DNA of 64,000 nt from the NCBI RefSeq assembly GCF_900215575.1, contig NZ_OBEJ01000001.1, forward strand, positions 944,588 to 1,008,587, in the 5' to 3' direction. This stretch comes from Natronoarchaeum philippinense (GTDB lineage: Archaea; Halobacteriota; Halobacteria; Halobacteriales; Natronoarchaeaceae). The notes beneath the pieces are model-generated. The model ran no database searches, was not told the origin of the DNA, and worked only from the letters and a program-made list of their open reading frames with translations. The position numbers were made by a program, and so were the translations under genes. This document shows positions 1 through 64,000 of the stretch, in pieces (the first letter of the stretch is position 1; each line of letters starts with the position of its first letter).

Positions 1-215
1 TCCAGTGCACCATCGAAAGTCGAAGATGTGGGCGGCGATGTACTGAAACACTTTTACCCGCCCGGTGATTCCGTTCAGTCGGCCTTCCTAGGATCGGAAG
101 TCCACCCCGCGTGTCACCACGCGGGTGCGTTTCAATACTCCCGAGCAGCAGGACCCGATCGATCCTTTCCATGCGAGGTGCTGCAAGCGACCCCTCCGAA
201 TCGCGTCCGCGATCG
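1..215. other. Left-edge stretch without a supported gene
   Basis: I see no convincing coding frame here. On the minus strand an AT-rich element (around 48-56) lies about 35-45 bases before a possible ATG at 11-13, so a leftward gene may begin just outside the window, but only four codons would be visible. The only clear structure is the hairpin at 103-127. Confidence 0.5.
103..127. repeat. GC-rich hairpin
   Basis: CACCC(C)GCGTG and CACGCGGGTG form a 10-bp stem with one bulged C around a TCAC loop. It lies about 90 bases beyond the stop of the leftward gene at 216 and could fold in its transcript, but there is no adjoining T-run in that direction. A role in termination is only a guess. Confidence 0.4.
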
Positions 216-1082
216 TCAGTCGGCTGGCTGCGACATCCGGGCGTCGGACGCACCCACGGGGTCGACGAGTTCGTCGGCGTCAGCCGACAGTGCCGTCGGT
301 AGTTCCCCCTCGGTCGCGTAGCGGTACAGCGCTGTTTTGAGGATGCCGTCGACCGTGAACTGGACGAGGATTGCGGCGAGAATGCCCGAAACGCCGACGA
401 TTACCGGCAGCGTAAACGGTCCGAGCGGACCGGCGTCGACGGCGAAACGGGCCGTGAACGCCCCGGCGGCGAGCACCACGGCCGCGACGATGCCCGCCCA
501 CGCCATCACCATTCCGAGCAGTTGCGTGCTAGCAGTCGCGATCAGCGACTTGCCCCACTCCGCTTCGACCGCGGCGACGACGTCCTCGAACGCGTCGTCG
601 AGATTGCCCTCAGTGGTTGCGACGGCGGGAAACGCGAACACGCTCCCGATACGAAGCGCCCATGCGGAGCCGAGGCCGGCGATGGACCCGACGGGCAGCG
701 AGTCGCCCACCGAGCGGACGAGAAAGCTTCCGATGCCGACGACGAGCCCCGCGACGGCGACTAGCTTCGCTCGTCCGGCGGCGACACGGAGACCCGCACC
801 GAACGAGGGCGATCGCCCCTCGAACGCCTCGTTGAGTTCGTGACAGTACGCCACCATCAGAAACGCGAAGACGATGGGAAAGACGAGCATCGACAGCACG
901 ACGCCGTACTGCAGGAAGCGCGGCGCCAGAAGATACGTTCCGCCGGCCAGCCCCACTGGGACGCCAATGCCGAGAACGGCCGCCAGCATTGGATAGAGGA
1001 GCATCTGTGGGGCTGATAGCAGCGTTCGTACGGCGTCGAGGGCGATCCCGAACTGGCGCCGAACCGACGCGAGGCTATGCAT
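216..1082 (-). CDS. Multi-pass membrane protein of unknown function (DUF6159-like)
   Basis: A 288-residue protein with about five or six hydrophobic stretches (roughly residues 22-50, 55-80, 105-125, 190-215 and 225-250) separated by short polar loops, and an acidic C-terminal tail. Overall shape and length resemble the haloarchaeal DUF6159-type integral membrane proteins, but I recognise no catalytic motif, so the family name is tentative. The ATG at 1082 was chosen over a GTG two codons upstream. The gene is convergent with nothing inside the window and divergent from leuB, with 231 bases between the two starts. No function should be inferred beyond membrane location. Confidence 0.75.
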   Translation of the reverse strand: MHSLASVRRQFGIALDAVRTLLSAPQMLLYPMLAAVLGIGVPVGLAGGTYLLAPRFLQYGVVLSMLVFPIVFAFLMVAYCHELNEAFEGRSPSFGAGLRVAAGRAKLVAVAGLVVGIGSFLVRSVGDSLPVGSIAGLGSAWALRIGSVFAFPAVATTEGNLDDAFEDVVAAVEAEWGKSLIATASTQLLGMVMAWAGIVAAVVLAAGAFTARFAVDAGPLGPFTLPVIVGVSGILAAILVQFTVDGILKTALYRYATEGELPTALSADADELVDPVGASDARMSQPAD

Positions 1083-1313
1083 CGCCACCCTCGGGGATCG
1101 GATTTTCCGCGGTCGTAACCTGGCTCGCAGTCGTTTCGGACGGGGGATTCCGGCACACGATTTGCGGACTCTGGCCCCGCTATCGCATAAAAATGTGTTG
1201 CGCTCGACTCACGGTCCGATCGGTGGCGAACCCCGACCGTCGCGGTGCCGGTCGCCGCTTGGCCGTCGGCCGAACCGAATCCCTTTCCAACCCCCGCCGC
1301 ATCAGGACAAGCA

Positions 1314-2294
1314 ATGACCCACCAGATCGCCGTCATCCCCGGCGACGGTATCGGACAGGAAGTGACGCCCGCGGCCGTCGACGTGCTCGAAGCGGTCGAC
1401 GCCGAGTTCGAGTTCGTCGAGGGCGACGCCGGCGACGCCGTCAAGGAAGCGACCGGCGAGGCGCTGCCTCAGGAAACCCGCGATATCGCCGCCGAGTCCG
1501 ACGCCACGCTGTTCGGCGCCGCCGGCGAGACCGCCGCCGACGTGATCCTCCCGCTGCGCGAGGTCGTCGGCTCCTTCGCCAACGTCCGTCCCGCCGTCTC
1601 CTACCCCGGTCTGGACGCCGTCCAACCCGATACCGACCTCGTGTTCGTCCGGGAGAACACCGAGGGCGTCTACTCGGGCATCGAGTCGGAGATCGCCGAC
1701 GGCGTCACGACGCTGACGCGCGTGATCACCGAGGACGCCTCCCGCGAGATCGCCGAGTTCGGCTTCGACTACGCCGAGGAGAACGGCTACGACGACGTGA
1801 CGATCGCCCACAAGGCCAACGTGATGCGCACGACCGACGGCGAGTTTTTGGAGGCCGCAGAGGCCGTCGCCAAAGAGCGTGACGCCGACTACGACACCGC
1901 GCTGATGGACGCGCTGGCGATGCACCTGATCATGCATCCCGAGGATTACGGCGTGATCATCTGCCCCAATCTCGCGGGCGACGTGCTGTCTGACCTCGCG
2001 GCCGGACTGGTCGGCGGGCTGGGCCTGCTGCCCTCCGCGAACGTCGGGACGGACAACGCCCTGTTCGAGCCGGTCCACGGCTCGGCGCCGGACATCGCCG
2101 GCGAGGGCGTCGCCAACCCCTCGGCGATGATCCTCTCAGCGGCGATGCTTCTGGACCATCTGGGCTACGACGAGCAGGGCGACCGCGTCCGCGACGCCGT
2201 CGAGACGGTGCTGGACGAGGGGCCGCGCACGCCCGATCTGGGCGGCGACGCCTCGACCGAGGAAGTGACCCAAGCCGTTCTCGACCGGCTGTAA
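1314..2294 (+). CDS. leuB: 3-isopropylmalate dehydrogenase
   Basis: NAD-dependent beta-decarboxylating dehydrogenase that oxidises 3-isopropylmalate to 2-oxoisocaproate in leucine synthesis; cytosolic. At 326 residues it is of normal family length. The N-terminal IPGDGIG motif, substrate arginines in PLREVV, NVRPA and [11 protein letters not shown] (about R82, R92, R113), the catalytic lysine in AHKAN, metal aspartates in [11 protein letters not shown] and the C-terminal NAD-binding [12 protein letters not shown] are all present. The frame is open 23 codons upstream, but the ATG at 1314 matches the usual start, directly before the first beta strand. Elsewhere in haloarchaea leuB commonly ends an ilv-leu operon. 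Here no other branched-chain gene is visible and the upstream gene is divergent. A homoisocitrate or tartrate dehydrogenase activity is less likely. Confidence 0.93.
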
Positions 2295-2365
2295 CTCCGT
2301 TCTCTCCCCGGTGGCGCTTGCCACCGACGGCTGTTCTTAAGGTGCTTGACGCCGAAGGACGGCGT

Positions 2366-2509
2366 ATGCCGACAGTCCACCTCGACGAGGAGACGATCGC
2401 ACGGCTGGACGCGCTGCGGACCGAGGACGAATCGTACGACGAGCTCGTCACCGAGCTGGTCAACATCTACGAAGCCGAGGAGCTGACGCTGTTTACCTCG
2501 GAAGGCTAG
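2366..2509 (+). CDS. Small conserved haloarchaeal protein, antitoxin-like
   Basis: A 47-residue acidic protein starting MPTVHLDEET and continuing with a helical segment (ARLDALRTEDESYDEL). The short beta strand followed by two helices resembles ribbon-helix-helix or VapB-type DNA-binding proteins. The length and opening match small haloarchaeal families such as DUF7557. The ATG at 2366 is preferred over an in-frame ATG at 2318 because the conserved-looking strand begins there. It lies 71 bases after leuB on the same strand. No toxin partner is adjacent: the next gene is convergent and unrelated. DNA binding is an inference. Confidence 0.7.
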   Translation: MPTVHLDEETIARLDALRTEDESYDELVTELVNIYEAEELTLFTSEG

Positions 2510-2525
2510 TCAGACGATCGGGTCG

Positions 2526-2987
2526 TCAGTTCTGACTTTCGGCGGCTGCGTTGCAGGCCCGTGTCCACTTGCCCTGTGACTCCAGTCGCTCCTGAAACTG
2601 CTCGGCGTACTCTTGGGCGAGTTCGGCCGCAGCCTGCTCTCGCTCGTCACCGCCCCCGCCGCCGCTGCCGACGAGCAGGTTCTTGATCGATCCGACGATG
2701 CCGTCACCGCCGGAGCCACCGGAGGACCCGCCGGAGGGCGCACCGCCCATCCCGCCCATCTGGTCGCGGACGTCGTCGAGCGCCGGCATCACCTGCGGGA
2801 TCTTGTCGGTGTCGGCGACGAGTTGCGCGGTCTCGGGATCGTCGGGATTCTCGATCTCCAGCTCGACCGCGGTCATGATCATCCCCCACTCCTGACTCGA
2901 AAATTCGGACTGATCGACGCGCTGGTTGAACTCCTGATCGACGGACATCCTGTCGCCGACGAACCGATCGGTCCAGTTGTTGCTCAT
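2526..2987 (-). CDS. Conserved haloarchaeal protein with Gly/Ser-rich linker (DUF5799-like)
   Basis: A 153-residue acidic protein. Residues 1-75 form a globular, probably helical region with NNWTDRFVGDRM at the N terminus. A low-complexity linker rich in Gly, Ser and Met follows (about 78-115), then a C-terminal helix. The N-terminal pattern is one I associate with the haloarchaea-only DUF5799 family, whose function is unknown. It is convergent with the small protein at 2366-2509, 16 bases apart, and has its own start at the ATG 2987. No signal peptide or membrane segment is seen. Confidence 0.7.
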   Translation of the reverse strand: MSNNWTDRFVGDRMSVDQEFNQRVDQSEFSSQEWGMIMTAVELEIENPDDPETAQLVADTDKIPQVMPALDDVRDQMGGMGGAPSGGSSGGSGGDGIVGSIKNLLVGSGGGGGDEREQAAAELAQEYAEQFQERLESQGKWTRACNAAAESQN

Positions 2988-3131
2988 GCGCGGTACGTAC
3001 GGGGAGACACCGTATCAGGATTGTGCTAGCAGTCGTGACCGACGAAGTTGCTCGCGTGAACACGGTGTCGCCCCCCGGCCGCGTCGCTGCGCCGAGCGAT
3101 CTACGCAGCAAAAAGGGGTATGTTGTGTGCG

Positions 3132-3509
3132 CTACAGATTCATCTCGGCGTGCAGGCTGTCCTTGACGGCGTCGTGGACCTTGCAGAGTTCGTTGGCCCG
3201 CTCGATCACCTGCTCGCCCTTGTCGCCGACGTCTGCGTCCGTCTCGATCTCGAACGCGATCGACTCCAGCTTGTCGTCGTCGTTGAGTTCGCCCGTCGCG
3301 TCGATCGATATCTCGCCGAGGTCGCCCACGTCACGCTGCTCGGCGGCGACGCGCAGCGCGGGGACATAACAGGACGCGTAGGCCGCGAGCAGCGCCTCCA
3401 GCGTGTCCGGAGCGTCCTCGCCGGTAGCGTCGATCGTCGTCTCGAAGTCGCGGATCTGGTTCGTCGTGGAGTACCCCTCGGTCGACGTGGAGTGGACTTC
3501 TTTCGCCAT
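3132..3509 (-). CDS. OsmC family protein
   Basis: A 125-residue protein of the OsmC/Ohr fold, a family of thiol-dependent peroxidases and related stress proteins acting in the cytosol. The pattern SxxEGYSTTNQIRDFETTID, the LLAAYASCYVPALR helix carrying the first conserved cysteine (about residue 65) and the C-terminal ELCKVHDAV segment with a second cysteine fit the family. Two cysteines in these helices are the redox pair of active members. The ATG at 3509 is preferred over an ATG twelve codons upstream, which would add residues the family lacks. Peroxide or hydroperoxide reduction is inferred from family membership. Confidence 0.85.
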   Translation of the reverse strand: MAKEVHSTSTEGYSTTNQIRDFETTIDATGEDAPDTLEALLAAYASCYVPALRVAAEQRDVGDLGEISIDATGELNDDDKLESIAFEIETDADVGDKGEQVIERANELCKVHDAVKDSLHAEMNL

Positions 3510-3599
3510 AGCGGGTCGTACGTCCACCGCGAGCGACGTAAGCATTGGTCCAGCGGCAGGCGAGACAAAAAAGGAGCGGGCGGCGAAGCGAGGCAGCGC

Positions 3600-4322
3600 T
3601 CAGTAGCCGGCCGAGAGATCGAACGTCTCGTCGCCGTCGAGCACGTGTACTTCGGCGTCGCTGCCGGTACCGGCCACCTCGTTGACGAAGTCCTCGACTT
3701 CGATCTCGATTGGGCCGAACGTGTCGTAGTGCATCGGGAACGCGTGGTCGACATCGAGCCAGTCGACCGCGACGGCGGCCTGCCACGGCCCCATCGTGAA
3801 GTGGTCGCCACAGGGGACCGCGGCGGCGTCGGGTTCGAGATAGGGCGCGATCACGTCGCGCATCTCGGTCATCAGGCCGGTGTCGCCGGCGTGGTAGAAC
3901 GTCGTCGACTCCTCGTCGTCGACCTGCGTCGGCTTCGTGTCGCTGATGACGTAGCCCGTCGGCGGACCGGCGGAATACTCATAATCCGTCTCGAAGCCGT
4001 TGGTGTGGTCGGCCCGATGCATCGTAACGAAGGCGTCGCCGAGTTCGATCGTCCCGCCGATGTTGAACCCGATCGTCTCCTCGACATCGTACTCCTCGTC
4101 GGCGTAGGTGGCCAGCTCGGGCGTCGCGGCGACCGGCACGTCGGTGAACGCGTCGAGACTTCCGATGTGGTCCGCGTGGCCGTGGGTCAGGAGGACGTAA
4201 TCCGGATCGAGGTCGGCCGGATCCGTGGACGTGATCGGATTGTCGAAGAAGGGATCGATCAGCAGGTCCGTGTCGCCGACCGAAACGTACCACGTCGAGT
4301 GGCCGTGCCAAGTGAGTTCCAT
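3600..4322 (-). CDS. Metal-dependent hydrolase, UPF0173/MBL fold
   Basis: A 240-residue metallo-beta-lactamase-fold protein. It opens [10 protein letters not shown] and carries the HGHADH metal motif (about H47, H49, D51, H52), a second metal histidine in MHRADH, the FYHAGDTGL aspartate and a C-terminal MHYDTF histidine. This set and the length match the UPF0173 hydrolases, whose natural substrate is not established. ATG 4322 was chosen over a GTG two codons upstream because family members start right at this strand. It lies 90 bases upstream of the OsmC gene on the same strand and may share its transcript. Confidence 0.88.
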
Positions 4323-4423
4323 AGTCACGCAAAAGTTCCGGCGACAGCCACTTAAGGGTACTCGGACCGGAAATTCGGACTCCCTTCGGTCGGGTATTGT
4401 ACCGGCGCGTCGAACGGTCGCAC

Positions 4424-4687
4424 ATGCTCACACTACAACTCGACGAGTTCATGGTCGAACTGCAGGAGGGATCGCTCAAGAACGTCGGTCCGACGAACAA
4501 ATCGGGCACTGCGAAGCTGTACGACGTGGAATCGGCCGAAGCCCGCGAGTTCGGCGATAAGCGCGTCAAGTTCGTGTTCGAGGACGACGAGGGCAACGAG
4601 GTGCAAGTCGCGCTGTTTCCCGAGGACGTTCGTGCGATCGCGTCAGATATCGAGGCACTGGAGGCAGACAGCCCCGTCTTCGAGTAA
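4424..4687 (+). CDS. Small conserved hypothetical protein
   Basis: An 87-residue acidic protein without cysteines, signal peptide or membrane segment. Alternating hydrophobic and charged residues ([35 protein letters not shown]) suggest a small beta-rich domain with a C-terminal helix. I do not recognise the family. The ATG at 4424 is preferred over an ATG nine codons upstream because the regular strand pattern starts there. It is divergent from the UPF0173 gene and precedes the DHH-like gene by 121 bases. Confidence 0.6.
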
Positions 4688-4777
4688 GAGTCCGGAGTCA
4701 GAGCGGCGATGTGTCTCGGAGCAGACACAGTCCGCCGCGCGAGGACGCCGCGGCGCCGCGAGTTCGTTTCGACAACA

Positions 4778-4785
4778 GTTTTAGG
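4778..4785 (+). promoter_or_regulatory. Likely TATA element for the DHH-like gene
   Basis: The run GTTTTAGG is the only AT-rich stretch in an otherwise GC-rich spacer and is centred about 27 bases before the ATG at 4809. That spacing fits archaeal leaderless or near-leaderless transcription. Confidence 0.45.
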
Positions 4786-4808
4786 CCGGGGCCATTCAGA
4801 CCGATCAA

Positions 4809-6932
4809 ATGGGTAATTGTATCATCTGTGGCGCGCCCGTCGACGGGCTAGTCTGCAGTACTCATCAAGAAGACGTCGCCTTCGAGTTCGAGGGTGACTC
4901 GCCAGAGCAGCTGACCGCAAACCGCTACTACCGAGGCTCGGTCGACGGCTTCGCCGATTTCGGCGTGTTCGTCGACATCGGCGACGCCGTCACCGGCCTG
5001 CTGCATCGCAGCGAACTGGATCGCCGGCTCGACAGCCTCGATTGGGACTCGGGCGACGAAGTGTACGTGAAAGTGAAATCGGTCCGCGACAACGGCGATA
5101 TCGACCTCGGCTGGTCGATCCGCCAGTCCGCCGACGAGTTCCGTGGCACGCTCGTCGACACGCCCGAGGGCGACATCCACGCCGACGAGGAGTCGAGCGC
5201 GGGAAACGCGAACTCGGCCGACGCGACGCCTAACGGCGGTCACGTTGCGACGGTCGACACGGACGACGCGAGCGACTCCGAGAGCGACGCCGACGCCGCG
5301 GCGTCCGACGCCGAAGACGAGCAGCCGACCTCCGAGGCCGAGCAGTCGGCCACCGAAGACGAGCAGTCGGCCGCCGAAGACGAGCAGTCGGCCGCCGAAG
5401 ACGACCAACCGACCGCCGACAGCGACGATGTCGAAGCGGGCATCGACCGCACCGCCATCGAGTCCCTCGGCGAACTGGTCGGCGAGGACGTTCGAATCGA
5501 AGGCGAAGTCGTCGGCGTCCGCCAGACGAGCGGTCCGACGATCTTCGAACTGCGCGACGAGACGGGCGTGATCGAGTGCGCCGCCTTCGAGGAGGCCGGC
5601 GTCCGCGCGTACCCCGACATCGAGATCGACGACGCCGTCCGTCTGGACGGCGAGGTCGAACGGCGCCGCGACGAACTACAGGTCGAGACCGAGACGCTCC
5701 TTCGGCTGGAGGGCGAGGAGGCCGCCGCGGTCGAGGACCGACTCCAGTCGGCGCTCGACGACGCCGCCGCCCCCGAGGCGATGGAACTGCTCGCCGGTCA
5801 CGACGACGTGGCCGCGATCGAGGGCGACCTCGAAGCCGCGGCGACGGCGATCCGGCGTGCGATCCTCGAAGCGCGGCCGATCGTGGTCCGCCACAGCGCG
5901 ACCGCGGACGGCTACGCCGGCGGCGCCGCGATCGAGCGCGCCGCGCTCCCGCTGATCCGCGAGGAGCACTCCCGACAGGACGCCGTCTACAACTACTTCC
6001 AGCGCCGCCCGATCGAGGGCCACATCTACGACATGGACGCCGCGACCAGCGACGTGACGGACATGCTCGAAGACCGCGAGCGCCACGGCGACCAGCTCCC
6101 GCTCGTGGTGCTGGTCGACGCCGGAAGTACGGTCGAGTCCGAGGACGGCTACGACCTGCTGGACGTCTACGACGTCGAAACGGTCGTCGTCGACGCCCAC
6201 GCGCCCGACGACGCCGCCGCCGACGCGGTCGACACGTTCGCCAACCCCGGCAGCGACGACGTGACGACGCCCGCGCTGGCGGCCAACGTCGCCGCGGCGG
6301 TCAACGAGGACGTGCGTGAGGAGATGTACCACGTCCCCGCCGTGGGCTACTGGGAGGAGGTGCCGGACGCGTACGCCGCGCTCGCAGCCGAGGCCGGCTA
6401 CGCAGCCGATCCCGTCCGCGAGATCCGCGAGGCCATCGCGCTGGAAGCGTACTACCAGACGTACAAGGACAAGCGCGAACTGATCGCCGACTTGCTGTTC
6501 GAGAAGGCCGAAGGACTGGCGGGCCACGTCAGCGGCCAGTTCCGGACGAAACTCGACGGAGAGATCGAGACCGCAGAGCGCAACCTCACGATTCGGGAGG
6601 CAAACGGCGTGACGTTCACGGTGCTCGACACCGACGCCTTCACGCACCGGTTTGACTTCCCGAACACGACGCTGCTGGTCGACGCGTTGCACCGCCACCA
6701 GCGCGACGAGCAGGGCGCGCCGCTGGTGACGCTTGGCGTCGACGAGGACGAGATCCACGTCCGATCCACCGAATCGGTCGACGTGCGCGACATCGGCGAC
6801 GCGGCCGCAGAGCGCGCCGACGAAGCCGGCGTCTCGGTCGTCGGCGGCCGCGACGGCCACGTCGAGTTCCTCGCGGGCCAGCGCGACGCCGTGCTCGAAG
6901 CCGTCGTCGCCTCGATCGCAAGCGAACTGTAA
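4809..6932 (+). CDS. Zinc-ribbon/S1/OB/DHH-family protein, RecJ-like, degenerate active site
   Basis: A 707-residue nucleic-acid-binding protein. Visible order: N-terminal zinc knuckle (CIICG and VCSTH, residues 4-18), S1 domain (about 38-108), acidic low-complexity linker (about 125-212) with three seven-residue repeats, OB-fold (about 218-300), then a DHH-type phosphoesterase region (about 340-700). This is the layout of haloarchaeal RecJ-like proteins related to archaeal Cdc45/GAN. The DHH motifs are eroded: the usual DADG loop reads ATADG (364-368), and the signature DHH reads DAH (462-464). Loss of metal ligands suggests a structural or replisome role rather than nuclease activity, as in Cdc45; this is inference from alignment by eye. 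Confidence 0.82.
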   Translation: MGNCIICGAPVDGLVCSTHQEDVAFEFEGDSPEQLTANRYYRGSVDGFADFGVFVDIGDAVTGLLHRSELDRRLDSLDWDSGDEVYVKVKSVRDNGDIDLGWSIRQSADEFRGTLVDTPEGDIHADEESSAGNANSADATPNGGHVATVDTDDASDSESDADAAASDAEDEQPTSEAEQSATEDEQSAAEDEQSAAEDDQPTADSDDVEAGIDRTAIESLGELVGEDVRIEGEVVGVRQTSGPTIFELRDETGVIECAAFEEAGVRAYPDIEIDDAVRLDGEVERRRDELQVETETLLRLEGEEAAAVEDRLQSALDDAAAPEAMELLAGHDDVAAIEGDLEAAATAIRRAILEARPIVVRHSATADGYAGGAAIERAALPLIREEHSRQDAVYNYFQRRPIEGHIYDMDAATSDVTDMLEDRERHGDQLPLVVLVDAGSTVESEDGYDLLDVYDVETVVVDAHAPDDAAADAVDTFANPGSDDVTTPALAANVAAAVNEDVREEMYHVPAVGYWEEVPDAYAALAAEAGYAADPVREIREAIALEAYYQTYKDKRELIADLLFEKAEGLAGHVSGQFRTKLDGEIETAERNLTIREANGVTFTVLDTDAFTHRFDFPNTTLLVDALHRHQRDEQGAPLVTLGVDEDEIHVRSTESVDVRDIGDAAAERADEAGVSVVGGRDGHVEFLAGQRDAVLEAVVASIASEL
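5340..5402 (+). repeat. Three 21-bp in-frame repeats
   Basis: Three adjacent 21-bp units, differing by one base, encode EQSATED, EQSAAED and EQSAAED in the acidic linker between the S1 and OB domains. This looks like linker growth by slippage, and copy number may vary between strains. Confidence 0.85.
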
Positions 6933-7106
6933 GGCGCCGTTCTCTTTCACCGTTCACGACGCGATAGCCGCGGTGCTCGTCAGAGCTGTTGTTTCCCTGT
7001 CGATGTCGATGCTCGCCAACATCGGCACCAAACTGGTCGACGGCGTCGTTCCGAATCCTATCTTTGCGCGAACAAGACTATATGACCGGACGGTCTACGA
7101 CGGCGT

Positions 7107-7373
7107 ATGGAGCCCGAAAACGTCCGCGTCGACGTCGAGGTAGAGGTCGAAGTAGACACCGACGAGCTCGAAATCGAGGTCGGCGACGCCAAAGAACTCG
7201 AAGCCGAACTGGAGTCCGACGGCGTCGAGATCGAAGTCGAAGCCGAAATCGAGGTCGAAGGCAGTGAGGACGACGAGGAGCACGACGACGGCGAGGAAGC
7301 CGGCGCCGAAGACGAGAAGCACGATGAAGACGGCGACGAGGAGCAGGCCGACGCCGAAGACGACGAAGAGTAG
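7107..7373 (+). CDS. Highly acidic low-complexity small protein
   Basis: An 88-residue protein made almost only of Glu, Asp, Val, Ala and Gly. Residues 7-50 alternate charged and hydrophobic residues (VDVEVEVEVDTDELEIEV) as in an amphipathic beta strand; residues 52-88 are Glu/Asp-rich with scattered His. An AT-rich TATA-like element (GACTATATG, about 7075) stands about 27 bases before the ATG, which supports a real leaderless transcript. No family is recognised. The composition could also arise in a spurious frame, since both other frames of the strand are open too. Confidence 0.5.
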   Translation: MEPENVRVDVEVEVEVDTDELEIEVGDAKELEAELESDGVEIEVEAEIEVEGSEDDEEHDDGEEAGAEDEKHDEDGDEEQADAEDDEE

Positions 7374-7400
7374 TCCGCAGCTCGTCGGTCGCCAGTCGAC

Positions 7401-7410
7401 ATTCTTATTC
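7401..7410 (+). promoter_or_regulatory. elp3: Likely TATA element for elp3
   Basis: ATTCTTATTC is an AT-rich island centred about 30 bases before the elp3 ATG at 7436, the expected archaeal promoter spacing. Confidence 0.5.
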
Positions 7411-7435
7411 GGCCGAACCCGCTTCATACAGCGTA

Positions 7436-9094
7436 ATGAGTACCGAGCCGGACGTCACCGAGACCGACGCGTTCGAGCGGGTCTGCGAGGAGCTGATCGA
7501 CCGCATCCTCGCCGGCGAGATCGAGCGCGACGACCTCGAATCGGCGAAGCTCGACGTCTGCTCGGAGTTCTCCGCGCCGAAAGTCCCGAAGAACACCGAG
7601 CTGTTGGACTACGCCCCCGAGGAACGCCGCGAGGAGTTGGAGGAAGTGCTCCAGCGCAAGCCCGTCAGAACCGCGTCGGGCGTCTCGCCGGTTGCGATCA
7701 TGACCAGTCCCCACACCTGCCCGCACGGGAAGTGTCTGTACTGTCCGGGCGGGCCGGCATCGGACTTTTCGAGTTCCCAGAGCTACACCGGCCACGAGCC
7801 CGCCGCGGCCCGGGGCGAGCAAAACGACTACGATCCCTACGGACAGGTCACCTTGCGGCTCGAACAGCTCCGCGAGATCGGCCATCCCGTCGACAAGGTC
7901 GAGCTAATCCTGATGGGCGGGACGATGACCGCCCGGAGCCACGACTATCAGGAGTGGTTCGTCAAGCGCGCGCTAGAGGCGATGAACGACTACGACCTCG
8001 ATGCAGAGCCCGAGCCGGCCGAGGGAGAGAGCTTCGCGCAGGACCCCGAGGAGTACGAGTTTTCCTACCTCGAAGACGTGATCGCCGAGAACGAGACGGG
8101 CCAGATCCGCAATATCGGAACGACCTTCGAGACGAAACCGGACTGGTGTGACCCCGAGCAGATCGACCGGATGCTCGATCTGGGCGGTACGAAGGTCGAG
8201 GTCGGCGTCCAGACGACCTACGAGCGGATCAACCGCGAGATGCATCGGGGACACGGCGTGCAGGCGTCGATCGACGCCAACCGCCGGCTGCGCGACGCCG
8301 CGTTCAAGGTCGGCTTCCATATGATGCCCGGCCAGCCCGGCATGTCCCGCGAGATGTGTCTGGAGGACTTCCGACGCATCTTCGAGGACGAAAAGTACAA
8401 GCCGGACTACCTCAAGATCTACCCGACGCTGATCGTCCGGGGGACGATGACCTACGACATGTGGTACAACGACGAGTACGAGCCCCTCACCAACGAGGAG
8501 GCCGCCGAACTCGTCGCCCGCATCAAAAAGGAGATTCCCCGGTACACTCGCCTGCAGCGCGTCCAGCGCGACATCCCCGCGGACTTCATCGACGCCGGCG
8601 TCTGGAAGTCGAACCTCCGCCAGCTCGCCCGCAAGCGCATGGACGAGCACGGTTGGGAGTGCGAGTGTATCCGCTGTCGAGAGGCCGGGATGAACGACGA
8701 GGAGCCCGAAAACGTCGAACTCGACGTGATGACCTACGAGGCCGGCGGCGGAACGGAACACTTCATCAGCTTCGAGGACTTCGAGAAGGACCTGCTCGTC
8801 GGCTTCTGTCGGCTCCGGTTCCCGAACGATCCCGTCCGCCGCGAACTCGACAACGCCGCGCTCGTGCGCGAACTGCACGTCTACGGCAGCGAGGCCGCGA
8901 TCGGGCAGGACGCCGAACTCGGGCAGCACCAGCACAAGGGCTACGGGCGGCGCCTGATGGACCGCGCCGAGGACATGGCCGCCGACGCCGGCTTCGACAA
9001 GGTCAGCGTCATCTCGGGCATCGGCGCCCGCGAGTACTACAAGCAAAAGCTCGGCTATCATCAGGACGGCCCCTACGTCAGCAAGCGCATCTGA
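7436..9094 (+). CDS. elp3: tRNA uridine-34 carboxymethyl-type modification enzyme Elp3
   Basis: Archaeal Elp3, a radical-SAM/acetyltransferase fusion that starts formation of cm5-type side chains on wobble uridine 34 of tRNA, using acetyl-CoA and SAM. At 552 residues it has normal length. The iron-sulfur cysteines are C95, C100 and C103 in PHTCPHGKCLYCPGG. The core contains LMGGTM, GVQTTYERIN and FHMMPGQPG. A zinc-binding CECIRC stretch follows (about 413-418), then a GNAT domain from about residue 430 with the acetyl-CoA loop QHKGYGRRLM. ATG 7436 follows a TATA element. The last five codons and the stop lie inside a perfect 144-bp tandem duplication. Confidence 0.96.
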   Translation: MSTEPDVTETDAFERVCEELIDRILAGEIERDDLESAKLDVCSEFSAPKVPKNTELLDYAPEERREELEEVLQRKPVRTASGVSPVAIMTSPHTCPHGKCLYCPGGPASDFSSSQSYTGHEPAAARGEQNDYDPYGQVTLRLEQLREIGHPVDKVELILMGGTMTARSHDYQEWFVKRALEAMNDYDLDAEPEPAEGESFAQDPEEYEFSYLEDVIAENETGQIRNIGTTFETKPDWCDPEQIDRMLDLGGTKVEVGVQTTYERINREMHRGHGVQASIDANRRLRDAAFKVGFHMMPGQPGMSREMCLEDFRRIFEDEKYKPDYLKIYPTLIVRGTMTYDMWYNDEYEPLTNEEAAELVARIKKEIPRYTRLQRVQRDIPADFIDAGVWKSNLRQLARKRMDEHGWECECIRCREAGMNDEEPENVELDVMTYEAGGGTEHFISFEDFEKDLLVGFCRLRFPNDPVRRELDNAALVRELHVYGSEAAIGQDAELGQHQHKGYGRRLMDRAEDMAADAGFDKVSVISGIGAREYYKQKLGYHQDGPYVSKRI

Positions 9095-9566
9095 GCATCC
9101 GCGAACGAAGTGAGCGGTTCACGCGGCCGAGCGGGGCGAGGCCGCGCTTTTTTGGCCGAGATTTTTGCGGTGGGTGGTGGCTGAGCGCAGCGACGCCACC
9201 CGAACCGGAAAAAGGTCGTCGATAGCAAGCGCATCTGAGCATCCGCGAACGAAGTGAGCGGTTCACGCGGCCGAGCGGGGCGAGGCCGCGCTTTTTTGGC
9301 CGAGATTTTTGCGGTGGGTGGTGGCTGAGCGCAGCGACGCCACCCGAACCGGAAAAAGGTCGTCGATAGCAAGCGCATCTGAGGGCCGTTCGGCTGCGTT
9401 CTCCGCAGTCCGCGTACCGTGCTTCGATATCTTCTCGCACTCTGATCAGCGCGTGCATCCGGCTCGTGATGGCGCCGAATCTCGGTATCAGCGGCGGGAG
9501 CGCGCCCAGCGACAGGAGGAAAACGATCGCGACGCAGCCGACCACCGCAGCTCCGTGGCTGCTCAT
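9078..9566 (-). CDS. Possible small membrane protein reading into the tandem repeat
   Basis: An open frame of 162 codons from ATG 9566. It begins with a plausible transmembrane helix (VVGCVAIVFLLSLGALPPL, about residues 6-24) and a short polar helix to about residue 60. The remainder simply translates both 144-bp repeat copies antisense to elp3's terminator. A TTTATA element on this strand near 9735 could drive it. Only the first 60 residues look protein-like. I do not recognise them, and the frame may be non-coding. Without it, 9384-9777 holds no other supported feature. Confidence 0.25.
   Translation of the reverse strand: MSSHGAAVVGCVAIVFLLSLGALPPLIPRFGAITSRMHALIRVREDIEARYADCGERSRTALRCACYRRPFSGSGGVAALSHHPPQKSRPKKRGLAPLGRVNRSLRSRMLRCACYRRPFSGSGGVAALSHHPPQKSRPKKRGLAPLGRVNRSLRSRMLRCAC
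9122..9153 (+). terminator. Hairpin plus T-run behind elp3, copy 1
   Basis: CGCGGCC (9122-9128) pairs with GGCCGCG (9140-9146), followed by C and six T residues (9148-9153). It lies 28 bases after the elp3 stop and fits an intrinsic terminator, with archaeal T-run termination as the likely signal. Confidence 0.6.
9266..9297 (+). terminator. Hairpin plus T-run, copy 2
   Basis: Exact second copy of the elp3 terminator hairpin, 144 bases downstream, with the same six-T run. Confidence 0.55.
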
Positions 9567-9777
9567 AGATCTACGTTCGAGACCCGTCTCAAGAACCCGG
9601 CGATGGACACGGTCGAGCAGCGGCTCACAGTCGTTCAAGAGACGGGGTAGGTCGGCAGCCGAGACCCACGTGGAAACCACGCGAGTTGAAAGGCGGCCCC
9701 GACCGTGCCGTCTACCCGAGCCTCTCTTCTATCGCTATAAAACACCTCCGGTAGTCGGCGCTCTCCGCGTCGAACGA

Positions 9778-10254
9778 TTACTCGCCGCTACAGTCCGCCT
9801 CGAAGTCGTCGTAGGGGCGGGTGTGCTCGCTGTGGACGAGTTCTTCCTCTGCGATTTCGAGGCCGAGCCCCGAGAGCTCGCGGCTGATTCGGTTGAGGTC
9901 GTCGCTGTCGCGGCCGACGGCGACGACGTGGAGGTTCTCCTCGCCGGTCATCAGTTCGCGCACCGAGACGACGCCGGGGACCTCTAGGGCCTCCTCGGCG
10001 AGCTGTTCGCGATCGGGGATCGGCGCCGTACAGAAGATCAGCGTGTAGAGGGGGTAGCCGACGAGTTCGTAGTTGACGTCGAGGTGGGCGCCCTCGATCA
10101 CCTCGTCTTCGACGAGCTGGCTGATCCGGTTGCGGACCGTGCTCGGCGAGACGCCGTAGTCCTCGGCGATTTCGGCCGCCGAGGTCGTCCGGGCGTCGCC
10201 TTGGAGTCGGTAGATGACGTACTTGTCCAGCTCGTCCAGATCGCGCGTCTGCAT
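9778..10254 (-). CDS. Lrp/AsnC family transcriptional regulator
   Basis: A 158-residue regulator. Residues 4-62 form a winged helix-turn-helix (DELDKYVIYRLQGDARTTSAAEIAE, then SPSTVRNRISQL as recognition helix). Residues 65-150 form a RAM/AsnC effector-binding domain with VRELMTGEENLHVVAVG. The family senses amino acids and controls their transport and metabolism. It lies 41 bases downstream of the amino-acid permease on the same strand, so the two probably form an operon and the regulator likely controls the permease. The C-terminal tail (DDFEADCSGE) is unremarkable. Confidence 0.92.
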   Translation of the reverse strand: MQTRDLDELDKYVIYRLQGDARTTSAAEIAEDYGVSPSTVRNRISQLVEDEVIEGAHLDVNYELVGYPLYTLIFCTAPIPDREQLAEEALEVPGVVSVRELMTGEENLHVVAVGRDSDDLNRISRELSGLGLEIAEEELVHSEHTRPYDDFEADCSGE

Positions 10255-10295
10255 ACCAGTTCCGGCGAGTCCGGACGCCTAAGAAGTTGTGATCT

Positions 10296-12485
10296 TCAGA
10301 ACAGGCGCCGCTGGATCGCCCGTCCAAGCCGTCCCGGGACCTCGTCGGAGCGCGGCCGCACGACGAGCGCAGAGGAGTCGACGCCGTCGACGAGTCCGTC
10401 GGCGAGGCCGTCGTCGTCCGGTCCCGACCCTACGATCAGTAGGTCCGTCTCGTCGCCCTCGAACGCCGTCGGTTCGCCGGGCGCGACGACGTTCGTCGAG
10501 ACCGGCACGGAGACGAGGTCGGCGACCTCGTCGTGGTAGCGTTCGATCGTGGCCCGTCGGTCGTCAGTGCCGGCGTCGAGCGGGAACTCCAGCGTGATAG
10601 CGGCGTCGTGAGCCGAGGCGATGGCGTCCGCGACCGCGATCTTCGAGGGATCGTATGGGCCGTCGTCGGTGACGACGGTGACGCCGTCGATCGCATCGAC
10701 GTTTCGGTCCTCGACCAGCACGGCGTCGCAGTCGGTGTGTTCGAGGATCCACTCGACATCGCTGCCGAACAGTCGGGACTGGAGCCCGTCGGGTTCGCGT
10801 TCGAGCACGAGCACGTCCGGTGCCGTCTCGCCGACGTAGTTGGCCAGCGCGCGGCACGTGTCGTGGCTCACGATCTCACTCGCTCGAACCGGAACGTCGC
10901 CGTCGGCGGCGAGTTCGTCGGTTCGGTCCTCGAACTCGATATCGGTCGGTGACTTCTCGGTCGCGGCGGCCAGCGGGACCTGATCGGCGACCTCGTCGAA
11001 CTGGACGACCGAGACGTGCCCGTCGTGAGGCCGTGCCAGATCGGCTGCCACGGACAACAGCCCGGCTTCCGTTCGTCGGTTGGAGCCCTCCGGGATGGCC
11101 ACCAACGCCTCGTAGTCGTCGGTCTGGGCGACGGCGTCGCGGGTGCGGTCGACCGCTTTGCGGCCGACTTCCCGACGGACGGCGTCGGCAGCGGCACCCT
11201 CGCGATCGACGCGGGGGCGGCCGTAGTAGTAGAACCACGCGACGCCGCCGAGCGTGATGACGACGGCGCCGACGATCGCCACGAGGCCCATCTGAGTGAG
11301 CAAGGCGAGGCCGGTCACGACGCCGAACAGCTGCATCCACGGGTACAGCGGCGACCGGAACGTCGGCTCGTAGTCGACGCCGCTGCGGCGAAACGAGATC
11401 ACCGCGAGGTTGACCAGCACGAACACGAGGATCTGGAAGGCGCTGGCGAGCTTTGCGATCTCTAGGATGGGAACAAAGGCGATCAACACGAGCAACACGG
11501 CGCCGGTCAGCAGGATCGACCGGCTGGGCGTGCCAAAGCGGTCGCTGATCTCCGCCAGCGACGGCGGCGCCAGATCGTCCCGGCTCATGGCGAACGGGTA
11601 CCGCGACGAAGACAGCAGGCCTGCGTTGGCGGTGCTCACCAGCGCGAGAATCGCGGCGATCACGACGCCGGCGACGCCCGCGGTCCCGAGCGTCTCGCGG
11701 GCTGCGACGATCATCGGCGTCGCCGAGCCGGCGATGGCGTCCAGATCGGCGACGCCGAGCATGACGACGACGATCAGCGCGTACAGAAGCGTCGTGAAGG
11801 CGAGCGAGCCGAGGATGCCCAGCGGGATGTTGCGCTCGGGATTTTCGATCTCCTCGGCGACGCTTGTCACCTTGGTGACGCCCGCGTAAGAGACGAAGAC
11901 CAGCCCGGTCGCGGCGAAGATGCCGCCGGCGCCGCTGTCGAAGGCCGTCGAGAACGCGCCGCCGTCGACGGCGGGGACGCCGCCCACGACGAACCACGAG
12001 AGCACGGCGAGCATGACGCCGACGATAGCGATCTGGAGGCGCCCGGTCTGTTTGGCTCCGATCAGGTTTACCAGCACCAGCACCGTCGCCAGTCCGAGTG
12101 CGACGGCCGTCGTCACGATGTTCGGAACGTCGAACGCCCACAGCAGGTAGGGGACGCCGCCGACCAGTGCCAGCCCGCCCTTGAACGACAGCGCGAACCA
12201 CGTTCCGATGCCGGCGACGGTGCCCAGCAACGGCCCCATCCCGCGCTCGATGTAGATGTAGGTGCCGCCGGCTTGGGGCATCGCCGTCGCCATTTCGGAC
12301 TTCGAGAGCGCTGCCGGGACGACGAGCAGCCCCGCGAGAACGTACGCGATCACGACGCCCGAGCCCGCCGTTTTGACGGCCAGCGCGGGTAGAATGAAGA
12401 TCCCGCTACCGATCATCGCACCGATGCTGATCGCGAGCACCGACGGAAGCCCGAGGTCCTGTTCGAGTTTCTTCGGCACGCTCAC
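10296..12485 (-). CDS. APC-type amino acid permease fused to tandem UspA domains
   Basis: A 729-residue secondary transporter. Residues 1-430 form about 12 membrane helices of the amino acid-polyamine-organocation family, with the N-terminal motif SIGAMIGSGIFILPA. The cytosolic C-terminal half (about 450-729) looks like two universal-stress-protein domains, the first with VAIPEGSNRR and the second ending VGSGPDDDGL, typical nucleotide-loop positions. Such fusions are common in haloarchaea and are thought to couple uptake to energy state. The start is GTG 12485. An Lrp regulator follows in the same operon. Substrate cannot be read from sequence; cationic or branched amino acids are possible. 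Confidence 0.92.
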   Translation of the reverse strand: MSVPKKLEQDLGLPSVLAISIGAMIGSGIFILPALAVKTAGSGVVIAYVLAGLLVVPAALSKSEMATAMPQAGGTYIYIERGMGPLLGTVAGIGTWFALSFKGGLALVGGVPYLLWAFDVPNIVTTAVALGLATVLVLVNLIGAKQTGRLQIAIVGVMLAVLSWFVVGGVPAVDGGAFSTAFDSGAGGIFAATGLVFVSYAGVTKVTSVAEEIENPERNIPLGILGSLAFTTLLYALIVVVMLGVADLDAIAGSATPMIVAARETLGTAGVAGVVIAAILALVSTANAGLLSSSRYPFAMSRDDLAPPSLAEISDRFGTPSRSILLTGAVLLVLIAFVPILEIAKLASAFQILVFVLVNLAVISFRRSGVDYEPTFRSPLYPWMQLFGVVTGLALLTQMGLVAIVGAVVITLGGVAWFYYYGRPRVDREGAAADAVRREVGRKAVDRTRDAVAQTDDYEALVAIPEGSNRRTEAGLLSVAADLARPHDGHVSVVQFDEVADQVPLAAATEKSPTDIEFEDRTDELAADGDVPVRASEIVSHDTCRALANYVGETAPDVLVLEREPDGLQSRLFGSDVEWILEHTDCDAVLVEDRNVDAIDGVTVVTDDGPYDPSKIAVADAIASAHDAAITLEFPLDAGTDDRRATIERYHDEVADLVSVPVSTNVVAPGEPTAFEGDETDLLIVGSGPDDDGLADGLVDGVDSSALVVRPRSDEVPGRLGRAIQRRLF

Positions 12486-12649
12486 CCACCTCCTGCCGTC
12501 GTTGACGGGGTCGTGATCGAGGGACGTTCGAGCAAATCAACGGATCGGGCCGGCCGCGCGGCGGCGTGACGCCGCGAATCGGTTCGCCAATAGAAGTTCT
12601 CGGTTCCGGTCATTACTACACGGTTCGAGACGGGATCGTAAAAGCGGAT

Positions 12650-12680
12650 CGTTTTAATTCACGTATCGTTATTATTCACG
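12650..12680. promoter_or_regulatory. Two 14-bp direct repeats upstream of the permease
   Basis: CGTTTTAATTCACG (12650-12663) and CGTTATTATTCACG (12667-12680) match at 12 of 14 positions and start 17 bases apart, in the spacer between the divergent permease and SHOCT genes (12486-12795). The spacer holds no gene. The repeats are candidate sites for the Lrp-type regulator encoded in the permease operon. Confidence 0.45.
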
Positions 12681-12765
12681 GGATATTCTGACGTTTCGTT
12701 TTCACACGGTTACCGCGGTCGGCGTTCTTGCCCGAGAACTGTTGGTGCCGCACCGGACCGGCGCG

Positions 12766-12773
12766 AATTTAAC
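12766..12773 (+). promoter_or_regulatory. Likely TATA element for the SHOCT gene
   Basis: AATTTAAC is centred about 26 bases before the ATG at 12796 in a GC-rich context, fitting a leaderless transcript. Confidence 0.5.
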
Positions 12774-12795
12774 GGATGCCGTCCCATGCGCACCC

Positions 12796-13209
12796 ATGAG
12801 CGAGACGGCGGGCGAGCGACTTCGAAATAACGCCGTGGAGATAACGTCGATCCTGATCACCGGACTCTGGCTCTCCGGACTGCTTCTGACTGACCAGAAC
12901 TGGTGGCTCGGCGTGCTGATCGTCGGCTATGCGGCCGTAATTCCCCTCGTCCAGACGATCTTCGGCGACGACGAAGACGAGTACGACGACGAGGAGTGGT
13001 CCCACTGGACGGGCCGGAGCAAGGACGAATCCGCAACTGAGAGCGACGCCGAGAGCGATCCGTTGGAGACGCTCCGGGAGCGATACGCCCGGGGTGAACT
13101 GACCGACGAGCAGTTCGAGCGCAAACTCGAACGGCTGCTGGAAACCGAGACGATCGAAGACGTCGAGGATCGGCGTCGCGCCGAACGGGAACCGGAGTTC
13201 GAGCGCTGA
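12796..13209 (+). CDS. SHOCT-domain membrane protein
   Basis: A 137-residue protein with two transmembrane helices near the N terminus (about 15-32 and 38-56), an acidic loop (DDEDEYDDEEWSHW) and a C-terminal SHOCT motif (about 88-118: DPLETLRERYARGELTDEQF and following). SHOCT is a short helical oligomerisation element found at protein ends; its exact role is unknown. The ATG at 12796 sits at the right distance from a TATA element and is preferred to the upstream ATG at 12742. It is a single-gene unit divergent from the permease. Confidence 0.85.
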   Translation: MSETAGERLRNNAVEITSILITGLWLSGLLLTDQNWWLGVLIVGYAAVIPLVQTIFGDDEDEYDDEEWSHWTGRSKDESATESDAESDPLETLRERYARGELTDEQFERKLERLLETETIEDVEDRRRAEREPEFER

Positions 13210-13406
13210 GTCGGACCGCCAACACGAGACCGTCGGTGTCGTAGCGAGCGACCGAGCTGCTGATCGTCATCGCCCGAGAACGGTGCGACTTCGGCGGCCT
13301 CCAGTAGCAACACCGGCGACCGGAGGGATCACCGACGTGAGTGAAAACCGACGGAATGCGGTCCACTTTCGTACTCGACGTTCGGGTGACGTTTACTTTG
13401 AGATAC

Positions 13407-13419
13407 GTTACCAAGTAAC
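13407..13419. promoter_or_regulatory. Short dyad upstream of the subtilase promoter
   Basis: GTTAC-CAA-GTAAC is a perfect 5-bp dyad about 35 bases upstream of the TATA-like run of the protease gene. It is a possible activator site, weakly supported. The rest of 13210-13440 holds nothing recognisable. Confidence 0.3.
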
Positions 13420-13448
13420 TTTGTTCTTGTTCGTTCCATCAACTATAA

Positions 13449-13460
13449 TATTTATTTATT
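13449..13460 (+). promoter_or_regulatory. TATA region of the subtilase gene
   Basis: A strongly AT-rich run (TATTTATTTATT) about 45 bases before the ATG at 13501. A Shine-Dalgarno-like GAGGTGA (13487-13493) lies seven bases before the ATG, so this gene, unlike many neighbours, probably has a leadered, SD-dependent start. Confidence 0.55.
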
Positions 13461-13500
13461 TGAATCCTGCAGTTGCACACGTCCGCGAGGTGAGACGAAG

Positions 13501-14901
13501 ATGACACACTACAGACGGACGGTACTGAAGGGCATCGGATCGGCGGGACTGATCGCGAGCGTCGTCGGGACGGCGAGCGCGGGGAGCGGCGACGCGCGTT
13601 ACGTCGTCACGGCGGGCGGCGGCGCCGAGAAGCGAATCGAACGAGTCGGGTTTGCGGTCCGGCACCGACTCGCCGACGGGTCGGTGCTGATCGTCGAAGG
13701 GCCGGCCGACGAGGGCTCGGCGCTCAAGTCCGTTGGCGGCGTGCGCACCGTCGCGCGCGATCTCAGGCTCGCGTTCGAGGAACCAGTGCTTGAGACGGCG
13801 CCAGACACCGAGGACGAAGCCTTGTACGACCTCCAGTGGGACAAGCAGGTGACCCGCGCGGGGGCGGCCCACGACATCACGACCGGCGAGGGCGCGACGC
13901 TCGCGATCCTCGACACGGGCGTCGACCACGACCACCCGGATCTGACGCCGAACCTCGACGCCGATCGGAGTCGGCTGTTCCGGGCGGGCGAGATCCGCGA
14001 CGGGTCGGGAGAGATCGAGGTTCCCGTCGACCGGAACGACGAGCGGAAGGGGACGACGACGATCGAGGCGCCGCTGGCCGACGACGTGTACGGCCACGGC
14101 AGTCACGTCGGCGGCATCGCCGCGGCGCCGCGCAACGACGCCGGAATCGTGGGGACCGCGCCCGACGCGTCGCTGGTCTCCCTGCGGGTGTTCTACTACG
14201 ACGAGGTCGAGAACGAGGACGGCGAGCTGGTCTCGTCGCTCACGACGACGACCGCCGACATCCTGCTGGCCATCGACTTCGCGGCCCGCATGGGCGCCGA
14301 CGCGGCCAACATGAGCCTCGGGACGCCCCCGCTGCCGCCGAAGTCGCGTTCAGAGGGGATGCACGTCGCCTACCAGCGCGTGATCCAGTCGGCGACCCGC
14401 CGGGGGACGCTCGTCGTCGCGAGCGCCGGCAACGCCGAGACCGACCTCCAGCACGGCGGCCAGTACTCGCTGCCCAACAGCGTACCGGGCGCGATGAGCG
14501 TCAGCGCGACCGGGCCGAACGGAGAGTTGTCGTTCTACTCGAACTACGGAACCGGCGAAATCGATGTCGGGGCGCCCGGAGGGGCCTACGAGACGACCGA
14601 GAAGTCGCTGTCGGGAGAGACCGAGTGGCCCTACCCGACGAACTTCGTGCTGTCGACCGTGCCGCCGGAGTACTACGGCGGACAGACCCACGCCTACTTC
14701 ATCGGCACTTCGATGGCGGCGCCCCAAGTCGCGGGGATTGCCGGACTCGTGCGGTCGATCGACCCGGACCTGAGTGCGAACCGCGTCGAGCAGGCGATCG
14801 CCCACGGCGCCGTCGGCTCGAACGGCCGCTCCAGCCCGGATCTGGGCGCCGGCCGTGTCGACGCGCTCAACACCGTCGAGCGAGTGTCCGACGGGCGCTG
14901 A
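13501..14901 (+). CDS. Tat-exported subtilisin-like serine protease (S8)
   Basis: A 466-residue secreted endopeptidase related to halolysins. The N terminus carries a twin-arginine signal (HYRRTVLKG, hydrophobic to about residue 24, AxA-type cleavage near TASAG). A propeptide-like region spans about 30-100, then the S8 catalytic domain with the triad Asp138 (AILDTGVDH), His199 (YGHGSHVGG) and Ser404 (GTSMAAP), and oxyanion Asn311 (SAGN). Unlike classical halolysins there is no long C-terminal extension. The spacer between Asp and His is long (61 residues) and acidic. It probably acts outside the cell on proteins. It stands alone, convergent with the AEC transporter. Confidence 0.94.
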   Translation: MTHYRRTVLKGIGSAGLIASVVGTASAGSGDARYVVTAGGGAEKRIERVGFAVRHRLADGSVLIVEGPADEGSALKSVGGVRTVARDLRLAFEEPVLETAPDTEDEALYDLQWDKQVTRAGAAHDITTGEGATLAILDTGVDHDHPDLTPNLDADRSRLFRAGEIRDGSGEIEVPVDRNDERKGTTTIEAPLADDVYGHGSHVGGIAAAPRNDAGIVGTAPDASLVSLRVFYYDEVENEDGELVSSLTTTTADILLAIDFAARMGADAANMSLGTPPLPPKSRSEGMHVAYQRVIQSATRRGTLVVASAGNAETDLQHGGQYSLPNSVPGAMSVSATGPNGELSFYSNYGTGEIDVGAPGGAYETTEKSLSGETEWPYPTNFVLSTVPPEYYGGQTHAYFIGTSMAAPQVAGIAGLVRSIDPDLSANRVEQAIAHGAVGSNGRSSPDLGAGRVDALNTVERVSDGR

Positions 14902-14934
14902 TCCGGCCGCTGTCGAAGGGGTCCTTCGGGAATC

Positions 14935-15852
14935 TCAGACTGGCCCGATCACGAACCCGAGCAGGACGAACACCGTGCCGAGCGAGACGACCGTCGTGGC
15001 GAACACGTCGATCGACGCGAGTTGCTCGTCGCCGCCGTACTCCGTCGCGTACACGTACGTCGAGACGGCCGTCGGCATCGCCAGCATCACGACGCCGGCG
15101 TTGACCGTCGACGGCGAGGACGCGAGCGTCGAGAAGACGACGAGCGCGAGCGCCGGCATCAGAAACACCTTCAGCGCGACGACCGAGCCGACCGTCGAGA
15201 AGTCAACGTCCGCGGTATCGAACGAGAGCGCGCCGCCGACACACAGCAGCGCGATCGGCAGCGCGAACTGCGAGAGGACGCCGAGTCCGGCCGTCGCGGC
15301 GTCGGGAATCGGAACGCCGACCAGCGAGACCGACAACCCGGCCACGAGCGAAATGATCACCGGATTGCGCACGAACTCCGCCAGTTCGTCGACGATCGAG
15401 GCATCGCGGTCGTTGAGCGAGACCAGTATCAGGATCGTCAGGGGGATCTGCGTGAGCGCGCCCATCCCGAGGATGATGCTCGCCTTGGCCGTCGTGACCT
15501 CCCCGAACGTCGCCGCAACGATCGGCAACCCGAAGAAGCCGAGGTTGCCGTGGTACGACTGGACGATGGCGACGCTCCGGGCCCGGTTCGAGCGCGCCGA
15601 CCGATGGACGATCCAGCCCACGCCCGCCATCACCAGCAACACAACCCACAGCCCGGCCAGCAACGACGGCGTGACGACCGTGCTCAACGGCTGGTCGTAC
15701 GTCGACGTGAAGACGAGCGCCGGGAGCGCGACGTAAAACGCCAGCGCGTTCAGCGCGTCCCTGCGATCGGGTGTGAGGACGCCGAGCGACCGCCCGGCGA
15801 CGCCGGCGCCCAGCAGCGCCAGCATGAACGCGAGATTCGAGACGAGCGACAC
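14935..15852 (-). CDS. AEC family transporter (auxin-efflux-carrier-like permease)
   Basis: A membrane carrier of about 305 residues with ten predicted helices in two five-helix halves, e.g. NLAFMLALLGAGVAG, LLAGLWVVLLVMAGVGWIV and VVSLGTVFVLLGFVIG. It contains the family-typical GNLGFFGLPIV and an inter-half polar loop. AEC proteins export or import organic acids or related anions; the substrate here is unknown. I chose GTG 15852, which follows a TATA-like CATTAGC by about 25 bases. An ATG at 15957 would add 35 charged residues and overlap the divergent rqcH start. The start is therefore uncertain. Confidence 0.85.
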   Translation of the reverse strand: MSLVSNLAFMLALLGAGVAGRSLGVLTPDRRDALNALAFYVALPALVFTSTYDQPLSTVVTPSLLAGLWVVLLVMAGVGWIVHRSARSNRARSVAIVQSYHGNLGFFGLPIVAATFGEVTTAKASIILGMGALTQIPLTILILVSLNDRDASIVDELAEFVRNPVIISLVAGLSVSLVGVPIPDAATAGLGVLSQFALPIALLCVGGALSFDTADVDFSTVGSVVALKVFLMPALALVVFSTLASSPSTVNAGVVMLAMPTAVSTYVYATEYGGDEQLASIDVFATTVVSLGTVFVLLGFVIGPV

Positions 15853-15946
15853 GGCTACAGGAAACGCGAGGGCGCTAATGGCTCTTTGGAATCGCACGCG
15901 CTCTCGGAGCGACACGCCTTTCCCCCGCGCGTCGGACCACTCCAGT

Positions 15947-18091
15947 ATGGACCGCAAGCAGGAGATGACCAGCGTCGACCTAGCCGCCCTCGCCGCGGAG
16001 TTGGGGAGCTACGAGGGCGCGAAGGTCGACAAAGCCTACCTCTACGGCGACGACTTTCTGCGGCTGAAGCTCCGGGACTTCGACCGCGGCCGGGTCGAAC
16101 TCCTCGTCGAAGTCGGCGATGTCAAGCGCGCCCACGCCGCCGCGCCCGAGCACGTCCCCGACGCGCCGGGGCGCCCGCCGAACTTCGCCATGATGCTTCG
16201 GAATCGGCTGTCCGGTGCTGACTTCGTCGGCGTCGAGCAGTTCGAGTTCGACCGGATTCTGGAGTTCAAGTTCGAGCGCGACGACGAGAACACCTCGATC
16301 GTCGCAGAGCTGTTCGGCCCCGGCAACCTCGCCGTGCTGGACCCGAACCGAGAAGTGATCGACTGTCTCGACACGGTTCGACTCAAGTCACGGACCGTCG
16401 CACCGGGTGCCCAGTACGAGTTCCCCGAATCCCGGATCAATCCCTTAGAGATGTCCTACGAGGCGTTTGCGGCGCTGATGGACGAATCCGACTCGGACGT
16501 GGTTCGGACGCTTGCGACGCAGCTCAACTTCGGCGGCCTGTACGCCGAGGAGCTGTGTTCCCGCGCCGGCGTCGAGAAGACGCTGGACATCGACGAGGCC
16601 GGCGACGAGCAGTACGAGCCGCTGTACGACGCCGCCGAAGAGTTGGCGGTGAGCCTCCGGACCGGCGCGCTCGATTCGCGGGTGTACTACGAGCCCGACG
16701 AGGAGGGCGACGGCATCGAGAACGCGACCCGCGTCGACGTGACGCCGCTCCCCTTAGAGGAGTACGAGCACCTGCCCGCCGAGGCGTTCGACACGTTCAC
16801 CGACGCCGCCGACGACTACTTCCACCACCTCGATCTCACCGAGGACGAGGACGCCGGCGGCGGCACCGACCGCCCCGACTTCGAGGGCGAGATCGAGAAG
16901 CAAAAGCGCATCATCGAGCAACAGGAGCAGGCGATCGAAGGGTTCGAGCAGGACGCCGAAGCCGAGCGCGAGAAGGCCGAATCGCTGTACGCCAACTACG
17001 GGCTGGCCGACGAGATTCTCTCGACGGTCCGGGAGGCCCGCGAGAACGACGTGCCGTGGGAGGAGATCGAAGAGACGTTCGAGGCCGGCGCCGAGCAGGG
17101 GATCGACGCCGCCGAGGCCGTCCGTCGAGTCGACGGCGAGAACGGCCGGGTGACGATCCGGATCGACGGCACCGACGTGACCCTCGACGCGAGCGAGGGC
17201 GTCGAGCACAACGCCGACCGGCTCTACACCGAGGCCAAGCGCATCGAGGACAAAAAGGAGGGCGCGAAAGCGGCCATCGAGGACACCCGCGAAGCGCTCG
17301 AAGACGTGAAACAGCGCCGCGAGGAGTGGGAGGCCCGACAGGAGGCGGGCGACGACGGTGGCGACGGTGAGGACGACGAAGACGACGAACAAGAAGAGAT
17401 CGACTGGCTCGACGAACCGTCGATCCCAGTGCGCAAGTCCGAACAGTGGTACGAGCGGTTCCGCTGGTTCCACACGAGCGACGGCTTCCTCGTGATCGGC
17501 GGGCGCAACGCCGACCAGAACGAGGAGCTCGTCAAGAAGTATCTCGATCGGGGCGACCGCTTTTTCCACGCCCAAGCCCACGGCGGCCCGGCGACGATTC
17601 TGAAGGCCACGGGCCCCAGCGAGTCGGCCAGAGACGTTGAGATTCCCGAGTCCAGCGAGCAGGAGGCCGCCCAGTTTGCGGTGTCTAACTCCTCGGTCTG
17701 GAAGGACGGCAAGTACAGCGGCGACGTGTACGCCGTCGACTACGATCAGGTGACCAAGACGCCCGAGAGCGGCGAGTACCTCGAAAAGGGCGGGTTTGCG
17801 ATCCGGGGCGACCGCGAGTACTTCCGCGATGTCGGCGTCGGCGCCGCGGTCGGGATCACCTGTGAGCCCTCGACGCGCGTGATCGGCGGCCCGCCGAGCG
17901 CGGTGCAAGAGCACGCCGAGACGCTGATTCAGGTCGAACCGGGCCGGTACGCGCAGGGCGACGTGGCAAAGCGAATCTACCGGGAGTTCCGCGAGCGCTT
18001 CGCGGACACCTCCTTCGTCCGGTCGGTCGCTAGCCCGGATCGCATCCAGCACTTCCTCCCGCCGGGCACCAGCAGGATCTCGGAGGAGTAG
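15947..18091 (+). CDS. rqcH: Ribosome rescue protein RqcH (NFACT family)
   Basis: A 714-residue homologue of bacterial RqcH and eukaryotic Rqc2/NEMF, which binds peptidyl-tRNA-obstructed large subunits and adds C-terminal tails to stalled chains. Visible parts: NFACT-N (about 1-290, with PNFAMMLRNRLSGA and LFGPGNLAVLD), two acidic coiled-coil arms (about 305-350 and 430-475) and NFACT-R (about 495-600, WFHTSDGFLVIGGRNADQNEEL). A long Glu/Asp-rich insert joins the last two. ATG 15947 matches the usual MDRKQxMTSVDL start. It is followed after two bases by a membrane-protein gene and then pelA, grouping two no-go or stalled-ribosome factors. Confidence 0.94.
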   Translation: MDRKQEMTSVDLAALAAELGSYEGAKVDKAYLYGDDFLRLKLRDFDRGRVELLVEVGDVKRAHAAAPEHVPDAPGRPPNFAMMLRNRLSGADFVGVEQFEFDRILEFKFERDDENTSIVAELFGPGNLAVLDPNREVIDCLDTVRLKSRTVAPGAQYEFPESRINPLEMSYEAFAALMDESDSDVVRTLATQLNFGGLYAEELCSRAGVEKTLDIDEAGDEQYEPLYDAAEELAVSLRTGALDSRVYYEPDEEGDGIENATRVDVTPLPLEEYEHLPAEAFDTFTDAADDYFHHLDLTEDEDAGGGTDRPDFEGEIEKQKRIIEQQEQAIEGFEQDAEAEREKAESLYANYGLADEILSTVREARENDVPWEEIEETFEAGAEQGIDAAEAVRRVDGENGRVTIRIDGTDVTLDASEGVEHNADRLYTEAKRIEDKKEGAKAAIEDTREALEDVKQRREEWEARQEAGDDGGDGEDDEDDEQEEIDWLDEPSIPVRKSEQWYERFRWFHTSDGFLVIGGRNADQNEELVKKYLDRGDRFFHAQAHGGPATILKATGPSESARDVEIPESSEQEAAQFAVSNSSVWKDGKYSGDVYAVDYDQVTKTPESGEYLEKGGFAIRGDREYFRDVGVGAAVGITCEPSTRVIGGPPSAVQEHAETLIQVEPGRYAQGDVAKRIYREFRERFADTSFVRSVASPDRIQHFLPPGTSRISEE

Positions 18092-18093
18092 CC

Positions 18094-18828
18094 ATGCGGA
18101 TGCAAGAGGGTCTCAAGTACCCGTTTCGGGCCGATCGGCCGATGGATCTGTTCGCCGTCGGGGTCGTTCTCGGGTTGGCGGTTGCGGTGCTGGCTCGCTT
18201 CGCCGTCGCTCTGTACCCGCTTGTCTTCTGGATCCCCGCGGTCGCGCTGGCGGCGGTGCCGGCGATCGCACTACTTGGCTACCTACTGCGATCGTTCGCC
18301 GCGACGGTCGAGGGCGACGAGACGCCGCCGTCCTTCGGGTCGCCGACAGAGATACTCAAAGACGGCGTGCGCGCGCTGGTCGTCTCGCTGGTGTATCTCC
18401 TCGTCCCGCTTGCGATCGTGTTGGTGACGCTGGTCGGCGCGATGGGATCGCCCCTGTCCGGCGAGAGCGTTCCTCCCGGTGCGGTGATCGGAATCTACGC
18501 CGCCGGGACGATGACGCTGGTGCTCGTCGGGCTGTTTTGCTACGCCTACCTCGCCGCGTTCGGCGCGGCGGCCCGCGGCGAATCGCTCCGGGCTGCGCTC
18601 GATCCGCGAGGACGCCGCCGGACGCTGGCCGACGCCCGGTACTTCGTCGGCTGGGCGATGGCGTCGATACTCGTAGTGACGGGCTGGGCGGCGATGCTGG
18701 TCGCGGTGAACCAGAACCTGCTCGGACTGCTGGCGGTCGTGGTCGCGTTCTACGCACACCTCGCGGCCGCCCGCGTCGGCGCCGAGGGGTATCGTCGCTC
18801 GCTTGGACTGCACCGAGACAGCCGGTAA
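18094..18828 (+). CDS. DUF4013-type membrane protein
   Basis: A 244-residue protein with about six hydrophobic segments (approximately 18-38, 42-65, 88-112, 125-155, 180-200, 205-222) and the N-terminal EGLKYPFR and GYLLRSF patterns of the archaeal DUF4013 family, whose function is unknown. It begins two bases after the rqcH stop, so it is surely cotranscribed and possibly translationally coupled. The placement between rqcH and pelA could hint at a link with ribosomes at the membrane, but the association may be simple operon packing. Confidence 0.85.
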   Translation: MRMQEGLKYPFRADRPMDLFAVGVVLGLAVAVLARFAVALYPLVFWIPAVALAAVPAIALLGYLLRSFAATVEGDETPPSFGSPTEILKDGVRALVVSLVYLLVPLAIVLVTLVGAMGSPLSGESVPPGAVIGIYAAGTMTLVLVGLFCYAYLAAFGAAARGESLRAALDPRGRRRTLADARYFVGWAMASILVVTGWAAMLVAVNQNLLGLLAVVVAFYAHLAAARVGAEGYRRSLGLHRDSR

Positions 18829-18963
18829 GCGGCGTCTCGACGCCACGCCAACTGCACGGCGGTGTCCCGACGCCGCTGTGAAGTCATCGGAACAGCGCAC
18901 CGGCGATTTTCCGCCCCCGACCGAATAACAGCGCACTTACGACAGGGGAACGGAGCCACGGCC

Positions 18964-20031
18964 ATGCGAATACAGGACCGCCATCACGTCGACGGCCAGC
19001 GCGAGCGGGTGACGCTCGTCCCCGAGAGCCTCGACGACCTCTGGCACCTCCAGTACGTGCTGGAGCCGGGCGATCTCGTCTCCGGCGACACGACCCGGCG
19101 CATCCAGCGCAACGACGACCAGATGCGCGACACCGGCGGCCAGCGCGAGCCGATGCACGTCACCATCGACGTCGAGGACGTGGAGTTTCACAAGTTCGCC
19201 AATCGCCTGCGCGTCAGCGGCGTCATCGAGGACTGCTCGCGGGAGGACCAGCTCGGGCTCCATCACACGCTCAACGTCGAAGAGCGCGAGGAACTCACGG
19301 TCGAGAAGGTGTTCAAGCCCGATCAGGACGAGCGCCTACAGGAAGCCGTCGAGGCGACCGAGAATCCGGACGTTGCGGTCGCCACCGTCGAGGAGGGACA
19401 GGCCCACATCCACACCGTCGCCCAGTACGGCACCGAGGAGCGCGCCCGGTTCACCGGGACGACCGGCAAGGGCGAGTACAGCCGCGGCCGGGACGAGCTG
19501 TTCGACGAACTGGCGACCGCACTGGCACGGATGGACGTGGACGCGATCATTCTGGCTGGGCCGGGCTTTACCAAGCAGGACGCGCTCGATTACATCCAAG
19601 AAGAGACCCCCGAGGTCGCAAAGAAAATTTCGACCGTCGACACCAGCGGTGTCGGCGACCGCGGCGTCCACGAGGTCCTCAAACGCGGCGCCATCGACGA
19701 GGTCCAAGAGGAGACTCGCATCGCCGAGGAAGCCGAGTACATCGACGAGCTGACCGCCCGGATCGCCACGGGCGCGAAGGCGTCCTACGGCCCCGAAAAC
19801 GTCGCGGAGGCAGCCGACTTCGGCGCCGTCGAGACGCTACTGATCCTCGACGAGAAACTCCGCGAGGAACGCGGCGCCGACGGCGAGTGGGAGATCGACG
19901 TGGACGAAGTCATCACGAAAGTCGAGCGACAGGGCGGCGACGTGACCGTCTTTTCGGGCGAGTTCGACCCCGGCCAGCAGCTCTCGAATCTCGGTGGGAT
20001 CGCGGCGTTGCTGCGCTATCGGCTGGAATAA
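18964..20031 (+). CDS. pelA: mRNA surveillance protein pelota
   Basis: A 355-residue archaeal pelota (aPelota/Dom34), which binds the empty A site of stalled ribosomes with aEF1A and recruits ABCE1 to split them. Domain 1 is an Sm-like fold (about 1-130: [20 protein letters not shown]), domain 2 spans about 135-255 with [10 protein letters not shown], and domain 3 about 256-355 ends [23 protein letters not shown]. The release-factor GGQ motif is absent, as expected. ATG 18964 gives the standard MRIQDR start. It lies 135 bases after the DUF4013 gene, in a ribosome-rescue neighbourhood with rqcH. Confidence 0.95.
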
Positions 20032-20052
20032 AGAGAGAGTCCGCAGCGTCGT

Positions 20053-20811
20053 CTAGACGCCGAGGTTCGCCTCGACGATCTGGATCAGCATTCTCGCGAA
20101 GTTCGACTCAGCGCTCCAGATCGCCGTCTCCCGGTCGCCGCCGGGTACCGAGTCGTCGCCGACCACGCTCAAGAGAAGCGTGTCGCCGTCGACGAACACG
20201 ACCCGGCCGGCCGGCGACTCCTCGCCGTGGTGGACGGGCGGATCCGCGACGTGGACGCCGTCGACCGACTCGAAGTACGCTCGAACGTCGGGGTTCTCGC
20301 TGACGACCGCCACGACCAGTCCGTCGTCGACGCGTTCACGGAGCGTGCGCTCGATCTCGTCGCTGATCAGCGATTGATCGCCCGACCCGAACACGACGCG
20401 TTCGTCGGCCTCGCGGATGAGTTCGATCGCGCGCTCTTCGACTCGCTCGGAGCCCCGCAGCGTCCAGATCGCTTCCTGCTCCTCGGCGCCGTCGTCGTGC
20501 TGGTCGCGCACGTCCTCGACGTAGTCGAACGCCTGCTCTTGCTCGCGCTCGAACCGGGAGCGCAGCGTCTCGCGCGCCTCGTCGATGCCGACGGGGCGGT
20601 ACTGGATCGGACTGGACTGCTGGACCTCAATCAGGCCGCGGTCGGCGAGGTTTTCGGCGACGCTGTAGACCTGCGAGCGTGGCACGTCCGTGATCCGGTG
20701 TACGTCCCGCGCGGTGCCCGCGCCCAGTTTCTGGAGCGCGATGAACACCTTGGCCTCGTAGCTGGTCAGCCCGAGGCGTTCCAGCGATTCGACGGCGTCG
20801 GATTCACTCAT
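20053..20811 (-). CDS. TrmB family transcriptional regulator
   Basis: A 252-residue archaeal regulator. Residues 5-70 form the TrmB winged helix (LERLGLTSYEAKVFIALQKLG, then DVPRSQVYSVAENL as recognition helix). A coiled segment (about 78-108) follows, then a phospholipase-D-like regulatory domain (about 115-250). Its ATG overlaps the stop of the upstream MMPL gene by eight bases (ATGAGTGA), so the two are one translational unit. It probably controls this operon, perhaps through the 50-bp dyad at 23846-23895. The ligand is unknown; many such haloarchaeal proteins are not sugar sensors. Confidence 0.92.
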   Translation of the reverse strand: MSESDAVESLERLGLTSYEAKVFIALQKLGAGTARDVHRITDVPRSQVYSVAENLADRGLIEVQQSSPIQYRPVGIDEARETLRSRFEREQEQAFDYVEDVRDQHDDGAEEQEAIWTLRGSERVEERAIELIREADERVVFGSGDQSLISDEIERTLRERVDDGLVVAVVSENPDVRAYFESVDGVHVADPPVHHGEESPAGRVVFVDGDTLLLSVVGDDSVPGGDRETAIWSAESNFARMLIQIVEANLGV

Positions 20812-23800
20812 CGGCGGATGGCGTAGCGTCGGCAGCGGGCGTTTCCTCGCCGGACGCGTCGAGCGTCTCGGCGGGACCGAAGTAGCGCGTCCACACGACC
20901 AGCAGACTCGGCAGGACGACGACGCTGGCGACGAAGGCGTAGATAATCGTCATCCCGGTGATGATGCCGAACTGCTGGAGCGGCGGCATGATCGAGAACA
21001 CGAGCACGCCGAACCCGCCGACGGTCGTCGCCGCGCTGCCAAGCAACGCGCCGCCGGTGCCGGTGAGACTGACGCGCATCGCCTCCCACGCGTTGTCCTG
21101 CCTGTCGAGTTCGATGTTGTAGCGCTCGCTGAGGTGGATGCTGTAGGCCACGCCCATCCCGATCGTCAGGCTGGTGATCATCCCCGTCAGGACGTTGAAG
21201 GACATCCCGAGCAGGTACATCGTCCCGAGGATCCAGCTGACAGACAGGGCGACGGGCAACAGCGTCACGATGCCAAGCGTCGCGCTGTCGTACTGGAACC
21301 GGTAGACGATCGCCAAGAAGGCAAAGACCGTCACCAGCGTCACCAGCAGGCTCTGGATCACCGTATCGAGCAGTTCGTTCTGGCCGACCTCGTTGACGAT
21401 CGGCGTCCCGGTTGCGACCGCGGAGCGCGTCTCGCTCGCGCCGTCGTCGTCGATGGTGGCAGCCACGCCGCGGACGTCCTCCGTGATCGCGCCGGTGCTC
21501 GCACCGCCCTTAACTGAGATGGACATCCGGAGCGCTTGGTACTCGTACTCCCCGGAGCCGGTTCGGTGAACCACCTGTGCGGCCTGAGTGGGCGCGGTGC
21601 GGTAGAGCGCGTCGTACACCTGCTCGACGTTCTGCTCGGGGACGCCGTCACCGTCTGTGTCGGCGGCGGTGAGCGTCGCGTTGAACGTCTCGTTCGAGCT
21701 GGCCGCAGACTGCATCACCGTCAGTGGGCTTTGAACGTCGGCCCGATCGTTCGAGAGAATAACCGCCGTGTCCATCTCGGCGGCCTCCGCTTGGGCCTCG
21801 TCGATCCGGTGTAACGTCTCTGGTGAGGAGACGCTCCCCCTGACGAGGACCTCGCCTTGGGAGTTCTCGACGACGAAGTTGTCGTAGACGTAGTCCATGT
21901 GGTCCTTGGCGTTGTACTCGCCGGGCTCGAGCGGTCCGGGGAGGCTGTCCATCCAGTCCGGCGGGTCGCCGGCGATGAAGTCCTCCTGCTGGAAGCTCGT
22001 GTCGACCTGCGTCGCGGCGGCGCCGCCGGCGACGCTGACGACGAGCGCGATGGCGATGACGACCATTGGCGCCTTGCGGGCCAGCGTCTCGCCGGTCGAC
22101 AGGAGATCACCCAGCCGACCGCCGCCGGTCCCGAAGGCGCGCTTCTTGCGGTCGAAGCCGCGGGCTTCGAGGAACTCGTCGAGTTCGACCTTGACCGCCG
22201 GCACGAGGACGCCGAAGATCACCAGCGCCGAGAGGATGCCGACGGAGCTGACGATGCCGAAGTCGCGGATCGGCCCCATGGGACTGACGAGGTTCGACAG
22301 GAAGCCGATGGCGGTCGTCGCCGTCACCCACACCAGCGTGGCGCCGACGCCGCCCAGTGCAACCCGCATCGCGCTGCGGACGCCGTCACCCGCGTCGGCG
22401 CTGCGATCCTGGCGCTGTTCGCGGTGGCGCATGAACACGTGGATCGCGTAGTCCACCGACAGCCCGATCAACAGGACCGGCACCGCGATGAAGATCATGT
22501 TGAACGTGATCCCGGCCCAGCCCATGAACCCGAACGTCCAGAGCAGCACCGCGATGATGCCGACGAAGCCGAGCGCGATGTCGAGCAGGTCGCGGTAGGC
22601 GACGATGAGGGCCAACAGGACAAACAGCATCGCCAGCGGCCCGACGATCGCCAGACTGTCGTTCATCGAGCGGGTGATCTCGTCGCTGATCAGCCCGAAG
22701 CCGAAGACGATGTAATCGCCCTCGACCATCTGAGCGTCGGCAACGTCCTGCATTGCCAGTTGGCTCTCGATGAGCACGTCGCTCGCAGAGCCGGTCTGGA
22801 CGTTCCCGGTAGCGATCTCCTGCCGGAGAATCATCATCCGGGCGTCCGCTGTCGTCGGGTTGTCCGGATCGTACTGCGTCGAGAGCAGTTGATAGGCCAT
22901 TCCCTGCCCGCTATCGGGGTCGAGGGTTCCGACGAGAACGGCGTCGACCTCGCTCTCGTTCATCGACTCCAGCTGCTGGAGTTGGGCGTCGAGCGAGGGC
23001 TGGCTCTCTTGGCTCTGGAGCGCGGCGAACTGCTCGGCGAACACGCCGCGAGTACCCCGCTGATAGGCTTGCTGAAGTTGCTGATCCAACTCGGCGGATC
23101 GAGTCTGGTAGGTCGACTCGTTGATCGCATCGCGCTCGTACTGGCGCTGCAGAGCGATCTGCTGGGCGGTCAGGTTCCGCACGGAACTCGCGGAGGCGTT
23201 GAACTGCGTCGCCTGCTCTGCTGAGAGCTCCGCGGTGGCGTCAGCGCGAACCGCGACCAGCGATTGCTCGATCTCGGCCGACCGCGCCTGATACGTCGAC
23301 TCGTTGATCTCGCCCTGCTGGTAGGAGGCGTTCAACTGGGCGTACTGTCGTTGCAGGCCAGCCGTCTGATTCAGCGCGTCGCTCAGTCCACCGGCCCGCG
23401 CCTGCAGTTCGGCGGCGCGCTCTTGGCTGATCGCCGTGATGGCGACGAGATTGGAGACGCCGAGCGCGGGCTGTTGTTGATCGAGCGTCGCGTTGATCGT
23501 CTCGTTGTCCAACAGCGCCTGCTGGTACTCCAGCGACGACACCAGCGACTCCTTGCTGAGGACGTTACCGGACTCGTTCCGGACGATCACTTGCACTCGG
23601 GAGACGTTCTCCTCGCCGGGCGGAACGAAGTTGTTAGTGATGTAGTTCTGTGCTTCGACGGCGTCGTTGTCGCTCTGGAAGGCGTCGAACGACGACGACT
23701 GTTCGACCATGCCGGCGCCGCTGCCGAGCGCGAGCGTCATCACGAGCATCGCCGCGATGACGATCCGCGAGTGGCTCATCACGATCGACGCGAGGCGGTC

Positions 23801-23812
23801 GGGGAGGCTCAC
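20804..23812 (-). CDS. RND superfamily exporter (MMPL/HpnN-like)
   Basis: A 1002-residue transporter with two copies of a one-plus-five helix unit, each with a large external loop. The first helix is at about 17-36. Membrane bundles lie at about 370-540 and 800-975, with GLSVDYAIHVFMRHREQR and GMGVAYSIHLSERYN carrying the intramembrane Asp/Tyr positions of MMPL proteins. The first external loop (about 40-370) is unusual: a long coiled coil with two copies of INESTYQ(A/T)RSAE, 61 residues apart. The substrate is probably a lipid or other hydrophobic compound. The start is GTG 23812, with GGAGG about eight bases upstream. The TrmB gene overlaps its end. Confidence 0.92.
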   Translation of the reverse strand: MSLPDRLASIVMSHSRIVIAAMLVMTLALGSGAGMVEQSSSFDAFQSDNDAVEAQNYITNNFVPPGEENVSRVQVIVRNESGNVLSKESLVSSLEYQQALLDNETINATLDQQQPALGVSNLVAITAISQERAAELQARAGGLSDALNQTAGLQRQYAQLNASYQQGEINESTYQARSAEIEQSLVAVRADATAELSAEQATQFNASASSVRNLTAQQIALQRQYERDAINESTYQTRSAELDQQLQQAYQRGTRGVFAEQFAALQSQESQPSLDAQLQQLESMNESEVDAVLVGTLDPDSGQGMAYQLLSTQYDPDNPTTADARMMILRQEIATGNVQTGSASDVLIESQLAMQDVADAQMVEGDYIVFGFGLISDEITRSMNDSLAIVGPLAMLFVLLALIVAYRDLLDIALGFVGIIAVLLWTFGFMGWAGITFNMIFIAVPVLLIGLSVDYAIHVFMRHREQRQDRSADAGDGVRSAMRVALGGVGATLVWVTATTAIGFLSNLVSPMGPIRDFGIVSSVGILSALVIFGVLVPAVKVELDEFLEARGFDRKKRAFGTGGGRLGDLLSTGETLARKAPMVVIAIALVVSVAGGAAATQVDTSFQQEDFIAGDPPDWMDSLPGPLEPGEYNAKDHMDYVYDNFVVENSQGEVLVRGSVSSPETLHRIDEAQAEAAEMDTAVILSNDRADVQSPLTVMQSAASSNETFNATLTAADTDGDGVPEQNVEQVYDALYRTAPTQAAQVVHRTGSGEYEYQALRMSISVKGGASTGAITEDVRGVAATIDDDGASETRSAVATGTPIVNEVGQNELLDTVIQSLLVTLVTVFAFLAIVYRFQYDSATLGIVTLLPVALSVSWILGTMYLLGMSFNVLTGMITSLTIGMGVAYSIHLSERYNIELDRQDNAWEAMRVSLTGTGGALLGSAATTVGGFGVLVFSIMPPLQQFGIITGMTIIYAFVASVVVLPSLLVVWTRYFGPAETLDASGEETPAADATPSADE

Positions 23813-23845
23813 CGCGATCCCTCCGGACGACTGTTCGACGGTATT

Positions 23846-23895
23846 CTGTTAGTATCCTGCATACAACACCACTGTTGTTATGGCGCTACTAACAG
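23846..23895. promoter_or_regulatory. 50-bp nested dyad, candidate operator of the MMPL-TrmB operon
   Basis: CTGTTAGTA (23846-23854) and TACTAACAG (23887-23895) are perfect 9-bp arms. Inside, ACAACA (23863-23868) and TGTTGT (23873-23878) are perfect 6-bp arms with exactly the same centre (23870.5). A TATA-like GTTGTATG on the minus strand lies within the structure, about 55 bases before the GTG start. This is the layout of a two-dimer operator; the cotranscribed TrmB protein is the natural candidate ligand. Confidence 0.7.
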
Positions 23896-24031
23896 TACGT
23901 TCGATTTAGGTGTGACGGTATCAGCCAACCGGAGCGACGACCGCGACATCGGCGTCGAGCACCGCTGCTGGGCGCCTCTACGACGTTTGAGAGCAAGCAG
24001 CAGTGCGGGACGGCCAGCAGCGAGACGTTGC

Positions 24032-24766
24032 TCAGTCGATCCGGACAGTCGTCAAGTCCTCAGCGAACCGCACGTCGCCGTCGTAGTGGGCACCGACGCT
24101 CTCTAACATCTCCTCGTGACGCCCCTCCGTGTGAGGATAGAGGTGTGTCAGGTAGACGCGACCGAACTCGTGGCCCGAGAGCGCCCGGCCGAGCGACGCT
24201 GGCGTCGGGTGGTTATCGACTTCGACATCGTCGGGAAACGAGCAGTCGTGAACCAGCACGCCAGAGCCGTCGGCGAACGACGCCAGCCCGGCGAACGCCT
24301 CGGTGTCGCCGCTGACCGTGAGCCGATCGTCGAAGCGGTAGGCCAGCCCGAGCTTGGAGTGGCGGACCTCGCGGGCGCGAATATCGAATCCCGCGACCGA
24401 GAACTCGCCGGGGTGGACCTCACGGACGCCGAGGTCGATCCGGTCGCGCAGGTAGTCGTGCACGTCGAGCAAGTCGTCGACGAGCGCCTTCGTGCCGGAC
24501 GGCCCGACGACGGTCAGGTTCTCCTCGCCGGCGAGCCAGCGAGCCTTCAGGATCGGGAGGAGATCGGCGACGTGATCGAGATGGTGATGGGTCAAAAGCA
24601 CCGTCGAGACGGACTCGTAGCCGACGCCACACTGCTGGAGGCGCTGGAGGACGCCGCTGCCACAGTCGACCAGCAGGGTTCGCCCGTCGTCCTGTACGAG
24701 CAGCCCCGACTGGTAGCGATCGCCCGTCGGCATCGCGCTGCCGGTCCCGAGAAACGTGACGCGCAT
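24032..24766 (-). CDS. Ribonuclease Z-like MBL-fold hydrolase
   Basis: A 244-residue metallo-beta-lactamase-fold protein of the RNase Z/ElaC group. It opens MRVTFLGTGSAMP and carries the THHHLDH metal motif (H60, H62, D64, H65), the VSGDTEAFAGL aspartate, VHDCSFPDD and a C-terminal TH(L) histidine. It lacks the long flexible arm of canonical tRNase Z and is shorter than the roughly 300-residue archaeal enzyme, so it may be an arylsulfatase- or phosphodiesterase-type relative instead. The ATG at 24766 is chosen over an ATG 32 codons upstream because the family starts exactly there. It is divergent from the PCD gene. Confidence 0.86.
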   Translation of the reverse strand: MRVTFLGTGSAMPTGDRYQSGLLVQDDGRTLLVDCGSGVLQRLQQCGVGYESVSTVLLTHHHLDHVADLLPILKARWLAGEENLTVVGPSGTKALVDDLLDVHDYLRDRIDLGVREVHPGEFSVAGFDIRAREVRHSKLGLAYRFDDRLTVSGDTEAFAGLASFADGSGVLVHDCSFPDDVEVDNHPTPASLGRALSGHEFGRVYLTHLYPHTEGRHEEMLESVGAHYDGDVRFAEDLTTVRID

Positions 24767-24894
24767 GGTCGAACACCCGACCCGGACCCCCATAACGGCT
24801 TTGCACCGCCCGACGGCGTCGCGGCCAGCCGACGCTCCCCGACGATGCTGTTTCGGGGACATACTTTATTTCGGAGGAGCGCGTTGCGGGGCGT

Positions 24895-25170
24895 ATGGCC
24901 GACCTGCTATCGGACGACGAGATCGCGGAACAGTTGCCCGAAGAATGGGAGCGCGACGGCGACGAGGTCGTTCGCGTCTACGAGTTCGACGACTACCTCC
25001 GCGGCGTCACGTTCGCCCAGATGGTCGGCGAGATCGCCGAAGCGGAGTTCCACCACCCGACGATCGAGATCCGCTACAAGGAAGTCGAGGTCCGCTTTAC
25101 CAGCCACGAGGAGGGCGGCATCACGGACCAAGACATCCACATGGCGGAACTGATCGAAAACGAACACTGA
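24895..25170 (+). CDS. 4a-hydroxytetrahydrobiopterin dehydratase (pterin carbinolamine dehydratase)
   Basis: A 91-residue PCD/DCoH-fold enzyme. The signature is complete: H53-H54-P55 in AEFHHPTIEIRY, H71 in FTSHEEGG and the downstream aspartates (D78/D80). It dehydrates 4a-hydroxytetrahydropterin formed by aromatic amino acid hydroxylases; in archaea its partner is often unknown and it may act in pterin recycling or as a regulatory cofactor. No hydroxylase gene is in this window. It is followed after three bases by the LWR-salt gene, so the two are cotranscribed. Confidence 0.93.
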   Translation: MADLLSDDEIAEQLPEEWERDGDEVVRVYEFDDYLRGVTFAQMVGEIAEAEFHHPTIEIRYKEVEVRFTSHEEGGITDQDIHMAELIENEH

Positions 25171-25173
25171 GCA

Positions 25174-25542
25174 GTGACTGCCAGCTACGTCTTCTCCGTG
25201 CGCTTTCGTCTGTCTCCTGACGCGGCCGTGAGCGTCGAGCCCGAGACGTTCGAGACGACGCTGTACCGCCCGGCAGACCCGCCGGGCGAGGACGGCTGGC
25301 TGTTCTTCCGCGACAATCTCTGGCGCGGCGAGGTGAACGACCAACGCCACGCGAGACGCCTCGCCGAGGACGCGCTTGGCGTCGATGTCGAGGCCGTCGA
25401 GTTCCGCCGCTTCGAGACCGACCGCGAGCACTACGACGCGCTGAAGGCGGCGATCGCCGACGATCTGGCGACGTTCAACGCCGACAGCGTCAGCGAAGTC
25501 CTCAACAAGTATTTCGGGAGTTCGGTGGAAGTCGTGTCCTGA
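25174..25542 (+). CDS. LWR-salt protein
   Basis: A 122-residue protein carrying the family-defining LWR tripeptide in LFFRDNLWRGEVND (about residues 46-59). It belongs to a haloarchaea-restricted family of unknown function. It has a beta-rich first half and a helical second half (YDALKAAIADDLATF and SEVLNKYFGSSVEVV), with no signal or membrane segment. The start is GTG 25174, three bases after the PCD stop; this pairing suggests a shared role. Downstream DNA becomes AT-rich. Confidence 0.88.
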   Translation: MTASYVFSVRFRLSPDAAVSVEPETFETTLYRPADPPGEDGWLFFRDNLWRGEVNDQRHARRLAEDALGVDVEAVEFRRFETDREHYDALKAAIADDLATFNADSVSEVLNKYFGSSVEVVS

Positions 25543-25806
25543 TAGTTACGGGATAAGGGGAAACAGAATGTATCCCGGTCAATGATAGATACAGGTGAAA
25601 TGTGTAACAGAGCGACGACCTAATTGTCGGGGAGATAGCAGAAATTGCCTGCTGAATAGAGAGATTGGGCCCAGCAGAGACGCAGAACTGCAGCCCGCTC
25701 CTTTTACTAGCTACGCAGTGACTCAGCCTCTCTACTAATCCACATAACACAGGTACACGTACAAGAAAACGGTATTATTTTGTTATCGGATTCACACGTC
25801 TCACGC

Positions 25807-26301
25807 ATGCCCTCCCGACGTGCTATTCTTGCTGGCGCGGTAGCAGGGACTGCTGGATTGTCAGGCTGTCTGGCATCAGCCTTCGAACGTACCGGTTCCG
25901 TGAAGCGATACGTCCAGCAAAAAACTATCAAGGGCTGGCCACGAGATGGTGCCAACGAAACCGTTCTGGACGTTGCCTATGATGATCGCGAAGAAAGGGT
26001 GACCGGCTATGTTTCCGAACAGTGGAGTGATTACGTTGATGACCCCGATCAACCGACGATCTCGGAGGCGCTTCACGAGGAATTACACCAGACATACGAG
26101 CACGTGTGGTACTCGATGGGCGTCTGTAGTGAGCAATGGGAAACTGGTGATTCCACGGGTTGTCAGAACGATTTTACAGACCGTGAAAATTTCAATCAAG
26201 CACAGGTCCACGACCGGGTAAAAGCGTCCTATCTAGAAGACAAGGAACACATCGAAATCCACGACGTCATTGGTACGAAGGCAAAACCATCTCCGGAATA
26301 A
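25807..26301 (+). CDS. Putative Tat lipoprotein of unknown function, low GC
   Basis: A 164-residue exported protein. The N terminus has a twin-arginine signal (SRRAILAG) and a lipobox LSGC at about residue 19, so it is probably lipid-anchored on the outer face. The mature part has two further cysteines (GVCSEQW and STGCQND) that may form a disulfide. Codon use is clearly more AT-rich than in neighbours and the flanks (25543-25806, 26302-26441) are AT-rich and gene-free, which suggests acquisition. The family is not recognised. ATG 25807 places the signal peptide correctly; an upstream ATG would add nine residues. Confidence 0.75.
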   Translation: MPSRRAILAGAVAGTAGLSGCLASAFERTGSVKRYVQQKTIKGWPRDGANETVLDVAYDDREERVTGYVSEQWSDYVDDPDQPTISEALHEELHQTYEHVWYSMGVCSEQWETGDSTGCQNDFTDRENFNQAQVHDRVKASYLEDKEHIEIHDVIGTKAKPSPE

Positions 26302-26441
26302 CGAATCATAATCAAGCGCCTCTGTTGAATCTGCTTGTCTCGAAAACTTTCCTGCAGGAATAGCCGTTAGATAGGCATACCTACCGAACGGCCGTTTCGG
26401 CGACTTCCAGTCGAATATAATCTCCGGAAGCGGCTCCGCAC

Positions 26442-27676
26442 TCACTCCCGCCGGAGCGCCTCGATCGGGTCGACCCGCGCCGCGTTCCACGCGGGATACA
26501 GCCCGGCGACGACGCCGACGCCGACGCCGACGAGCACGGCCGCGGCGAACCACTCGGGCGCGAACGTCAGCGGGAGATCGAGATAGCTCGTCGCGGCGTA
26601 GCCGCCGGCCAGTCCGACGAGCGTCCCGAGCACGGCGCCGGCGATGCCGAGCGCGACCGCCTCGACGAGGAACAACTGGAGCACGTCGCGCCGACGCGCG
26701 CCGACGGCTTTCATGATGCCGATTTCGCGGGTGCGCTCGGTGACGCTGACCAGCATGATGTTGGCGATGCCGACGGCGCCGACGATCAGCGAGATGACGG
26801 CGATGCCGGCGACGAATCCGGTGAAGGTCGAGATCACTTCGCGGATCTGATCGACCAGTTCCTCGTTGGTCTGGACCGAAAACTCGTATTCGGTCGGCTT
26901 GAGCGTGCGGGCGTCCGACTCGTCTTCGAGGTAGGTTTCGACGGCCGACTGGACCGACGGCACCGCTTCGTAGTCTTCGGCGACGACAGTGAGCGAGGGG
27001 TAGACGCGCTGGTTCTCGCCGGTCGCCGGACTCTCGGCGGTCGTCCCGTAGAACGGGTCCGTCGGGACGTACACCTGCGGGATCGAGATATCGCCGAAGG
27101 GGCTACTCCCCGTGCTCTCGACGATGCCGACGACCGTCGCTTCCCGGGTAGTGTTCTGCCCGACGCGGAGCCCGAGCGTGTCACCGACTTCCAGTTCGGG
27201 ATCGAACAGCGATGCGGCCTCGCTGTTGATGACGACCTCGGTCGCGCCTTGCTCGAACGGCCCGCCCGACGCGAACTCGTTGTCCTCGAAGAACGCCGGC
27301 GACGTTGCTGTGGCGCTCTCCCAAGCGATCGATCGCCCCTCGTGTTGTAACGTCGAAGTCTGGACCGTCCCTTGAGGTACCACCCGATCGACATCCTGCA
27401 GTGACTCGATCTCGTCGACATCGCGCTCGGTGAACGCCGGCACCGTCGACGTGCCCGGCGGGCCCTGCTGGCCCTCGGGACCGACCGTCACCTGCATCTC
27501 CGGCGGCGCGTCGCCGGATACCTCACCGATGACCGCGGTCTGGAGGCTCGCGCCGAGCGTGACGAAGACGATCACCGCGGCGATCCCGATCGTGATGCCG
27601 ACGACGGTCAGCGCCGACCGGAGGCCGTGCTCGCGGATCGCTCGCAGACTCAACTGGAGGCTCTCTCGTAGTTCCA

Positions 27677-27677
<1 letters not shown>
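26442..27677 (-). CDS. MacB-type ABC transporter permease
   Basis: A 411-residue permease with one N-terminal helix (about 20-42, ALTVVGITIGIAAVIVFVTLGAS), a large external MacB-like periplasmic domain (about 45-270) and three C-terminal helices forming an FtsX domain (about 280-400, with the conserved ERTREIGIMKAVGARRRDVLQLF loop split over helix ends). The family works in mechanotransmission or export of peptides, lipids or antibiotics. ATG 27677 overlaps the stop of the ATPase gene by one base (TGATG), so the pair is coupled. It ends in front of an AT-rich spacer. Confidence 0.92.
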
Positions 27678-28426
<749 letters not shown>

Positions 28427-28537
28427 AGGAGCGATACCTAGAGCATAGCGCTCGTTGCACCTATTCTACTGGGTTCGGCCGACGTTCTGCCGGCATCGGT
28501 CCCACCAGCACTGAACGGAGATTGACCGGGGGAGAAC

Positions 28538-28546
28538 CCTTATTCG
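28538..28546 (+). promoter_or_regulatory. Likely TATA element for the HAD gene
   Basis: CCTTATTCG is the AT-richest point of the spacer and is centred about 30 bases before the ATG at 28573. Confidence 0.4.
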
Positions 28547-28572
28547 CTCGCGGACCGTACTGGTGTGTCCCG

Positions 28573-29205
28573 ATGGCCCCCACCGACTACGACTTCTGGC
28601 TGCTCGACCTCGACGGCACGCTCGTCGATGTCGAACCGGGCTACGTCCACGACGTAATGGGCGAGGTCGGGAACCGGCTGGGAGTCGAGATCACCGACCG
28701 GGAGGCCGAAGTGCTCTGGCACGGCTACGGCGGACAGCGCGAGCGCGTCATCGAGTCGCTGGATACGGATGCCGAGACGTTCTGGGCGACGTTCCACGAG
28801 GTCGAGGACCCGACCAAGCGCTCGGAGTCGACGTTTCTCTACGAGGACGCCGCCGTCGTCGCCGGCCTCGACCGACCGACGGGACTGGTCACCCACTGCC
28901 AGCAGTATCTCACCGACCCCGTCCTGCGGCATCACGACATCGCGGACTGGTTCGACACGGTCGTCTGCTGTACCGACGACCTCGGCTGGAAACCCGATCC
29001 CGCCCCGGTTCGGGAGGCGATGACGGACCTCGGCGTCGCGCACAACGGCCACGTCGGCACTCTCGTCGGCGACAGCGCCGAGGACATCGGTGCGGCCCGG
29101 AACGCCGGCCTCGACGGTATCCACGTCCAGCGCTACGATCCCGACGAGCGCGGCGTCACCGTCTGGGGCGACCGGCGCATCCGGTCGTTCGAGGAACTGA
29201 TCTGA
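28573..29205 (+). CDS. HAD family hydrolase, phosphoglycolate-phosphatase-like
   Basis: A 210-residue phosphatase-type HAD protein. Motif I DLDGTLVD (nucleophile Asp about residue 11, acid Asp 13), motif II in LVTHCQQYL, motif III lysine in GWKPDPAPV and motif IV GDSAEDIGAARNAG are present, with an alpha-helical cap between I and II. It probably hydrolyses a small phosphorylated metabolite; the substrate cannot be assigned. ATG 28573 fits both motif I position and the TATA element. It is divergent from the ABC pair. Confidence 0.9.
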   Translation: MAPTDYDFWLLDLDGTLVDVEPGYVHDVMGEVGNRLGVEITDREAEVLWHGYGGQRERVIESLDTDAETFWATFHEVEDPTKRSESTFLYEDAAVVAGLDRPTGLVTHCQQYLTDPVLRHHDIADWFDTVVCCTDDLGWKPDPAPVREAMTDLGVAHNGHVGTLVGDSAEDIGAARNAGLDGIHVQRYDPDERGVTVWGDRRIRSFEELI

Positions 29206-29239
29206 ACCGACTGCCGATTCGGTGTCCTGACAACACAGT

Positions 29240-29248
29240 TATTTATAC
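29240..29248 (+). promoter_or_regulatory. TATA element for the GIDE-domain gene
   Basis: TATTTATAC is a strong archaeal TATA match centred about 28 bases before the ATG at 29273, indicating a leaderless or near-leaderless transcript. Confidence 0.6.
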
Positions 29249-29272
29249 GCATTCGGAGAGAACGTCGGCACG

Positions 29273-30055
29273 ATGATCGGATCCCTCCCATCGTGGCTGC
29301 TGGTCGTCGGCGCCGTACTGGTGGCGGTGCTCGGATGGTTCTGGTGGCGCGCCGCGACCGAGTTCTGGCAAGGCTGGACAGTGTGGCGAAACGACCCGGT
29401 CGCGGTGATGGATGCCGCCAACGCCAGTGGCGTCGTCGAGATCGAAGGCACGGCGGAATCGGGCGGGCCGGTCCTCGAATCGCCGTTTACCGAGACGCCG
29501 TGTCTGCTCTGCCAGTATGAGGTCAAAGAGTGGCAGAGTTCGGGCCAGAACAGCCACTGGAAGACGCTCTACGAGGGGCAGGACTCGGTCCCGTTTCTGG
29601 CCGAGGACGACACCGGCAGCGTCACCGTCGACCCCGAGGGCGCCGAGTTCTCGCTTGACGAGGACGCCGACATCGAGTCCGACGGCGGCGAGACGCCGCC
29701 CGAGCGAGTGCAGCAGTTCCTCGATCAGATCGGCGTCGACCGCGAGGAGGGCGGGGAGACCTCGATCGGGCCGATCTCGATCAACCGCGGCGACCGACGC
29801 AAGTACGTCGAGAAGCGCCTCGACGCCGGCGACCCCGTCCACGTCTACGGGCAGTCTCGAAGCGGCCGCACCGCCGGCGAGGTCTCGGGAACGGTCAACG
29901 CCGTGATCGGCGACGGCAAGGCGACGCCGAACTTCCGGATCTCCGAGGGCGACGAGTCGGCGGCGATCCGGCGTCACGTCACGTCCGGCGTGATCTACGC
30001 GGCCATCGGAGCCGTTCCTGGCGCGATTCTGGCAGCGCTCGTTGCTGGGATCTGA
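29273..30055 (+). CDS. GIDE-domain membrane protein (E3-ligase-like, no RING)
   Basis: A 260-residue protein with an N-terminal helix (about 5-26), a central soluble domain and a C-terminal helix (about 238-260). The core has VVEIEGTAESGGPVLESPFT, CLLCQYEVKEW and GDPVHVYGQSR, the pattern of the GIDE/BAM domain found beside the RING finger in the mitochondrial E3 ligase MUL1. No RING cysteines follow here, so ligase activity is unlikely as such. Archaeal members are often labelled E3 ubiquitin ligase family only by this domain. It has its own TATA element and leads into the Hsp20 and ABC1-kinase genes on the same strand. Confidence 0.82.
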   Translation: MIGSLPSWLLVVGAVLVAVLGWFWWRAATEFWQGWTVWRNDPVAVMDAANASGVVEIEGTAESGGPVLESPFTETPCLLCQYEVKEWQSSGQNSHWKTLYEGQDSVPFLAEDDTGSVTVDPEGAEFSLDEDADIESDGGETPPERVQQFLDQIGVDREEGGETSIGPISINRGDRRKYVEKRLDAGDPVHVYGQSRSGRTAGEVSGTVNAVIGDGKATPNFRISEGDESAAIRRHVTSGVIYAAIGAVPGAILAALVAGI

Positions 30056-30122
30056 ATGCGGCACTGCGAACGGGCTCGCCGCGACCACGGGCTTTAACGC
30101 TTCCCGCTCCTAAGTGGCGGGC

Positions 30123-30479
30123 ATGTCAGCGCTGCGCGATGCCCTGCGCGATCTCCCCGACGCCGTGTTCGCCGACCTACTCGAAAGCGACGAGGCGTAC
30201 AAACTGGTGATCGACCTGCCGGGCGTCACGGCCGAGACGCTAGACGTTCGCGCCGAGGACGGCCGCCTGACGATCGAAGCGCGGCGCCAGAAGTCCGCCC
30301 CCACCGAGTTCCGATACCTCCGCGAGGATCGGTCGCTGTTCTTGGACGCCGAGCTCCCGCTGCCGCCGGACGCCTCGGCCGAGAACGCCGAGGGAACCAT
30401 CTCCGGCGGCGTGCTGGAGCTCACCGTCCCCAAGCGCGGCCGGGACGTGGAGACGACCATCGACATCACCGCCGAGTAG
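30123..30479 (+). CDS. Hsp20/alpha-crystallin family small heat-shock protein
   Basis: A 118-residue small chaperone-like protein. The alpha-crystallin domain spans about 20-112, with ESDEAYKLVIDLPGVTAETLDVRAEDGRLTI-type strands and the C-terminal GVLELTVPK. The oligomerising IxI tail is only weakly present (TTIDITAE). It is on the short side for the family. ATG 30123 is chosen over a GTG three codons upstream. It lies 67 bases after the GIDE gene and six bases before the ABC1-kinase gene, so all three are probably cotranscribed. Confidence 0.87.
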   Translation: MSALRDALRDLPDAVFADLLESDEAYKLVIDLPGVTAETLDVRAEDGRLTIEARRQKSAPTEFRYLREDRSLFLDAELPLPPDASAENAEGTISGGVLELTVPKRGRDVETTIDITAE

Positions 30480-30485
30480 CACGGG

Positions 30486-32159
30486 GTGGTGACGCTGGTC
30501 AACCTTCGTGCCTACTGGCGGTTTTTCGTGGTCGCACGGCGCTTTCTGCCCCTGTTGCTCGCCTACGCCCGGGACCGTAACCGGTTCCTGCTGTTCGGCC
30601 GCAGTCGGCAGGTCGACGCCGAAACGCGGCAGCGCCGCGCCGAGCACCTGCTGGACGCCCTGCTGACGCTGGGACCGACGTTCATCAAACTCGGGCAGTT
30701 GCTCTCGACTCGGCCGGACATCCTCCCGCCGGAGTACGTCGACGTGCTGGCCAAACTGCAAGACGAGGTGCCGCCGGCGAAGTGGGAACCGGCCCGGGAG
30801 GTGCTCGAAGACGAACTCGGTCCCGTCGACGAGCGATTCGACGAGTTCGACACCGAGGCGATCAGCGGCGCCAGCCTCGGGCAGGTGTACCGGGCGACGG
30901 TCGACGGCGAGGAGGTCGCAGTGAAGATCCGCCGCCCCGGCATCGAGTCGCTCGTGAACGCCGACCTGCGAGTCATCAAGTGGTCGCTCCCGCTGTTGAT
31001 GCCCTTCGTCGGCGAGGGACGAGCGTTCTCGCTTCGCAACCTCTCGGACGAGTTCGCCAAGACGATCCGCGAGGAGATGAGCTACGAGCGCGAGGCCGAG
31101 ATGCTGACCGAGATCCGGGAGAACTTCGCCGACAACGAGACCATCCGCATCCCGCCGGTCGTCGAGAGCCACTCCGGGCCCCGCGTGCTGACGATGGAGT
31201 ACCTTCCCGGGACGAAGATCAGCCGCGTCGACGAACTCGACGAACAGAACATCGACCGCTCGGAGGTCGCCGAAAACCTCCAGCGAGCGTACATGCAGAT
31301 GATCGTCGACGACGGCGTGTTCCACGCCGACCCCCACCCCGGGAACCTCGCCGTGCAGGACGACGGGACGATCGTCTTCTACGACTTCGGGATGAGCGGG
31401 CGCGTCGACTCGTTCATACAGGAGAAGATCGTCGACTTCTACGTCGCCATCGCCAACCAGAACATCGACGGCATCCTCGACGCGCTGGTCGAGATGGGGA
31501 CGCTCAGCCCCGATGCCGATCGGTCGGTGATGGCAGACGTGATGGAGTTGGCGATCGCCGACGCCCGCGGCGAGGACATCGAGCAGTACCGCGTCCAACA
31601 GATCGTCGGCCAGATCGAAGACTCGATCTACGAGTTCCCGTTCCGACTGCCGAAGAACCTCGCGCTCGTGTTGCGCGTCGCAACCGTCGTCGAAGGGGTC
31701 TGTGTCACGCTCGACCGGAAACACGACTTCATCACGAGCGCGACGGAGTATCTCGCCGAAGAAGGCTACCGCGAGGAGACGGCGCGGCGCTACGTCGCCG
31801 AGGCGGGCGAGCAGTTCCAAGAGTCGGCCGCGGCGGCGGTTCGCGTGCCCCCGAAACTCGAGAGCGCGCTCGACCGGATCGAGCGCGAGAACTTCCAGTT
31901 GCAGGCTGACTTGGAGGACTCGAACGATCTGCTCGACAAGCTGGCCAAGCGCATCGTCTACGGAATGTTAGGAGCCGCCGGGACGCTATCGACCGCGCTG
32001 TTGTACGCGTGGGGCACCGTCCAGTCGGCGGCGGTCGCCGGCGTTCTCACGCTCGTCGTGGTCGCGTTGCTGTATCGGTCGTTCCGAAGCCGGAGCGGTC
32101 TCAGGGCGACGCCCCAGTTCACGCGACAGGGCATGAAACAGCGCCGCGACGGCGAGTGA
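30486..32159 (+). CDS. ABC1/UbiB family protein kinase-like protein
   Basis: A 557-residue atypical kinase or ATPase. The family hallmark FIKLGQLLSTRPDILP (K68-Q71) precedes the Ala-rich nucleotide loop SGASLGQVYRA, the lysine in VAVKIRRP, the catalytic loop FHADPHPGNLAV and the metal motif YDFGMSG. Two membrane helices lie near the C terminus (about 495-540). UbiB proteins support isoprenoid-quinone biosynthesis or extraction from membranes; in haloarchaea menaquinone or another prenyl lipid is the likely target. Two GTG codons in tandem at 30486 and 30489 can serve as start, six bases after the Hsp20 stop. Confidence 0.93.
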   Translation: MVTLVNLRAYWRFFVVARRFLPLLLAYARDRNRFLLFGRSRQVDAETRQRRAEHLLDALLTLGPTFIKLGQLLSTRPDILPPEYVDVLAKLQDEVPPAKWEPAREVLEDELGPVDERFDEFDTEAISGASLGQVYRATVDGEEVAVKIRRPGIESLVNADLRVIKWSLPLLMPFVGEGRAFSLRNLSDEFAKTIREEMSYEREAEMLTEIRENFADNETIRIPPVVESHSGPRVLTMEYLPGTKISRVDELDEQNIDRSEVAENLQRAYMQMIVDDGVFHADPHPGNLAVQDDGTIVFYDFGMSGRVDSFIQEKIVDFYVAIANQNIDGILDALVEMGTLSPDADRSVMADVMELAIADARGEDIEQYRVQQIVGQIEDSIYEFPFRLPKNLALVLRVATVVEGVCVTLDRKHDFITSATEYLAEEGYREETARRYVAEAGEQFQESAAAAVRVPPKLESALDRIERENFQLQADLEDSNDLLDKLAKRIVYGMLGAAGTLSTALLYAWGTVQSAAVAGVLTLVVVALLYRSFRSRSGLRATPQFTRQGMKQRRDGE

Positions 32160-32187
32160 CGGCGCCGACGACGGATCGAGTGCGGCG

Positions 32188-32577
32188 TCAGTACTCGCTG
32201 ACGTGGGCCGACCCGACCGCAATCCGCACCAGCACGTTCTCGTCGTAGGCGTCCTCGCTCGCGCCGTACTTCTCGTTGATTCGAGCAGTGGCGTCGCGCG
32301 TCGCCGCCTCGTCCTCGACAACCGTCGCCGTGCCGTGGAGCGCGACCATCCACTCGGCGTCGCCGTCGGTGTCTTTCTGGACCGAGAGTGCGACCCGCGC
32401 GTTCTCTCGGATATCCCGGAGCTTCCGGCCGCCGGTCAGTACCTCGACGACGCCGTCGTCGTACTCGTACCAGACGGGTGCGACGTGGGGACGGTCATCG
32501 ACGCTGGTCGCCAGATGGACCATCAGCGGCTCGCTCGTCAGGAGTTCCTCGGCTCGCTCGGGGACGGCATCCGTCAT
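32188..32577 (-). CDS. Pyridoxamine 5'-phosphate oxidase-fold flavin/F420-binding protein
   Basis: A 129-residue split-barrel protein. The patterns MVHLATSVDDRPHVAPVWY, EVLTGGRKLRDIRENARVALSVQ and WMVALHGTATVVED match the PNPOx-like group, which binds FMN or F420 and reduces small substrates or stores cofactor. The KLRDIRENARVAL helix start is the usual phosphate-binding region. True vitamin B6 oxidase activity is not implied. It is convergent with the ABC1 gene, 28 bases apart. Confidence 0.88.
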   Translation of the reverse strand: MTDAVPERAEELLTSEPLMVHLATSVDDRPHVAPVWYEYDDGVVEVLTGGRKLRDIRENARVALSVQKDTDGDAEWMVALHGTATVVEDEAATRDATARINEKYGASEDAYDENVLVRIAVGSAHVSEY

Positions 32578-32643
32578 AGCGGGACTACGGACGGCATCGC
32601 AAAAACAGTCGTCCTTGCGCAGTCGCCCGACAAAGCGGCCGAC

Positions 32644-33315
32644 TCAGGCGAGTCCGAGCCGCTCCGCGATCGCGTCCGAGATGTCAGTCAGGTAGACGCC
32701 ACCCCACAGCGCGACGATGACCGCGCCGATCGAGTTGTACACGACGTCTTTGAGCGTGTCGTAGACGCCGTACTGGGTGAGCACCGACGCGGTGCCGAAC
32801 TCGGTTGCGGCGACGCCGATTCCGAACTCCAAAAGCTCCCACAGCACCGCGAAGGCGAGCACGAACAGCAGGATGATGACGGCGATGAACTTCGGCGGCA
32901 GGTACACGTCCTCGGAGTGCTCGTCGACGGCCCGCACCGTCGCGTAGCCGGCGGCCGCGACGACCGACGACGACAGGGCGTGGGTGATGTGGTCCCAGTA
33001 CTCGCTTACGACCGGGACGCCGGAGTAGAAGTTTCCGTCCGTCAGACCCGGGATGCCGACGACGCCGACGCCGTGGAGAAACGCGGCGGTCGTGATCCAC
33101 AGCGTGAGCCGCGGGTCCATCGGCAGTTCGTAGTCGCGTTCGAGGATCGGCGGGATCTGCGTCACCGCGAGGCACATGCCGGCGTTGACGATGATGCCGA
33201 CGCTGCCTCGTTCGAGGCCGACGAACAGCAGGCCGACCAGACTGATCTCCATGAAGTACGACAGCTGGCGCTGGCGTCGCTTCGAGGGGAGTCCCCGCGA
33301 GAGCAGGTTGTTCAC
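32644..33315 (-). CDS. DUF2238/YjdF-like membrane protein
   Basis: A 223-residue protein with about six membrane helices. It has the DUF2238 marks WDHITHALSSSVV, LWELLEFG and YDTLKDVVYNSIGAVI, in which conserved His, Glu and Asp residues lie inside or beside helices. The function of the family (E. coli YjdF) is unknown. The start is GTG 33315, overlapping the stop of the upstream membrane-protein gene by four bases (GTGA), so the two are coupled and may form one membrane assembly. Confidence 0.85.
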   Translation of the reverse strand: MNNLLSRGLPSKRRQRQLSYFMEISLVGLLFVGLERGSVGIIVNAGMCLAVTQIPPILERDYELPMDPRLTLWITTAAFLHGVGVVGIPGLTDGNFYSGVPVVSEYWDHITHALSSSVVAAAGYATVRAVDEHSEDVYLPPKFIAVIILLFVLAFAVLWELLEFGIGVAATEFGTASVLTQYGVYDTLKDVVYNSIGAVIVALWGGVYLTDISDAIAERLGLA

Positions 33316-33962
33316 AGGCGCTCACCTCGCTGGTCGCCGAGAACCTCGTCTTTCATCTCGTCCGGCACGCGGTCTTCCATAGTGATCCGGCGCCGGAAGT
33401 ACAGCGTAAACACGACTCCGGCGAAGAGACCGGCGATCGTCGAGTAGATCCACTCGTACATCAGATTCGCGTTCGCTTGGTCCGGATCGTCGACGGGGGT
33501 GATGTAGCTGGTATCGAGATAAACGTCGAACCCCCACTGAGCAACCCCCCACAGCGCGGCGGCGGCCATCGTCGAGATGACGACGAGGGCGGCCGCAAAG
33601 CCCGGCGAGAGTTGGATGGTCGTGAACGACTGCAGTTCGACGGCGATCACGAGCGCGATCGCGGCGACCGCGAAGTACGCCGCGAACTGGCTCGATAGCA
33701 CGTCCGATCCGAGCGCGAGCCCGACGACCGGCAGCGCGGCCATCAGCAACACTTCCCACGGCAACATGATCCGCGGCGTCCGGTAGGCCGCGGGCGGGAT
33801 CAACGCTAAGCCGAGCAAGACGAGCGCGAACAAGGACCAGAGCCTGCCCGCATTGACGACGATACCGACAATCGCGGCTGCTAACACGGTGACCAACAGC
33901 CACGCGATAGCGGCGTTCCGTCGACCGTCGTCGAGCAGTTGGTCGAGTTCGGACAAAGACAT
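33312..33962 (-). CDS. Multi-pass membrane protein, YjdF operon partner
   Basis: A 216-residue integral membrane protein with about six helices (approximately 17-36, 40-56, 68-85, 92-112, 122-145 and 178-196), MSLSELDQLLDDGRR as a polar N terminus and an Arg/Glu-rich cytosolic tail. I do not recognise a named family, although helix spacing resembles that of its downstream neighbour and suggests they are distant relatives or partners. ATG 33962 is chosen; the frame is open far upstream without a membrane-compatible sequence. Its stop overlaps the next start. Confidence 0.8.
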   Translation of the reverse strand: MSLSELDQLLDDGRRNAAIAWLLVTVLAAAIVGIVVNAGRLWSLFALVLLGLALIPPAAYRTPRIMLPWEVLLMAALPVVGLALGSDVLSSQFAAYFAVAAIALVIAVELQSFTTIQLSPGFAAALVVISTMAAAALWGVAQWGFDVYLDTSYITPVDDPDQANANLMYEWIYSTIAGLFAGVVFTLYFRRRITMEDRVPDEMKDEVLGDQRGERL

Positions 33963-34033
33963 ACCGCTTGCAAGGGGTTCACACGTTAAAGTAGTCATGG
34001 GTCGGCGGCTCAGAAGCGACCGGGCCGACGCAT

Positions 34034-35122
34034 TCAGGCGATCGAAGCAGCCAGCGCTGCGTAGACGAGCACGTAGCTCGCCAGTGCGGCCGTGATGCCG
34101 GCCAGCGACGTTACGGCGACGCCGAGCGCGTGATCCCGTACGCCGACTGCTGTTCGACTGGCGGGGGTAGCGCTCGAAAGGGGGCGGAAATCGAACTGTC
34201 GGCGGAGCCGTCGCGGTATCGAGACGGCGGCCGATCGCGCCGAGACGCCGCCACAGAGCAGTCCGACCGAGAGAATCGAGAACACGAAGTGATACGACAC
34301 GTCGAGCGTCGGCGGCGCCATCGCAACGGCTGCGACGCCGTAGGCGACGCCGATGCCGGCGCGTCGGTCGACCAGCGACGGCCACGAGCGGTCGGCGACG
34401 TGAGCGATCGCCAGCGCCGCGAGCCAGATCGTCGCCAACTCGAGCGCGAACGCACCGAGCAGGTGAACGGTGGGGTCACCGTGCAGTAACACGCGGGCGT
34501 CGAGTACGCGGGCGTCGAACGGGTAGAACAGCCGCGGCGGCGCGCCCGTCACGAGGTCGCCCCACGGGTGTGACAGGAGCCCGGCCGTCGCCGCGAGGCC
34601 GACCGTCCGCGCCGGAAGATCGGTCGCCAGCCGGCACAGCGCCGCGACGCCGACGCCCGCCACGGCGAACATGCTCATGACGACGCCGCCCAGCGGGCCG
34701 CTTGTGAGGTAGGCGACGCCAATCAAGCCCGCGAGCACGACGACGGCGACGCCGCGGCCCGCGATCCGGGAGTTCCGAGAGCCGGTCTCGGTGACCGCCC
34801 AGAGCCCGAACGCGGGCCCGGCCAGTATCGAAATGACCAGCGAGTGTGTCATCGTGCGGTGAACGTCTCGCGTCGCGTCCCAGAAGGTGCTCGGTTGGGC
34901 CATCGCTCCCGGCGTGAGCCCGCCGAAATCGAGCGCGAACGCGGCGTAGGCGACGTCGACATCGGGAATCGCGGCGAACGCGCCGGTGACCACCCCGAGC
35001 GTCAGCGCGCGGCGCGCCGACCAGCCACGCCAGTCCGCAACCAGCGTGGCCAGCGCGAACGCCAGCAGCGCGTGTCCGAGAAACACGTCGTGCCAGCTAC
35101 GTTCGCGGGCGATATAAGTCAC
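34034..35122 (-). CDS. Membrane-bound metal-dependent hydrolase (YdjM/DUF457-like)
   Basis: A 362-residue membrane protein with about eight helices. Conserved metal-type residues occur as FLGHALLAFAL near the N terminus, IPDVDVAY, RDVHRTMTHSL and LLSHPWGDLVTG, the His/Asp pattern of the YdjM/LexA-regulated hydrolase family. The chemistry is predicted from these residues; substrate is unknown. It precedes the two YjdF-like genes on the same strand with 71 bases between, so a shared transcript is possible. ATG 35122 gives an intact first motif. Confidence 0.85.
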   Translation of the reverse strand: MTYIARERSWHDVFLGHALLAFALATLVADWRGWSARRALTLGVVTGAFAAIPDVDVAYAAFALDFGGLTPGAMAQPSTFWDATRDVHRTMTHSLVISILAGPAFGLWAVTETGSRNSRIAGRGVAVVVLAGLIGVAYLTSGPLGGVVMSMFAVAGVGVAALCRLATDLPARTVGLAATAGLLSHPWGDLVTGAPPRLFYPFDARVLDARVLLHGDPTVHLLGAFALELATIWLAALAIAHVADRSWPSLVDRRAGIGVAYGVAAVAMAPPTLDVSYHFVFSILSVGLLCGGVSARSAAVSIPRRLRRQFDFRPLSSATPASRTAVGVRDHALGVAVTSLAGITAALASYVLVYAALAASIA

Positions 35123-35303
35123 TCGGCGGCCTGACAGCTGTTGTCGTTCGACAGGCGTCTTGCGGGCGGTTTTTCACCGGCGAGCGCGTACGACCCGACG
35201 GCCGATGACGAAGGCTCCGCTCCGAGTCGGACTCGGCACCCGACGACGACGAGCCCTATGAGTGCCGAGGCCGACCTCTCATCTGCCGAGTTGCCGGTTC
35301 CGC

Positions 35304-37034
35304 TTAGTCCTCCGTGATCCCATCAGATCCCTCGCGTGCTGAATCTGAGTCTGATTCGGAGCTGTTGTTCCGTTCGTCCGTGTCCGGAATCTGCCGCGGC
35401 AAGAACGTCGACGCGATCAGCAAGAGTAACACGAACAGCACCAACAGAAGCAGCGCCGCCTGTTGGGCGTCGAACATCGAAGCCTCGAAGACGGTTTCGA
35501 GCAGTTGTCGTTGTCTCGGCGCAAGTTGGTCCAGAAACTGTTGTCGAGTAGCTTCGGTTGCCGTCTCTGCTGCATCTTCGAGCGCGATCACCAAGTCGTT
35601 TCGTTGCTCCGCTGAGACGGTCACGCGCTCTGACCGGAGGACGCCATCGACGACACCCCCATAGAACTGTCCGAGAAAATACGATCCAACGACCGCTGTC
35701 CCCAGCGCGTAGCCGATCGAACTGCTCACGTTCAGGACGCCGGACGCCTCGGCGGAGTCCGCGGTAGGGACGGCCGACATCGTCATATTTGAAATCTGTG
35801 CCAGTATGAGTCCGACGCCGGTTCCGACAAGCGCCACTGGGAGGGCCATGCTGCGAATGGTCTGTCCCGGGGCCGTCTGCTCGTACAACAGCAACAGTCC
35901 GATTCCCATACACACGATACCGACCTGAATGAGCGTCTTCGGCGAGATGTGCTTCCTCCAACCGGTCGTAAACGTCGCAAAGAGAATCGACGCGAGCGAA
36001 TACGGTAACAGCGCGACCCCGGTTTCGAAGGCGGTGTATCCGAGGACGGCTTGGAGATAGACCGGGAAGATGAAAAAGAAGCCGGCCGAGATGATCGAGC
36101 GGATATTGTACGTGATGACGCCGGAGACAAACGGGCGATTCGTCAGGACGTGCAGCGGAACGAGCGGCGACTCCCCAGCACGTTCCAGTCGGCGTTCGTA
36201 CTGAATAAACGCAGCGAACGTGAGCAGTCCAAACCCGAGAAACCAGATCGCCGGCGAGGTCCCGAGCGGGTTGAACTGCACGCCGCCGACGGAGAACGGC
36301 CGTCGTTGAAGTAACCACCCGTACTTCCCGGTGAGAATGAACCCAGTGACGAGCGCCGTCGAACCGACGACAGACAGCGCGGTTCCACCTCTATCCAACG
36401 AGCTACGTGTCTCTGACAGCGGGGTCTGGCTCACGTACTGAACGAAAAAGAGAATCACACCGACGCCGACGAGTTGGATCGCAAACCCCCACCGCCAACT
36501 CGCGTACGTGGTTAGTGCACCACCGATAATCGGCCCAAGCGCACCGCCAACTCCGCTCACGCCAGCCAACAGCCCGAACGCCGTCGCCCGGTCGTCGCCG
36601 TCGTAACTGGCTCTCAGTTCGGTGTATGTCAAGGGGAACAGGACAGCGGCCGCGGACCCTTCGAGAAAGGACCAGCCAAGATAGAGGAGCGGAGTGCTCC
36701 AGCTGATCGCCGCCACCAGCGTCCCAGCGGCGTAGACGATCAGTGCGACTGTCATCACGCGTCGACGACTGTGTCGAGACGGCAGCGTGCCGGCCGGAAG
36801 AACCAGCGCAGCGATCACCAGCGAGTAGAGTGCGACTGCACCCTGAATCACGGTGACCGTGGTATCGAACTCGTCGACCATCGTGGGGATCGCCACGTTC
36901 ATCAGAGACGCGTTGATGACCACGATGAACGTCGTCAGACTCACGGCGATTGCTGGTGCCCAGTGCTGTATTCTCGGCTTGAAGTCAGTAGAGCGATGAG
37001 CACTCCCGTCGGAAGCAGACTCATCTGGGGGCAT
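35304..37034 (-). CDS. MFS drug efflux transporter, DHA2 (EmrB/QacA) type
   Basis: A 576-residue major facilitator with about 14 helices. It has motif A (GTLPSRHSRRRVM), the DHA2-typical TFIVVINASLMNVAIPTM in helix 1 and LLAGVSGVGGALGPIIGG (motif C, antiporter signature). It probably expels hydrophobic cations or drugs in exchange for protons or sodium. The last 30 residues are a charged acidic tail. Base composition is noticeably less GC-rich than flanking genes, which may mean transfer. No regulator gene is adjacent; the next gene upstream is a metal permease on the other strand. Confidence 0.92.
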   Translation of the reverse strand: MPPDESASDGSAHRSTDFKPRIQHWAPAIAVSLTTFIVVINASLMNVAIPTMVDEFDTTVTVIQGAVALYSLVIAALVLPAGTLPSRHSRRRVMTVALIVYAAGTLVAAISWSTPLLYLGWSFLEGSAAAVLFPLTYTELRASYDGDDRATAFGLLAGVSGVGGALGPIIGGALTTYASWRWGFAIQLVGVGVILFFVQYVSQTPLSETRSSLDRGGTALSVVGSTALVTGFILTGKYGWLLQRRPFSVGGVQFNPLGTSPAIWFLGFGLLTFAAFIQYERRLERAGESPLVPLHVLTNRPFVSGVITYNIRSIISAGFFFIFPVYLQAVLGYTAFETGVALLPYSLASILFATFTTGWRKHISPKTLIQVGIVCMGIGLLLLYEQTAPGQTIRSMALPVALVGTGVGLILAQISNMTMSAVPTADSAEASGVLNVSSSIGYALGTAVVGSYFLGQFYGGVVDGVLRSERVTVSAEQRNDLVIALEDAAETATEATRQQFLDQLAPRQRQLLETVFEASMFDAQQAALLLLVLFVLLLLIASTFLPRQIPDTDERNNSSESDSDSAREGSDGITED

Positions 37035-37471
37035 ACTATTGTATAGGGCTTGTGACCCACAAGTAGCATAGACCCAGCCAGTTATCGGAGATCAACGTAC
37101 TGCTGGCCCTTCGAGACGGAGAGAGTGTCAGTTGAGTTCTTCGGAGACCGATGGTCGCCACGTTCTCACTGCAGACTACCGACAACAATTCCGAATCGTC
37201 GAGTGTCGCGCGTTGGAGTTTGGGACCGTCAAGACCGCACTACGCGTATATCGAGTAGGTCGTGTGGTTGTGCAAAGATTAGACGCGTCTAATTCTGGAG
37301 TTAGACAGAAGCTTTTTTGTTGTTAGACATACCATCATAGCGTGATCAGAAACTCATGCTGTCAGACTGCGCGTATCGTCTGCGAGAGGAGACGCCGCAC
37401 AAACACCGGCCGCTGGCGCTCAGTTCGCGGGGTTCTCACAGATCAGGCGCCAAAACGGCGGGTGACGACGA
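37035..37471. other. Gene-free 437-bp regulatory spacer
   Basis: The spacer between the divergent MFS pump and the metal permease shows no convincing coding frame; the short open frame at 37132-37326 has no family pattern. It contains a series of TTAGAC boxes at 37279-37328 and an HindIII-like AGCTTTTTT run, and is less GC-rich than coding DNA. Confidence 0.6.
37279..37328. promoter_or_regulatory. TTAGAC box array with 14-bp palindrome
   Basis: TTAGACGCGTCTAA (37279-37292) is a perfect 14-bp palindrome. TTAGAC recurs at 37301 and 37323, giving exact 22-base spacing, about two helical turns, so all boxes face the same side of the DNA. The palindrome resembles DtxR/SirR-type metalloregulator sites (TTAGG...CCTAA). 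Given the adjacent metal permease, an iron or manganese responsive repressor is a reasonable guess, although the array is 144-193 bases from the assigned GTG. Confidence 0.55.
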
Positions 37472-38743
37472 GTGATTCCGCTACAGTTGCCTGCGGGGAC
37501 ATTTGACCCCGCAATGCAGGAAGCCCTCAACATCCTCATCGGCTCGTGGCGCGAAGGGTTCGTGCAGGTCTCGGGCTTCGTCGGCGCGACGATTCTCCTG
37601 TTTAGCCTCGTCCAGTACCGGTTCGACGGCCGGCTTACCGAGTGGCTCAAGGAGAACCGACGCGCCCAGCCGCTCGTCGGCGCGCTCCTCGGCCTGACGC
37701 CGGGCTGTGGCGGCGCGATCATCGCCATGCCGCTGTACATCCGCGGAACGGTGAGCTTCGGGACCGTCGTCGCGGCGCTGGCGGCGACCGCGGGCGACTC
37801 GGCGTTTATCATTCTCGCGCTCGCGCCCGAGGCGGCGATCTACGCCTACGGGCTGGCGTTTGTTTCCGCAGTCCTGTTCGGCTACGCCATCGACATCTGG
37901 GGTCTCGGCGTCGGCCGCGTGGACGACGCCGTCGAGCGAATCGGTCGCCCGATGACCGATGGCGGCTTCGCCACGACCAGCGTCGCCGAGGGGGGCCCGA
38001 GCGTCCCCGACTACGAGACCCCCAGCTGTCACGACCACGATCACGGCCGCGATCTACCGAGCTACCTCCCGGACTCTCGATTGCTCGAACGGGCAAGCCA
38101 CGCGATCCACGTCCTCTGGTGGATCGTGCTCGCGGGCGCGCTCGCTGCCGGCGTGACGTATCTCGCCCGCGGCGCCGAGGAACCCGTCTGGGAGATCGCA
38201 GCCACGTACGACGGGCTGTTCACGATCGCCGGTCTCGCCGGTACCACGCTGTCGTTCTATCTGTACTTCGTCGGCCGCCACTACATCGGCGACGGTGAGA
38301 CCGGTCGCGTCCGGGACTCGTTCGCCAGCGTATACACGACCTTCCAGCACGCCGCCATGGAGACCGCGATGGTCACCGTCTGGGTGATCGGCGGCTACCT
38401 CGCCTACGAGTACGGAATGGCGCTCTTCGCGCTCGACATCCAGTCGCTCGCAGCGTCGGCCGGCGTGCTCGCGCCGATCGGCGGCGCCCTGCTGGGACTC
38501 ATCCCCGGCTGTGCGGCCCACATCGTGTTCGCACAGCTGTACGCCGTCGAGGAGGCCGTTCCGTTTTCCGCCCTGACGGCAAACGCGATCAGTCAAGACG
38601 GCGACGCGTTGTTCCCGCTGATGGCGATCGACCTGAAGGCCGCGATCATCGCCACGATCTACACGACAGTCCCGGCCGTCATCGTCGGCGTCGGGGTGTA
38701 CTACTTCTGGCCGTTCGCCCAGTTCGGCTTCGGGGTGCTCTGA
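37472..38743 (+). CDS. Putative manganese transporter / ArsP-like permease
   Basis: A 423-residue permease with about ten to eleven helices and two related halves, each with a Pro-Gly-Cys motif: LLGLTPGCGGAIIAMPLYIRG (about residues 74-94, split by a helix kink) and LLGLIPGCAAHIVFAQLY near the C terminus. This is the pattern of the putative manganese transporter/ArsP_2 family. A His/Asp-rich loop (CHDHDHGRD, about 188-196) between halves could bind metal. GTG 37472 is the first start after an in-frame stop; ATG 37514 is an alternative. A UspA gene (broken) and a P1B ATPase follow, forming a metal-efflux group. Confidence 0.8.
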   Translation: MIPLQLPAGTFDPAMQEALNILIGSWREGFVQVSGFVGATILLFSLVQYRFDGRLTEWLKENRRAQPLVGALLGLTPGCGGAIIAMPLYIRGTVSFGTVVAALAATAGDSAFIILALAPEAAIYAYGLAFVSAVLFGYAIDIWGLGVGRVDDAVERIGRPMTDGGFATTSVAEGGPSVPDYETPSCHDHDHGRDLPSYLPDSRLLERASHAIHVLWWIVLAGALAAGVTYLARGAEEPVWEIAATYDGLFTIAGLAGTTLSFYLYFVGRHYIGDGETGRVRDSFASVYTTFQHAAMETAMVTVWVIGGYLAYEYGMALFALDIQSLAASAGVLAPIGGALLGLIPGCAAHIVFAQLYAVEEAVPFSALTANAISQDGDALFPLMAIDLKAAIIATIYTTVPAVIVGVGVYYFWPFAQFGFGVL

Positions 38744-38744
38744 C

Positions 38745-39193
38745 GTGTACGATCGAATGTTGGTCCCGACCGACGGCGGCGAGCAGTCGATGGCTGCGGC
38801 GCGACACGCACTGAGCTCGCTGCAGTCCACGGCGCGACCGTCCACGCGCTGTACGTCGTCGAAACCGACACGAGTTGGCTAACGGTCTCGAAGAACGAGG
38901 TTCGAGCTTCACTGCAGGAGATTGGCGAGGACGCCGGGGCGAAAGCGCTCGCTGAGATCGAGGCCCTCGCCGCCGAATTCGATGTCGAACTCGTCACCGA
39001 ACTCCGGGAAGGGACGCCCGACGAGGAGATCGTCGAGTACGTCGACGACGAAGCCGTCGATCTCGTGGTGATGGGCACCCACGGTCGGGAAGGCATCCGC
39101 CGCCGGCTCGTGGGCAGTGTCGCCGAACGCGTCGTCCGTGAGGCGCCTGTTCCGGTGACAACAGTGACCGACGCCGGCGACACAGAGCAGTAG
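38745..39193 (+). pseudogene. Frameshifted universal stress protein UspA
   Basis: From GTG 38745, one base after the permease stop, the frame reads VYDRMLVPTDGGEQSMAAARHAL and then loses sense near 38811. Moving by one base restores a perfect UspA continuation from 38813: ELAAVHGATVHALYVVETDT, later VDLVVMGTHGREGIRRRLVGSVAERVVR, ending at TAG 39191-39193. A single missing base near 38811 (CTGAG where CTCGAG would keep the frame) explains this. It is either a true pseudogene or a sequencing error; no other lesion is seen and the nucleotide loop GTHG(x)G-type residues are intact. Confidence 0.85.
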
Positions 39194-39264
39194 CTCGGAA
39201 TCGGACAGTGTTCTCGGCGTACGCAACGAGTTATTAACTTACTCCAGATACTGTAGCAATTTCT

Positions 39265-39286
39265 TAATACTACGGCCGCAGTATTA
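39265..39286. promoter_or_regulatory. 22-bp dyad operator of the P1B ATPase gene
   Basis: TAATACT-ACGGCCGC-AGTATTA is a 22-bp inverted repeat with only one mismatched position pair. It lies directly upstream of the TATA run at 39292-39301. A second short dyad, AGTTA-T-TAACT, stands at 39229-39239. Position and size suit an ArsR/SmtB-type metal-sensing repressor; no such gene is in the window. Confidence 0.6.
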
Positions 39287-39291
39287 GCAGC

Positions 39292-39301
39292 TAATTTAAT
39301 A
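39292..39301 (+). promoter_or_regulatory. TATA element of the P1B ATPase gene
   Basis: TAATTTAATA is centred about 30 bases before the ATG at 39327 and directly follows the 22-bp dyad, so a bound repressor would block TFB/TBP access. Confidence 0.6.
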
Positions 39302-39326
39302 CACTTGGACCACTTACGAGTTACCA

Positions 39327-41717
39327 ATGAGCTCTGCCGACGCGGATCAAAGCGAAGACGATCCACCGGACCGATGCCAAGACAGTTGCGATCAGGATTA
39401 CGCAGGCTCCGCCACTGCTGAGAGCGATGAGACGCAGATGAGACTCTCGGTCCCGGATATGGACTGTGCGTCGTGTGCCGGGAAAGTCGAGAGCGGACTC
39501 GACGGCGTCGACGGCATCGACACTTACGAGACACAGCCGACGACCGGTCGCGTCGTCGTGACCTACAACGCCGAGCAGACGAACGAGTCCAGCGTCATCG
39601 GGGCGATCGAAGGGGCGGGCTACGACGTGACCGACACCGAGAGCGACGAATCGTCCGAACGGGACGAGAACGGCAACGGCCACGACGAGCCGGCCGCGGG
39701 CGTCTGGCGCAGTTCCCGGGCGATCAAGACCGCCATCAGCGCCGTCTTTCTCGCGCTGGGGCTGGGCTTGGAGTTCGTCGCGACCGGGATGAACGCACAG
39801 TTCGCGAGCGCCCTCGGAGAGCCGCTGTTCGTCGCCGACGCGCTCTTTCTGGTCGCCGTCGCCGTCGGCGGCCAAGAGATCGCCCGGAACGGCTACTACT
39901 CGGCCAAAAGCCTGAATCTCGACATCGACTTCCTGATGACGGTCGCCATCGGGGGCGCGCTGGCAGCGAGTCTGGCCTTCGGCGAGGCGCTGTACTTCGA
40001 GGCCGCGACGCTGGCGACGCTGTTTAGTTTCGCCGAGCTCCTCGAACGCGCCTCGATGGACCGGGCCAGAGACTCGCTACAGGAACTGATGGACCTCTCG
40101 CCCAACGAGGCGACGGTCAAGCGCGGCGAGAGCACCGAAACCGTCCCGGTCGACGCCGTCGCCGTGGGCGATATCGTCGTCGTCAGGCCCGGCGAGAAGA
40201 TCCCGATGGACGGCGAGGTCGTCGACGGCGACAGCGCCGTCAACCAGTCGCCGATCACCGGCGAGAGCATCCCGGTCGACAAGACGACCGGCGACGAGGT
40301 GTACGCGGGCACGATCAACGAGCAGGGGTATCTCGAAGTAGAGGTGACCTCGGCGGCGGGCGACAACACGCTCTCGCGCATCGTCGAGATGATCGAGGAC
40401 GCCCAGTCGAACAAGACCGAGCGCGAGCAGTTCGTCGAGCGCTTCGCAGCCTACTACACGCCCGCAGTCGTCGTCTTTGCGATCCTCGTGACCGTCGGCG
40501 GGCCGTTCGTCCTCGGGACGACGTGGCCCGACGCGGTCGTCAACGGGCTGACCCTGCTCGTGCTGGCGTGTCCCTGCGCCTTCGTCATCTCGACGCCGGT
40601 GTCGGTCGTCTCCGGCGTCACGAGCGCCGCCAAAAACGGCGTGCTGATCAAGGGCGGGAACCACCTCGAATCGATGGGGAGCGTCGACGCCGTCGCCTTC
40701 GACAAGACGGGGACGCTCACGAAGGGCGAACTCAGCGTGACCGATGTCGTCCCGCTCAACGGGAACACCGAGGACGACGTGCTTCGGTGCGCGCGCGGGC
40801 TGGAGACGCGGAGCGAACACCCCATCGGCGAGGCCATCGTCGGCCGGGCCGACGCCGCCGACGTTGCCGACCGGGAGGTCGAGGCGTTCGAGAGTATCAC
40901 CGGGAAAGGCGTCCGCGCGGACCTCGACGGGACGCCGCACTACGCCGGCAAGCCGGGGCTGTTCGACGATCTCGGCTTCGATCTGTCCCACGTCCACGCG
41001 ACGACCGACGGCGGCGTCGTCACGCAGACGAGCCAGCAGCTGTGCGAGCGCGCCGGCTGTCTGGACCTGCTCTCCGAGACCGTCCCGAAACTGCAGTCCG
41101 AGGGCAAGACGGTCGTGCTGGTCGGGACCGAAGACGAACTGGAAGGGCTCATCGCCGTCGCCGACGAGGTCCGGCCCGAAGCGAAACGGACCGTCGAGCG
41201 ACTGAAAGAGCGCGGCGTCGAGCGAACGGTGATGCTCACCGGCGACAACGAGCGGACCGCGAGTGCGATCGCGGCGGAGGTCGGCGTCGACGAGCACCGC
41301 GCCGAACTCCTGCCCGACGAGAAAGTCGAAGAAGTCGAGGATCTCGTCGACGAGTTCGAGGACGGCGTGGCGATGGTCGGCGACGGTATCAACGACGCCC
41401 CCGCGATGGCGACGGCGACCGTCGGCGTGGCGATGGGCGCCGCGGGCACCGACACGGCGCTCGAAACGGCCGACATCGCGCTGATGGGCGACGACCTCTC
41501 GAAGCTGCCGTATCTCTACGCACTCGCCGGCGACGCCAACAGCGTCATCCGGCAGAACATCGGCGCGAGCCTGCTGGTCAAAGCCGGCCTCGCGCTGGCG
41601 GTGCCGTTCGGCTACGTGCCGATCTGGCTCGCCGTCCTCGCCGGCGACGCCGGCATGACCGTCGGCGTCACGGGCAACGCGATGCGGCTCTCGCGGGTGC
41701 AGGCCGACGGCGAGTGA
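39327..41717 (+). CDS. Heavy-metal translocating P-type ATPase, Zn/Cd type (P1B-2)
   Basis: A 796-residue metal exporter. It has an N-terminal Cys-containing tail (RCQDSC), one heavy-metal-associated domain with DMDCASCAGKVE (about 47-58), then about eight helices. Marks: SPITGES actuator loop, CPC metal site in VLACPCAF, phosphorylation DKTGTLTKG, nucleotide HP in SEHPIGEAI, and GDGINDAPA. The last helices read VKAGLALAVPFG and LAGDAGMTVGVTGNAMRL, the Lys and Asp signature of the Zn/Cd/Pb subgroup. It probably protects against zinc or cadmium. A dyad operator overlaps its promoter region, so metal-induced derepression is likely. Confidence 0.95.
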   Translation: MSSADADQSEDDPPDRCQDSCDQDYAGSATAESDETQMRLSVPDMDCASCAGKVESGLDGVDGIDTYETQPTTGRVVVTYNAEQTNESSVIGAIEGAGYDVTDTESDESSERDENGNGHDEPAAGVWRSSRAIKTAISAVFLALGLGLEFVATGMNAQFASALGEPLFVADALFLVAVAVGGQEIARNGYYSAKSLNLDIDFLMTVAIGGALAASLAFGEALYFEAATLATLFSFAELLERASMDRARDSLQELMDLSPNEATVKRGESTETVPVDAVAVGDIVVVRPGEKIPMDGEVVDGDSAVNQSPITGESIPVDKTTGDEVYAGTINEQGYLEVEVTSAAGDNTLSRIVEMIEDAQSNKTEREQFVERFAAYYTPAVVVFAILVTVGGPFVLGTTWPDAVVNGLTLLVLACPCAFVISTPVSVVSGVTSAAKNGVLIKGGNHLESMGSVDAVAFDKTGTLTKGELSVTDVVPLNGNTEDDVLRCARGLETRSEHPIGEAIVGRADAADVADREVEAFESITGKGVRADLDGTPHYAGKPGLFDDLGFDLSHVHATTDGGVVTQTSQQLCERAGCLDLLSETVPKLQSEGKTVVLVGTEDELEGLIAVADEVRPEAKRTVERLKERGVERTVMLTGDNERTASAIAAEVGVDEHRAELLPDEKVEEVEDLVDEFEDGVAMVGDGINDAPAMATATVGVAMGAAGTDTALETADIALMGDDLSKLPYLYALAGDANSVIRQNIGASLLVKAGLALAVPFGYVPIWLAVLAGDAGMTVGVTGNAMRLSRVQADGE

Positions 41718-41723
41718 TCGGCG

Positions 41724-42479
41724 CTACTCGGGGTACAGTTCGTTCTCTCGCTCGATGCCGTCGATCGCTTCGACATCGTCGGCATCGAGGTCGATGTCCA
41801 GCGCCGCCCGGTTCGCTTCGAGATGTTCGCGGCTCGACGCCTTCGGGATCGGATGGATGCCCTTCTCCAAGAGCCACGCCAGACTCGCCTGCTCGGGCGT
41901 GACGCCGTGACGGTCGGCGACCTCGACGACGGCGTCGACATCTCGGGCTTCGCCGCCGGCCAGCGGGGAGTACGCAACCAGCGGGTAGTCGTGGTCGCGG
42001 GCGTCGGCCAGCCGATCGGCGGGCTGGAACAGCGGGTGATACTCGATCTGGTTGGCGGCGGGCGCCCGGCCGAGCACGTCCCGGAACCGGTCGAGGTCGC
42101 CGACCTCGAAGTTGCTGACCGCGACGGCGTCGGCGATTCCGTCCTCGCGCAACTCGTCGAGCGCCGCGAGGGTGGCCTCGGGATCATACTCACCTTTCGG
42201 CCGGTGGACGTACAGCACGTCCACGCGATCCAGTCCGAGGCGGTCGAGGCTCTCTTCGGTGCTCTCGCGAACGCGGTCGAGTTGATCGATCCAGAGCTTC
42301 GTCGCCACGACGAGGTCGTCGCGGTCGACCCCGGCTCGGTCGATGCCGTCGCCGACAGCGGCCTCGTTATCGTAGATCTGTGCGGTGTCGAGATGTCGAT
42401 AGCCCATCTCGATCGCCGTCTCGATCGTCGCGGGGTCGTCGATACCCATCGTTCCCAGACCCAGTTTCGGGATATCCAT
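41724..42479 (-). CDS. Aldo/keto reductase
   Basis: A 251-residue TIM-barrel NADPH-dependent oxidoreductase. The catalytic tetrad is visible: D in YRHLDTAQIYDNE with its Tyr, K in VVATKLW and H in VLYVHRPK; the cofactor loop follows as IPKASSREHLEAN. It is close to the 2,5-diketogluconate reductase-like group in size. It reduces aldehydes or ketones of unknown identity. ATG 42479 gives the normal first strand IPKLGLGTMG. It is convergent with the P1B ATPase gene, six bases apart. Confidence 0.93.
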   Translation of the reverse strand: MDIPKLGLGTMGIDDPATIETAIEMGYRHLDTAQIYDNEAAVGDGIDRAGVDRDDLVVATKLWIDQLDRVRESTEESLDRLGLDRVDVLYVHRPKGEYDPEATLAALDELREDGIADAVAVSNFEVGDLDRFRDVLGRAPAANQIEYHPLFQPADRLADARDHDYPLVAYSPLAGGEARDVDAVVEVADRHGVTPEQASLAWLLEKGIHPIPKASSREHLEANRAALDIDLDADDVEAIDGIERENELYPE

Positions 42480-42635
42480 ACCACGTCCACTGAGTGTGCG
42501 CTAATGGAACTTGCGTACTCGCCACGGGATGCAACGGCGTCGTTGCTGGCACGCTTCTCTGCCGGCAGGTAGCATCGCGTCACAACTCTCTCCCTGTCCA
42601 GTAGATTCATGCCCGCTGACTGCCGTCCACATCGC

Positions 42636-43082
42636 ATGGAGGTGGATACGGCCGAGTTACGGCGTGGTCTTCGCAGGACACGACGGTACCTGCTCAGCCA
42701 CCACCGGCCCGCAGAGTACCATCGGTGTTATTCTCCGGAGCTTCGCGGTCGCCGGATCCACGTCTGTGCGCGCTGTCTCGGAATCTATCCCGGGATCGTC
42801 GTCGGGATGTTGGGATACGTACTCGGGCCTTGGCGCGGCACCGCGGTTCTGCTGGCCGCGATCTTGCCCCTGCCGGCACTCGTCGACTGGACGCTCACCA
42901 CGTTCCGCGAGTCCGACGGGCACAATTTCGTCCGGACGGCTACGGGCGCGTTGCTCGGTTGTGGCTACGGGCTCGGACTGGCTGCGCTGGTTCTCGGAGC
43001 AAACGTCCGCGTCCTCGGCATCGGCATCGCCTACGGGCTCACGGCAGCGGCGTTGTTGTCGATATCTACGACGAATGAGTGA
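42636..43082 (+). CDS. DUF2085 membrane protein
   Basis: A 148-residue protein with the DUF2085 signature HHRPAEYHRCYSPELRGRRI followed by VCARCLGIYPGIVVG (Cys and His residues that could bind metal) and three to four membrane helices (about 55-72, 75-92, 105-125, 128-145). Function is unknown. The ATG at 42636 is preferred over one nine codons upstream because the charged N-terminal helix begins there. It is divergent from the aldo/keto reductase. Confidence 0.85.
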   Translation: MEVDTAELRRGLRRTRRYLLSHHRPAEYHRCYSPELRGRRIHVCARCLGIYPGIVVGMLGYVLGPWRGTAVLLAAILPLPALVDWTLTTFRESDGHNFVRTATGALLGCGYGLGLAALVLGANVRVLGIGIAYGLTAAALLSISTTNE

Positions 43083-43133
43083 GACACAACCATATGCTTA
43101 AGTGAGATACGGAAAGAAGCCGAGAAGCGAACA

Positions 43134-43565
43134 ATGAAACACTGTATCAACTGCGGTTCCCAAATCGACGACGACGCGGAGGTGTGTCCCGACTGTGGGG
43201 TCAATCAATCCACGTCCATCGATGGCGGCCACCGGGAGCGACCGGACGACGAAAAGTACTGCGTCGAGTGCGGTGAGCTGATCAATAGGCGAGCAGAAAT
43301 ATGTCCGCACTGTGGCGTTCGCCAACCCGGAACCGGGTCGTCTGACTCGGATAAGATCGCGGCGGGCGTACTGGCGCTCCTGCTCGGTGGACTGGGCGCG
43401 CACAAGTTCTACCAAGGGAACGTGAAACTCGGCGTCATCTACCTGTGTTTCTTCTGGACGGGGATCCCTGCGCTCCTCGGGATCGTCGAGGGGATCCTCA
43501 TGCTGGTCGCCGACGACGCCGAATACGAGGACAAGTATGCCGACGGAAGCCTGCTCGGGAGATAA
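43134..43565 (+). CDS. TM2-domain protein with two zinc ribbons
   Basis: A 143-residue membrane protein. Two zinc ribbons occupy the N-terminal half: CINCG/CPDCG (residues 4-22) and CVECG/CPHCG (about 43-61). A TM2 domain follows (about 72-135) with LLGGLGAHKFYQGNVKLGVIYL, two helices joined by a short loop. TM2 proteins are widespread but of unknown function; the duplicated ribbon is less usual than one. It has a possible TATA element (ATATGCTTAA, near 43092). Confidence 0.88.
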   Translation: MKHCINCGSQIDDDAEVCPDCGVNQSTSIDGGHRERPDDEKYCVECGELINRRAEICPHCGVRQPGTGSSDSDKIAAGVLALLLGGLGAHKFYQGNVKLGVIYLCFFWTGIPALLGIVEGILMLVADDAEYEDKYADGSLLGR

Positions 43566-43633
43566 CAACCGGGAATGAGCGGCGTTTCGATAACTCGGAT
43601 AGCTTCAAGTAGAGACGACGCAACCGTCAGGCA

Positions 43634-45331
43634 ATGACCGTCAGCGGCGGGACCTGTAGCCACTCGATCCGAGTGGTCGAAGACGACGCCTATCGAGACC
43701 GAGACGTTCCGGACGGCAGTCTCGACGACGACGGCGTGTGGCACTGCCCGCACGACGCGCGCGAGCGCCGGTCCGAAGCGCCGGACGCCGAAGTCAGCCG
43801 AGATGGGGGTGCAGAGCTGTGTCTCTTTCACGCGCCGATCGAGACGAAGCGCGATGCCGAAGTCGCCGAGGCGTTCGCCGCGGCGGTCGGCGGCGACACC
43901 GATTCCGACACCGACCTCGCCGACCGCCGTCGGACCGAGTTTGTCGACGCCGAGTTCGGTGAGCTACGATGGCCTGAGGGCGGCGTCGTCGGTGACGCCG
44001 ACGACGAGGCGCCGATCTACCTCTCGCACGCGACGTTCGACGGCGGCGTGGCGTTCGAGGGCGCGCGATTCGCCCGCGGTGCCTTCTTCACCGGCGCGAC
44101 GATTACGGGGCGGGCCAACTTTTCGGGCGCGACGTTCGAGGGCGACACGCGGTTCAACGGCGTCACGTTCCGCGAGGACGCCGCGTTCGATCACACCCGC
44201 TTCGAGGAGGAGGTACGATCCGGCGGCGTCACCTTCGAGGGCGAGGCCGACTTCTACCGCGCGGCGTTCGAGGCGGATCTGAACCTCAAGTACGCCACGT
44301 TCGCGGGGAAAGCGACGTTTTGGAAGGCGACGATCGACGAGACGGTGCGGTTCAACGACGCGGAGTTTCGGCCGCTCGACGACGGCGTCCACGAGCTACA
44401 GGAGCTCGATCTCACGAACGCCAATTTCACCGACGCCACGCTCCGGGACGTGAACCTAGAAGCCAGCGGGCTGATACAGGCCAAACTGTTCGGAACGGAC
44501 CTGCGGGGCGCGCGGCTGTACGGTGCAGTCCTGACCGACTCACGCATCGATGACGACACGCGATTTCTCGGCCCGCCGGGCGCAGCCCGGTTCTCGCTCG
44601 GCGGGCTGGTCCGGTTCTGGCACAAGCCCCGGTGTGCCTACGATCCGAGCTACGACGGCGAGACGGTCGGGGAGGACACCGCCGACCAGCGCAACCGGGC
44701 CAAGAGCACGTACCGGTCGATCGGCGAAGTCGCCAGAGCGGCGTCCCGACCGGCGTTGCAGTCGCTGTGTTTCGTCAATCGACAGGACATCCACCGGCGG
44801 GCCCACCGCGACGAGCTGTCGCGCGGACTCGACCACGCGAGTGCGGACAGCGATACCGGCGGGCACAGTGCGGACGGCGATGCCGGCGGGCACAGTGCAG
44901 GCGGCGATGCCGCCGGGGCGCCGTCGACGCGCGGTCGACTCACCGAAGGCACACGAAATGCGCTGTTTCGGACGGTGAAGCTGTTCCAGTGGCTCCGAGC
45001 GGAGCTGTCGCGGTGGACGCTGCTCTACGGCGAGAGCCCGTGGCGAATCATCGCCACGGGGCTGACGATCATCGTGGGGTTCGCGCTCCTGTACCCGCTC
45101 GGCGGGCTGGTGCCGAACGCGGGTGCGGCGGTCACGTACGCGACCATCGCCGACGATCCGCGGCTGTTCTTCGACAGCGTCTACTTCAGTACACTGACGT
45201 TCACGACGCTCGGGATGGGCGATTACCAGCCGATCGGGATCGCTCGCGTGCTCATGTCCGTCCAGACATCGCTGGGCGCGATTACGGTCGCGCTGCTCGT
45301 GTTCGTGTTCGGCCGGCGAGCCGCACGGTAG
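43634..45331 (+). CDS. Pentapeptide-repeat protein fused to a two-helix K+-channel domain
   Basis: A 565-residue fusion. Residues 1-75 have Cys/His pairs (TCSHS, WHCPHDA, LCLFHAP) that may bind zinc. Residues about 125-300 form a right-handed pentapeptide beta-helix (repeats such as ATFDGGVAFEGARFARGAFF). A helical linker with three nine-residue repeats follows (about 403-429), then an ion-channel module (about 475-560): one helix, the pore loop TLTFTTLGMGDYQP and a second helix. The filter reads TLGMGD rather than TVGYGD, so K+ selectivity is plausible but altered. The N-terminal part may sense a ligand and gate the pore. Confidence 0.88.
   Translation: MTVSGGTCSHSIRVVEDDAYRDRDVPDGSLDDDGVWHCPHDARERRSEAPDAEVSRDGGAELCLFHAPIETKRDAEVAEAFAAAVGGDTDSDTDLADRRRTEFVDAEFGELRWPEGGVVGDADDEAPIYLSHATFDGGVAFEGARFARGAFFTGATITGRANFSGATFEGDTRFNGVTFREDAAFDHTRFEEEVRSGGVTFEGEADFYRAAFEADLNLKYATFAGKATFWKATIDETVRFNDAEFRPLDDGVHELQELDLTNANFTDATLRDVNLEASGLIQAKLFGTDLRGARLYGAVLTDSRIDDDTRFLGPPGAARFSLGGLVRFWHKPRCAYDPSYDGETVGEDTADQRNRAKSTYRSIGEVARAASRPALQSLCFVNRQDIHRRAHRDELSRGLDHASADSDTGGHSADGDAGGHSAGGDAAGAPSTRGRLTEGTRNALFRTVKLFQWLRAELSRWTLLYGESPWRIIATGLTIIVGFALLYPLGGLVPNAGAAVTYATIADDPRLFFDSVYFSTLTFTTLGMGDYQPIGIARVLMSVQTSLGAITVALLVFVFGRRAAR
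44840..44920 (+). repeat. Three 27-bp in-frame repeats
   Basis: Units at 44840-44866, 44867-44893 and 44894-44920 encode SADSDTGGH, SADGDAGGH and SAGGDAAGA in the channel fusion's linker. The first two differ at two bases; the third is more diverged. Confidence 0.85.
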
Positions 45332-45468
45332 CCGACTCCTGCGAGCGCCCGAGCGGCCCGCTCGACGCGTCTCGGCCGGTCGGAGCTATCGTCCGAACAT
45401 CGGGATACAAAAGTAGCTGAAACCCAATCGACGAAGCAGGACCGACCGTACCAACCAGGTGTCAGTTA

Positions 45469-46848
45469 ATGACAGAAAAATACGACCTAGTCATCGTCGG
45501 CGGCGGCATCAGCGGGGCTGCACTGCTCTACACAGTAGCGAAGTTCACGGACGTCGAGCGGATCGCGCTACTGGAGAAAGAAGAGGAGATCGCCGCGATC
45601 AACTCCCACAGCACCAACAACTCCCAGACGTTGCACTTCGGCGACATCGAGACCAACTACACGCTCGAAAAGGCCGAGGAAGTCAAGGAGGGCGCCGAGA
45701 TGCTGGCGGGGTATCTCGAAAACGTCGACCCCGACCGCGAGATGCACAGCAAGCGCAGCAAGATGGTCCTCGCCGTCGGCGACGAGGAGGTCGAGAGCCT
45801 CGAAGAACGCTACTACGACGAAGGCTTCGGCGACCTCTATCCCAAGCTTCGGGACATCGGCCGCGAGGAGATCGCGGAACTCGAACCGAAGGTCGTCGAG
45901 GGCCGAGACCCGAGCACCGAGATGCTGGCCCTGCAGACGCCCGACGGCTACGTCGTCGACTACGGCCAGACCGCCAAGTCGTTCGTCGAGGACGCCCGCG
46001 AGGAAGCCGGCGTCGACGTGTTCGTCGGCACCGAAGTCACCGACATCGACGAGACTGACGACGGCTTCGTCGTCGACACCGGCGGCGCCAAGTTCGAGTC
46101 CGACGTGGCCGTCGTCGCGGCGGGCTCCCACAGCCTCCAGATCGCCAAGGAGATGGGCTACGGCGAGAACAAGTCGCTCCTGCCGGTCGCGGGGAGCTTC
46201 TTCCTCGGCGGAGACATGCTCAACGGCAAGGTCTACACCCTTCAGATGAAGAAGCTACCCTTCGCCGCGGTCCACGGCGACGCCGACGTGCACGACGGCG
46301 ACGTGACCCGCTTTGGTCCGACCGCAAAGCTCGTCCCGACGCTGGAACGGGGCCGCATCTCGACGGTCGGGGACTTCGCGGACGTGTTCGGGATGAACAT
46401 CGACTCGTTCCTGAGCTACGCCAACATCCTCGCCGACCGCATCCTGTTCCCCTACGTCGTCAAGAACCTGATCTACGACCTCCCCGTGGTCGGCAAGCGA
46501 GCGTTCCTGCCCGACGTGCAGAAGGTCGTGCCGACGGCCGAACTCGACGACATCGACCGCGCCAAGGGCTACGGTGGCGTCCGGCCCCAGATCGTCGATA
46601 CCGAGGCCAAATCGCTGGACATGGGCGAGGCCAAGATCACCGGCGACGGAATCATCTTCAACATCACGCCCTCGCCGGGCGCGTCGACGTGTGTCAAAAA
46701 CGCCATGCGGGACACCCAGCAACTCTTGGAGTTCTTCGAGGACGACCACGAGTTCGACGAGGAGGCGTTCCGCAGCGAGACGATCGGGAACTTCCCGCAC
46801 GCCGACGACGAAGCGGAAGAGCCCGACCCGATTCCGGCCGAAGACTGA
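45469..46848 (+). CDS. mqo: Malate:quinone oxidoreductase-like FAD enzyme
   Basis: A 459-residue flavoprotein. FAD binding: LVIVGGGISGAALLY at the N terminus, glutamate near LLEKEEE and the C-terminal GVRPQIVD and IIFNITPSPGAST. The motif NSHSTNNSQTLHFGDIETNY and KMVLAVGDEEV match the Mqo family, which oxidises malate to oxaloacetate and passes electrons to the quinone pool at the membrane face. An L-2-hydroxyglutarate oxidase relative is possible. It is a single gene with no adjacent TCA-cycle genes; 46849-47113 downstream is an AT-rich spacer with no gene. Confidence 0.88.
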   Translation: MTEKYDLVIVGGGISGAALLYTVAKFTDVERIALLEKEEEIAAINSHSTNNSQTLHFGDIETNYTLEKAEEVKEGAEMLAGYLENVDPDREMHSKRSKMVLAVGDEEVESLEERYYDEGFGDLYPKLRDIGREEIAELEPKVVEGRDPSTEMLALQTPDGYVVDYGQTAKSFVEDAREEAGVDVFVGTEVTDIDETDDGFVVDTGGAKFESDVAVVAAGSHSLQIAKEMGYGENKSLLPVAGSFFLGGDMLNGKVYTLQMKKLPFAAVHGDADVHDGDVTRFGPTAKLVPTLERGRISTVGDFADVFGMNIDSFLSYANILADRILFPYVVKNLIYDLPVVGKRAFLPDVQKVVPTAELDDIDRAKGYGGVRPQIVDTEAKSLDMGEAKITGDGIIFNITPSPGASTCVKNAMRDTQQLLEFFEDDHEFDEEAFRSETIGNFPHADDEAEEPDPIPAED

Positions 46849-47113
46849 ACGGTACGGACACACGAGACGGTCGGCGGCACCGAGTAGTCGGTGCGCCGCC
46901 GGCGTTCGATACGCCACGAGGCGTCACAGTCCTAGGAACCGATAATACACGCTTTTCCAGCTATCTAAACTAACAGTTATACTCAGGTATCTTTTACCTA
47001 TTTGGGTAGGATGAAAACACACATTCAAAGAAATTAGATATATCCGGAATATCACTCACTAATTCCGATCCTACGTCGAAACGTTGAAACCCGTTTCACG
47101 CGTCGAAGCGGGT

Positions 47114-47893
47114 ATGGCCAGAGAATTCAGTATGGACCGCCGGGCGTATCTCACGACCGTCGGCGCCGCCGGAGCGTCGACGGCCGTGGCCGGCTGTCTC
47201 GGCGGTAACGGCGGCAGCGACGACGTGATCGTTCCGGGGACGAACTCCGGCTTCGCACCGTTCGAGTTCACCCAAGGCGGCGAGCTCGTCGGTTTCGACA
47301 TCGATCTCGCAGAGGAGGCGATCAGCCGAGCCGGCTACGAAGTCGGCGACTGGACCGACATCGACTTCAAATCGCTGATTCCCTCGCTCAATGAGGATAA
47401 TATCGACCTCATCGCTGCCGGGATGACGATCACCGACAAGCGCCAGCAACAGATCGCCTTTACCGACCCCTACTACGAGTCGAACCAGTCGGTGCTGGTC
47501 AGCTCCGAGCGCGATTTCAGCCCCGAGTCGGAGTCAGACCTCTCGGGCGCGATCGTCGGTGCCCAGAGCGGGACGACCGGCGAAGGTGAGGTCGAGCGCC
47601 TCGTCGAAGAGGGCGTCCTCGATGCCGAGAACGTCCGGCAGTACGACAACTACACGCTGGCGGCCCAAGACCTCGAAAACGGCAACGTCGACGCCATCGT
47701 CGTCGACGTGCCCGTGGCGCAGAACTTCGCCGACAGCCGCGCCGTCGAGGTCGCCTTTATCATCGAGACGGGCGAGTCCTTCGGCTTCGGGATGCGACAG
47801 GACGACGACCGCATCCAAGACATCAACGACGCGCTCGCGGAGATCGAGGAGGACGGCACGTACGACGACCTCGTCACCGAGTGGTTCGAATAG
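47114..47893 (+). CDS. Amino-acid ABC transporter substrate-binding lipoprotein
   Basis: A 259-residue solute-binding protein of family 3. The N terminus has a twin-arginine motif (MDRRAYLTT) and a lipobox VAGC at about residue 27, so it is Tat-exported and lipid-anchored. The mature domain shows GTNSGFAPFEF, LVGFDIDLAEEAI, AAGMTITDKRQQQIAFTDPYY and GAQSGTTGE, the pattern of polar amino-acid receptors with the conserved Arg and Asp ligand contacts. ATG 47114 or 47132 could start it. It heads a tight four-gene operon with two permeases and an ATPase. Confidence 0.92.
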   Translation: MAREFSMDRRAYLTTVGAAGASTAVAGCLGGNGGSDDVIVPGTNSGFAPFEFTQGGELVGFDIDLAEEAISRAGYEVGDWTDIDFKSLIPSLNEDNIDLIAAGMTITDKRQQQIAFTDPYYESNQSVLVSSERDFSPESESDLSGAIVGAQSGTTGEGEVERLVEEGVLDAENVRQYDNYTLAAQDLENGNVDAIVVDVPVAQNFADSRAVEVAFIIETGESFGFGMRQDDDRIQDINDALAEIEEDGTYDDLVTEWFE

Positions 47894-47897
47894 AGCG

Positions 47898-48614
47898 ATG
47901 GACCCGATCGCGTTGCAGGCCGGCGACTGGCAGTTCGTGCTCTCGAACTGGCGATACCTGCTGTTGGGCACCGCCGTCACGATTTCGCTGACAGCGACCA
48001 GTCTCGCGCTCGGGTTTCTGGCCGGCTTCCCGGCCGGCGCGATCGAAGTGTACGGGAGCGGCAGGCTCAAGTCGGCTGTCAGCACCGCTGGCGTCGTATT
48101 GCGCGGGACGCCGATCGTCGTGCTGATGGTGCTCGTCCACTTTGGGCTACCGATTCCACAGCTCGGGACGCTACCAGTGTTGGACATCCAGTTGGAAGTG
48201 TTTCTCGCGGCGACGCTCGCACTCGGGTTGCGCAGCGCCGCGTATCAAGGACAGGTGTTTCGCGGAGCGATCCAATCGCTCAGTGAGGGCCAGATGGAGG
48301 CCGCTCGGTCGGTCGGACTGACGCGGCGGCAGGCGATCCGTCACGTCGTGTTTCCACAGGCGGTGCGGCGCTCGATCCCCGGCTTCCAGAACGAGTTCAC
48401 GATCGTGCTCAAAGACACCAGCGTCGCGATCGCGATCGGACTGGCCGAGCTGTTGACCCGCGCCGAGAACCTCTATCTCCAGCCCGGACAGGGCACCGCT
48501 GTGATGGAAGTTATCCTCGCAATTAGCGCGGTCTACTTCGTGCTCACGTTCACGACGAATCGGGCACTCGACTACGTAGAACGGCGCTATGCCGTCCCCG
48601 GAGGAACGAAATGA
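47898..48614 (+). CDS. Amino-acid ABC transporter permease 1
   Basis: A 238-residue HisM/GlnP-type permease with about five helices and the ATPase-contact EAA loop (MEAARSVGLTRRQAIRHVVFPQA). The N-terminal half holds VVLRGTPIVVLMVLVHFGLP, the typical His/Glu/Phe permease motif. It starts four bases after the binding-protein stop at ATG 47898, and its own stop overlaps the ATPase start by four bases. Confidence 0.92.
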   Translation: MDPIALQAGDWQFVLSNWRYLLLGTAVTISLTATSLALGFLAGFPAGAIEVYGSGRLKSAVSTAGVVLRGTPIVVLMVLVHFGLPIPQLGTLPVLDIQLEVFLAATLALGLRSAAYQGQVFRGAIQSLSEGQMEAARSVGLTRRQAIRHVVFPQAVRRSIPGFQNEFTIVLKDTSVAIAIGLAELLTRAENLYLQPGQGTAVMEVILAISAVYFVLTFTTNRALDYVERRYAVPGGTK

Positions 48615-49342
48615 GTCTGTTACGCGTCGACCACGTCGACAAATCGTACGGCGAAGAGCGAGTACTGCGCGACGTTAGCTTCGAGATGGAGCGCCAAGAC
48701 GTCGAAGTGATCGTCGGCCCGAGCGGCTCGGGCAAGTCGACGATGCTGCGGTGTGTCAACCGGCTCACCGAGATCGACGACGGGGAGATCTACCTCGACG
48801 GCGAGGAGATCCACGACCTCGACCAGAACGATCTTCGGCGTCGCGTCGGCATGGTGTTTCAGGACTTCAACCTGTTCGCCCACCGCACCGCGCGGGGCAA
48901 CATCACGCTCGGGCTCGAAGAAGTGCTGGGCAAGTCCCACGAGGAGGCCACCCGAGTCGCGGAAGACTACCTCGAACGGGTCGGACTGGCCGATCAGGCC
49001 GACTCGTACCCGGCCGAGTTGTCGGGTGGCCAGCAACAGCGCGTCGGCATCGCCCGCGCGCTCGCCATGGAACCGGAGCTGCTCCTGTTCGACGAGCCGA
49101 CGAGCGCGCTCGACCCCGAACTGATCGGCGAGGTGCTCGACGTGATGCACGATCTGGCCGAGGAAGGGATGACGATGCTGTGTGTCACCCACGAGATGGA
49201 CTTCGCCCGCTCGGTCGCTTCGACGCTGACCGTCCTCGACGACGGCCAGATCGTCGAACGCGGCCCGCCCGAACAGCTGTTCGAGAACCCCGAACACGAA
49301 CGCACGCGGGCGTTCCTCGGCGACCTCACCGACGTACGATGA
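48611..49342 (+). CDS. Amino-acid ABC transporter ATP-binding protein (GlnQ-like)
   Basis: A 243-residue ATPase of the polar amino-acid group: Walker A GPSGSGKST, Q-loop MVFQDFNLFAHRTARGN, signature LSGGQQQRVGIARAL, Walker B LLLFDEPTSALDPE and switch His in CVTHEMDFA. The FNLFxHxT pattern and EMxFAR are characteristic of GlnQ/HisP. It overlaps both neighbours by four bases (ATGA), so the operon is translationally coupled. Confidence 0.94.
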   Translation: MSLLRVDHVDKSYGEERVLRDVSFEMERQDVEVIVGPSGSGKSTMLRCVNRLTEIDDGEIYLDGEEIHDLDQNDLRRRVGMVFQDFNLFAHRTARGNITLGLEEVLGKSHEEATRVAEDYLERVGLADQADSYPAELSGGQQQRVGIARALAMEPELLLFDEPTSALDPELIGEVLDVMHDLAEEGMTMLCVTHEMDFARSVASTLTVLDDGQIVERGPPEQLFENPEHERTRAFLGDLTDVR

Positions 49343-50382
49343 CAGCCACAGAGGAGTCGTCCACGGCGCCGGAGGAAGCCCGCGGATCGACGGTCGGCGA
49401 GCTTCCTGGCCGGCGTCGACTGATCGTCGGTGGCGTCGGCGTCGCCTTCTGGGCGTGGCTGTTGACTCGCTGGGCGTACCACAACTCGTGGGTGGACCGG
49501 CTGTTCACGGCAATCGGACTGCCGGACTTGATCCGGTCGGAGGTGCCCGTCCGCCTGCGCGAACCGTGGATTCCTGCCGGGCCGTTCGAGACAGCCGGCG
49601 CAGCTGTCGGAGAGTTCGCGGCGTCGCTCGGCCCCGCGAGCTTCCTGATCGAGTGGCTCGCGTGGCTGCTCAACGTTGCGGGCTTCGCCACGACGATGGC
49701 GCCGCAACTGGCCGCCGGTGCGTTCATCACTGCGTACCTGACGATCCTGTCGATGCTGTTCGGACTGGTGATCGCCGTCCCGCTGTCGGTCGCGCGGATC
49801 TACGGCGGATTCATCCTCAGGAGCCTTTCGCTCGTCTACACGGAGCTGATCCGGGGGACGCCGCTGCTCGCGCAGCTGTTTTTGCTCTACTTCGGCCTCG
49901 GGCTGGCAAACGATATCAGCGAAATCGGGATCGTCGGCAACGGCGCCGTTCCGCGGGCCGCGATCTTCGTCGCCATCATCGGGTTTACGATCAACTCCTC
50001 GGCCTACCAGTCCGAGTACATCCGGTCGGCGCTGCAGTCTGTCGACGACGGCCAGATGACCGCGGCCCGGTCGGTCGGGCTCTCGAAGCTCCAGAGCATC
50101 CGCCACGTTATCCTGCCACAGGGGCTTCGCTTTGCGATCCCCGGCTGGACCAACGAGTTCGTCTACCTGATCAAGTACTCCTCGCTGGCCGCGTTCATCA
50201 CGGTGCCCGAACTGTTCCGCCGCGCGCAGGACATCGGCTCCGATACGTTCCGCTTTACCGACGCCTACGTGATCGTTGCAGTGTTCTATCTCGCGTTGGT
50301 GCTGACGACCGCGCTGGCGATGAACAAGGTCGAATCGGTCGTCGCGGTTCCGGGCGTCGGCCAGTCGACCGATCGGGAGTGA
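49339..50382 (+). CDS. Amino-acid ABC transporter permease 2, long form
   Basis: A 347-residue HisM-type permease. It carries the same EAA loop (MTAARSVGLSKLQSIRHVILPQG) and LIRGTPLLAQLFLLYFGLG as family members. It has about 110 extra N-terminal residues, including one more helix (about 28-45) and an external segment, so it is distinctly longer than permease 1. Two unlike permeases probably form a heterodimer around the GlnQ-like ATPase. The start overlaps the ATPase stop by four bases. Confidence 0.9.
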   Translation: MTATEESSTAPEEARGSTVGELPGRRRLIVGGVGVAFWAWLLTRWAYHNSWVDRLFTAIGLPDLIRSEVPVRLREPWIPAGPFETAGAAVGEFAASLGPASFLIEWLAWLLNVAGFATTMAPQLAAGAFITAYLTILSMLFGLVIAVPLSVARIYGGFILRSLSLVYTELIRGTPLLAQLFLLYFGLGLANDISEIGIVGNGAVPRAAIFVAIIGFTINSSAYQSEYIRSALQSVDDGQMTAARSVGLSKLQSIRHVILPQGLRFAIPGWTNEFVYLIKYSSLAAFITVPELFRRAQDIGSDTFRFTDAYVIVAVFYLALVLTTALAMNKVESVVAVPGVGQSTDRE

Positions 50383-50465
50383 TCGGTTCGGCGACGCCGT
50401 TCCTGCGTGGCCGTTCCGCCGCGCCGTGACGCCGCTGGACAACGCTCGCGCACCAAATCGTACCG

Positions 50466-51080
50466 TCAACGCTCGCGCGGCCGAAAGGTCCGCAGCGTGT
50501 CTCGTTTGGTTGGCTCGGCAGAAATCTGCTCGAAGCCGAGGTCGCCGAACACGGAGTCCCAGTCCCGGTAGTACAGCGGCAGCTCCTCGCGGACGTAGTT
50601 CACGTCGGGGTCGCCCTCCCGATGGTCGCCCTCGTTTTCGACGGTGAGGATCCGGTCCGACGCGATTCGGGCCACCTCGGCGAAGGCGTCGGTCGCGTCG
50701 GGATGGACGTGTTGGAGCGTTTCGACGGAGAAGACGGCGGCGAACTGATCGGTGTCGAACTCCTCGACGACCTCCTCGATGGCGCCGACGTGGAAGGTCC
50801 CGGCGTCGGCGAGGTCGGGGTAGGTTTCGGCCATCACGTCGAAGGCGTCCTCGTTGATGTCGAGGCCGTGGAGGGACTCGAAGCCGTGGTCGTGGAGGTG
50901 CGCGAGATGTCGGCCGGCGCTACAGCCGAGTTCGAGAATCGGGTCGCTCGGCGCGACGACGCCGTCGAGCGCGGCGCGGATCGCCTCGCTCGTCTCGTCC
51001 GGGCCGCGGTGGGCGTAGTAGTCGGGCGAGTACTCCCCGCTGCGCTCGGCCCAGAAGCGACGATTGTCAGAAGGATCCAC
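50466..51080 (-). CDS. SAM-dependent class I methyltransferase
   Basis: A 204-residue Rossmann methyltransferase. Motif I ILELGCSAGRHLAHL binds SAM, an acidic residue in LHGLDINEDAF contacts its ribose and FSVETLQHVHPD is the post-I motif. The substrate is unknown. GTG 51080 is chosen because a TATA-like CCTATACAC on this strand lies about 25 bases upstream; a longer frame to 51140 would overlap that element. It is divergent from the HGPRTase-like gene. Confidence 0.87.
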   Translation of the reverse strand: MDPSDNRRFWAERSGEYSPDYYAHRGPDETSEAIRAALDGVVAPSDPILELGCSAGRHLAHLHDHGFESLHGLDINEDAFDVMAETYPDLADAGTFHVGAIEEVVEEFDTDQFAAVFSVETLQHVHPDATDAFAEVARIASDRILTVENEGDHREGDPDVNYVREELPLYYRDWDSVFGDLGFEQISAEPTKRDTLRTFRPRER

Positions 51081-51223
51081 TACCGTCACGAGCGCGCCGA
51101 GGTGTATAGGTGCTCGGATGTCGACGTCACGGCGGGCCACGTTCGGCCGAGATCTGGTGGGCCCGAGCGCTGGCGTCCGCCCGAGAACGAACGGCTTTTC
51201 CTGTACTCTCGGAAACGGGGTGT

Positions 51224-51772
51224 ATGGAACGGTTACAGCAGTCGCTCCACGAAGCGCCGATCGTCGACAAAGGCGATTACGAGTATCTGGTCCACCCGAT
51301 CAGCAACGGCGTCCCGATGCTCGACCCCGAACTGCTCCGTGAGGTCGTCGTCGGCGTCATGCAGGCCGCGGATCTGGAGGGCGTCGACAAGATCGTCGCG
51401 CCGGAGGCGATGGGTATTCACATCGCAACCGCGCTCTCCCTGCAGACCGACATCCCGCTGGTGGTCATCCGTAAGCGCAAGTACGGCCTCGACGGCGAGG
51501 TTGCGCTCCACCAGACGACCGGCTACTCCGAGTCAGAGATGTACATCAACGACGTGGAAGAGGGCGACCGCGTGCTGATCGTCGACGACCTGCTCTCGAC
51601 CGGCGGGACGCTGGCGGCCGTCACGGGCGCGCTCGACGACATCGGCGCCGAGATCGCGGACATCGTCGTCGTGATCCGCAAGGTCGGCGGCTCCGCGCTC
51701 GACGACACTGACTACGAGGCGACCAGCCTCGTCGACATCACCGTCGAGGACGGCGAGGTTACGATCCACTGA
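51224..51772 (+). CDS. Hypoxanthine/guanine phosphoribosyltransferase-like protein
   Basis: A 182-residue type I phosphoribosyltransferase with the PRPP loop [13 protein letters not shown] (residues 117-129), the flexible-loop region [15 protein letters not shown] and [15 protein letters not shown]. This is the haloarchaeal HGPRTase-like group, close to adenine phosphoribosyltransferases, so either purine base may be the substrate; it salvages bases to nucleotides. ATG 51224 gives the usual MERLQQSL start. A uracil/xanthine-type permease follows 216 bases downstream, supporting a purine salvage role. Confidence 0.88.
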
Positions 51773-51988
51773 GACGAGCCAGCGCCCCAGAGTAGAGGAC
51801 GATATTTCTCGGACGACGATGTCGACGCGAAGCCGACGCTGAACCCGACGGCGTGCGTTCAAAACTCGAAGCGGGCGTCGCGTTACCACCCCACTATCCA
51901 CGAGCGTGTATATTCTATCCCATCGACGGCGAGATATGCGCTCGAACACGAAACTATTATTGAACCCGCCCCGCAGGTTGGGAGCAAG

Positions 51989-53365
51989 ATGGCGACAGAG
52001 ACAGACGGGGAGATCGAGCTCGAATACGAACTCGACGAGCGGCCGCCGTTGCCCAAGTCGATCCTGCTGGGACTGCAACACGTCGCAGTGATGATCGTCC
52101 CGGCGACGGCGGTGGCGTACATCGTCGGCGGCGCGGTCGGCGGCGTCGACGTGGCCTACATCGTTCAGATGGTGCTCCTGTTCTCGGGGCTGGCGACGGT
52201 CGTGCAGGCGTACACCGCCGGTCCGGTTGGGGCCAAGCTCCCGATCGTGATGGGAACGAGTTTCACGTTCGTCGGCGCAGCGACGACGATCGGCGTCGAC
52301 TACGGCCTCGGCGCCGTGCTCGGCGCGATTCTGGTGACCGGATTCACCGTCGAAGGACTGATCGGCTGGCAGTTCAAGCGCATCAAGCCGTTCTTCCCGC
52401 CGCTGGTGACGGGACTTGTCGTCGTCATCATCGGCCTGTATCTGATCCCCGTAGCGATCGACTACGCCGCCGGCGGCGTCGGTGCCAGTGACTACGGCGC
52501 ACCCTACAACCTCGGCCTCGCCGCGCTCGTGCTCGGCGTCGCACTCGTTCTCAACCTGTTCGCCGACGGCGTCGCGCGGCTCCTGAGCATTCTCGCTGGA
52601 ATCACCGTCGGCTACGGCACTGCCGTCGCGCTGGGGTACGTCGACTTCAGCGCGGTATCCGCGGCCGCGTGGGTCGCGCTTCCCCAACCCGGGAAGTTCA
52701 GCCTCTCTTTCGAGCCGGTTCCGATCGTCACGTTCGCGTTCCTGTTTCTGGTCTCCGCGATGGAGACCGTCGGCGACATGTCGAGTGTCACCGCCGCTGA
52801 GGGGCGCAACCCGACCGACGATGAGTTCCGCGGAGGCCTGTTCACCGACGGTCTCCTGAGCTCGCTCGGCTCGATGTTCGGCGCTTTCCCCGTCACGTCG
52901 TTCTCGCAGAACGCCGGCATCATCAACTTCACCGGCGTGATGAGCCGCCACGTCGTCGGGATCGCAGGTGGCATGCTGGTCGTGCTGGGCCTCAGCCCGA
53001 AGGTCGGCGCCGCGGTCACGACGATCCCACAGGCGGTCTTCGGCGGCGCCGTGCTGCTGATGGCCGGGATGGTCGCCGCCAGCGGCTTCCGGCTGATCAT
53101 GCTCCACACCGATCTCGATCGACGGAACATGGTCATCGTCGCCGCCTCGCTCGGACTCGGCCTCGGCGTGACGACCCGTCCCGAGGCGCTTGCGGAACTG
53201 CCCGGCGCGGCTGAGACGTTCTTCAGCGAACCGGTAATCATGACCGCGCTGACGGCGTTGGTGCTCAACACGATCGTTCCCGGCGAGAACAGCCCGCTGT
53301 TCGACGCCGACTCCGAAGACCAGTCCGCCGGGACGCCGACGGTCGAGACGCCGACAGACGACTGA
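51989..53365 (+). CDS. NCS2-family xanthine/uracil permease
   Basis: A 458-residue nucleobase permease with about 14 helices in two inverted repeats. Conserved segments: LLGLQHVAVMIVPATAVAY in helix 1, PIVMGTSFTFVG, and the substrate-loop SAMETVGDMSSVTAAEGRNPT with PVTSFSQNAGIINFTGVMSR. It imports a purine or uracil with protons or sodium. It follows the HGPRTase-like gene and probably supplies it. ATG 51989 precedes an acidic cytosolic N terminus. The C-terminal tail is acidic. Confidence 0.93.
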   Translation: MATETDGEIELEYELDERPPLPKSILLGLQHVAVMIVPATAVAYIVGGAVGGVDVAYIVQMVLLFSGLATVVQAYTAGPVGAKLPIVMGTSFTFVGAATTIGVDYGLGAVLGAILVTGFTVEGLIGWQFKRIKPFFPPLVTGLVVVIIGLYLIPVAIDYAAGGVGASDYGAPYNLGLAALVLGVALVLNLFADGVARLLSILAGITVGYGTAVALGYVDFSAVSAAAWVALPQPGKFSLSFEPVPIVTFAFLFLVSAMETVGDMSSVTAAEGRNPTDDEFRGGLFTDGLLSSLGSMFGAFPVTSFSQNAGIINFTGVMSRHVVGIAGGMLVVLGLSPKVGAAVTTIPQAVFGGAVLLMAGMVAASGFRLIMLHTDLDRRNMVIVAASLGLGLGVTTRPEALAELPGAAETFFSEPVIMTALTALVLNTIVPGENSPLFDADSEDQSAGTPTVETPTDD

Positions 53366-53442
53366 CGCCGCGTCTCACACTCAACTCCGCAGGACACGGT
53401 CGCTTTTTCTCTCCGTCACTCGACTGCGAGAACTGTCGCCGC

Positions 53443-54177
53443 TCAGTTCGTACCGTCGACCGACACCGTCCGGAGGTCGGACTCTAACTCCTCGACGTGG
53501 TCGTTGTACGCCGCGACGAATCCAGAAAAGGCCGGGGCGTACTCGCGGATGTCGGCGGCCGATGGCGGCTCGTACTGCGAGAGGACGTAGACGCCGCCAG
53601 AGCCGCCAGCGCGTAGGTACGAGGTGCCGTCTTGATCCCACTTGAGTTCCCAGCGCGTCCCCTCGATCCGGGTCGCAAAGGTGCCGTAGTCTCCGCCCTC
53701 GTAGCGCTGTAGCTCGCCGGCGATCACGTCGCAGATCTCGCGGATGCGCCCGAGCACGCGGTCGCGCTGGGCGACGACGCCGTCGGTCGGCTCGACGCTG
53801 GGAAAGTCGGTCGACACGTCGTCGAGGACGCCGTCGAGCGAGTCGACGTGTGCGTTGAACGCGGCGACGAAGGCCTCGTAGTCGGCCAGCGCCGTCGCCA
53901 GCGGCTCGGGCTCTGGGGGTTGTTTCGTCGAGACGACGTACGTCTCCGAGCCAGAGTTGGGGTCGAAGCGGAGGTACTCTAGGTCGCCGGCCTCGTACTT
54001 GACTGTCCACTCCCCGCGCTCGGTGGTGAATGTCTGTTGTCCGTAGTCGCCGCCCTGCAACCGGGCGAGTTGATAGGCGACGCGTCCGGCGTGGTCGGTC
54101 ACTGCGGCGACGACCTCGTCGCGTTGTTCGGCCACCGCATCGGCGTCGGCAACGTCTACGTCTGGCCAGTCAGTCAC
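53443..54177 (-). CDS. Internally duplicated protein of unknown function
   Basis: A 244-residue acidic, cysteine-poor soluble protein made of two related halves (about 17-115 and 135-240). Each has a helix (RDEVVAAVTDHAGRVAYQLARLQ / RDRVLGRIREICDVIAGELQRYE, shown as starts), a shared GGDYG, a strand region with WTVKYE or WELKWD, a YVVSTKQPP or YVLSQYEPP segment, and a C-terminal helix with FVAAFNAHVDSL or FVAAYNDHVEEL. I do not recognise the family. GTG 54177 follows an AT-rich GATTAAACC element by about 25 bases on this strand and is preferred to a start at 54231. Confidence 0.75.
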   Translation of the reverse strand: MTDWPDVDVADADAVAEQRDEVVAAVTDHAGRVAYQLARLQGGDYGQQTFTTERGEWTVKYEAGDLEYLRFDPNSGSETYVVSTKQPPEPEPLATALADYEAFVAAFNAHVDSLDGVLDDVSTDFPSVEPTDGVVAQRDRVLGRIREICDVIAGELQRYEGGDYGTFATRIEGTRWELKWDQDGTSYLRAGGSGGVYVLSQYEPPSAADIREYAPAFSGFVAAYNDHVEELESDLRTVSVDGTN

Positions 54178-54246
54178 GTGCGGACGGACGCTCCCGGACG
54201 GTTTAATCAGTACGACTCGTCGGCCGTGCAAAAGTGGCGGTCTGTC

Positions 54247-55194
54247 TCAGTACTCGTCGTAGTTCCGCGGGGAGTAGTCGGCGCATTGGTCGCCGTCGAC
54301 GGTCGAATTGCTGCAGTCGAAGTCGCTGCCGACGAACGCGTGCCCGCCGACGGTGCTCGAATCGAGGTCGACGTTGCCACTGGCGGCTATATCGTCCTCG
54401 ACGACGCCGTTGGACGCGGCGATCTGGTTGTCGGCGACGAGCGCCCCTTCGACGGTGGCTTTCGAGAGATCGACGTTGGCTCCCGAGACCGCGGCGCTAA
54501 CCGTCGATCCCGCATCGATATCTACGTCACCGTCGGCGTCGATCGAACCGTCGACGCTCGTGTTCGAGACATCGACGCCCTTGCTGGCGTCGACCGAGCC
54601 GTAGATGTTCGCATTGTCGAAATCGATATCGCCGCCGTCGATATCACCGAGCACTGTCCCGCCCTGTTTGACCGTGATCGTGCCGCTCGTCTCGACATCG
54701 CACGCGACCGTGATACCGTCGATAGTGAGATCGCCGCCGGCTCTGGACTCGACCCACGCGCAGCCCTCGTCGGGCGATGCGGGGACGGGATCGGCGTCGA
54801 ACGACGCCAGAACGTGGCTCTCGTCCCCGTCCTCGGCGAACCAGACGATAGCGACGTTCTCGTCGACGGGATAGACGCTGACGGAGTCGTCTGCACTCAG
54901 TTCCACAGTGGCGAGCGCCTCGGGGTTGGCGACACCGCGGACGACGAGGCGTCCGTCGCGCTCGCCGAGCGTGTCGCCGCCCTGATGGACAATGACGTGA
55001 GCGGGGCCGTCGCCCTCCGTCTGCAGATCGAGTGTGGCCTGCGGTGCGGGTCCGGATTGGTCGGTGAGCCCACCCACCATGAACATGGTGACCGCCGCCA
55101 GCGTGACGACGATAGCGATGAGGAGTCCGACGCCGATCACGGGCGAGAGCGCACGCTTGCGCCCGGCCGCTCGAAGACGGATGACCTCGCGCAT
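54247..55194 (-). CDS. Type IV pilin-like protein with beta-helix-like C-terminal repeats
   Basis: A 315-residue surface protein. The N terminus has a prepilin peptidase (PibD) site, KRALSPVIG, followed by a hydrophobic helix (about 20-40), as in the haloarchaeal PilA/Pilin_N family. Residues about 50-150 form a pilin-type beta domain; a CAW and a VACD cysteine may pair. Residues about 155-300 are short Gly/Asp/Val repeats (GSVDASKGVDVSNTSVDGSI) like bactofilin or adhesin beta-helices. It is far longer than ordinary pilins and may be a tip adhesin or an independent surface fibre. ATG 55194 places the signal correctly. Confidence 0.82.
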   Translation of the reverse strand: MREVIRLRAAGRKRALSPVIGVGLLIAIVVTLAAVTMFMVGGLTDQSGPAPQATLDLQTEGDGPAHVIVHQGGDTLGERDGRLVVRGVANPEALATVELSADDSVSVYPVDENVAIVWFAEDGDESHVLASFDADPVPASPDEGCAWVESRAGGDLTIDGITVACDVETSGTITVKQGGTVLGDIDGGDIDFDNANIYGSVDASKGVDVSNTSVDGSIDADGDVDIDAGSTVSAAVSGANVDLSKATVEGALVADNQIAASNGVVEDDIAASGNVDLDSSTVGGHAFVGSDFDCSNSTVDGDQCADYSPRNYDEY

Positions 55195-55323
55195 GGCCGG
55201 TCCATATGGACTCACATCGGTTGTACCTTTCCCGAGCGGTCGTGACGGACAACAACAGGCTCCGCAGACACAGATATCACTACGCGACCGACACGCTGGG
55301 GAAGACGCTAGTCAGAAATTCGC

Positions 55324-55608
55324 TTAGTCGATGTGACCTTCGCGGCGGAGCTGGTCGGCGTCTTGGCTGGTGTAGCGCCACTCGATGTTGGCCTTCTCGT
55401 CCTGCCAGTCCCACGGTTCGACGACCACGATGTCGTCTTGCTCGATCCACGTACGGTACTTCATACGGCCGGGGATCCGGCCCATTCGCTCTTTGCCGTC
55501 CTCACAGCGAACGCGCACGTGGTTGCCGCCGTTGTGTTCGGTTACGACCGCAAACAGCTCGTCGTCGTTGGGCATTCGGAGGTTCCGACGCCCGCTTTCT
55601 TCACTCAC
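55324..55608 (-). CDS. Translation initiation factor aIF-1A
   Basis: A 94-residue OB-fold (S1-type) initiation factor, the archaeal counterpart of eIF1A and IF1. Conserved segments [53 protein letters not shown] and KANIEWRY are all present. It binds the small-subunit A site and helps start-codon selection. GTG 55608 is the start. It stands alone, 139 bases from the TMEM175-type gene. Confidence 0.96.
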
Positions 55609-55747
55609 AACCTAACTAGGGGCTTCGCAGGTTTAAGTCATTGGTACGAGACGATACCACACCGCAGACGCGTATCGGATGGTTTTCGACAGGGGTCCGT
55701 ATCATGCCAGCGTACACGGACGGAGAGGCCGCGTGAGGGGGAGACCG

Positions 55748-56356
55748 TCAGTCGTCGTTCCAGACGAACCGCGACTGAAGGTAGCCGTTCAGCGGCAACA
55801 GGGCGAGCCAGCACAGGATTCCCAGCCGAGGATCGAACAGCCCGATCGGAATCGAGATCACAAACACGAGCGGCGAGACCGCAAACCGTGCAACTCGCAC
55901 GCGGACGGCGTGCGATCTTATTCCCTCGGCGAACAGTTCCTGCCGGGACGCGTAGACCCAAACAGCCACGAGCGTCGCACCGGCGACCGTCTGAGACGCC
56001 GCGTAGAAGATAACGCCGAACTCGTTCGGAAAGGCGGTTAGAACCGACGTGGGATAGGGCAGAAACGAGACCGCGAGCAAAAATAGCAAGTTGAGCCACA
56101 GCAGCCGCCTATCGTGACGCCGGATGTGGACGAACGTGTTCCGGTGTAACACCCAGTAGAGACCGATAACGAGAAAGCTCAGGACGTACGCGAACACGTC
56201 GATCCCCTGCTCGCGGACGAACGAGCCGAGAAGTTCCGCCGATCCTCCGCCGCCGGCCTCCGGAAGCGGGATGTCGAGCACCAGCAGCGTGATCGCAATG
56301 GCGAAGACGCCGTCGCTGAGCGCAACGAGCCGGTCGGTTTCGTCAGTGGCGGCCAT
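55748..56356 (-). CDS. TMEM175-family potassium channel-like protein
   Basis: A 202-residue protein with six helices and the TMEM175 signature in helix 1: RLVALSDGVFAIAITLLVLDI (Arg, then SDGVFAIAI). Prokaryotic members form tetrameric K+-permeable channels whose filter is made by hydrophobic residues of helix 1, not by a TVGYG loop. NLLFLLAVSFLPYPTSVL is the conserved helix-3 region. ATG 56356 is chosen over a GTG one codon upstream. It could set resting K+ flux in a cell that accumulates KCl. Confidence 0.9.
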   Translation of the reverse strand: MAATDETDRLVALSDGVFAIAITLLVLDIPLPEAGGGGSAELLGSFVREQGIDVFAYVLSFLVIGLYWVLHRNTFVHIRRHDRRLLWLNLLFLLAVSFLPYPTSVLTAFPNEFGVIFYAASQTVAGATLVAVWVYASRQELFAEGIRSHAVRVRVARFAVSPLVFVISIPIGLFDPRLGILCWLALLPLNGYLQSRFVWNDD

Positions 56357-56405
56357 CACGTCGACTGTCCACGGCGACGTAAAAATAGGATTGACCCGCT
56401 CTGCG

Positions 56406-57599
56406 TTAGTTCGTCGTTACGACTTCGAGCACGTCCCGGTCGTCGAGTTCGTAGCCCGCGCCGCGCTGGCGGTTCGACCGGCAGTCGATGGCGTGCAGAA
56501 AGCCCTCGCCGATGTCCGAGTGGAGGCTGTACGCGAAGTCCTCGGCGGTCGAGTTCGGCGGGAGTAGATAGCAGTCGGGAAGCACCTCGCCCCGCTCGTT
56601 GCCCAGTCCGTTCGCGCCCCCGGGGAACACCGGCGTGACGCCGAGCACGTCGAACAGCGCGGCCTCTAGGGCGTCTTGGACGCCGGTCGAGCCGTACTCG
56701 TCGACGAACTCGCGGATCTGTTCGAGGCCGGCTTCTTGCTCCTCGGAGATGTCGCCGACGATCTCGAACTCGCCGTCGCCGGGACGGTAGTCGACGACGC
56801 CGCCCTCGTCAGCGGACTTGAGCGCCTTCTCGGCGTGAGCGCTGGCGGGGACGAACGTGAGATGGTCGTACTCGGGATCGTCGGTGATCTCGTCCCAGTT
56901 GTCCTGTGCTTCGGGCATGTCCATCTTATTGGCCGCGATCACCAGCGGCTTGGTCTCCTTGCGGATCTCCCGGGCGAGATCGATCTTGTCCTCGTCGTCC
57001 CACGCGTCGGGGTCGAAGCCGACATCGGTCCGGCGGATCAGCCGCTTGATCTCGTCTTCGATGATGCGGAACGCGCTCATCTGCTCGGCGAGTTCCTCCT
57101 CGATGTCGTCGTCTTCGGTGACGTGGCCGCTCCGGTAGCGCTCGATGCCTTTGTCGAGCACGTCGAGGTACCACTGGTCGAGTTCGGTTTCGAGGAAGTC
57201 GATGTCGTCGCGCGGGTCGTGATCCTCGGTCGGCTCGCCCTCGATGTCGGTCTTCCCCGAGAAGTCGACGACGTGGACCAGCACGTCGGTCTCGTTGAGA
57301 TCCGTCAGGAACTGGTTACCCAGCCCCGCACCCTCGTGGGCGCCGGGGATCAGCCCGGCAACGTCGACGAGCTTGGTCGGGACGAAGCGGACGCCGTCGT
57401 CGCAGTAGCCGGTGTTTGGCGTACAGGTCTCGTCGAATTCGGGGGCCGCACACTCGACGCGCACGTAGGCCTCGCCGACGCTCGGGTCGATCGTCGTGAA
57501 GGGATAGGCGCCTTCTGGCACGTCGTTCATCGTCGCCGCGTTGAAGAAGGTCGACTTGCCCACGGAGGGCTTGCCGACGAGTCCGATCCGGTAACTCAT
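56406..57599 (-). CDS. YchF-related GTP/ATP-binding protein
   Basis: A 397-residue Obg-superfamily P-loop protein. G1 is GKPSVGKST (residues 9-17), G3 DVAGLIPGAHEGAGLGNQFL, G4 NKMD and a C-terminal TGS domain ends YELDDRDVLEVV. A helical insert (about 125-200) interrupts the G domain, as in archaeal members. It probably binds ribosomes. G4 reads NKMD as in the archaeal/eukaryal DRG-YchF-like group, so GTP preference is possible, unlike bacterial YchF. ATG 57599 is chosen; three extra codons upstream are possible. Confidence 0.92.
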   Translation of the reverse strand: MSYRIGLVGKPSVGKSTFFNAATMNDVPEGAYPFTTIDPSVGEAYVRVECAAPEFDETCTPNTGYCDDGVRFVPTKLVDVAGLIPGAHEGAGLGNQFLTDLNETDVLVHVVDFSGKTDIEGEPTEDHDPRDDIDFLETELDQWYLDVLDKGIERYRSGHVTEDDDIEEELAEQMSAFRIIEDEIKRLIRRTDVGFDPDAWDDEDKIDLAREIRKETKPLVIAANKMDMPEAQDNWDEITDDPEYDHLTFVPASAHAEKALKSADEGGVVDYRPGDGEFEIVGDISEEQEAGLEQIREFVDEYGSTGVQDALEAALFDVLGVTPVFPGGANGLGNERGEVLPDCYLLPPNSTAEDFAYSLHSDIGEGFLHAIDCRSNRQRGAGYELDDRDVLEVVTTN

Positions 57600-57683
57600 T
57601 GCTTTCACTGGTTGGTCCCGGCGTATACGGATTTCTCTCCGTCGGCGCTTCGGTATGCCGTGACGGGGCAGAGAGCCGGGCGC

Positions 57684-58748
57684 TCAGAGCACCCGGCCGA
57701 GCGCCTCCATCGTCCGCTCGACGCGGTTCCGGCGGGCGTTGTGGCCCATGTGGCCGACGCGAAGCACGTCGTCTTCCAGATCGCCCAGCCCGGTCGACAG
57801 CACGACGCCGTGTTCCTCGCGCAGTCGTCGCTGAAGCGTCTGTGCTCGCCCCTCGACGTGGAACGCAGTTACTGTCGGCGAGGCGATATCGGCGTCGGGG
57901 TACAGCGAAAGGCCAAGCTCGCTGCCGCGCTCTCGGCACAGCTCGGCGGCGGCATCGTGGCGATCGAAGACGGCGTCGAGCCCCTCTTCGAGCAGCAGAT
58001 CGACCGCGGCGTCGAGCGCCTGCAGATTCGACACCGGCATCGTGTAGGGGAACCACTCATCGTCGGCGGCCGCCTTCCAAGGCGTCAGGTCGGCGTAGTA
58101 CGACCGCGTTTCGGTCGCCTCGATGGCGTCCCACGCGGCGTCGGAGATCGACAGCACCGCCAGCCCCGGCGGCGCGCTGAAGCACTTCTGAGTGGCGCCG
58201 ATACAGATGTCGATCTGCTCGGTGGGGACCGGCGTCCCGCCGAGCGAGGAGACGGCGTCGACCACGCTGAGAACGCCGTGGTCGTCGAGCAGGTCGAGCA
58301 CCGGACCGAGGTCGTTGAGCGTTCCCGTCGGCGTCTCGCAGTGGACCATCGTGGCAACGTCGAACGTCCCGCCGTCGAGGTGGTCGGCGACGGCGTCGAC
58401 GTCGATCGGCCCCGTCGAGGGCGCGCTACAGACGACGGCCTCGCCGCCGTAGTCCTCGACGAAGTCGGCGAAGCCGTCGCCGTACAGGCCGTTGGAGATA
58501 CAGAGCACGCGATCGCCCTCCTCGACGAGCGAGGCGACGGCGGCCTCAAGTCCGAGGATGCCCTCGCCGCCAAGCACGGCGATGTCGTCGGCGCCGTAGA
58601 TCGCGCCGAGCTTGTCGGTCAGATCGCGGTAGAACTCGACGAACTCCGGTTCGACATCGGGGTTCCGGGCCGGCTGGCTCATCCGATCGCGGACGGGAGC
58701 CGGAACGGCAGTGGGGCCGGGCGTCATCAACAGTCGGTCGTCGTCCAT
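57684..58748 (-). CDS. Class V aminotransferase (alanine-glyoxylate/serine-pyruvate type)
   Basis: A 354-residue PLP enzyme. It opens LLMTPGPTAVP, the typical AGAT start, with the PLP-contact Asp164 in SVVDAVSSLGG and the Schiff-base Lys188 in IGATQKCFSAPPG. The C terminus ends with the substrate Arg region VLRVGHMGHNARR. It moves an amino group between alanine, serine or aspartate and glyoxylate or pyruvate; the exact donor is not readable. ATG 58748 is preferred to a start nine codons upstream. It is transcribed together with or near the YchF-like gene (84 bases apart). Confidence 0.93.
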   Translation of the reverse strand: MDDDRLLMTPGPTAVPAPVRDRMSQPARNPDVEPEFVEFYRDLTDKLGAIYGADDIAVLGGEGILGLEAAVASLVEEGDRVLCISNGLYGDGFADFVEDYGGEAVVCSAPSTGPIDVDAVADHLDGGTFDVATMVHCETPTGTLNDLGPVLDLLDDHGVLSVVDAVSSLGGTPVPTEQIDICIGATQKCFSAPPGLAVLSISDAAWDAIEATETRSYYADLTPWKAAADDEWFPYTMPVSNLQALDAAVDLLLEEGLDAVFDRHDAAAELCRERGSELGLSLYPDADIASPTVTAFHVEGRAQTLQRRLREEHGVVLSTGLGDLEDDVLRVGHMGHNARRNRVERTMEALGRVL

Positions 58749-58930
58749 GCGAGGGTGGGCGTCCCCGGCGAGCATAAAAGCACTCGACTGCGGTCGGCCG
58801 CGCCAGCAGCGGTCGCCACTTTCGAAGGATACTCCTGCCGGTCGGACGTAGTTTTTCGTATGATACGTACCCCGCTCTCCCTCCGCCCAGTCACTCCGCC
58901 CGACCGACGACGCCCGGTTCGCGGCCGCCG

Positions 58931-59491
58931 ATGACGTTCGACGAGCTCTGGTACCTCGCCAACGAAGCCGAACAGCGCGCCGAGCAGGCGCGACACCGGC
59001 TGGCCAGCGAGTACGACGAGTATCTGGAGTTCGAGCGCACGCGCCGGGTCAGTCGGCCGCGCTTCCGGACGCTCGCGGAGCGCATTCAGGCCAACGGAAC
59101 GCCTTACGGCGCCCACACGATCGTCTACCGCCCCTCCGGTGAGCTGCTGTTAGTCCGCCACGAGACGGTCGATCTGTGGGTGCTACCCGGCGGCGGCGTC
59201 CGGGCGGACGAGTCGTTCCGCGAGGCCGCCGAGCGCGAAGTCGCCGAAGAGGCGGGCGTCGAAGTGAGCTACGACGGGCTGGCGATGCTGACAGACGTTC
59301 GCGTCGTCGCCGACGACGCCACGATGCGGGGCGTGCTCCCGGTGTTTGCCGGCCGTGCGGAGACGACGACGCCGAGCGTCTCCGACCCCGACGACGAGAT
59401 TTCGGCGGCGCGGTGGTTCGCCGAATTGCCAGCGGACACGCGCGACCGCGACGAGATTTTGACGTGGCGAGAGCAGGCGCTCTCGGCCTGA
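58931..59491 (+). CDS. Nudix hydrolase
   Basis: A 186-residue protein. After an N-terminal helical domain (about 1-55) the Nudix fold begins with GAHTIVYRPSGELLLVRH. The Nudix box is complete: G-x5-E-x7-REVAEEAGVEV (GGGVRADESFREAAEREVAEEAG). The family cleaves nucleoside diphosphates linked to another moiety. The substrate is unknown; the helical N-terminal extension is typical of haloarchaeal NUDIX proteins. It is divergent from the aminotransferase. Confidence 0.93.
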   Translation: MTFDELWYLANEAEQRAEQARHRLASEYDEYLEFERTRRVSRPRFRTLAERIQANGTPYGAHTIVYRPSGELLLVRHETVDLWVLPGGGVRADESFREAAEREVAEEAGVEVSYDGLAMLTDVRVVADDATMRGVLPVFAGRAETTTPSVSDPDDEISAARWFAELPADTRDRDEILTWREQALSA

Positions 59492-59526
59492 GCGGGTGCT
59501 CGGCAGCGACGCCCCAGCCGCCCAGT

Positions 59527-60351
59527 CTACCCGCCGTGGCTGACGCCGTCGTTCGACGACGCGGTCAGGCGCCGCAGCGCCGCCCGAGCGTTGCTGGCGT
59601 CGTAGCCAAAGAACACTGATTCGCCGTACGCATCGGCGACTTCGGCGGCGTGGAGCAGGTCGTCGATGTCGACGTCGACGGCGTACAGTTCGACGCTGAA
59701 GGGCGTGTCGAGCAGCGACTCGAAGCCGCTCGCGATCGTCTCGATCCAGTAGGTCGTCGAGTAGGCCATGTCGTACAGGGGAACGACGAACTCGTCGACG
59801 TGGGGTTCGATCGCCTCGATGTCGATACCCGAGCGCTCGTAGAGATGGCCCGGATAGGGATCGGGATGGAGCGTCAGGTACGTCTTGCCGGGGATGCGAT
59901 CGGCCGCCTCGGCGACGAACTCGCTGATCACGTCGGCGCGCCAAGCCTGCCAGTCGTCGTACTCGCTGGCGGCAAAGCGCTCCTCGCAGATATCGCAGTG
60001 ACAGTACTCGGGCCGCGGGAAGCCGATGTCGTCGAGTCGCACGTCCTCGTTCGCCGCGGCGGCGTCCTCGACCATCTCCAGCACGCCGGTGCGGTACTCG
60101 TCGCGGTTCGGACAGACGTACCCCCAATCGAAGTACGGTTGCTCTTGGGTCGCTGCGGTGCCGTCCTCGCTTACCGGCGCGAGTTCGGGCCGGGCCTCGA
60201 CGGCCGCGTTGTCGCCGAAACAGGAGATCATGTTGACCGCCTCCGAGACCGGCTCGGTCGCTCGACCGGTGACATCTTTGACTTCGTAGAACGCCCGGTC
60301 GAACTCCGGCCACGACAGCTCTTGCTCGTTGCGCGTCACCACGCCGTACAT
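59527..60351 (-). CDS. Conserved haloarchaeal protein, possible TIM-barrel hydrolase
   Basis: A 274-residue acidic protein with no signal or membrane segment. A cysteine pair (EYCHCDICEERF, about residues 113-124) and segments DIGFPRPEYC, KTYLTLHPDPYPGH and DEFVVPLYDMAYSTTYW look like strand ends of a barrel with acidic residues, reminiscent of uncharacterised glycoside-hydrolase-like families. I cannot assign an activity. ATG 60351 is the start. It is convergent with the Nudix gene and followed upstream by the 32-residue microprotein gene on the same strand. Confidence 0.72.
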   Translation of the reverse strand: MYGVVTRNEQELSWPEFDRAFYEVKDVTGRATEPVSEAVNMISCFGDNAAVEARPELAPVSEDGTAATQEQPYFDWGYVCPNRDEYRTGVLEMVEDAAAANEDVRLDDIGFPRPEYCHCDICEERFAASEYDDWQAWRADVISEFVAEAADRIPGKTYLTLHPDPYPGHLYERSGIDIEAIEPHVDEFVVPLYDMAYSTTYWIETIASGFESLLDTPFSVELYAVDVDIDDLLHAAEVADAYGESVFFGYDASNARAALRRLTASSNDGVSHGG

Positions 60352-60396
60352 ACTCGACGGTCGGCGGGAAGAAGGGTAAGTGATTCGCTCGGCGAT

Positions 60397-60495
60397 CTAT
60401 GCGTCGTCGTACTCGACCTCGGCGTCGGTCGAGACAAACTTCCAGAGGGCGACGATTGCGAACAGTACGAGCAGGACCTTGAGGGCGCGCTTCAT
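60397..60495 (-). CDS. 32-residue single-pass membrane microprotein
   Basis: An ATG at 60495 opens a 32-codon frame: a positively charged start MKRALK, a hydrophobic helix (VLLVLFAIVALWKFV, about 7-21) and an acidic tail ending EVEYDDA. Inside-positive, outside-acidic order suits a real membrane protein. A TATA-like GTTATATGA on this strand is about 25 bases upstream, the correct spacing for leaderless expression. I do not recognise a family. Function is unknown; such microproteins often bind larger membrane complexes. Confidence 0.65.
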   Translation of the reverse strand: MKRALKVLLVLFAIVALWKFVSTDAEVEYDDA

Positions 60496-60515
60496 ACCGG
60501 AAATACGTCACGTCG

Positions 60516-60525
60516 TCATATAACT
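60516..60525 (-). promoter_or_regulatory. TATA element of the membrane microprotein gene
   Basis: On the minus strand the run GTTATATGA is centred about 25 bases before the ATG at 60495, as expected for a leaderless haloarchaeal transcript. Confidence 0.5.
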
Positions 60526-60631
60526 GTTTCCAGTTAGTTTCATGATAAGTTCGTCCCAGCCGGCACGGCGTCAACCTCCCTGTTCCGTGCCGTTGCAACG
60601 TTCAAGTTCGGAGGCCTCGCTAGACGAACAC

Positions 60632-61015
60632 ATGGGAGCGTCTAGCGACGATGCACTGGCCGACGAACTCGTCAGCGCCTGCCGGACGACGATCGGAGAC
60701 TCGATGCGGAGTATCACCTACTTCACGGTCGAGGACTACGAGCAGGTCTACATCCGGAGCGACCTCGAACGCGACGCCGAACTGGATCGGTTCGTCGCCA
60801 ACGAGCGCCTCGGATTTACGTCCCAGCAGACCTACGGTGACTCCGAACTGGGCGCTTACGAGTTCACGATCCGGGCGTTCGACCGGGGGTACGTCACGCG
60901 CGTCATCGTCGGCGATCGCGGCGTCTACGTGACGACCGACAAGATTCACATGGACGAGTTCGAAGAACTCGCAACAGCGGTGCGGGGGGTGTTGCGTGAG
61001 CATCGCAGTGACTGA
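60632..61015 (+). CDS. Conserved haloarchaeal protein (DUF7522-like)
   Basis: A 127-residue soluble protein. The N-terminal helix DDALADELVSACRTTIGDS and the strands RSITYFTVEDYEQVYIRSDL and TRVIVGDRGVYVTTD resemble the small haloarchaeal DUF7522 family, which lacks known function and may be a sensor-like alpha/beta domain. ATG 60632 is chosen over an ATG 30 codons upstream because the preceding residues look untranslated. It is the last host-like gene before the integrative-element boundary. Confidence 0.7.
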   Translation: MGASSDDALADELVSACRTTIGDSMRSITYFTVEDYEQVYIRSDLERDAELDRFVANERLGFTSQQTYGDSELGAYEFTIRAFDRGYVTRVIVGDRGVYVTTDKIHMDEFEELATAVRGVLREHRSD

Positions 61016-61137
61016 TCACCTGCTGGCGCGCTGCTGTGAGTTTGGAACGTAACTGAGGAAGTGGGGTCGGAGGGAGTATGAACCGCGAGGACGTCGCTTC
61101 GCTCGACCTCTGGGCTCAAACCTCCCGGCGTGACGGA

Positions 61138-61167
61138 TTTGTCGCTCGCGAAGTAGCTCGCGACAAA
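61138..61167. repeat. Hairpin in att module 1
   Basis: TTTGTCGC (61138-61145) and GCGACAAA (61160-61167) are perfect 8-bp arms around a 14-base loop, a few bases before the second tRNA-like core. Confidence 0.75.
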
Positions 61168-61179
61168 ATACAGTGGGGT

Positions 61180-61237
61180 CGGAGGGATTTGAACCACGGT
61201 CGCAGCAAGCTGCTCCCTGCTTCAAATCCCGCCTCCG
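61180..61237. repeat. Long dyad in att module 2
   Basis: GGGATTTGAA (61184-61193) and TTCAAATCCC (61221-61230) are perfect 10-bp arms. The outer CGGAG/CTCCG continue the pairing past a small bulge, and an inner GCAGC/GCTGC stem (61202-61213) closes the loop. The dyad begins within the tRNA-like core, so the T-loop sequence is mirrored. Confidence 0.8.
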
Positions 61238-61247
61238 TTAGAATACA

Positions 61248-61273
61248 CGCGGCGCTCGAAGGTGAGCGCCGCG
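61248..61273. repeat. Hairpin in att module 2
   Basis: CGCGGCGCTC (61248-61257) and GAGCGCCGCG (61264-61273) are perfect 10-bp arms with a six-base loop, just before the third tRNA-like core, mirroring the position of the hairpin in module 1. Confidence 0.8.
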
Positions 61274-61360
61274 AGAAGTTAGTGGGGTCGGAGGGATTTG
61301 CGCTAGTCGGGTACAGCGTGGTCTTAGTGCGGTTCAACTGCCGGTTTGCGTTGCTCACTG

Positions 61361-62401
61361 TCATTGTTCTGAATTGTCTCCGAAATCGAGATCCTGAACG
61401 TACTTGCGTCGTCGTTTCTCCATCCGCTCGACCGCGCTCGCCTTGTCGTAGTGACGCTCGATCACGTCCGGGCTCGCGTTCACGCGCTCGGCCGTGACCT
61501 CCATCGGAATGCCGCGATCGCGGTGCCAGGTGATCGAGCCGGTCCGAACCTGATGTGGCGACCGCGATGATGGGCACTGACTCGCCTTGTTCCGGTGCGG
61601 GTACTCGCAGGTCGGTCGCGTCTCGCCGTGCGGACACTCTTGGTGAAGACACGGCTGGGTTGCGAGGTAGCACCACGAGCGGATCGTCGACGCCGACGGC
61701 CGGCCTTGCCGACACGAAAACAACGGCTGGCGACCGTGGTCGTCGCGCTTCTCCCAGCGGTCCCGCTCGATATACGCGTCGAGGACATCGCACACCGTCT
61801 CGGGAATGCTGACCGGGCGCTCGCCGTCCTCGTCGTTCTTCAGCCCGGTCCCCGTCTCGGGGCGGTGCTTGAAGTCGAGGAACTGCCGATCGGGATAGTA
61901 GTCCTCGAGGTCGAGCGTTCGGATGCCGCTCAGTCGAGCGCCCGTGTTCCACAGCACCTCGAGGAGGGCGTGGTGGTTCGTCGCGTAGACTCCCGGATCG
62001 TTGCGGTAGTACTCCAGCAGCGCCTGAGCGTCCTCCGCGGCGAGCTTCGTGTCGCTCGTCTCCTCGGCGCGCGAGAGGCTCGGGATGTCGACCTTCTCCG
62101 GCAGATCCTCGTCGACGGCGTCGATCCGAGCGCAGTAGTCGAGCAGCTGCTTCACCGCGACCATCTTGCCCTTCACCGTCACCGGCTCGTCGCCCATCGA
62201 CTGCCGATCGCGCTTGAACTGGTCGATGGTCCAGCCGGAGATCTCGCTGACCTGCTCGACATCGTGCTCCTCGCACCACTCGACGAACTGCGTGAGCCGG
62301 TATCCATAGCTCCGGATCGTGTGGTCCGAAGAGTCCGCCCGGAGGTCGTCGAGGTAGTACTCGCGCGCCTCCGCGGGCGTCAGGTCATCGGGAGCCTGCA
62401 T
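61361..62401 (-). CDS. Tyrosine-type site-specific integrase
   Basis: A 346-residue recombinase. Residues 1-110 form the SAM-like core-binding domain (DHTIRSYGYRLTQFVEWCEE). The catalytic domain has Arg156 in NTGARLSGIRTLDL, the HxxR pair His283/Arg286 in SPHQVRTG, a W-H at 292-293 and the nucleophile Tyr318 in VIERHYDKAS. A Cys/His-rich insert (about 251-276, CLHQECPHGETRPTCEYPH) is typical of haloarchaeal integrases and may bind zinc. It lies beside the att array and is the last gene of a leftward cascade, overlapping the previous gene by 17 bases. It catalyses integration and excision of the element. Confidence 0.95.
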   Translation of the reverse strand: MQAPDDLTPAEAREYYLDDLRADSSDHTIRSYGYRLTQFVEWCEEHDVEQVSEISGWTIDQFKRDRQSMGDEPVTVKGKMVAVKQLLDYCARIDAVDEDLPEKVDIPSLSRAEETSDTKLAAEDAQALLEYYRNDPGVYATNHHALLEVLWNTGARLSGIRTLDLEDYYPDRQFLDFKHRPETGTGLKNDEDGERPVSIPETVCDVLDAYIERDRWEKRDDHGRQPLFSCRQGRPSASTIRSWCYLATQPCLHQECPHGETRPTCEYPHRNKASQCPSSRSPHQVRTGSITWHRDRGIPMEVTAERVNASPDVIERHYDKASAVERMEKRRRKYVQDLDFGDNSEQ

Positions 62402-62690
62402 CGCCCACCCCCATCGCGTCGAGCGCTCTGCGGAGCATCTCCTCGTCGGCGCCGTTGGCGCGATGTACGAGCTGCCGGATCATCCGATCCGTCTCGGTCG
62501 TGCGCCGCGGCGACGGCCACGGCACGCCCCGGACCTCCACCCAGAGTTCGTACATCGCGCGCTCGTCGAGCGAGATCTCGACGCGACCGCCGTCGTCGGT
62601 GGTCAGCGCGAGCGTGTAGCCCTCCCCGCGCGGACGCGGGCCGTAGGAGATCGCCGGCCGGTCGCCGGTGACGCGGTAGCGATCAGTCAC
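62385..62690 (-). CDS. Integrative-element protein of unknown function
   Basis: A 101-residue protein with a beta-rich first half (RYRVTGDRPAISYGP, GYTLALTTDDGGRVEISL) and helical second half (MIRQLVHRANGADEEMLRRALDAM). It has no cysteines, signal or membrane segment. The start is GTG 62690, overlapping the previous stop by four bases (GTGA). It overlaps the integrase by 17 bases at its end. Position just before the integrase gene suggests a possible directionality or accessory factor, without direct evidence. Confidence 0.7.
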   Translation of the reverse strand: MTDRYRVTGDRPAISYGPRPRGEGYTLALTTDDGGRVEISLDERAMYELWVEVRGVPWPSPRRTTETDRMIRQLVHRANGADEEMLRRALDAMGVGDAGSR

Positions 62691-62887
62691 GGCGATCCCT
62701 CCGACTTCGCAGCGCGTTCGAGGAGCGCCTCGGGGCTCCAGCCGCCGGTACTGTTCGACTCACGGACTACGGGATCGTCGAACATGTTCCCGCAGTCGTT
62801 GCAGTAGAAGTCGTGATCCGACCGAGACCGCGAGGTGATCGCCGACGAATCGCACGCCGGACAGACCTCGATCTCGTCGCCCGTCAC
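62687..62887 (-). CDS. Small zinc-ribbon protein
   Basis: A 66-residue protein with one zinc ribbon: CPAC (residues 9-12) and CNDC (about 29-32) separated by a SRSRSDHDFY strand, then a helical tail with SPEALLERAAKSEG. Such ribbons in element operons often act as transcription or protein-interaction modules. The start GTG 62887 and the end both overlap neighbours by four bases, so it is translationally coupled in the cascade. Confidence 0.75.
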   Translation of the reverse strand: MTGDEIEVCPACDSSAITSRSRSDHDFYCNDCGNMFDDPVVRESNSTGGWSPEALLERAAKSEGSP

Positions 62888-63312
62888 GACTGATCACCCT
62901 GATCTGCCTCCTCAGGATCAATGCGCTTCAACGCTGGCGCGTCCGGTTCGTGCTCGGCGCACGCCCAGTACCGGAAAACTGGGCCAGCGGGCGGTTCAAG
63001 GCCCTCAAATTGTGCGACTGCCGGGACGCATTCGCCTCGATGCTCACGGTGGTCACACGTCGGGTAATCAGCACCGTTCTCGACAGTGCCGCCGTCGGGA
63101 AGCACCTCGTTGTCGTCCTTGAGCGGTGGATCCTCGTTGCGCAAGTCGACGACCTCCGACCGGTCCCACGACGATTGCTCTCGGCGCTGGTCGCGGCAGG
63201 TGACACAGCTAACCGTGTTCCGGCTGATTCGGATCGCGTGATGACCACGGGGACAGACCAACGGATCGATCGTATGCTCGGCGCTGACATCGAAGTCCGA
63301 GTCAATGCTCAT
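62884..63312 (-). CDS. Cys/His-rich element protein of unknown function
   Basis: A 142-residue acidic protein. One Cys set lies in the N-terminal half (PLVCPRGHHAIR with SCVTCRDQRR, about 19-42) and further Cys/His residues lie in the second half (PTCDHREHRGEC and WACAEHEPD), suggesting two zinc sites. No known family is recognised. ATG 63312 overlaps the microprotein frame by 11 bases. It is part of the leftward element operon. Confidence 0.72.
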   Translation of the reverse strand: MSIDSDFDVSAEHTIDPLVCPRGHHAIRISRNTVSCVTCRDQRREQSSWDRSEVVDLRNEDPPLKDDNEVLPDGGTVENGADYPTCDHREHRGECVPAVAQFEGLEPPAGPVFRYWACAEHEPDAPALKRIDPEEADQGDQS

Positions 63313-63409
63313 CGTTGCCCTCCATGTTCTCCAGCAGTCGATCGGCCTCGTGGCGGGGAATCGAGAGACGTTCGGCGAGTTCGACGACGCGCTCGTCTCG
63401 CTCGCTCAC
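63302..63409 (-). CDS. 35-residue helical microprotein
   Basis: GTG 63409 overlaps the regulator's stop by four bases (GTGA), and the frame runs 35 codons to TGA, overlapping the next gene by 11 bases. The peptide starts SERDERVVELAERL and continues SIPRHEADRLLENM, two short charged helices with a break at SIP, like a small helix-turn-helix or an oligomerisation element. The tight coupling on both sides is the main support. Function is unknown. Confidence 0.65.
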   Translation of the reverse strand: MSERDERVVELAERLSIPRHEADRLLENMEGNDEH

Positions 63410-63873
63410 GCTTCGAGCACCTCGTTCAGGGCGGCCGCGAGATCTCGAAGGACCTTCCGGCCGCGGGCTGTCAGCTCGTAGCTGTTTGTACGCTGGTCCA
63501 GCATCCCCTTTTCGACCAGCCCGATCTCGACCAACTCGTCGAGGTTCGGGTACAGTCGGCCGTGGTGGATCTCCTCGCCGTACTCGTCCTCGATGTGATT
63601 CTTGATTTCGAGTCCGTACGGCGGCTCGTCTTGGGACTGCTCGACGGACGCGATCGCCTCCAGGAGGTCGCGCTGGAAGCCAGTCAGATCGGTCCGGGTG
63701 ATCTTGATGATCCCGCCGTCAGGCGCGACCGTCGGACTGCAGTCGTGGTCGGCCAGCTCGCCCAGCGTCTCGAACGGCGTCGAGCAGAGGTCGCAGTAGT
63801 GCGCGTCGCCCTCGAGGAACGCGGCGCGATCGGAGTCGGTACTCGGTCGGTCGGCTGTGGTGTCATCGGTCAT
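63406..63873 (-). CDS. C2H2 zinc-finger/PadR-type transcriptional regulator
   Basis: A 155-residue regulator. Residues 21-40 form a single C2H2-like finger (CDLCSTPFETLGELADHDC, with the last ligand Cys instead of His). Residues about 55-150 form a PadR-like winged helix: FQRDLLEAIASVEQ, PYGLEIKNHIEDEYGEEIHHGRLYPNLDEL and the wing SYELTARGRKVL. PadR proteins are repressors; the finger may add DNA or protein contact. ATG 63873 is chosen; an open frame extends upstream to 63957 without domain support. It heads the element's leftward operon and probably controls the integrase. Confidence 0.85.
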   Translation of the reverse strand: MTDDTTADRPSTDSDRAAFLEGDAHYCDLCSTPFETLGELADHDCSPTVAPDGGIIKITRTDLTGFQRDLLEAIASVEQSQDEPPYGLEIKNHIEDEYGEEIHHGRLYPNLDELVEIGLVEKGMLDQRTNSYELTARGRKVLRDLAAALNEVLEA

Positions 63874-63940
63874 AGTTGTCTGGGATCTGTGTTCTGAGCG
63901 AGACGCTACGGTACAAAAACTCGTTTTCAAGGCCGGAGTG

Positions 63941-63960
63941 GAAGTGAAACTGGTCACTTC
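63941..63960. promoter_or_regulatory. 20-bp dyad upstream of the PadR-type gene
   Basis: GAAGTGA (63941-63947) and TCACTTC (63954-63960) are perfect 7-bp arms with a six-base spacer, about 70 bases upstream of the regulator start and just beyond an AT-rich TATA candidate (about 63910-63920). It is a candidate autoregulatory operator of the element operon. The last 40 bases of the window show another short dyad (GTCGCA/TGCGAC) but no gene. Confidence 0.45.
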
Positions 63961-64000
63961 CGAACACCCGAAAACTGTCGCAGCGTCAGCGTTGCGACGC

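Follow-up and report, generated by a model that had tools for sequence, protein, structure and literature searches.

The 64,000-nucleotide stretch of Natronoarchaeum philippinense DNA analyzed here (the window) contains a gene whose product joins a Cys/His module and pentapeptide repeats to a C-terminal membrane pore (Table 1). The gene upstream of it (43134-43565, forward strand), which ends 68 bases before the channel start, encodes a membrane protein with a double zinc ribbon and a TM2 domain.

Table 1. Coordinates of the pentapeptide-repeat/channel-type gene of the window and of the features of its product
Feature	Position	Strand	Basis
Coding sequence, apparently standalone gene, 565 aa	43634..45331	+	ATG start; Pfam; purifying selection (comparison with KK48)
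N-terminal Cys/His module (C8, C38-P-H40, C63-x-F-H66), putative zinc site	43634..43843	+	
Pentapeptide-repeat region, residues ~101-312, presumed beta-helix	43934..44569	+	Pfam Pentapeptide_3 and Pentapeptide; AF2 strands
Linker with CxYDPxY and AKSxYR...LQSxCFVxRQD motifs	44570..44818	+	Family alignment
Low-complexity Gly/Ala/Asp/His spacer, part absent from KK48	44819..44941	+	Pairwise alignment
RWTLLYGESPWR ahead of TM1 (slide-helix position by analogy)	45011..45046	+	Family alignment
TM1	45047..45106	+	Hydropathy; low-confidence AF2 helix at 469-489
Pore helix and selectivity filter; TTLGMGD at 45203-45223	45173..45223	+	DNA, translation, alignment, PDB profile
TM2; G548 (45275-45277) conserved, Q544 (45263-45265) where Glu is usual	45239..45328	+	Translation, alignment

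Three lines of evidence indicate a real gene with real domains rather than a chance reading frame: (i) the Pfam matches to Pentapeptide_3 (1.4e-25, three stretches), Pentapeptide (1.9e-8), and Ion_trans_2 (1.8e-9, residues 500-562) all lie above the curated cut-offs, with Pentapeptide_4 scoring under its own; (ii) the five-residue periodicity is 8/10, the best value among 500 shuffles of the same residues being 5; and (iii) the gene is under purifying selection. Tandem repeats of the A(D/N)LXX type are thus present by both Pfam and the shuffle control. A search of the whole genome with Pentapeptide_3 returned three matches, all of them inside this gene. The closest named copy, from Salinibaculum sp. 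KK48, likewise has a GMG filter, with 61 percent identity in the best segment and 66 percent over the pairwise alignment. Against this copy, dN/dS (NG86) is ~0.26 for the whole gene and 0.15 for the pore, values that are rough because dS is ~1, and the pore is the slowest-evolving segment of the gene.

The N-terminal Cys/His region pointed out in the preliminary description carries C8, C38, H40, C63, and H66. This ligand set is conserved in a 15-row alignment of relatives, with C8, C63, and H66 unchanged in 15/15 rows, and the middle Cys of the motif varies among pore ORFs (CPH, CC, or CD/CR). Pfam gave no zinc-finger match in the region, which would bind a metal, probably zinc. The linker behind the repeats is a candidate coupling element.

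The membrane part runs from YGESPWR to FGRRAAR, which directly precedes the stop codon, and a YG-E-type motif precedes TM1 in the filter-bearing relatives and is looser in the filterless ones. Hydropathy places hydrophobic stretches at residues ~468-501 and 534-565, on either side of a filter that reads TTLGMGD (residues 524-530) in the DNA and in the translation, which confirms the altered filter noted earlier. The sequence T-L-G-M-G-D departs from the signature T-x-G-[YFL]-G by the Met at its center and keeps the Thr, both Gly, and the Asp. From a hand alignment with KcsA, we take M528 to stand at the position of the signature tyrosine and G548 at that of the TM2 hinge glycine.

Homology of this TM-P-TM arrangement to the K+ channel pore superfamily is shown by the Ion_trans_2 match and by comparison with the PDB. 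A profile built from 14 pores matched 221 PDB sequences at E<=1e-3, and the best 60 of these 221 were K+-channel entries (TOK1, Kv, KCa3.1, KcsA, KirBac, and others), with the single exception of an entry labelled only 'Transporter'; the lone pore sequence found the same K+-channel group with weaker matches. The AF2 models, computed for the monomer, were of low confidence: the mean pLDDT was 40.7 for the full-length protein with one homologue in the alignment (68-77 and 62-75 for the blocks with strands at residues 131-180 and 201-240, 62 for 111-120, and lower elsewhere) and 57.0 for the pore alone. Foldseek searches with these two models gave no match at E<=0.001. The union of N-terminal pentapeptide repeats with a K+-channel-type pore, as first described from the sequence, is borne out by Pfam matches above the cut-offs on both sides.

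The fusion extends well past this gene, contrary to the emphasis of the preliminary description: it recurs in many haloarchaea and beyond. Matches to the repeats or to the pore (a count of either part rather than of fusions, with at most three candidates scored per genome) were found in 204/392 genomes of the order, representing 64/95 genera. The distribution, a check suggested by the preliminary description, is patchy by these matches. To describe the family, we assembled 154 distinct pore ORFs from 183 loci, including the KK48 locus (L031) and three plasmid loci. This sample takes most of the listed matches, leaving out at least four (G039:C1:481011, G003:C1:2605864, G114:C1:842601, and G035:C1:1237445), and its frequencies are biased toward the window protein since it was drawn by similarity to that protein. 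The repeat score was passed by 125/154 ORFs, and the motif C..C-x-[FW]-H was likewise found in 125/154; after one shuffle of each ORF, both counts fell to 0/154. Under a stricter rule demanding two upstream Cys, the Cys/His motif is present in 119/154 ORFs and absent from 35/154. Motif and repeats occur together in 112/154, and no more than two residues lie beyond the pore match in 150/154, so that a sensor is to be expected on the N-terminal side; several of the remaining pore ORFs are fragments or look decayed. When a random 60 of the 154 were submitted to Pfam at E<=0.001, Pentapeptide_3 was matched in 56 and Ion_trans_2 in 52. Pfam-confirmed fusions from outside the order comprise a locus of the same phylum (L178), a protein encoded by a plasmid of Nostoc, and an ORF of Aeromonas caviae that lacks annotation and carries C..C..C-x-W-H at its start. 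In the plasmid records seen, such proteins are mostly annotated as 'pentapeptide repeat-containing protein' and in a few cases as 'potassium channel family protein', and these records give no description of a function.

Some members of the family have unusual forms. Two relatives of ~1500 residues with provisional start codons (L032, 3579-8168, reverse strand; L034, 701-5197, forward strand) have HEAT repeats followed by pentapeptides and Ion_trans_2, an architecture read from a single Pfam run on L032. A relative of 1108 residues (L035, 1808-5131, reverse strand) contains many near-identical repeat units, suggesting a recent expansion of the repeat region. The copy of Halalkalicoccus jeotgali (L054, 4664-5795; NC_014298) is annotated as three separate ORFs and is probably a decayed gene; its matches on two plasmids agree in coordinates and identity.

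Taken as sequence evidence, these comparisons support the description of the window protein as a K+-channel-type protein with a putative N-terminal sensor. Our preferred explanation, in which we place roughly even confidence, is that it is a K+-channel-type protein gated from the N-terminal side and acting as an accessory channel. The protein would be a two-TM subunit of the K+-channel superfamily with a cytoplasmic N-terminal sensor, in which a Cys/His cap (probably holding zinc), a pentapeptide beta-helix, and the conserved linker would lead into the YGESP slide helix and TM1, and the pore would be built from four such subunits. Its opening or closing would follow from a shift of the slide helix and TM2, driven by binding or assembly at the beta-helix. 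Attached sensor domains can indeed give gating to pore modules, as described in passages of PMC12332018.

Filter classes were read from the alignment columns of 152 pores, two ORFs with short pore matches (L042 and L082) having been dropped; this reading was used instead of a regular-expression count that left 31/154 filters unread. The filter center is GYG in 90 pores, GFG in 17, GLG in 10, GMG in 5, and GYS or SYG in 9, with 21 pores having another center or none. Thus, a G-[YFLM]-G filter is present in 122/152 pores, GMG is rare, and the altered filter of the window gene is one of several filter changes in the family. The five GMG rows, one of which is a 195-aa fragment reading GMGG, all keep the filter glycines, the pore-loop Pro, and the TM2 Gly, and four of the five keep the Asp. 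A pore with the GMG filter is probably still permeable to K+, because the backbone oxygens do the selecting; in work on the Shaker filter, the Tyr side chain reportedly proved not essential for K+ selectivity. According to passages of PMC12332018, functional K+ channels may carry GYG, GFG, or GLG; GMG is missing from the filters that these passages name.

The GMG rows also differ at TM2 residue 544, which is Asn or Gln in 5/5 of them and Glu in 119/126 of the GYG, GFG, GLG, and GYS-SYG rows; the 21 other rows have Glu in 14 cases, Gln in 5, His in 1, and a gap in 1. The absence of the TM2 Glu from all five GMG members may mean an altered pore function. The link between a Met filter and a non-Glu residue in TM2 (Fisher p 2.7e-6, shared ancestry ignored) was considered as a case of coevolution and set aside: GMG needs two changes on the tree, a single origin is also possible, and the link therefore stays an association.

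Five of the 21 other rows are the fragments L041 and L072 and the variants SLGDGD (L130), STIGFPD (L052, from Nostoc), and TSLGSGE (L174). Sixteen relatives, picked by eye from the alignment, lack the K+ signature and keep both TM segments; the loop contains no G-x-G in 15 of them and reads TGNGS in L165. A GRRA end is found in 7 of the 16 and similar basic ends in the rest, and all 16 have the Glu of the YGE motif. The existence of these relatives implies that K+ conduction is not a constant feature of the family. One group of them (L073, L077, L078, L080, L081, and L180) forms a clade of support 98-99 that spans four haloarchaeal families and has loops such as TLVLGG at the filter position.

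Because the filter appears to have been lost repeatedly, a non-channel role of the membrane part is the main rival of the gated channel. The membrane part would then be an oligomeric anchor or coupling module and the beta-helix the functional part, with the filter a decaying relict, GMG marking an early and the filterless state a late stage. Such a role is consistent with the open frames of 496-908 aa kept by the 16 filterless relatives and with the alignment of their profile to the filter-bearing one (113 columns, E 1.9e-41). The six most divergent among them, with HMM scores of 24-44 bits, are still matched to the filter-bearing profile when taken alone (E 1.1e-20); against the PDB, they found only three KirBac entries with E of 0.017-0.066, which is not significant in itself. 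On a quickly built tree of 144 rows with long branches flagged (after removal of 8 rows that were fragments or distant), the filterless state needs seven changes, at least five of which are required by branches with support of 95 or above, but these changes of filter state may include regains. A plasmid protein of Aureimonas sp. AU20 (L203, 1087-2508, forward strand) combines pentapeptides with a YGES two-TM end and shows no K+ filter recognizable by eye and no Ion_trans_2 match; hence, filter loss may not be confined to archaea. Passages of PMC3369850 describe a K+-channel-like protein of Labrenzia whose canonical filter is incomplete and which failed to rescue K+ uptake in yeast. Against an anchor speak the G-[YFLM]-G filter retained by most of the collected pores and the pore being the most constrained segment of the window gene relative to KK48, and filterless modules may conduct other ions. 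We regard the anchor as rather doubtful for the window protein. A broader interpretation embraces both states: in a cross-domain family headed by a beta-helix, the K+-channel fold would be kept and the filter be optional, and the filter-bearing, GMG, and filterless members would grade from K+ channels to a membrane switch, non-K+ or non-conducting, under the same N-terminal sensor. This we put forward tentatively, as possible rather than probable.

The surroundings of the gene were compared between copies. In KK48, the channel gene sits between mutS-like and mutL-like genes on the same strand (L031, 3195-9728, by eye), so its upstream neighbor is mutS-like, unlike the zinc-ribbon/TM2-domain gene of the window. 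A mismatch-repair role was rejected, since these flanks are not repeated in the window genome, where the mutS and mutL matches lie on another contig, separated by ~190 bases that could not accommodate a channel gene; the KK48 arrangement is accordingly taken as a positional difference only. A same-strand upstream gene within 100 bp was counted in 37/54 cases, a figure set aside because the stop-to-stop ORF starts shorten the gaps. As is to be expected in an archaeon, scanning for bacterial-type promoters gave no hits.

Another explanation is that the protein is an effector triggered by stress or by an invader, in which a signal at the beta-helix would open the pore, K+ would escape, and the cell would be depolarized. 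The patchy distribution in the order would fit this role, as would the occurrence in some genomes (e.g., G070) of at least three pore ORFs among the matches listed, the plasmid-borne copies, and the contrast between a very variable repeat region and a constant C-terminal module. Conflict systems with variable domains, pentapeptide repeats included, are described in PMC7159879, but its passages contain no channel fusion. The window protein, scanned alone, matched no PADLOC family at E<=0.1, and no recurrent partner gene was found around 86 loci, the largest neighbor cluster reaching 10/86 with genes called by a simple codon-position G+C rule that could miss partners. Phage records searched with the window protein gave no match, and none of the 115 stretches matched in a scan of viral contigs encodes a relative. 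Considering both sides, we think an effector role unlikely.

The preliminary description had assigned high stakes to the gating of this channel on the ground that K+ is the main osmolyte. This claim is weakened by the patchy matches and by the one other genome of the genus examined, where only a decayed pore remnant (TLGMDD) was found, so that the function is dispensable. It is further weakened by a second channel in the window genome: the other Ion_trans_2 match, a protein of 384 aa with the filter TVGYGD and a long C-terminal part that is RCK-like by eye.

The beta-helix had been proposed as a sensor of a ligand or of DNA shape; as a DNA-shape sensor, or as a DNA mimic, it would make the pore secondary. 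The ground for a role of this DNA-related kind is that pentapeptide proteins of the MfpA/Qnr type mimic DNA; the window protein matches the MfpA/Qnr models of NCBIfam weakly, at 12-18 bits against cut-offs of 240-500, and haloarchaeal proteins are in any case expected to be acidic on the surface. We consider such a role highly improbable.

If the gated-channel explanation is correct, these proteins represent a K+-channel-like class that has its sensor on the N-terminal side and none on the C-terminal side and is common among organisms living on K+. With its natural series of GYG, GFG, GLG, GMG, and filterless members sharing a single scaffold, the family offers a ready-made experiment on the signature Tyr and on the need for a filter, and also on the re-use of the K+-channel fold after filter loss. 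Since some relatives have no K+ filter, the ion that passes the pore is a testable question. None of the papers listed in searches of the open-licence literature describes a fusion of pentapeptide repeats with a K+ channel in its title or abstract opening, and passages of PMC7159879, PMC8195603, PMC11237479, and PMC11953307 mention pentapeptide repeats and channels separately.

With the 2TM K+ channels (KcsA, KirBac, Ion_trans_2), the window protein shares TM1, the pore helix, the G-x-G-D filter, the TM2 glycine, and profile homology, whereas it differs in its large N-terminal Cys/His and repeat part, in the Met at the Tyr position, and in having nothing after TM2. The C-terminal immunoglobulin-like cytoplasmic domain of Kir/KirBac is accordingly absent. 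MthK-type channels, in which a C-terminal RCK domain follows the pore, belong to the same pore superfamily; in contrast, the window protein would have its sensor on the N-terminal side, and FGRRAAR ends the chain right after TM2 with no RCK domain. An arrangement unlike KcsA or MthK, as initially claimed, is therefore correct, the pore being the C-terminus of the protein. The repeat pattern and its Pfam match are shared with pentapeptide repeat proteins (PF00805, PF13576; Alr5209, MfpA, Qnr), but here the repeats belong to a membrane protein and score far below every listed NCBIfam equivalog cut-off. The architecture first read from the sequence is thus true and unusual, yet the proteins that have it make up a widespread family: those of haloarchaeal plasmids, of Nostoc pNsp_i, and of Aeromonas caviae differ from the window protein in their filters, and the Nostoc copy in lacking the Cys/His motif, and all of them share with it both the repeats and the pore.

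Follow-up and report, generated by a model that had tools for sequence, protein, structure and literature searches.

Palindromic, gene-less modules with tRNA tail copies behind haloarchaeal tRNA genes, and an array of them parted from tRNA-Trp by a provirus-like element

Toward the end of a 64,000-nucleotide stretch of the Natronoarchaeum philippinense genome (the whole of which is hereafter called the window), a tRNA 3' end occurs in three copies, each gap between them holding two hairpins, beside the gene of an SNJ2-family integrase. Copy 3 is the distal attachment site of an element placed by its SNJ2-type integrase at the 3' end of tRNA-Trp, as seen from the anatomy of the locus and from the comparison of occupied and empty loci. 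Copies 2 and 1 each close an older tRNA-tail module that belongs to the host chromosome and was displaced by 25 kb through this integration. Such modules have their place behind tRNA genes, are specific to the tRNA that they follow, are gained or lost exactly at its end, stack outward and carry palindromes of DNA-level character. We consider them most likely to be miniature cassettes that site-specific recombination inserts at tRNA ends. The complete reading, with copy 3 as the att site of an SNJ2-type provirus, copies 2 and 1 as displaced older modules and the modules at large as cassettes moved by site-specific recombination, is the one we favour with moderate confidence.

A repeat search confirmed the layout given in the original prediction, namely three tRNA-end cores spaced 112 and 109 nucleotides apart, two hairpins per gap and a tyrosine integrase gene beside them. 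The 20-nt direct repeats lie at 61060–61079 (85% identity) and at 61172–61191 and 61281–61300, the latter two being identical to each other. Read on the minus strand, the copies run ...TTCAAATCCCTCCGACCCCACT, corresponding to the T-arm and the acceptor 3' strand of a tRNA. The window contains the exact 14-mer TGGGGTCGGAGGGA at three places, all within the array. Given that a window search permitting two mismatches reached three matches in 3 of 100 shuffles, which is rare but possible by chance, we judge significance by how the copies cluster and by their exact match to a tRNA. All features of the array are on the minus strand. Core copy 3 (61281–61300), the attR of the element, has 20 bp in common with the tRNA-Trp 3' end. 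From it the proximal module (61173–61280) runs toward copy 2. Its hairpin A (61248–61273) consists of perfect 10-bp arms (61248–61257 and 61264–61273, 100%) around a 6-nt loop, and its hairpin B (61181–61233) sets an inverted T-arm (61215–61233) and the conserved loop CAGGGAGCAGCTTGCTGCGACCGTGG before a T-arm copy (61181–61199), the two arms agreeing at 84%. Core copy 2 (61172–61195), holding 24 nt of the tRNA-Trp 3' end, closes the module. Folded as single-stranded DNA, the proximal module reaches –35.8 kcal/mol compared with –17.3 in shuffles (z = –8.0). The distal module (61085–61171) has a loop of another type, similar to that in the modules of genomes G003 and G005, with hairpin A at 61141–61164 and an inverted T-arm at about 61111–61126. 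Its fold yields a z of only –1.1, and we thus regard it as decayed. Core copy 1 (61060–61084) is a degenerate outermost tRNA-Trp tail with the altered T-loop GTTCATACTCCC, as judged from the repeats and the comparison of tRNA-Trp loci. In each gap, the inner hairpin places an inverted T-arm copy opposite the tail copy.

Genome search located the intact tRNA whose 3' end matches the cores, as the original prediction had expected. This tRNA-Trp(CCA) contains an intron, stands 25.2 kb rightward of the array and has 20–24 nt in common with the copies. With up to three mismatches, the 22-mer TGGGGTCGGAGGGATTTGAACC occurs at three places only in the whole genome, namely copy 2, copy 3 and the tRNA-Trp end (G000:C1:1030984, G000 being the window genome). 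ARAGORN reported no tRNA over the 64-kb window since the intact tRNA-Trp lies outside it, and tRNA-Trp is missing from the RF00005 listing of the genome probably because of its intron. A 20-bp direct repeat, found at 61281 and again 25.2 kb away at the end of the still intact tRNA-Trp, delimits an element of about 25.2 kb. The window contains its part at 61301–64000; the remainder lies past the window's edge and reaches the tRNA-Trp end at G000:C1:1030982. The integrase gene (61361–62401, minus strand, 346 aa; Phage_int_SAM_1, E = 4e-5) encodes a protein 42% identical over 96% to the SNJ2 integrase and 48% identical over 98% to the integrase of the 24.9-kb Haloferax virus LSV-48N. A small ORF (62385–62690, minus strand) overlaps the integrase start in the position of SNJ2 accessory gene 2, and a small zinc-ribbon ORF (62687–62887, minus strand) belongs to the same apparent operon. 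Despite the same position, BLASTP found no similarity of these small ORFs to SNJ2 gp2/gp3. Many SNJ2-like operons are devoid of the accessory Orf2 and Orf3 (reviewed in PMC8371274), so that their absence here does not exclude the SNJ2 type. Among the proteins of the element there are matches of 30% identity to a protein of Halorubrum spindle-shaped virus BLv25, of 28% to a His1 protein, and of 34%, over half the protein's length, to an LSV-48N protein. Given this combination of an SNJ2-type integrase and genes like those of spindle-shaped haloviruses, the element is provirus-like and copy 3 is its distal att site. The integrative element that had been suspected is thus a provirus of about 25 kb between the array and tRNA-Trp. 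A second ORF with a Phage_integrase domain (E = 2e-21; L034:6538–7185) is also present in the element (region G000:C1:1005761–1030982).

Comparison of tRNA-Trp loci revealed what preceded the integration. An intact tRNA-Trp stands directly before the same kind of module in eight genomes of several families (G029, G041, G005, G035, G044, G013, G057 and G012). In G029 it is followed by CACTAACTTTCTCGCGCCGCT, the same as the sequence after copy 3 in the window (CACTAACTTCTCGCGGCGCTC), and the module there is 84% identical to our proximal module. G003 and G005, two genomes of one genus, share module and outer flank, with or without an integrase-bearing insert behind tRNA-Trp. The empty locus of G005 reads tRNA-Trp, module and then TATGAAATAAAAG, whereas in the occupied locus of G003 an integrase-bearing element and then a 14-bp tail copy come between tRNA-Trp and the same module, which is followed by TATGAAATACAAGG. 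It follows that the insertion point of the element is between tRNA-Trp and a module already present, and that the window represents the occupied state with two modules. G001, from the genus of the window genome, has a third, different element at the same place behind tRNA-Trp.

The modules form a genome-wide family. A copy of the tRNA's own tail is found within 400 bp downstream of 28 of 46 tRNA genes in the window genome, 24 of 41 in G001, 27 of 43 in G003 and 23 of 43 in G044; none is found upstream in these four genomes, where this control reached no more than about 100 nt at the shorter loci. Matches to the tails of other isotypes are found downstream in 4%–10% of cases, as expected given that TTCAAATCC is common to tails. 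Up to four tail copies follow in a row, and tRNA-Ser(tga) of G044 is followed by at least five hairpins. Each module is gene-less, about 110–160 bp long and built on one of two plans. In type I, the usual plan, followed by both modules of the window, hairpin A comes before an inverted T-arm, a loop and a 20–25-nt tail copy, the loop being of one of several types that modules share; type II ends in the last 13–15 nt of the tRNA only and has an inverted acceptor. The stretch common to the att sites of four integrated elements (20, 16, 14 and 13 bp) is similar, being these last nucleotides of the tRNA as well. In two cases, a type II unit apparently sits within a type I tail copy and splits its T-stem (L063, Pro-cgg; L006, Gly-ccc). 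Six tRNAs (Lys-ctt, Arg-tcg, Cys-gca, Leu-cag, Ser-gct and Thr-ggt) are free of modules in all or most of G000, G001, G003 and G044, a shared lack which may reflect transcription context or avoidance.

The arms and tail copies of a module follow its host tRNA. Most downstream tail copies are preceded by an inverted T-arm matched to that tRNA: the arm scores at least 9 in 79 of the 102 tRNAs with tail copies, and its mean fit over these 102 is 9.5 to the own tRNA versus 7.2 to others. Unusual T-loops are followed as well, as in Gly-ccc (CCGGGAATTGAAC), Val-tac (GGTTCGAACC) and His (GCGAGAATTGAAC). Where orthologues differ, tail copies agree with the tRNA of their own genome in 287 comparisons against 19, with 14 ties, these comparisons not being independent events. 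The loops are common to different tRNAs and families at 90%–95% identity, and hairpin B of the proximal module recurs at 95% behind tRNA-Thr(cgt) of the same genome. In Trp, Phe, Ile, Val and Tyr modules from several genera, tail copies often carry one additional base at the same place of the T-loop (GTTCACAATCC versus GTTCAAATCC). In such copies (L004, L013 and L023, and the tRNA-Trp loci L037, L039, L040, L043 and L053) the inverted arm keeps its fit to the true tRNA, so that a single bulge results.

The search of other haloarchaeal genomes that had been suggested as a check showed that the module recurs. The hairpin GGATTTGAA-N20-50-GTTCAAATCC occurs in 81 of 117 Halobacteriales genomes, representing 41 of 48 genera, whereas the reversed control pattern occurs in none of the 117; the hairpin itself is absent from all 164 other genomes of the phylum. 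A looser hairpin-B pattern marks 67 distinct places in four genomes, of which 65 are within about 560 nt behind a tRNA; the chance expectation is about 1% of the genome. At the remaining two, the window array and one place in G044, an integrase-bearing element of 25 and 55 kb, respectively, lies between the hairpin and its tRNA. What had been named as speaking against an att array was the lack of any tRNA with this 3' end together with a recurrence of the modules at random sites unlinked to integrases. The outcome is divided. Most modules are indeed without an integrase beside them, yet they stand always at tRNA ends and never at random sites, and the tRNA with this 3' end exists. Two hairpins that seemed to be without a tRNA were rejected as such: G003:14839 stands behind tRNA-Gln(ctg), and G044:1221367 behind an integrase-bearing element, 54.8 kb from tRNA-Arg(tcg). 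In the latter case, a 54.8-kb stretch (G044:C1:1166485, at tRNA-Arg(tcg), to 1221318) with an integrase-like gene at its far end parts the tRNA from its module, as in the window. Beyond the displaced Arg module (G044:C1:1221318–1221470, L202) lies another hairpin A (TTTTCCGACGAGTGTCAGCGAGTCG) that has no hairpin B; several arrays end in similarly truncated units.

Pairs of genomes capture modules present at a tRNA in one and absent in the other, with exact junctions at the tRNA 3' end. Exact differences that start at the tRNA end amount to +112 at Phe (G001), +154 at Ser-cga (G000), +296 at Ser-tga, comprising two modules (G001), +109 at Pro-tgg (G003) and +154 at Ala-ggc (G044). Val-gac of G001 has gained about 141 on the same reading, its site in G000 being empty. 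The extra module adjoins the tRNA and the older shared module, if any, is located further out. Judged from genome pairs alone, gain of a module is a simpler reading than precise loss. The serial insertion suggested by the original prediction therefore holds for the modules, which accumulate by exact gains at the tRNA end.

These observations enable us to propose a putative model. Gene-less cassettes of about 110–160 bp would move by site-specific recombination at the tRNA tail, and the mover would probably be a tyrosine recombinase of the kind that targets tRNA tails. Hairpin B, with its inverted T-arm facing the tail copy, could be a DNA structure or a double binding site used in this recombination, and repair or copying inside its palindrome may keep the arm matched to the host tRNA. 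A search of viral contigs with one exact degenerate module pattern gave no match to a free form, and no recombinase gene was seen to travel with the modules. The ends of the four integrated elements are devoid of the inverted T-arm, making the link between their integrases and the modules an indirect one. A bolder version, which we put forward tentatively, holds that haloarchaeal tRNA genes serve a cassette system as platforms, the recombination sites being folded DNA. A recombinase that reads the palindrome of T-arm and inverted copy would add gene-less cassettes, and now and then a large element, at the tail, and the cassette arm would be rewritten for each new host tRNA.

Local replication errors, i.e. 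template switching and tandem duplication at palindromic tRNA ends without any recombinase, are a less likely source of the modules. They would agree with arms that match the local tRNA and with stem mismatches free of strand preference; moreover, near-identical tandem units at Ser-tga of G044 and Arg-tct of G003 indicate that plain tandem duplication happens as well. However, the loops shared at 90%–95% by different tRNAs and families imply that material moves between loci, and complete modules have appeared at previously empty tRNAs such as Val-gac.

It is also rather unlikely that the modules act as transcripts, being tRNA trailers that cleavage at both the tRNA end and the tail copy turns into discrete small RNAs or decoys of tRNA-processing enzymes, as proposed for the rtT RNA of E. 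coli tyrT. The hairpins are strong, with 275 stems compared with about 59 in shuffles, the loop types recur across tRNAs and genera, and to RNase Z the tail copy would presumably resemble a tRNA end. RNA structures tolerate G.T pairs but not A.C. We thus counted both mismatch types by one blind method in module stems and in the tRNA genes of the same genomes. The module stems contain 43 G.T and 41 A.C mismatches, whereas the tRNA genes contain 34 and 2 (acceptor stems 30 and 0). Given the near equality in the modules, their palindromes look made or kept at the DNA level; the test does not support an RNA structure, and any RNA role would be weak or strictly Watson–Crick. In addition, the presence and number of modules at the same tRNA vary between species of one genus, and no Rfam family matches them.

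Archaeal viruses and plasmids classically integrate at tRNA 3' ends, and it is routine to interpret a tail copy behind a tRNA as the scar of such an element. We consider it improbable that each module is such a remnant, left by a large tRNA-targeting element that was deleted internally after integration. Outward stacking at tRNA ends is what serial integration would produce, and type II modules share the 13–16-bp att core of the elements; but the modules follow a stereotyped plan of two hairpins with arms matched to the tRNA, on which deletions occurring independently would not converge and which the ends of four real elements do not have. Least probable by far is the designed multi-site att structure of the 25-kb element originally proposed from three cores adjoining the integrase gene, as only copy 3 is att, copies 2 and 1, on the chromosome's side of attR, belong to a tRNA-Trp array of the host, element-free genomes (G005 and G029) have the same modules behind tRNA-Trp, and similar ones stand behind most tRNA genes.

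With regard to known systems, SNJ2-type integrases integrate elements at the 3' ends of haloarchaeal tRNAs (Wang et al. 2018, reviewed in PMC8371274). To this kind the 25-kb element adds an ordinary new member, with a short att core in the tRNA 3' end, a restored tRNA and, as in SNJ2, small ORFs that overlap the integrase start. In contrast, the modules have neither an integrase nor any other gene, measure only about 110–160 bp, follow over half of all tRNA genes and carry an inverted copy of the tRNA T-arm. The SMRs, PATEs and MITEs of Haloquadratum (PMC3119063) resemble them in being haloarchaeal, palindromic, about 80–110 bp long and free of a transposase gene. SMRs, however, have terminal inverted repeats, make no target duplication and target IS605-type elements (PMC3119063), whereas the modules duplicate 13–25 nt of the tRNA and are found at tRNA ends only. 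Rfam returned no family at the gathering threshold in 16 module loci and none at E up to 10 in 60501–61800; the covariance model of rtT RNA (RF00391) matched neither the 16 loci nor 60501–61800. The open full-text literature, which leaves out subscription journals, contains no description of such modules. The E. coli tyrT repeats, known as rtT RNA (RF00391), are likewise units behind a tRNA gene, each holding the last nucleotides of that tRNA. They are confined to one enterobacterial operon, whereas the modules follow most tRNA genes of an archaeal order, match no Rfam family and, by the mismatch test, speak against an RNA structure. Integron cassette arrays grow beside a fixed platform site, and their units end in a palindromic attC with arms in which it is the fold, not the sequence, that is conserved. 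The modules likewise grow beside a fixed platform, here the tRNA, and have palindromic unit ends with fold-conserved arms; they differ in carrying no genes and in that the site sequence is that of the tRNA. In the arrays read, no integrase lies between the tRNA and the modules, and no integron integrase was seen beside an array. The family raises a testable question, namely how a short palindromic DNA unit copies the direct and inverted sequence of its host tRNA. Compared with these systems, we rate the modules as a new variant of tRNA-end-targeting elements, which may even constitute a platform-and-cassette system of their own.
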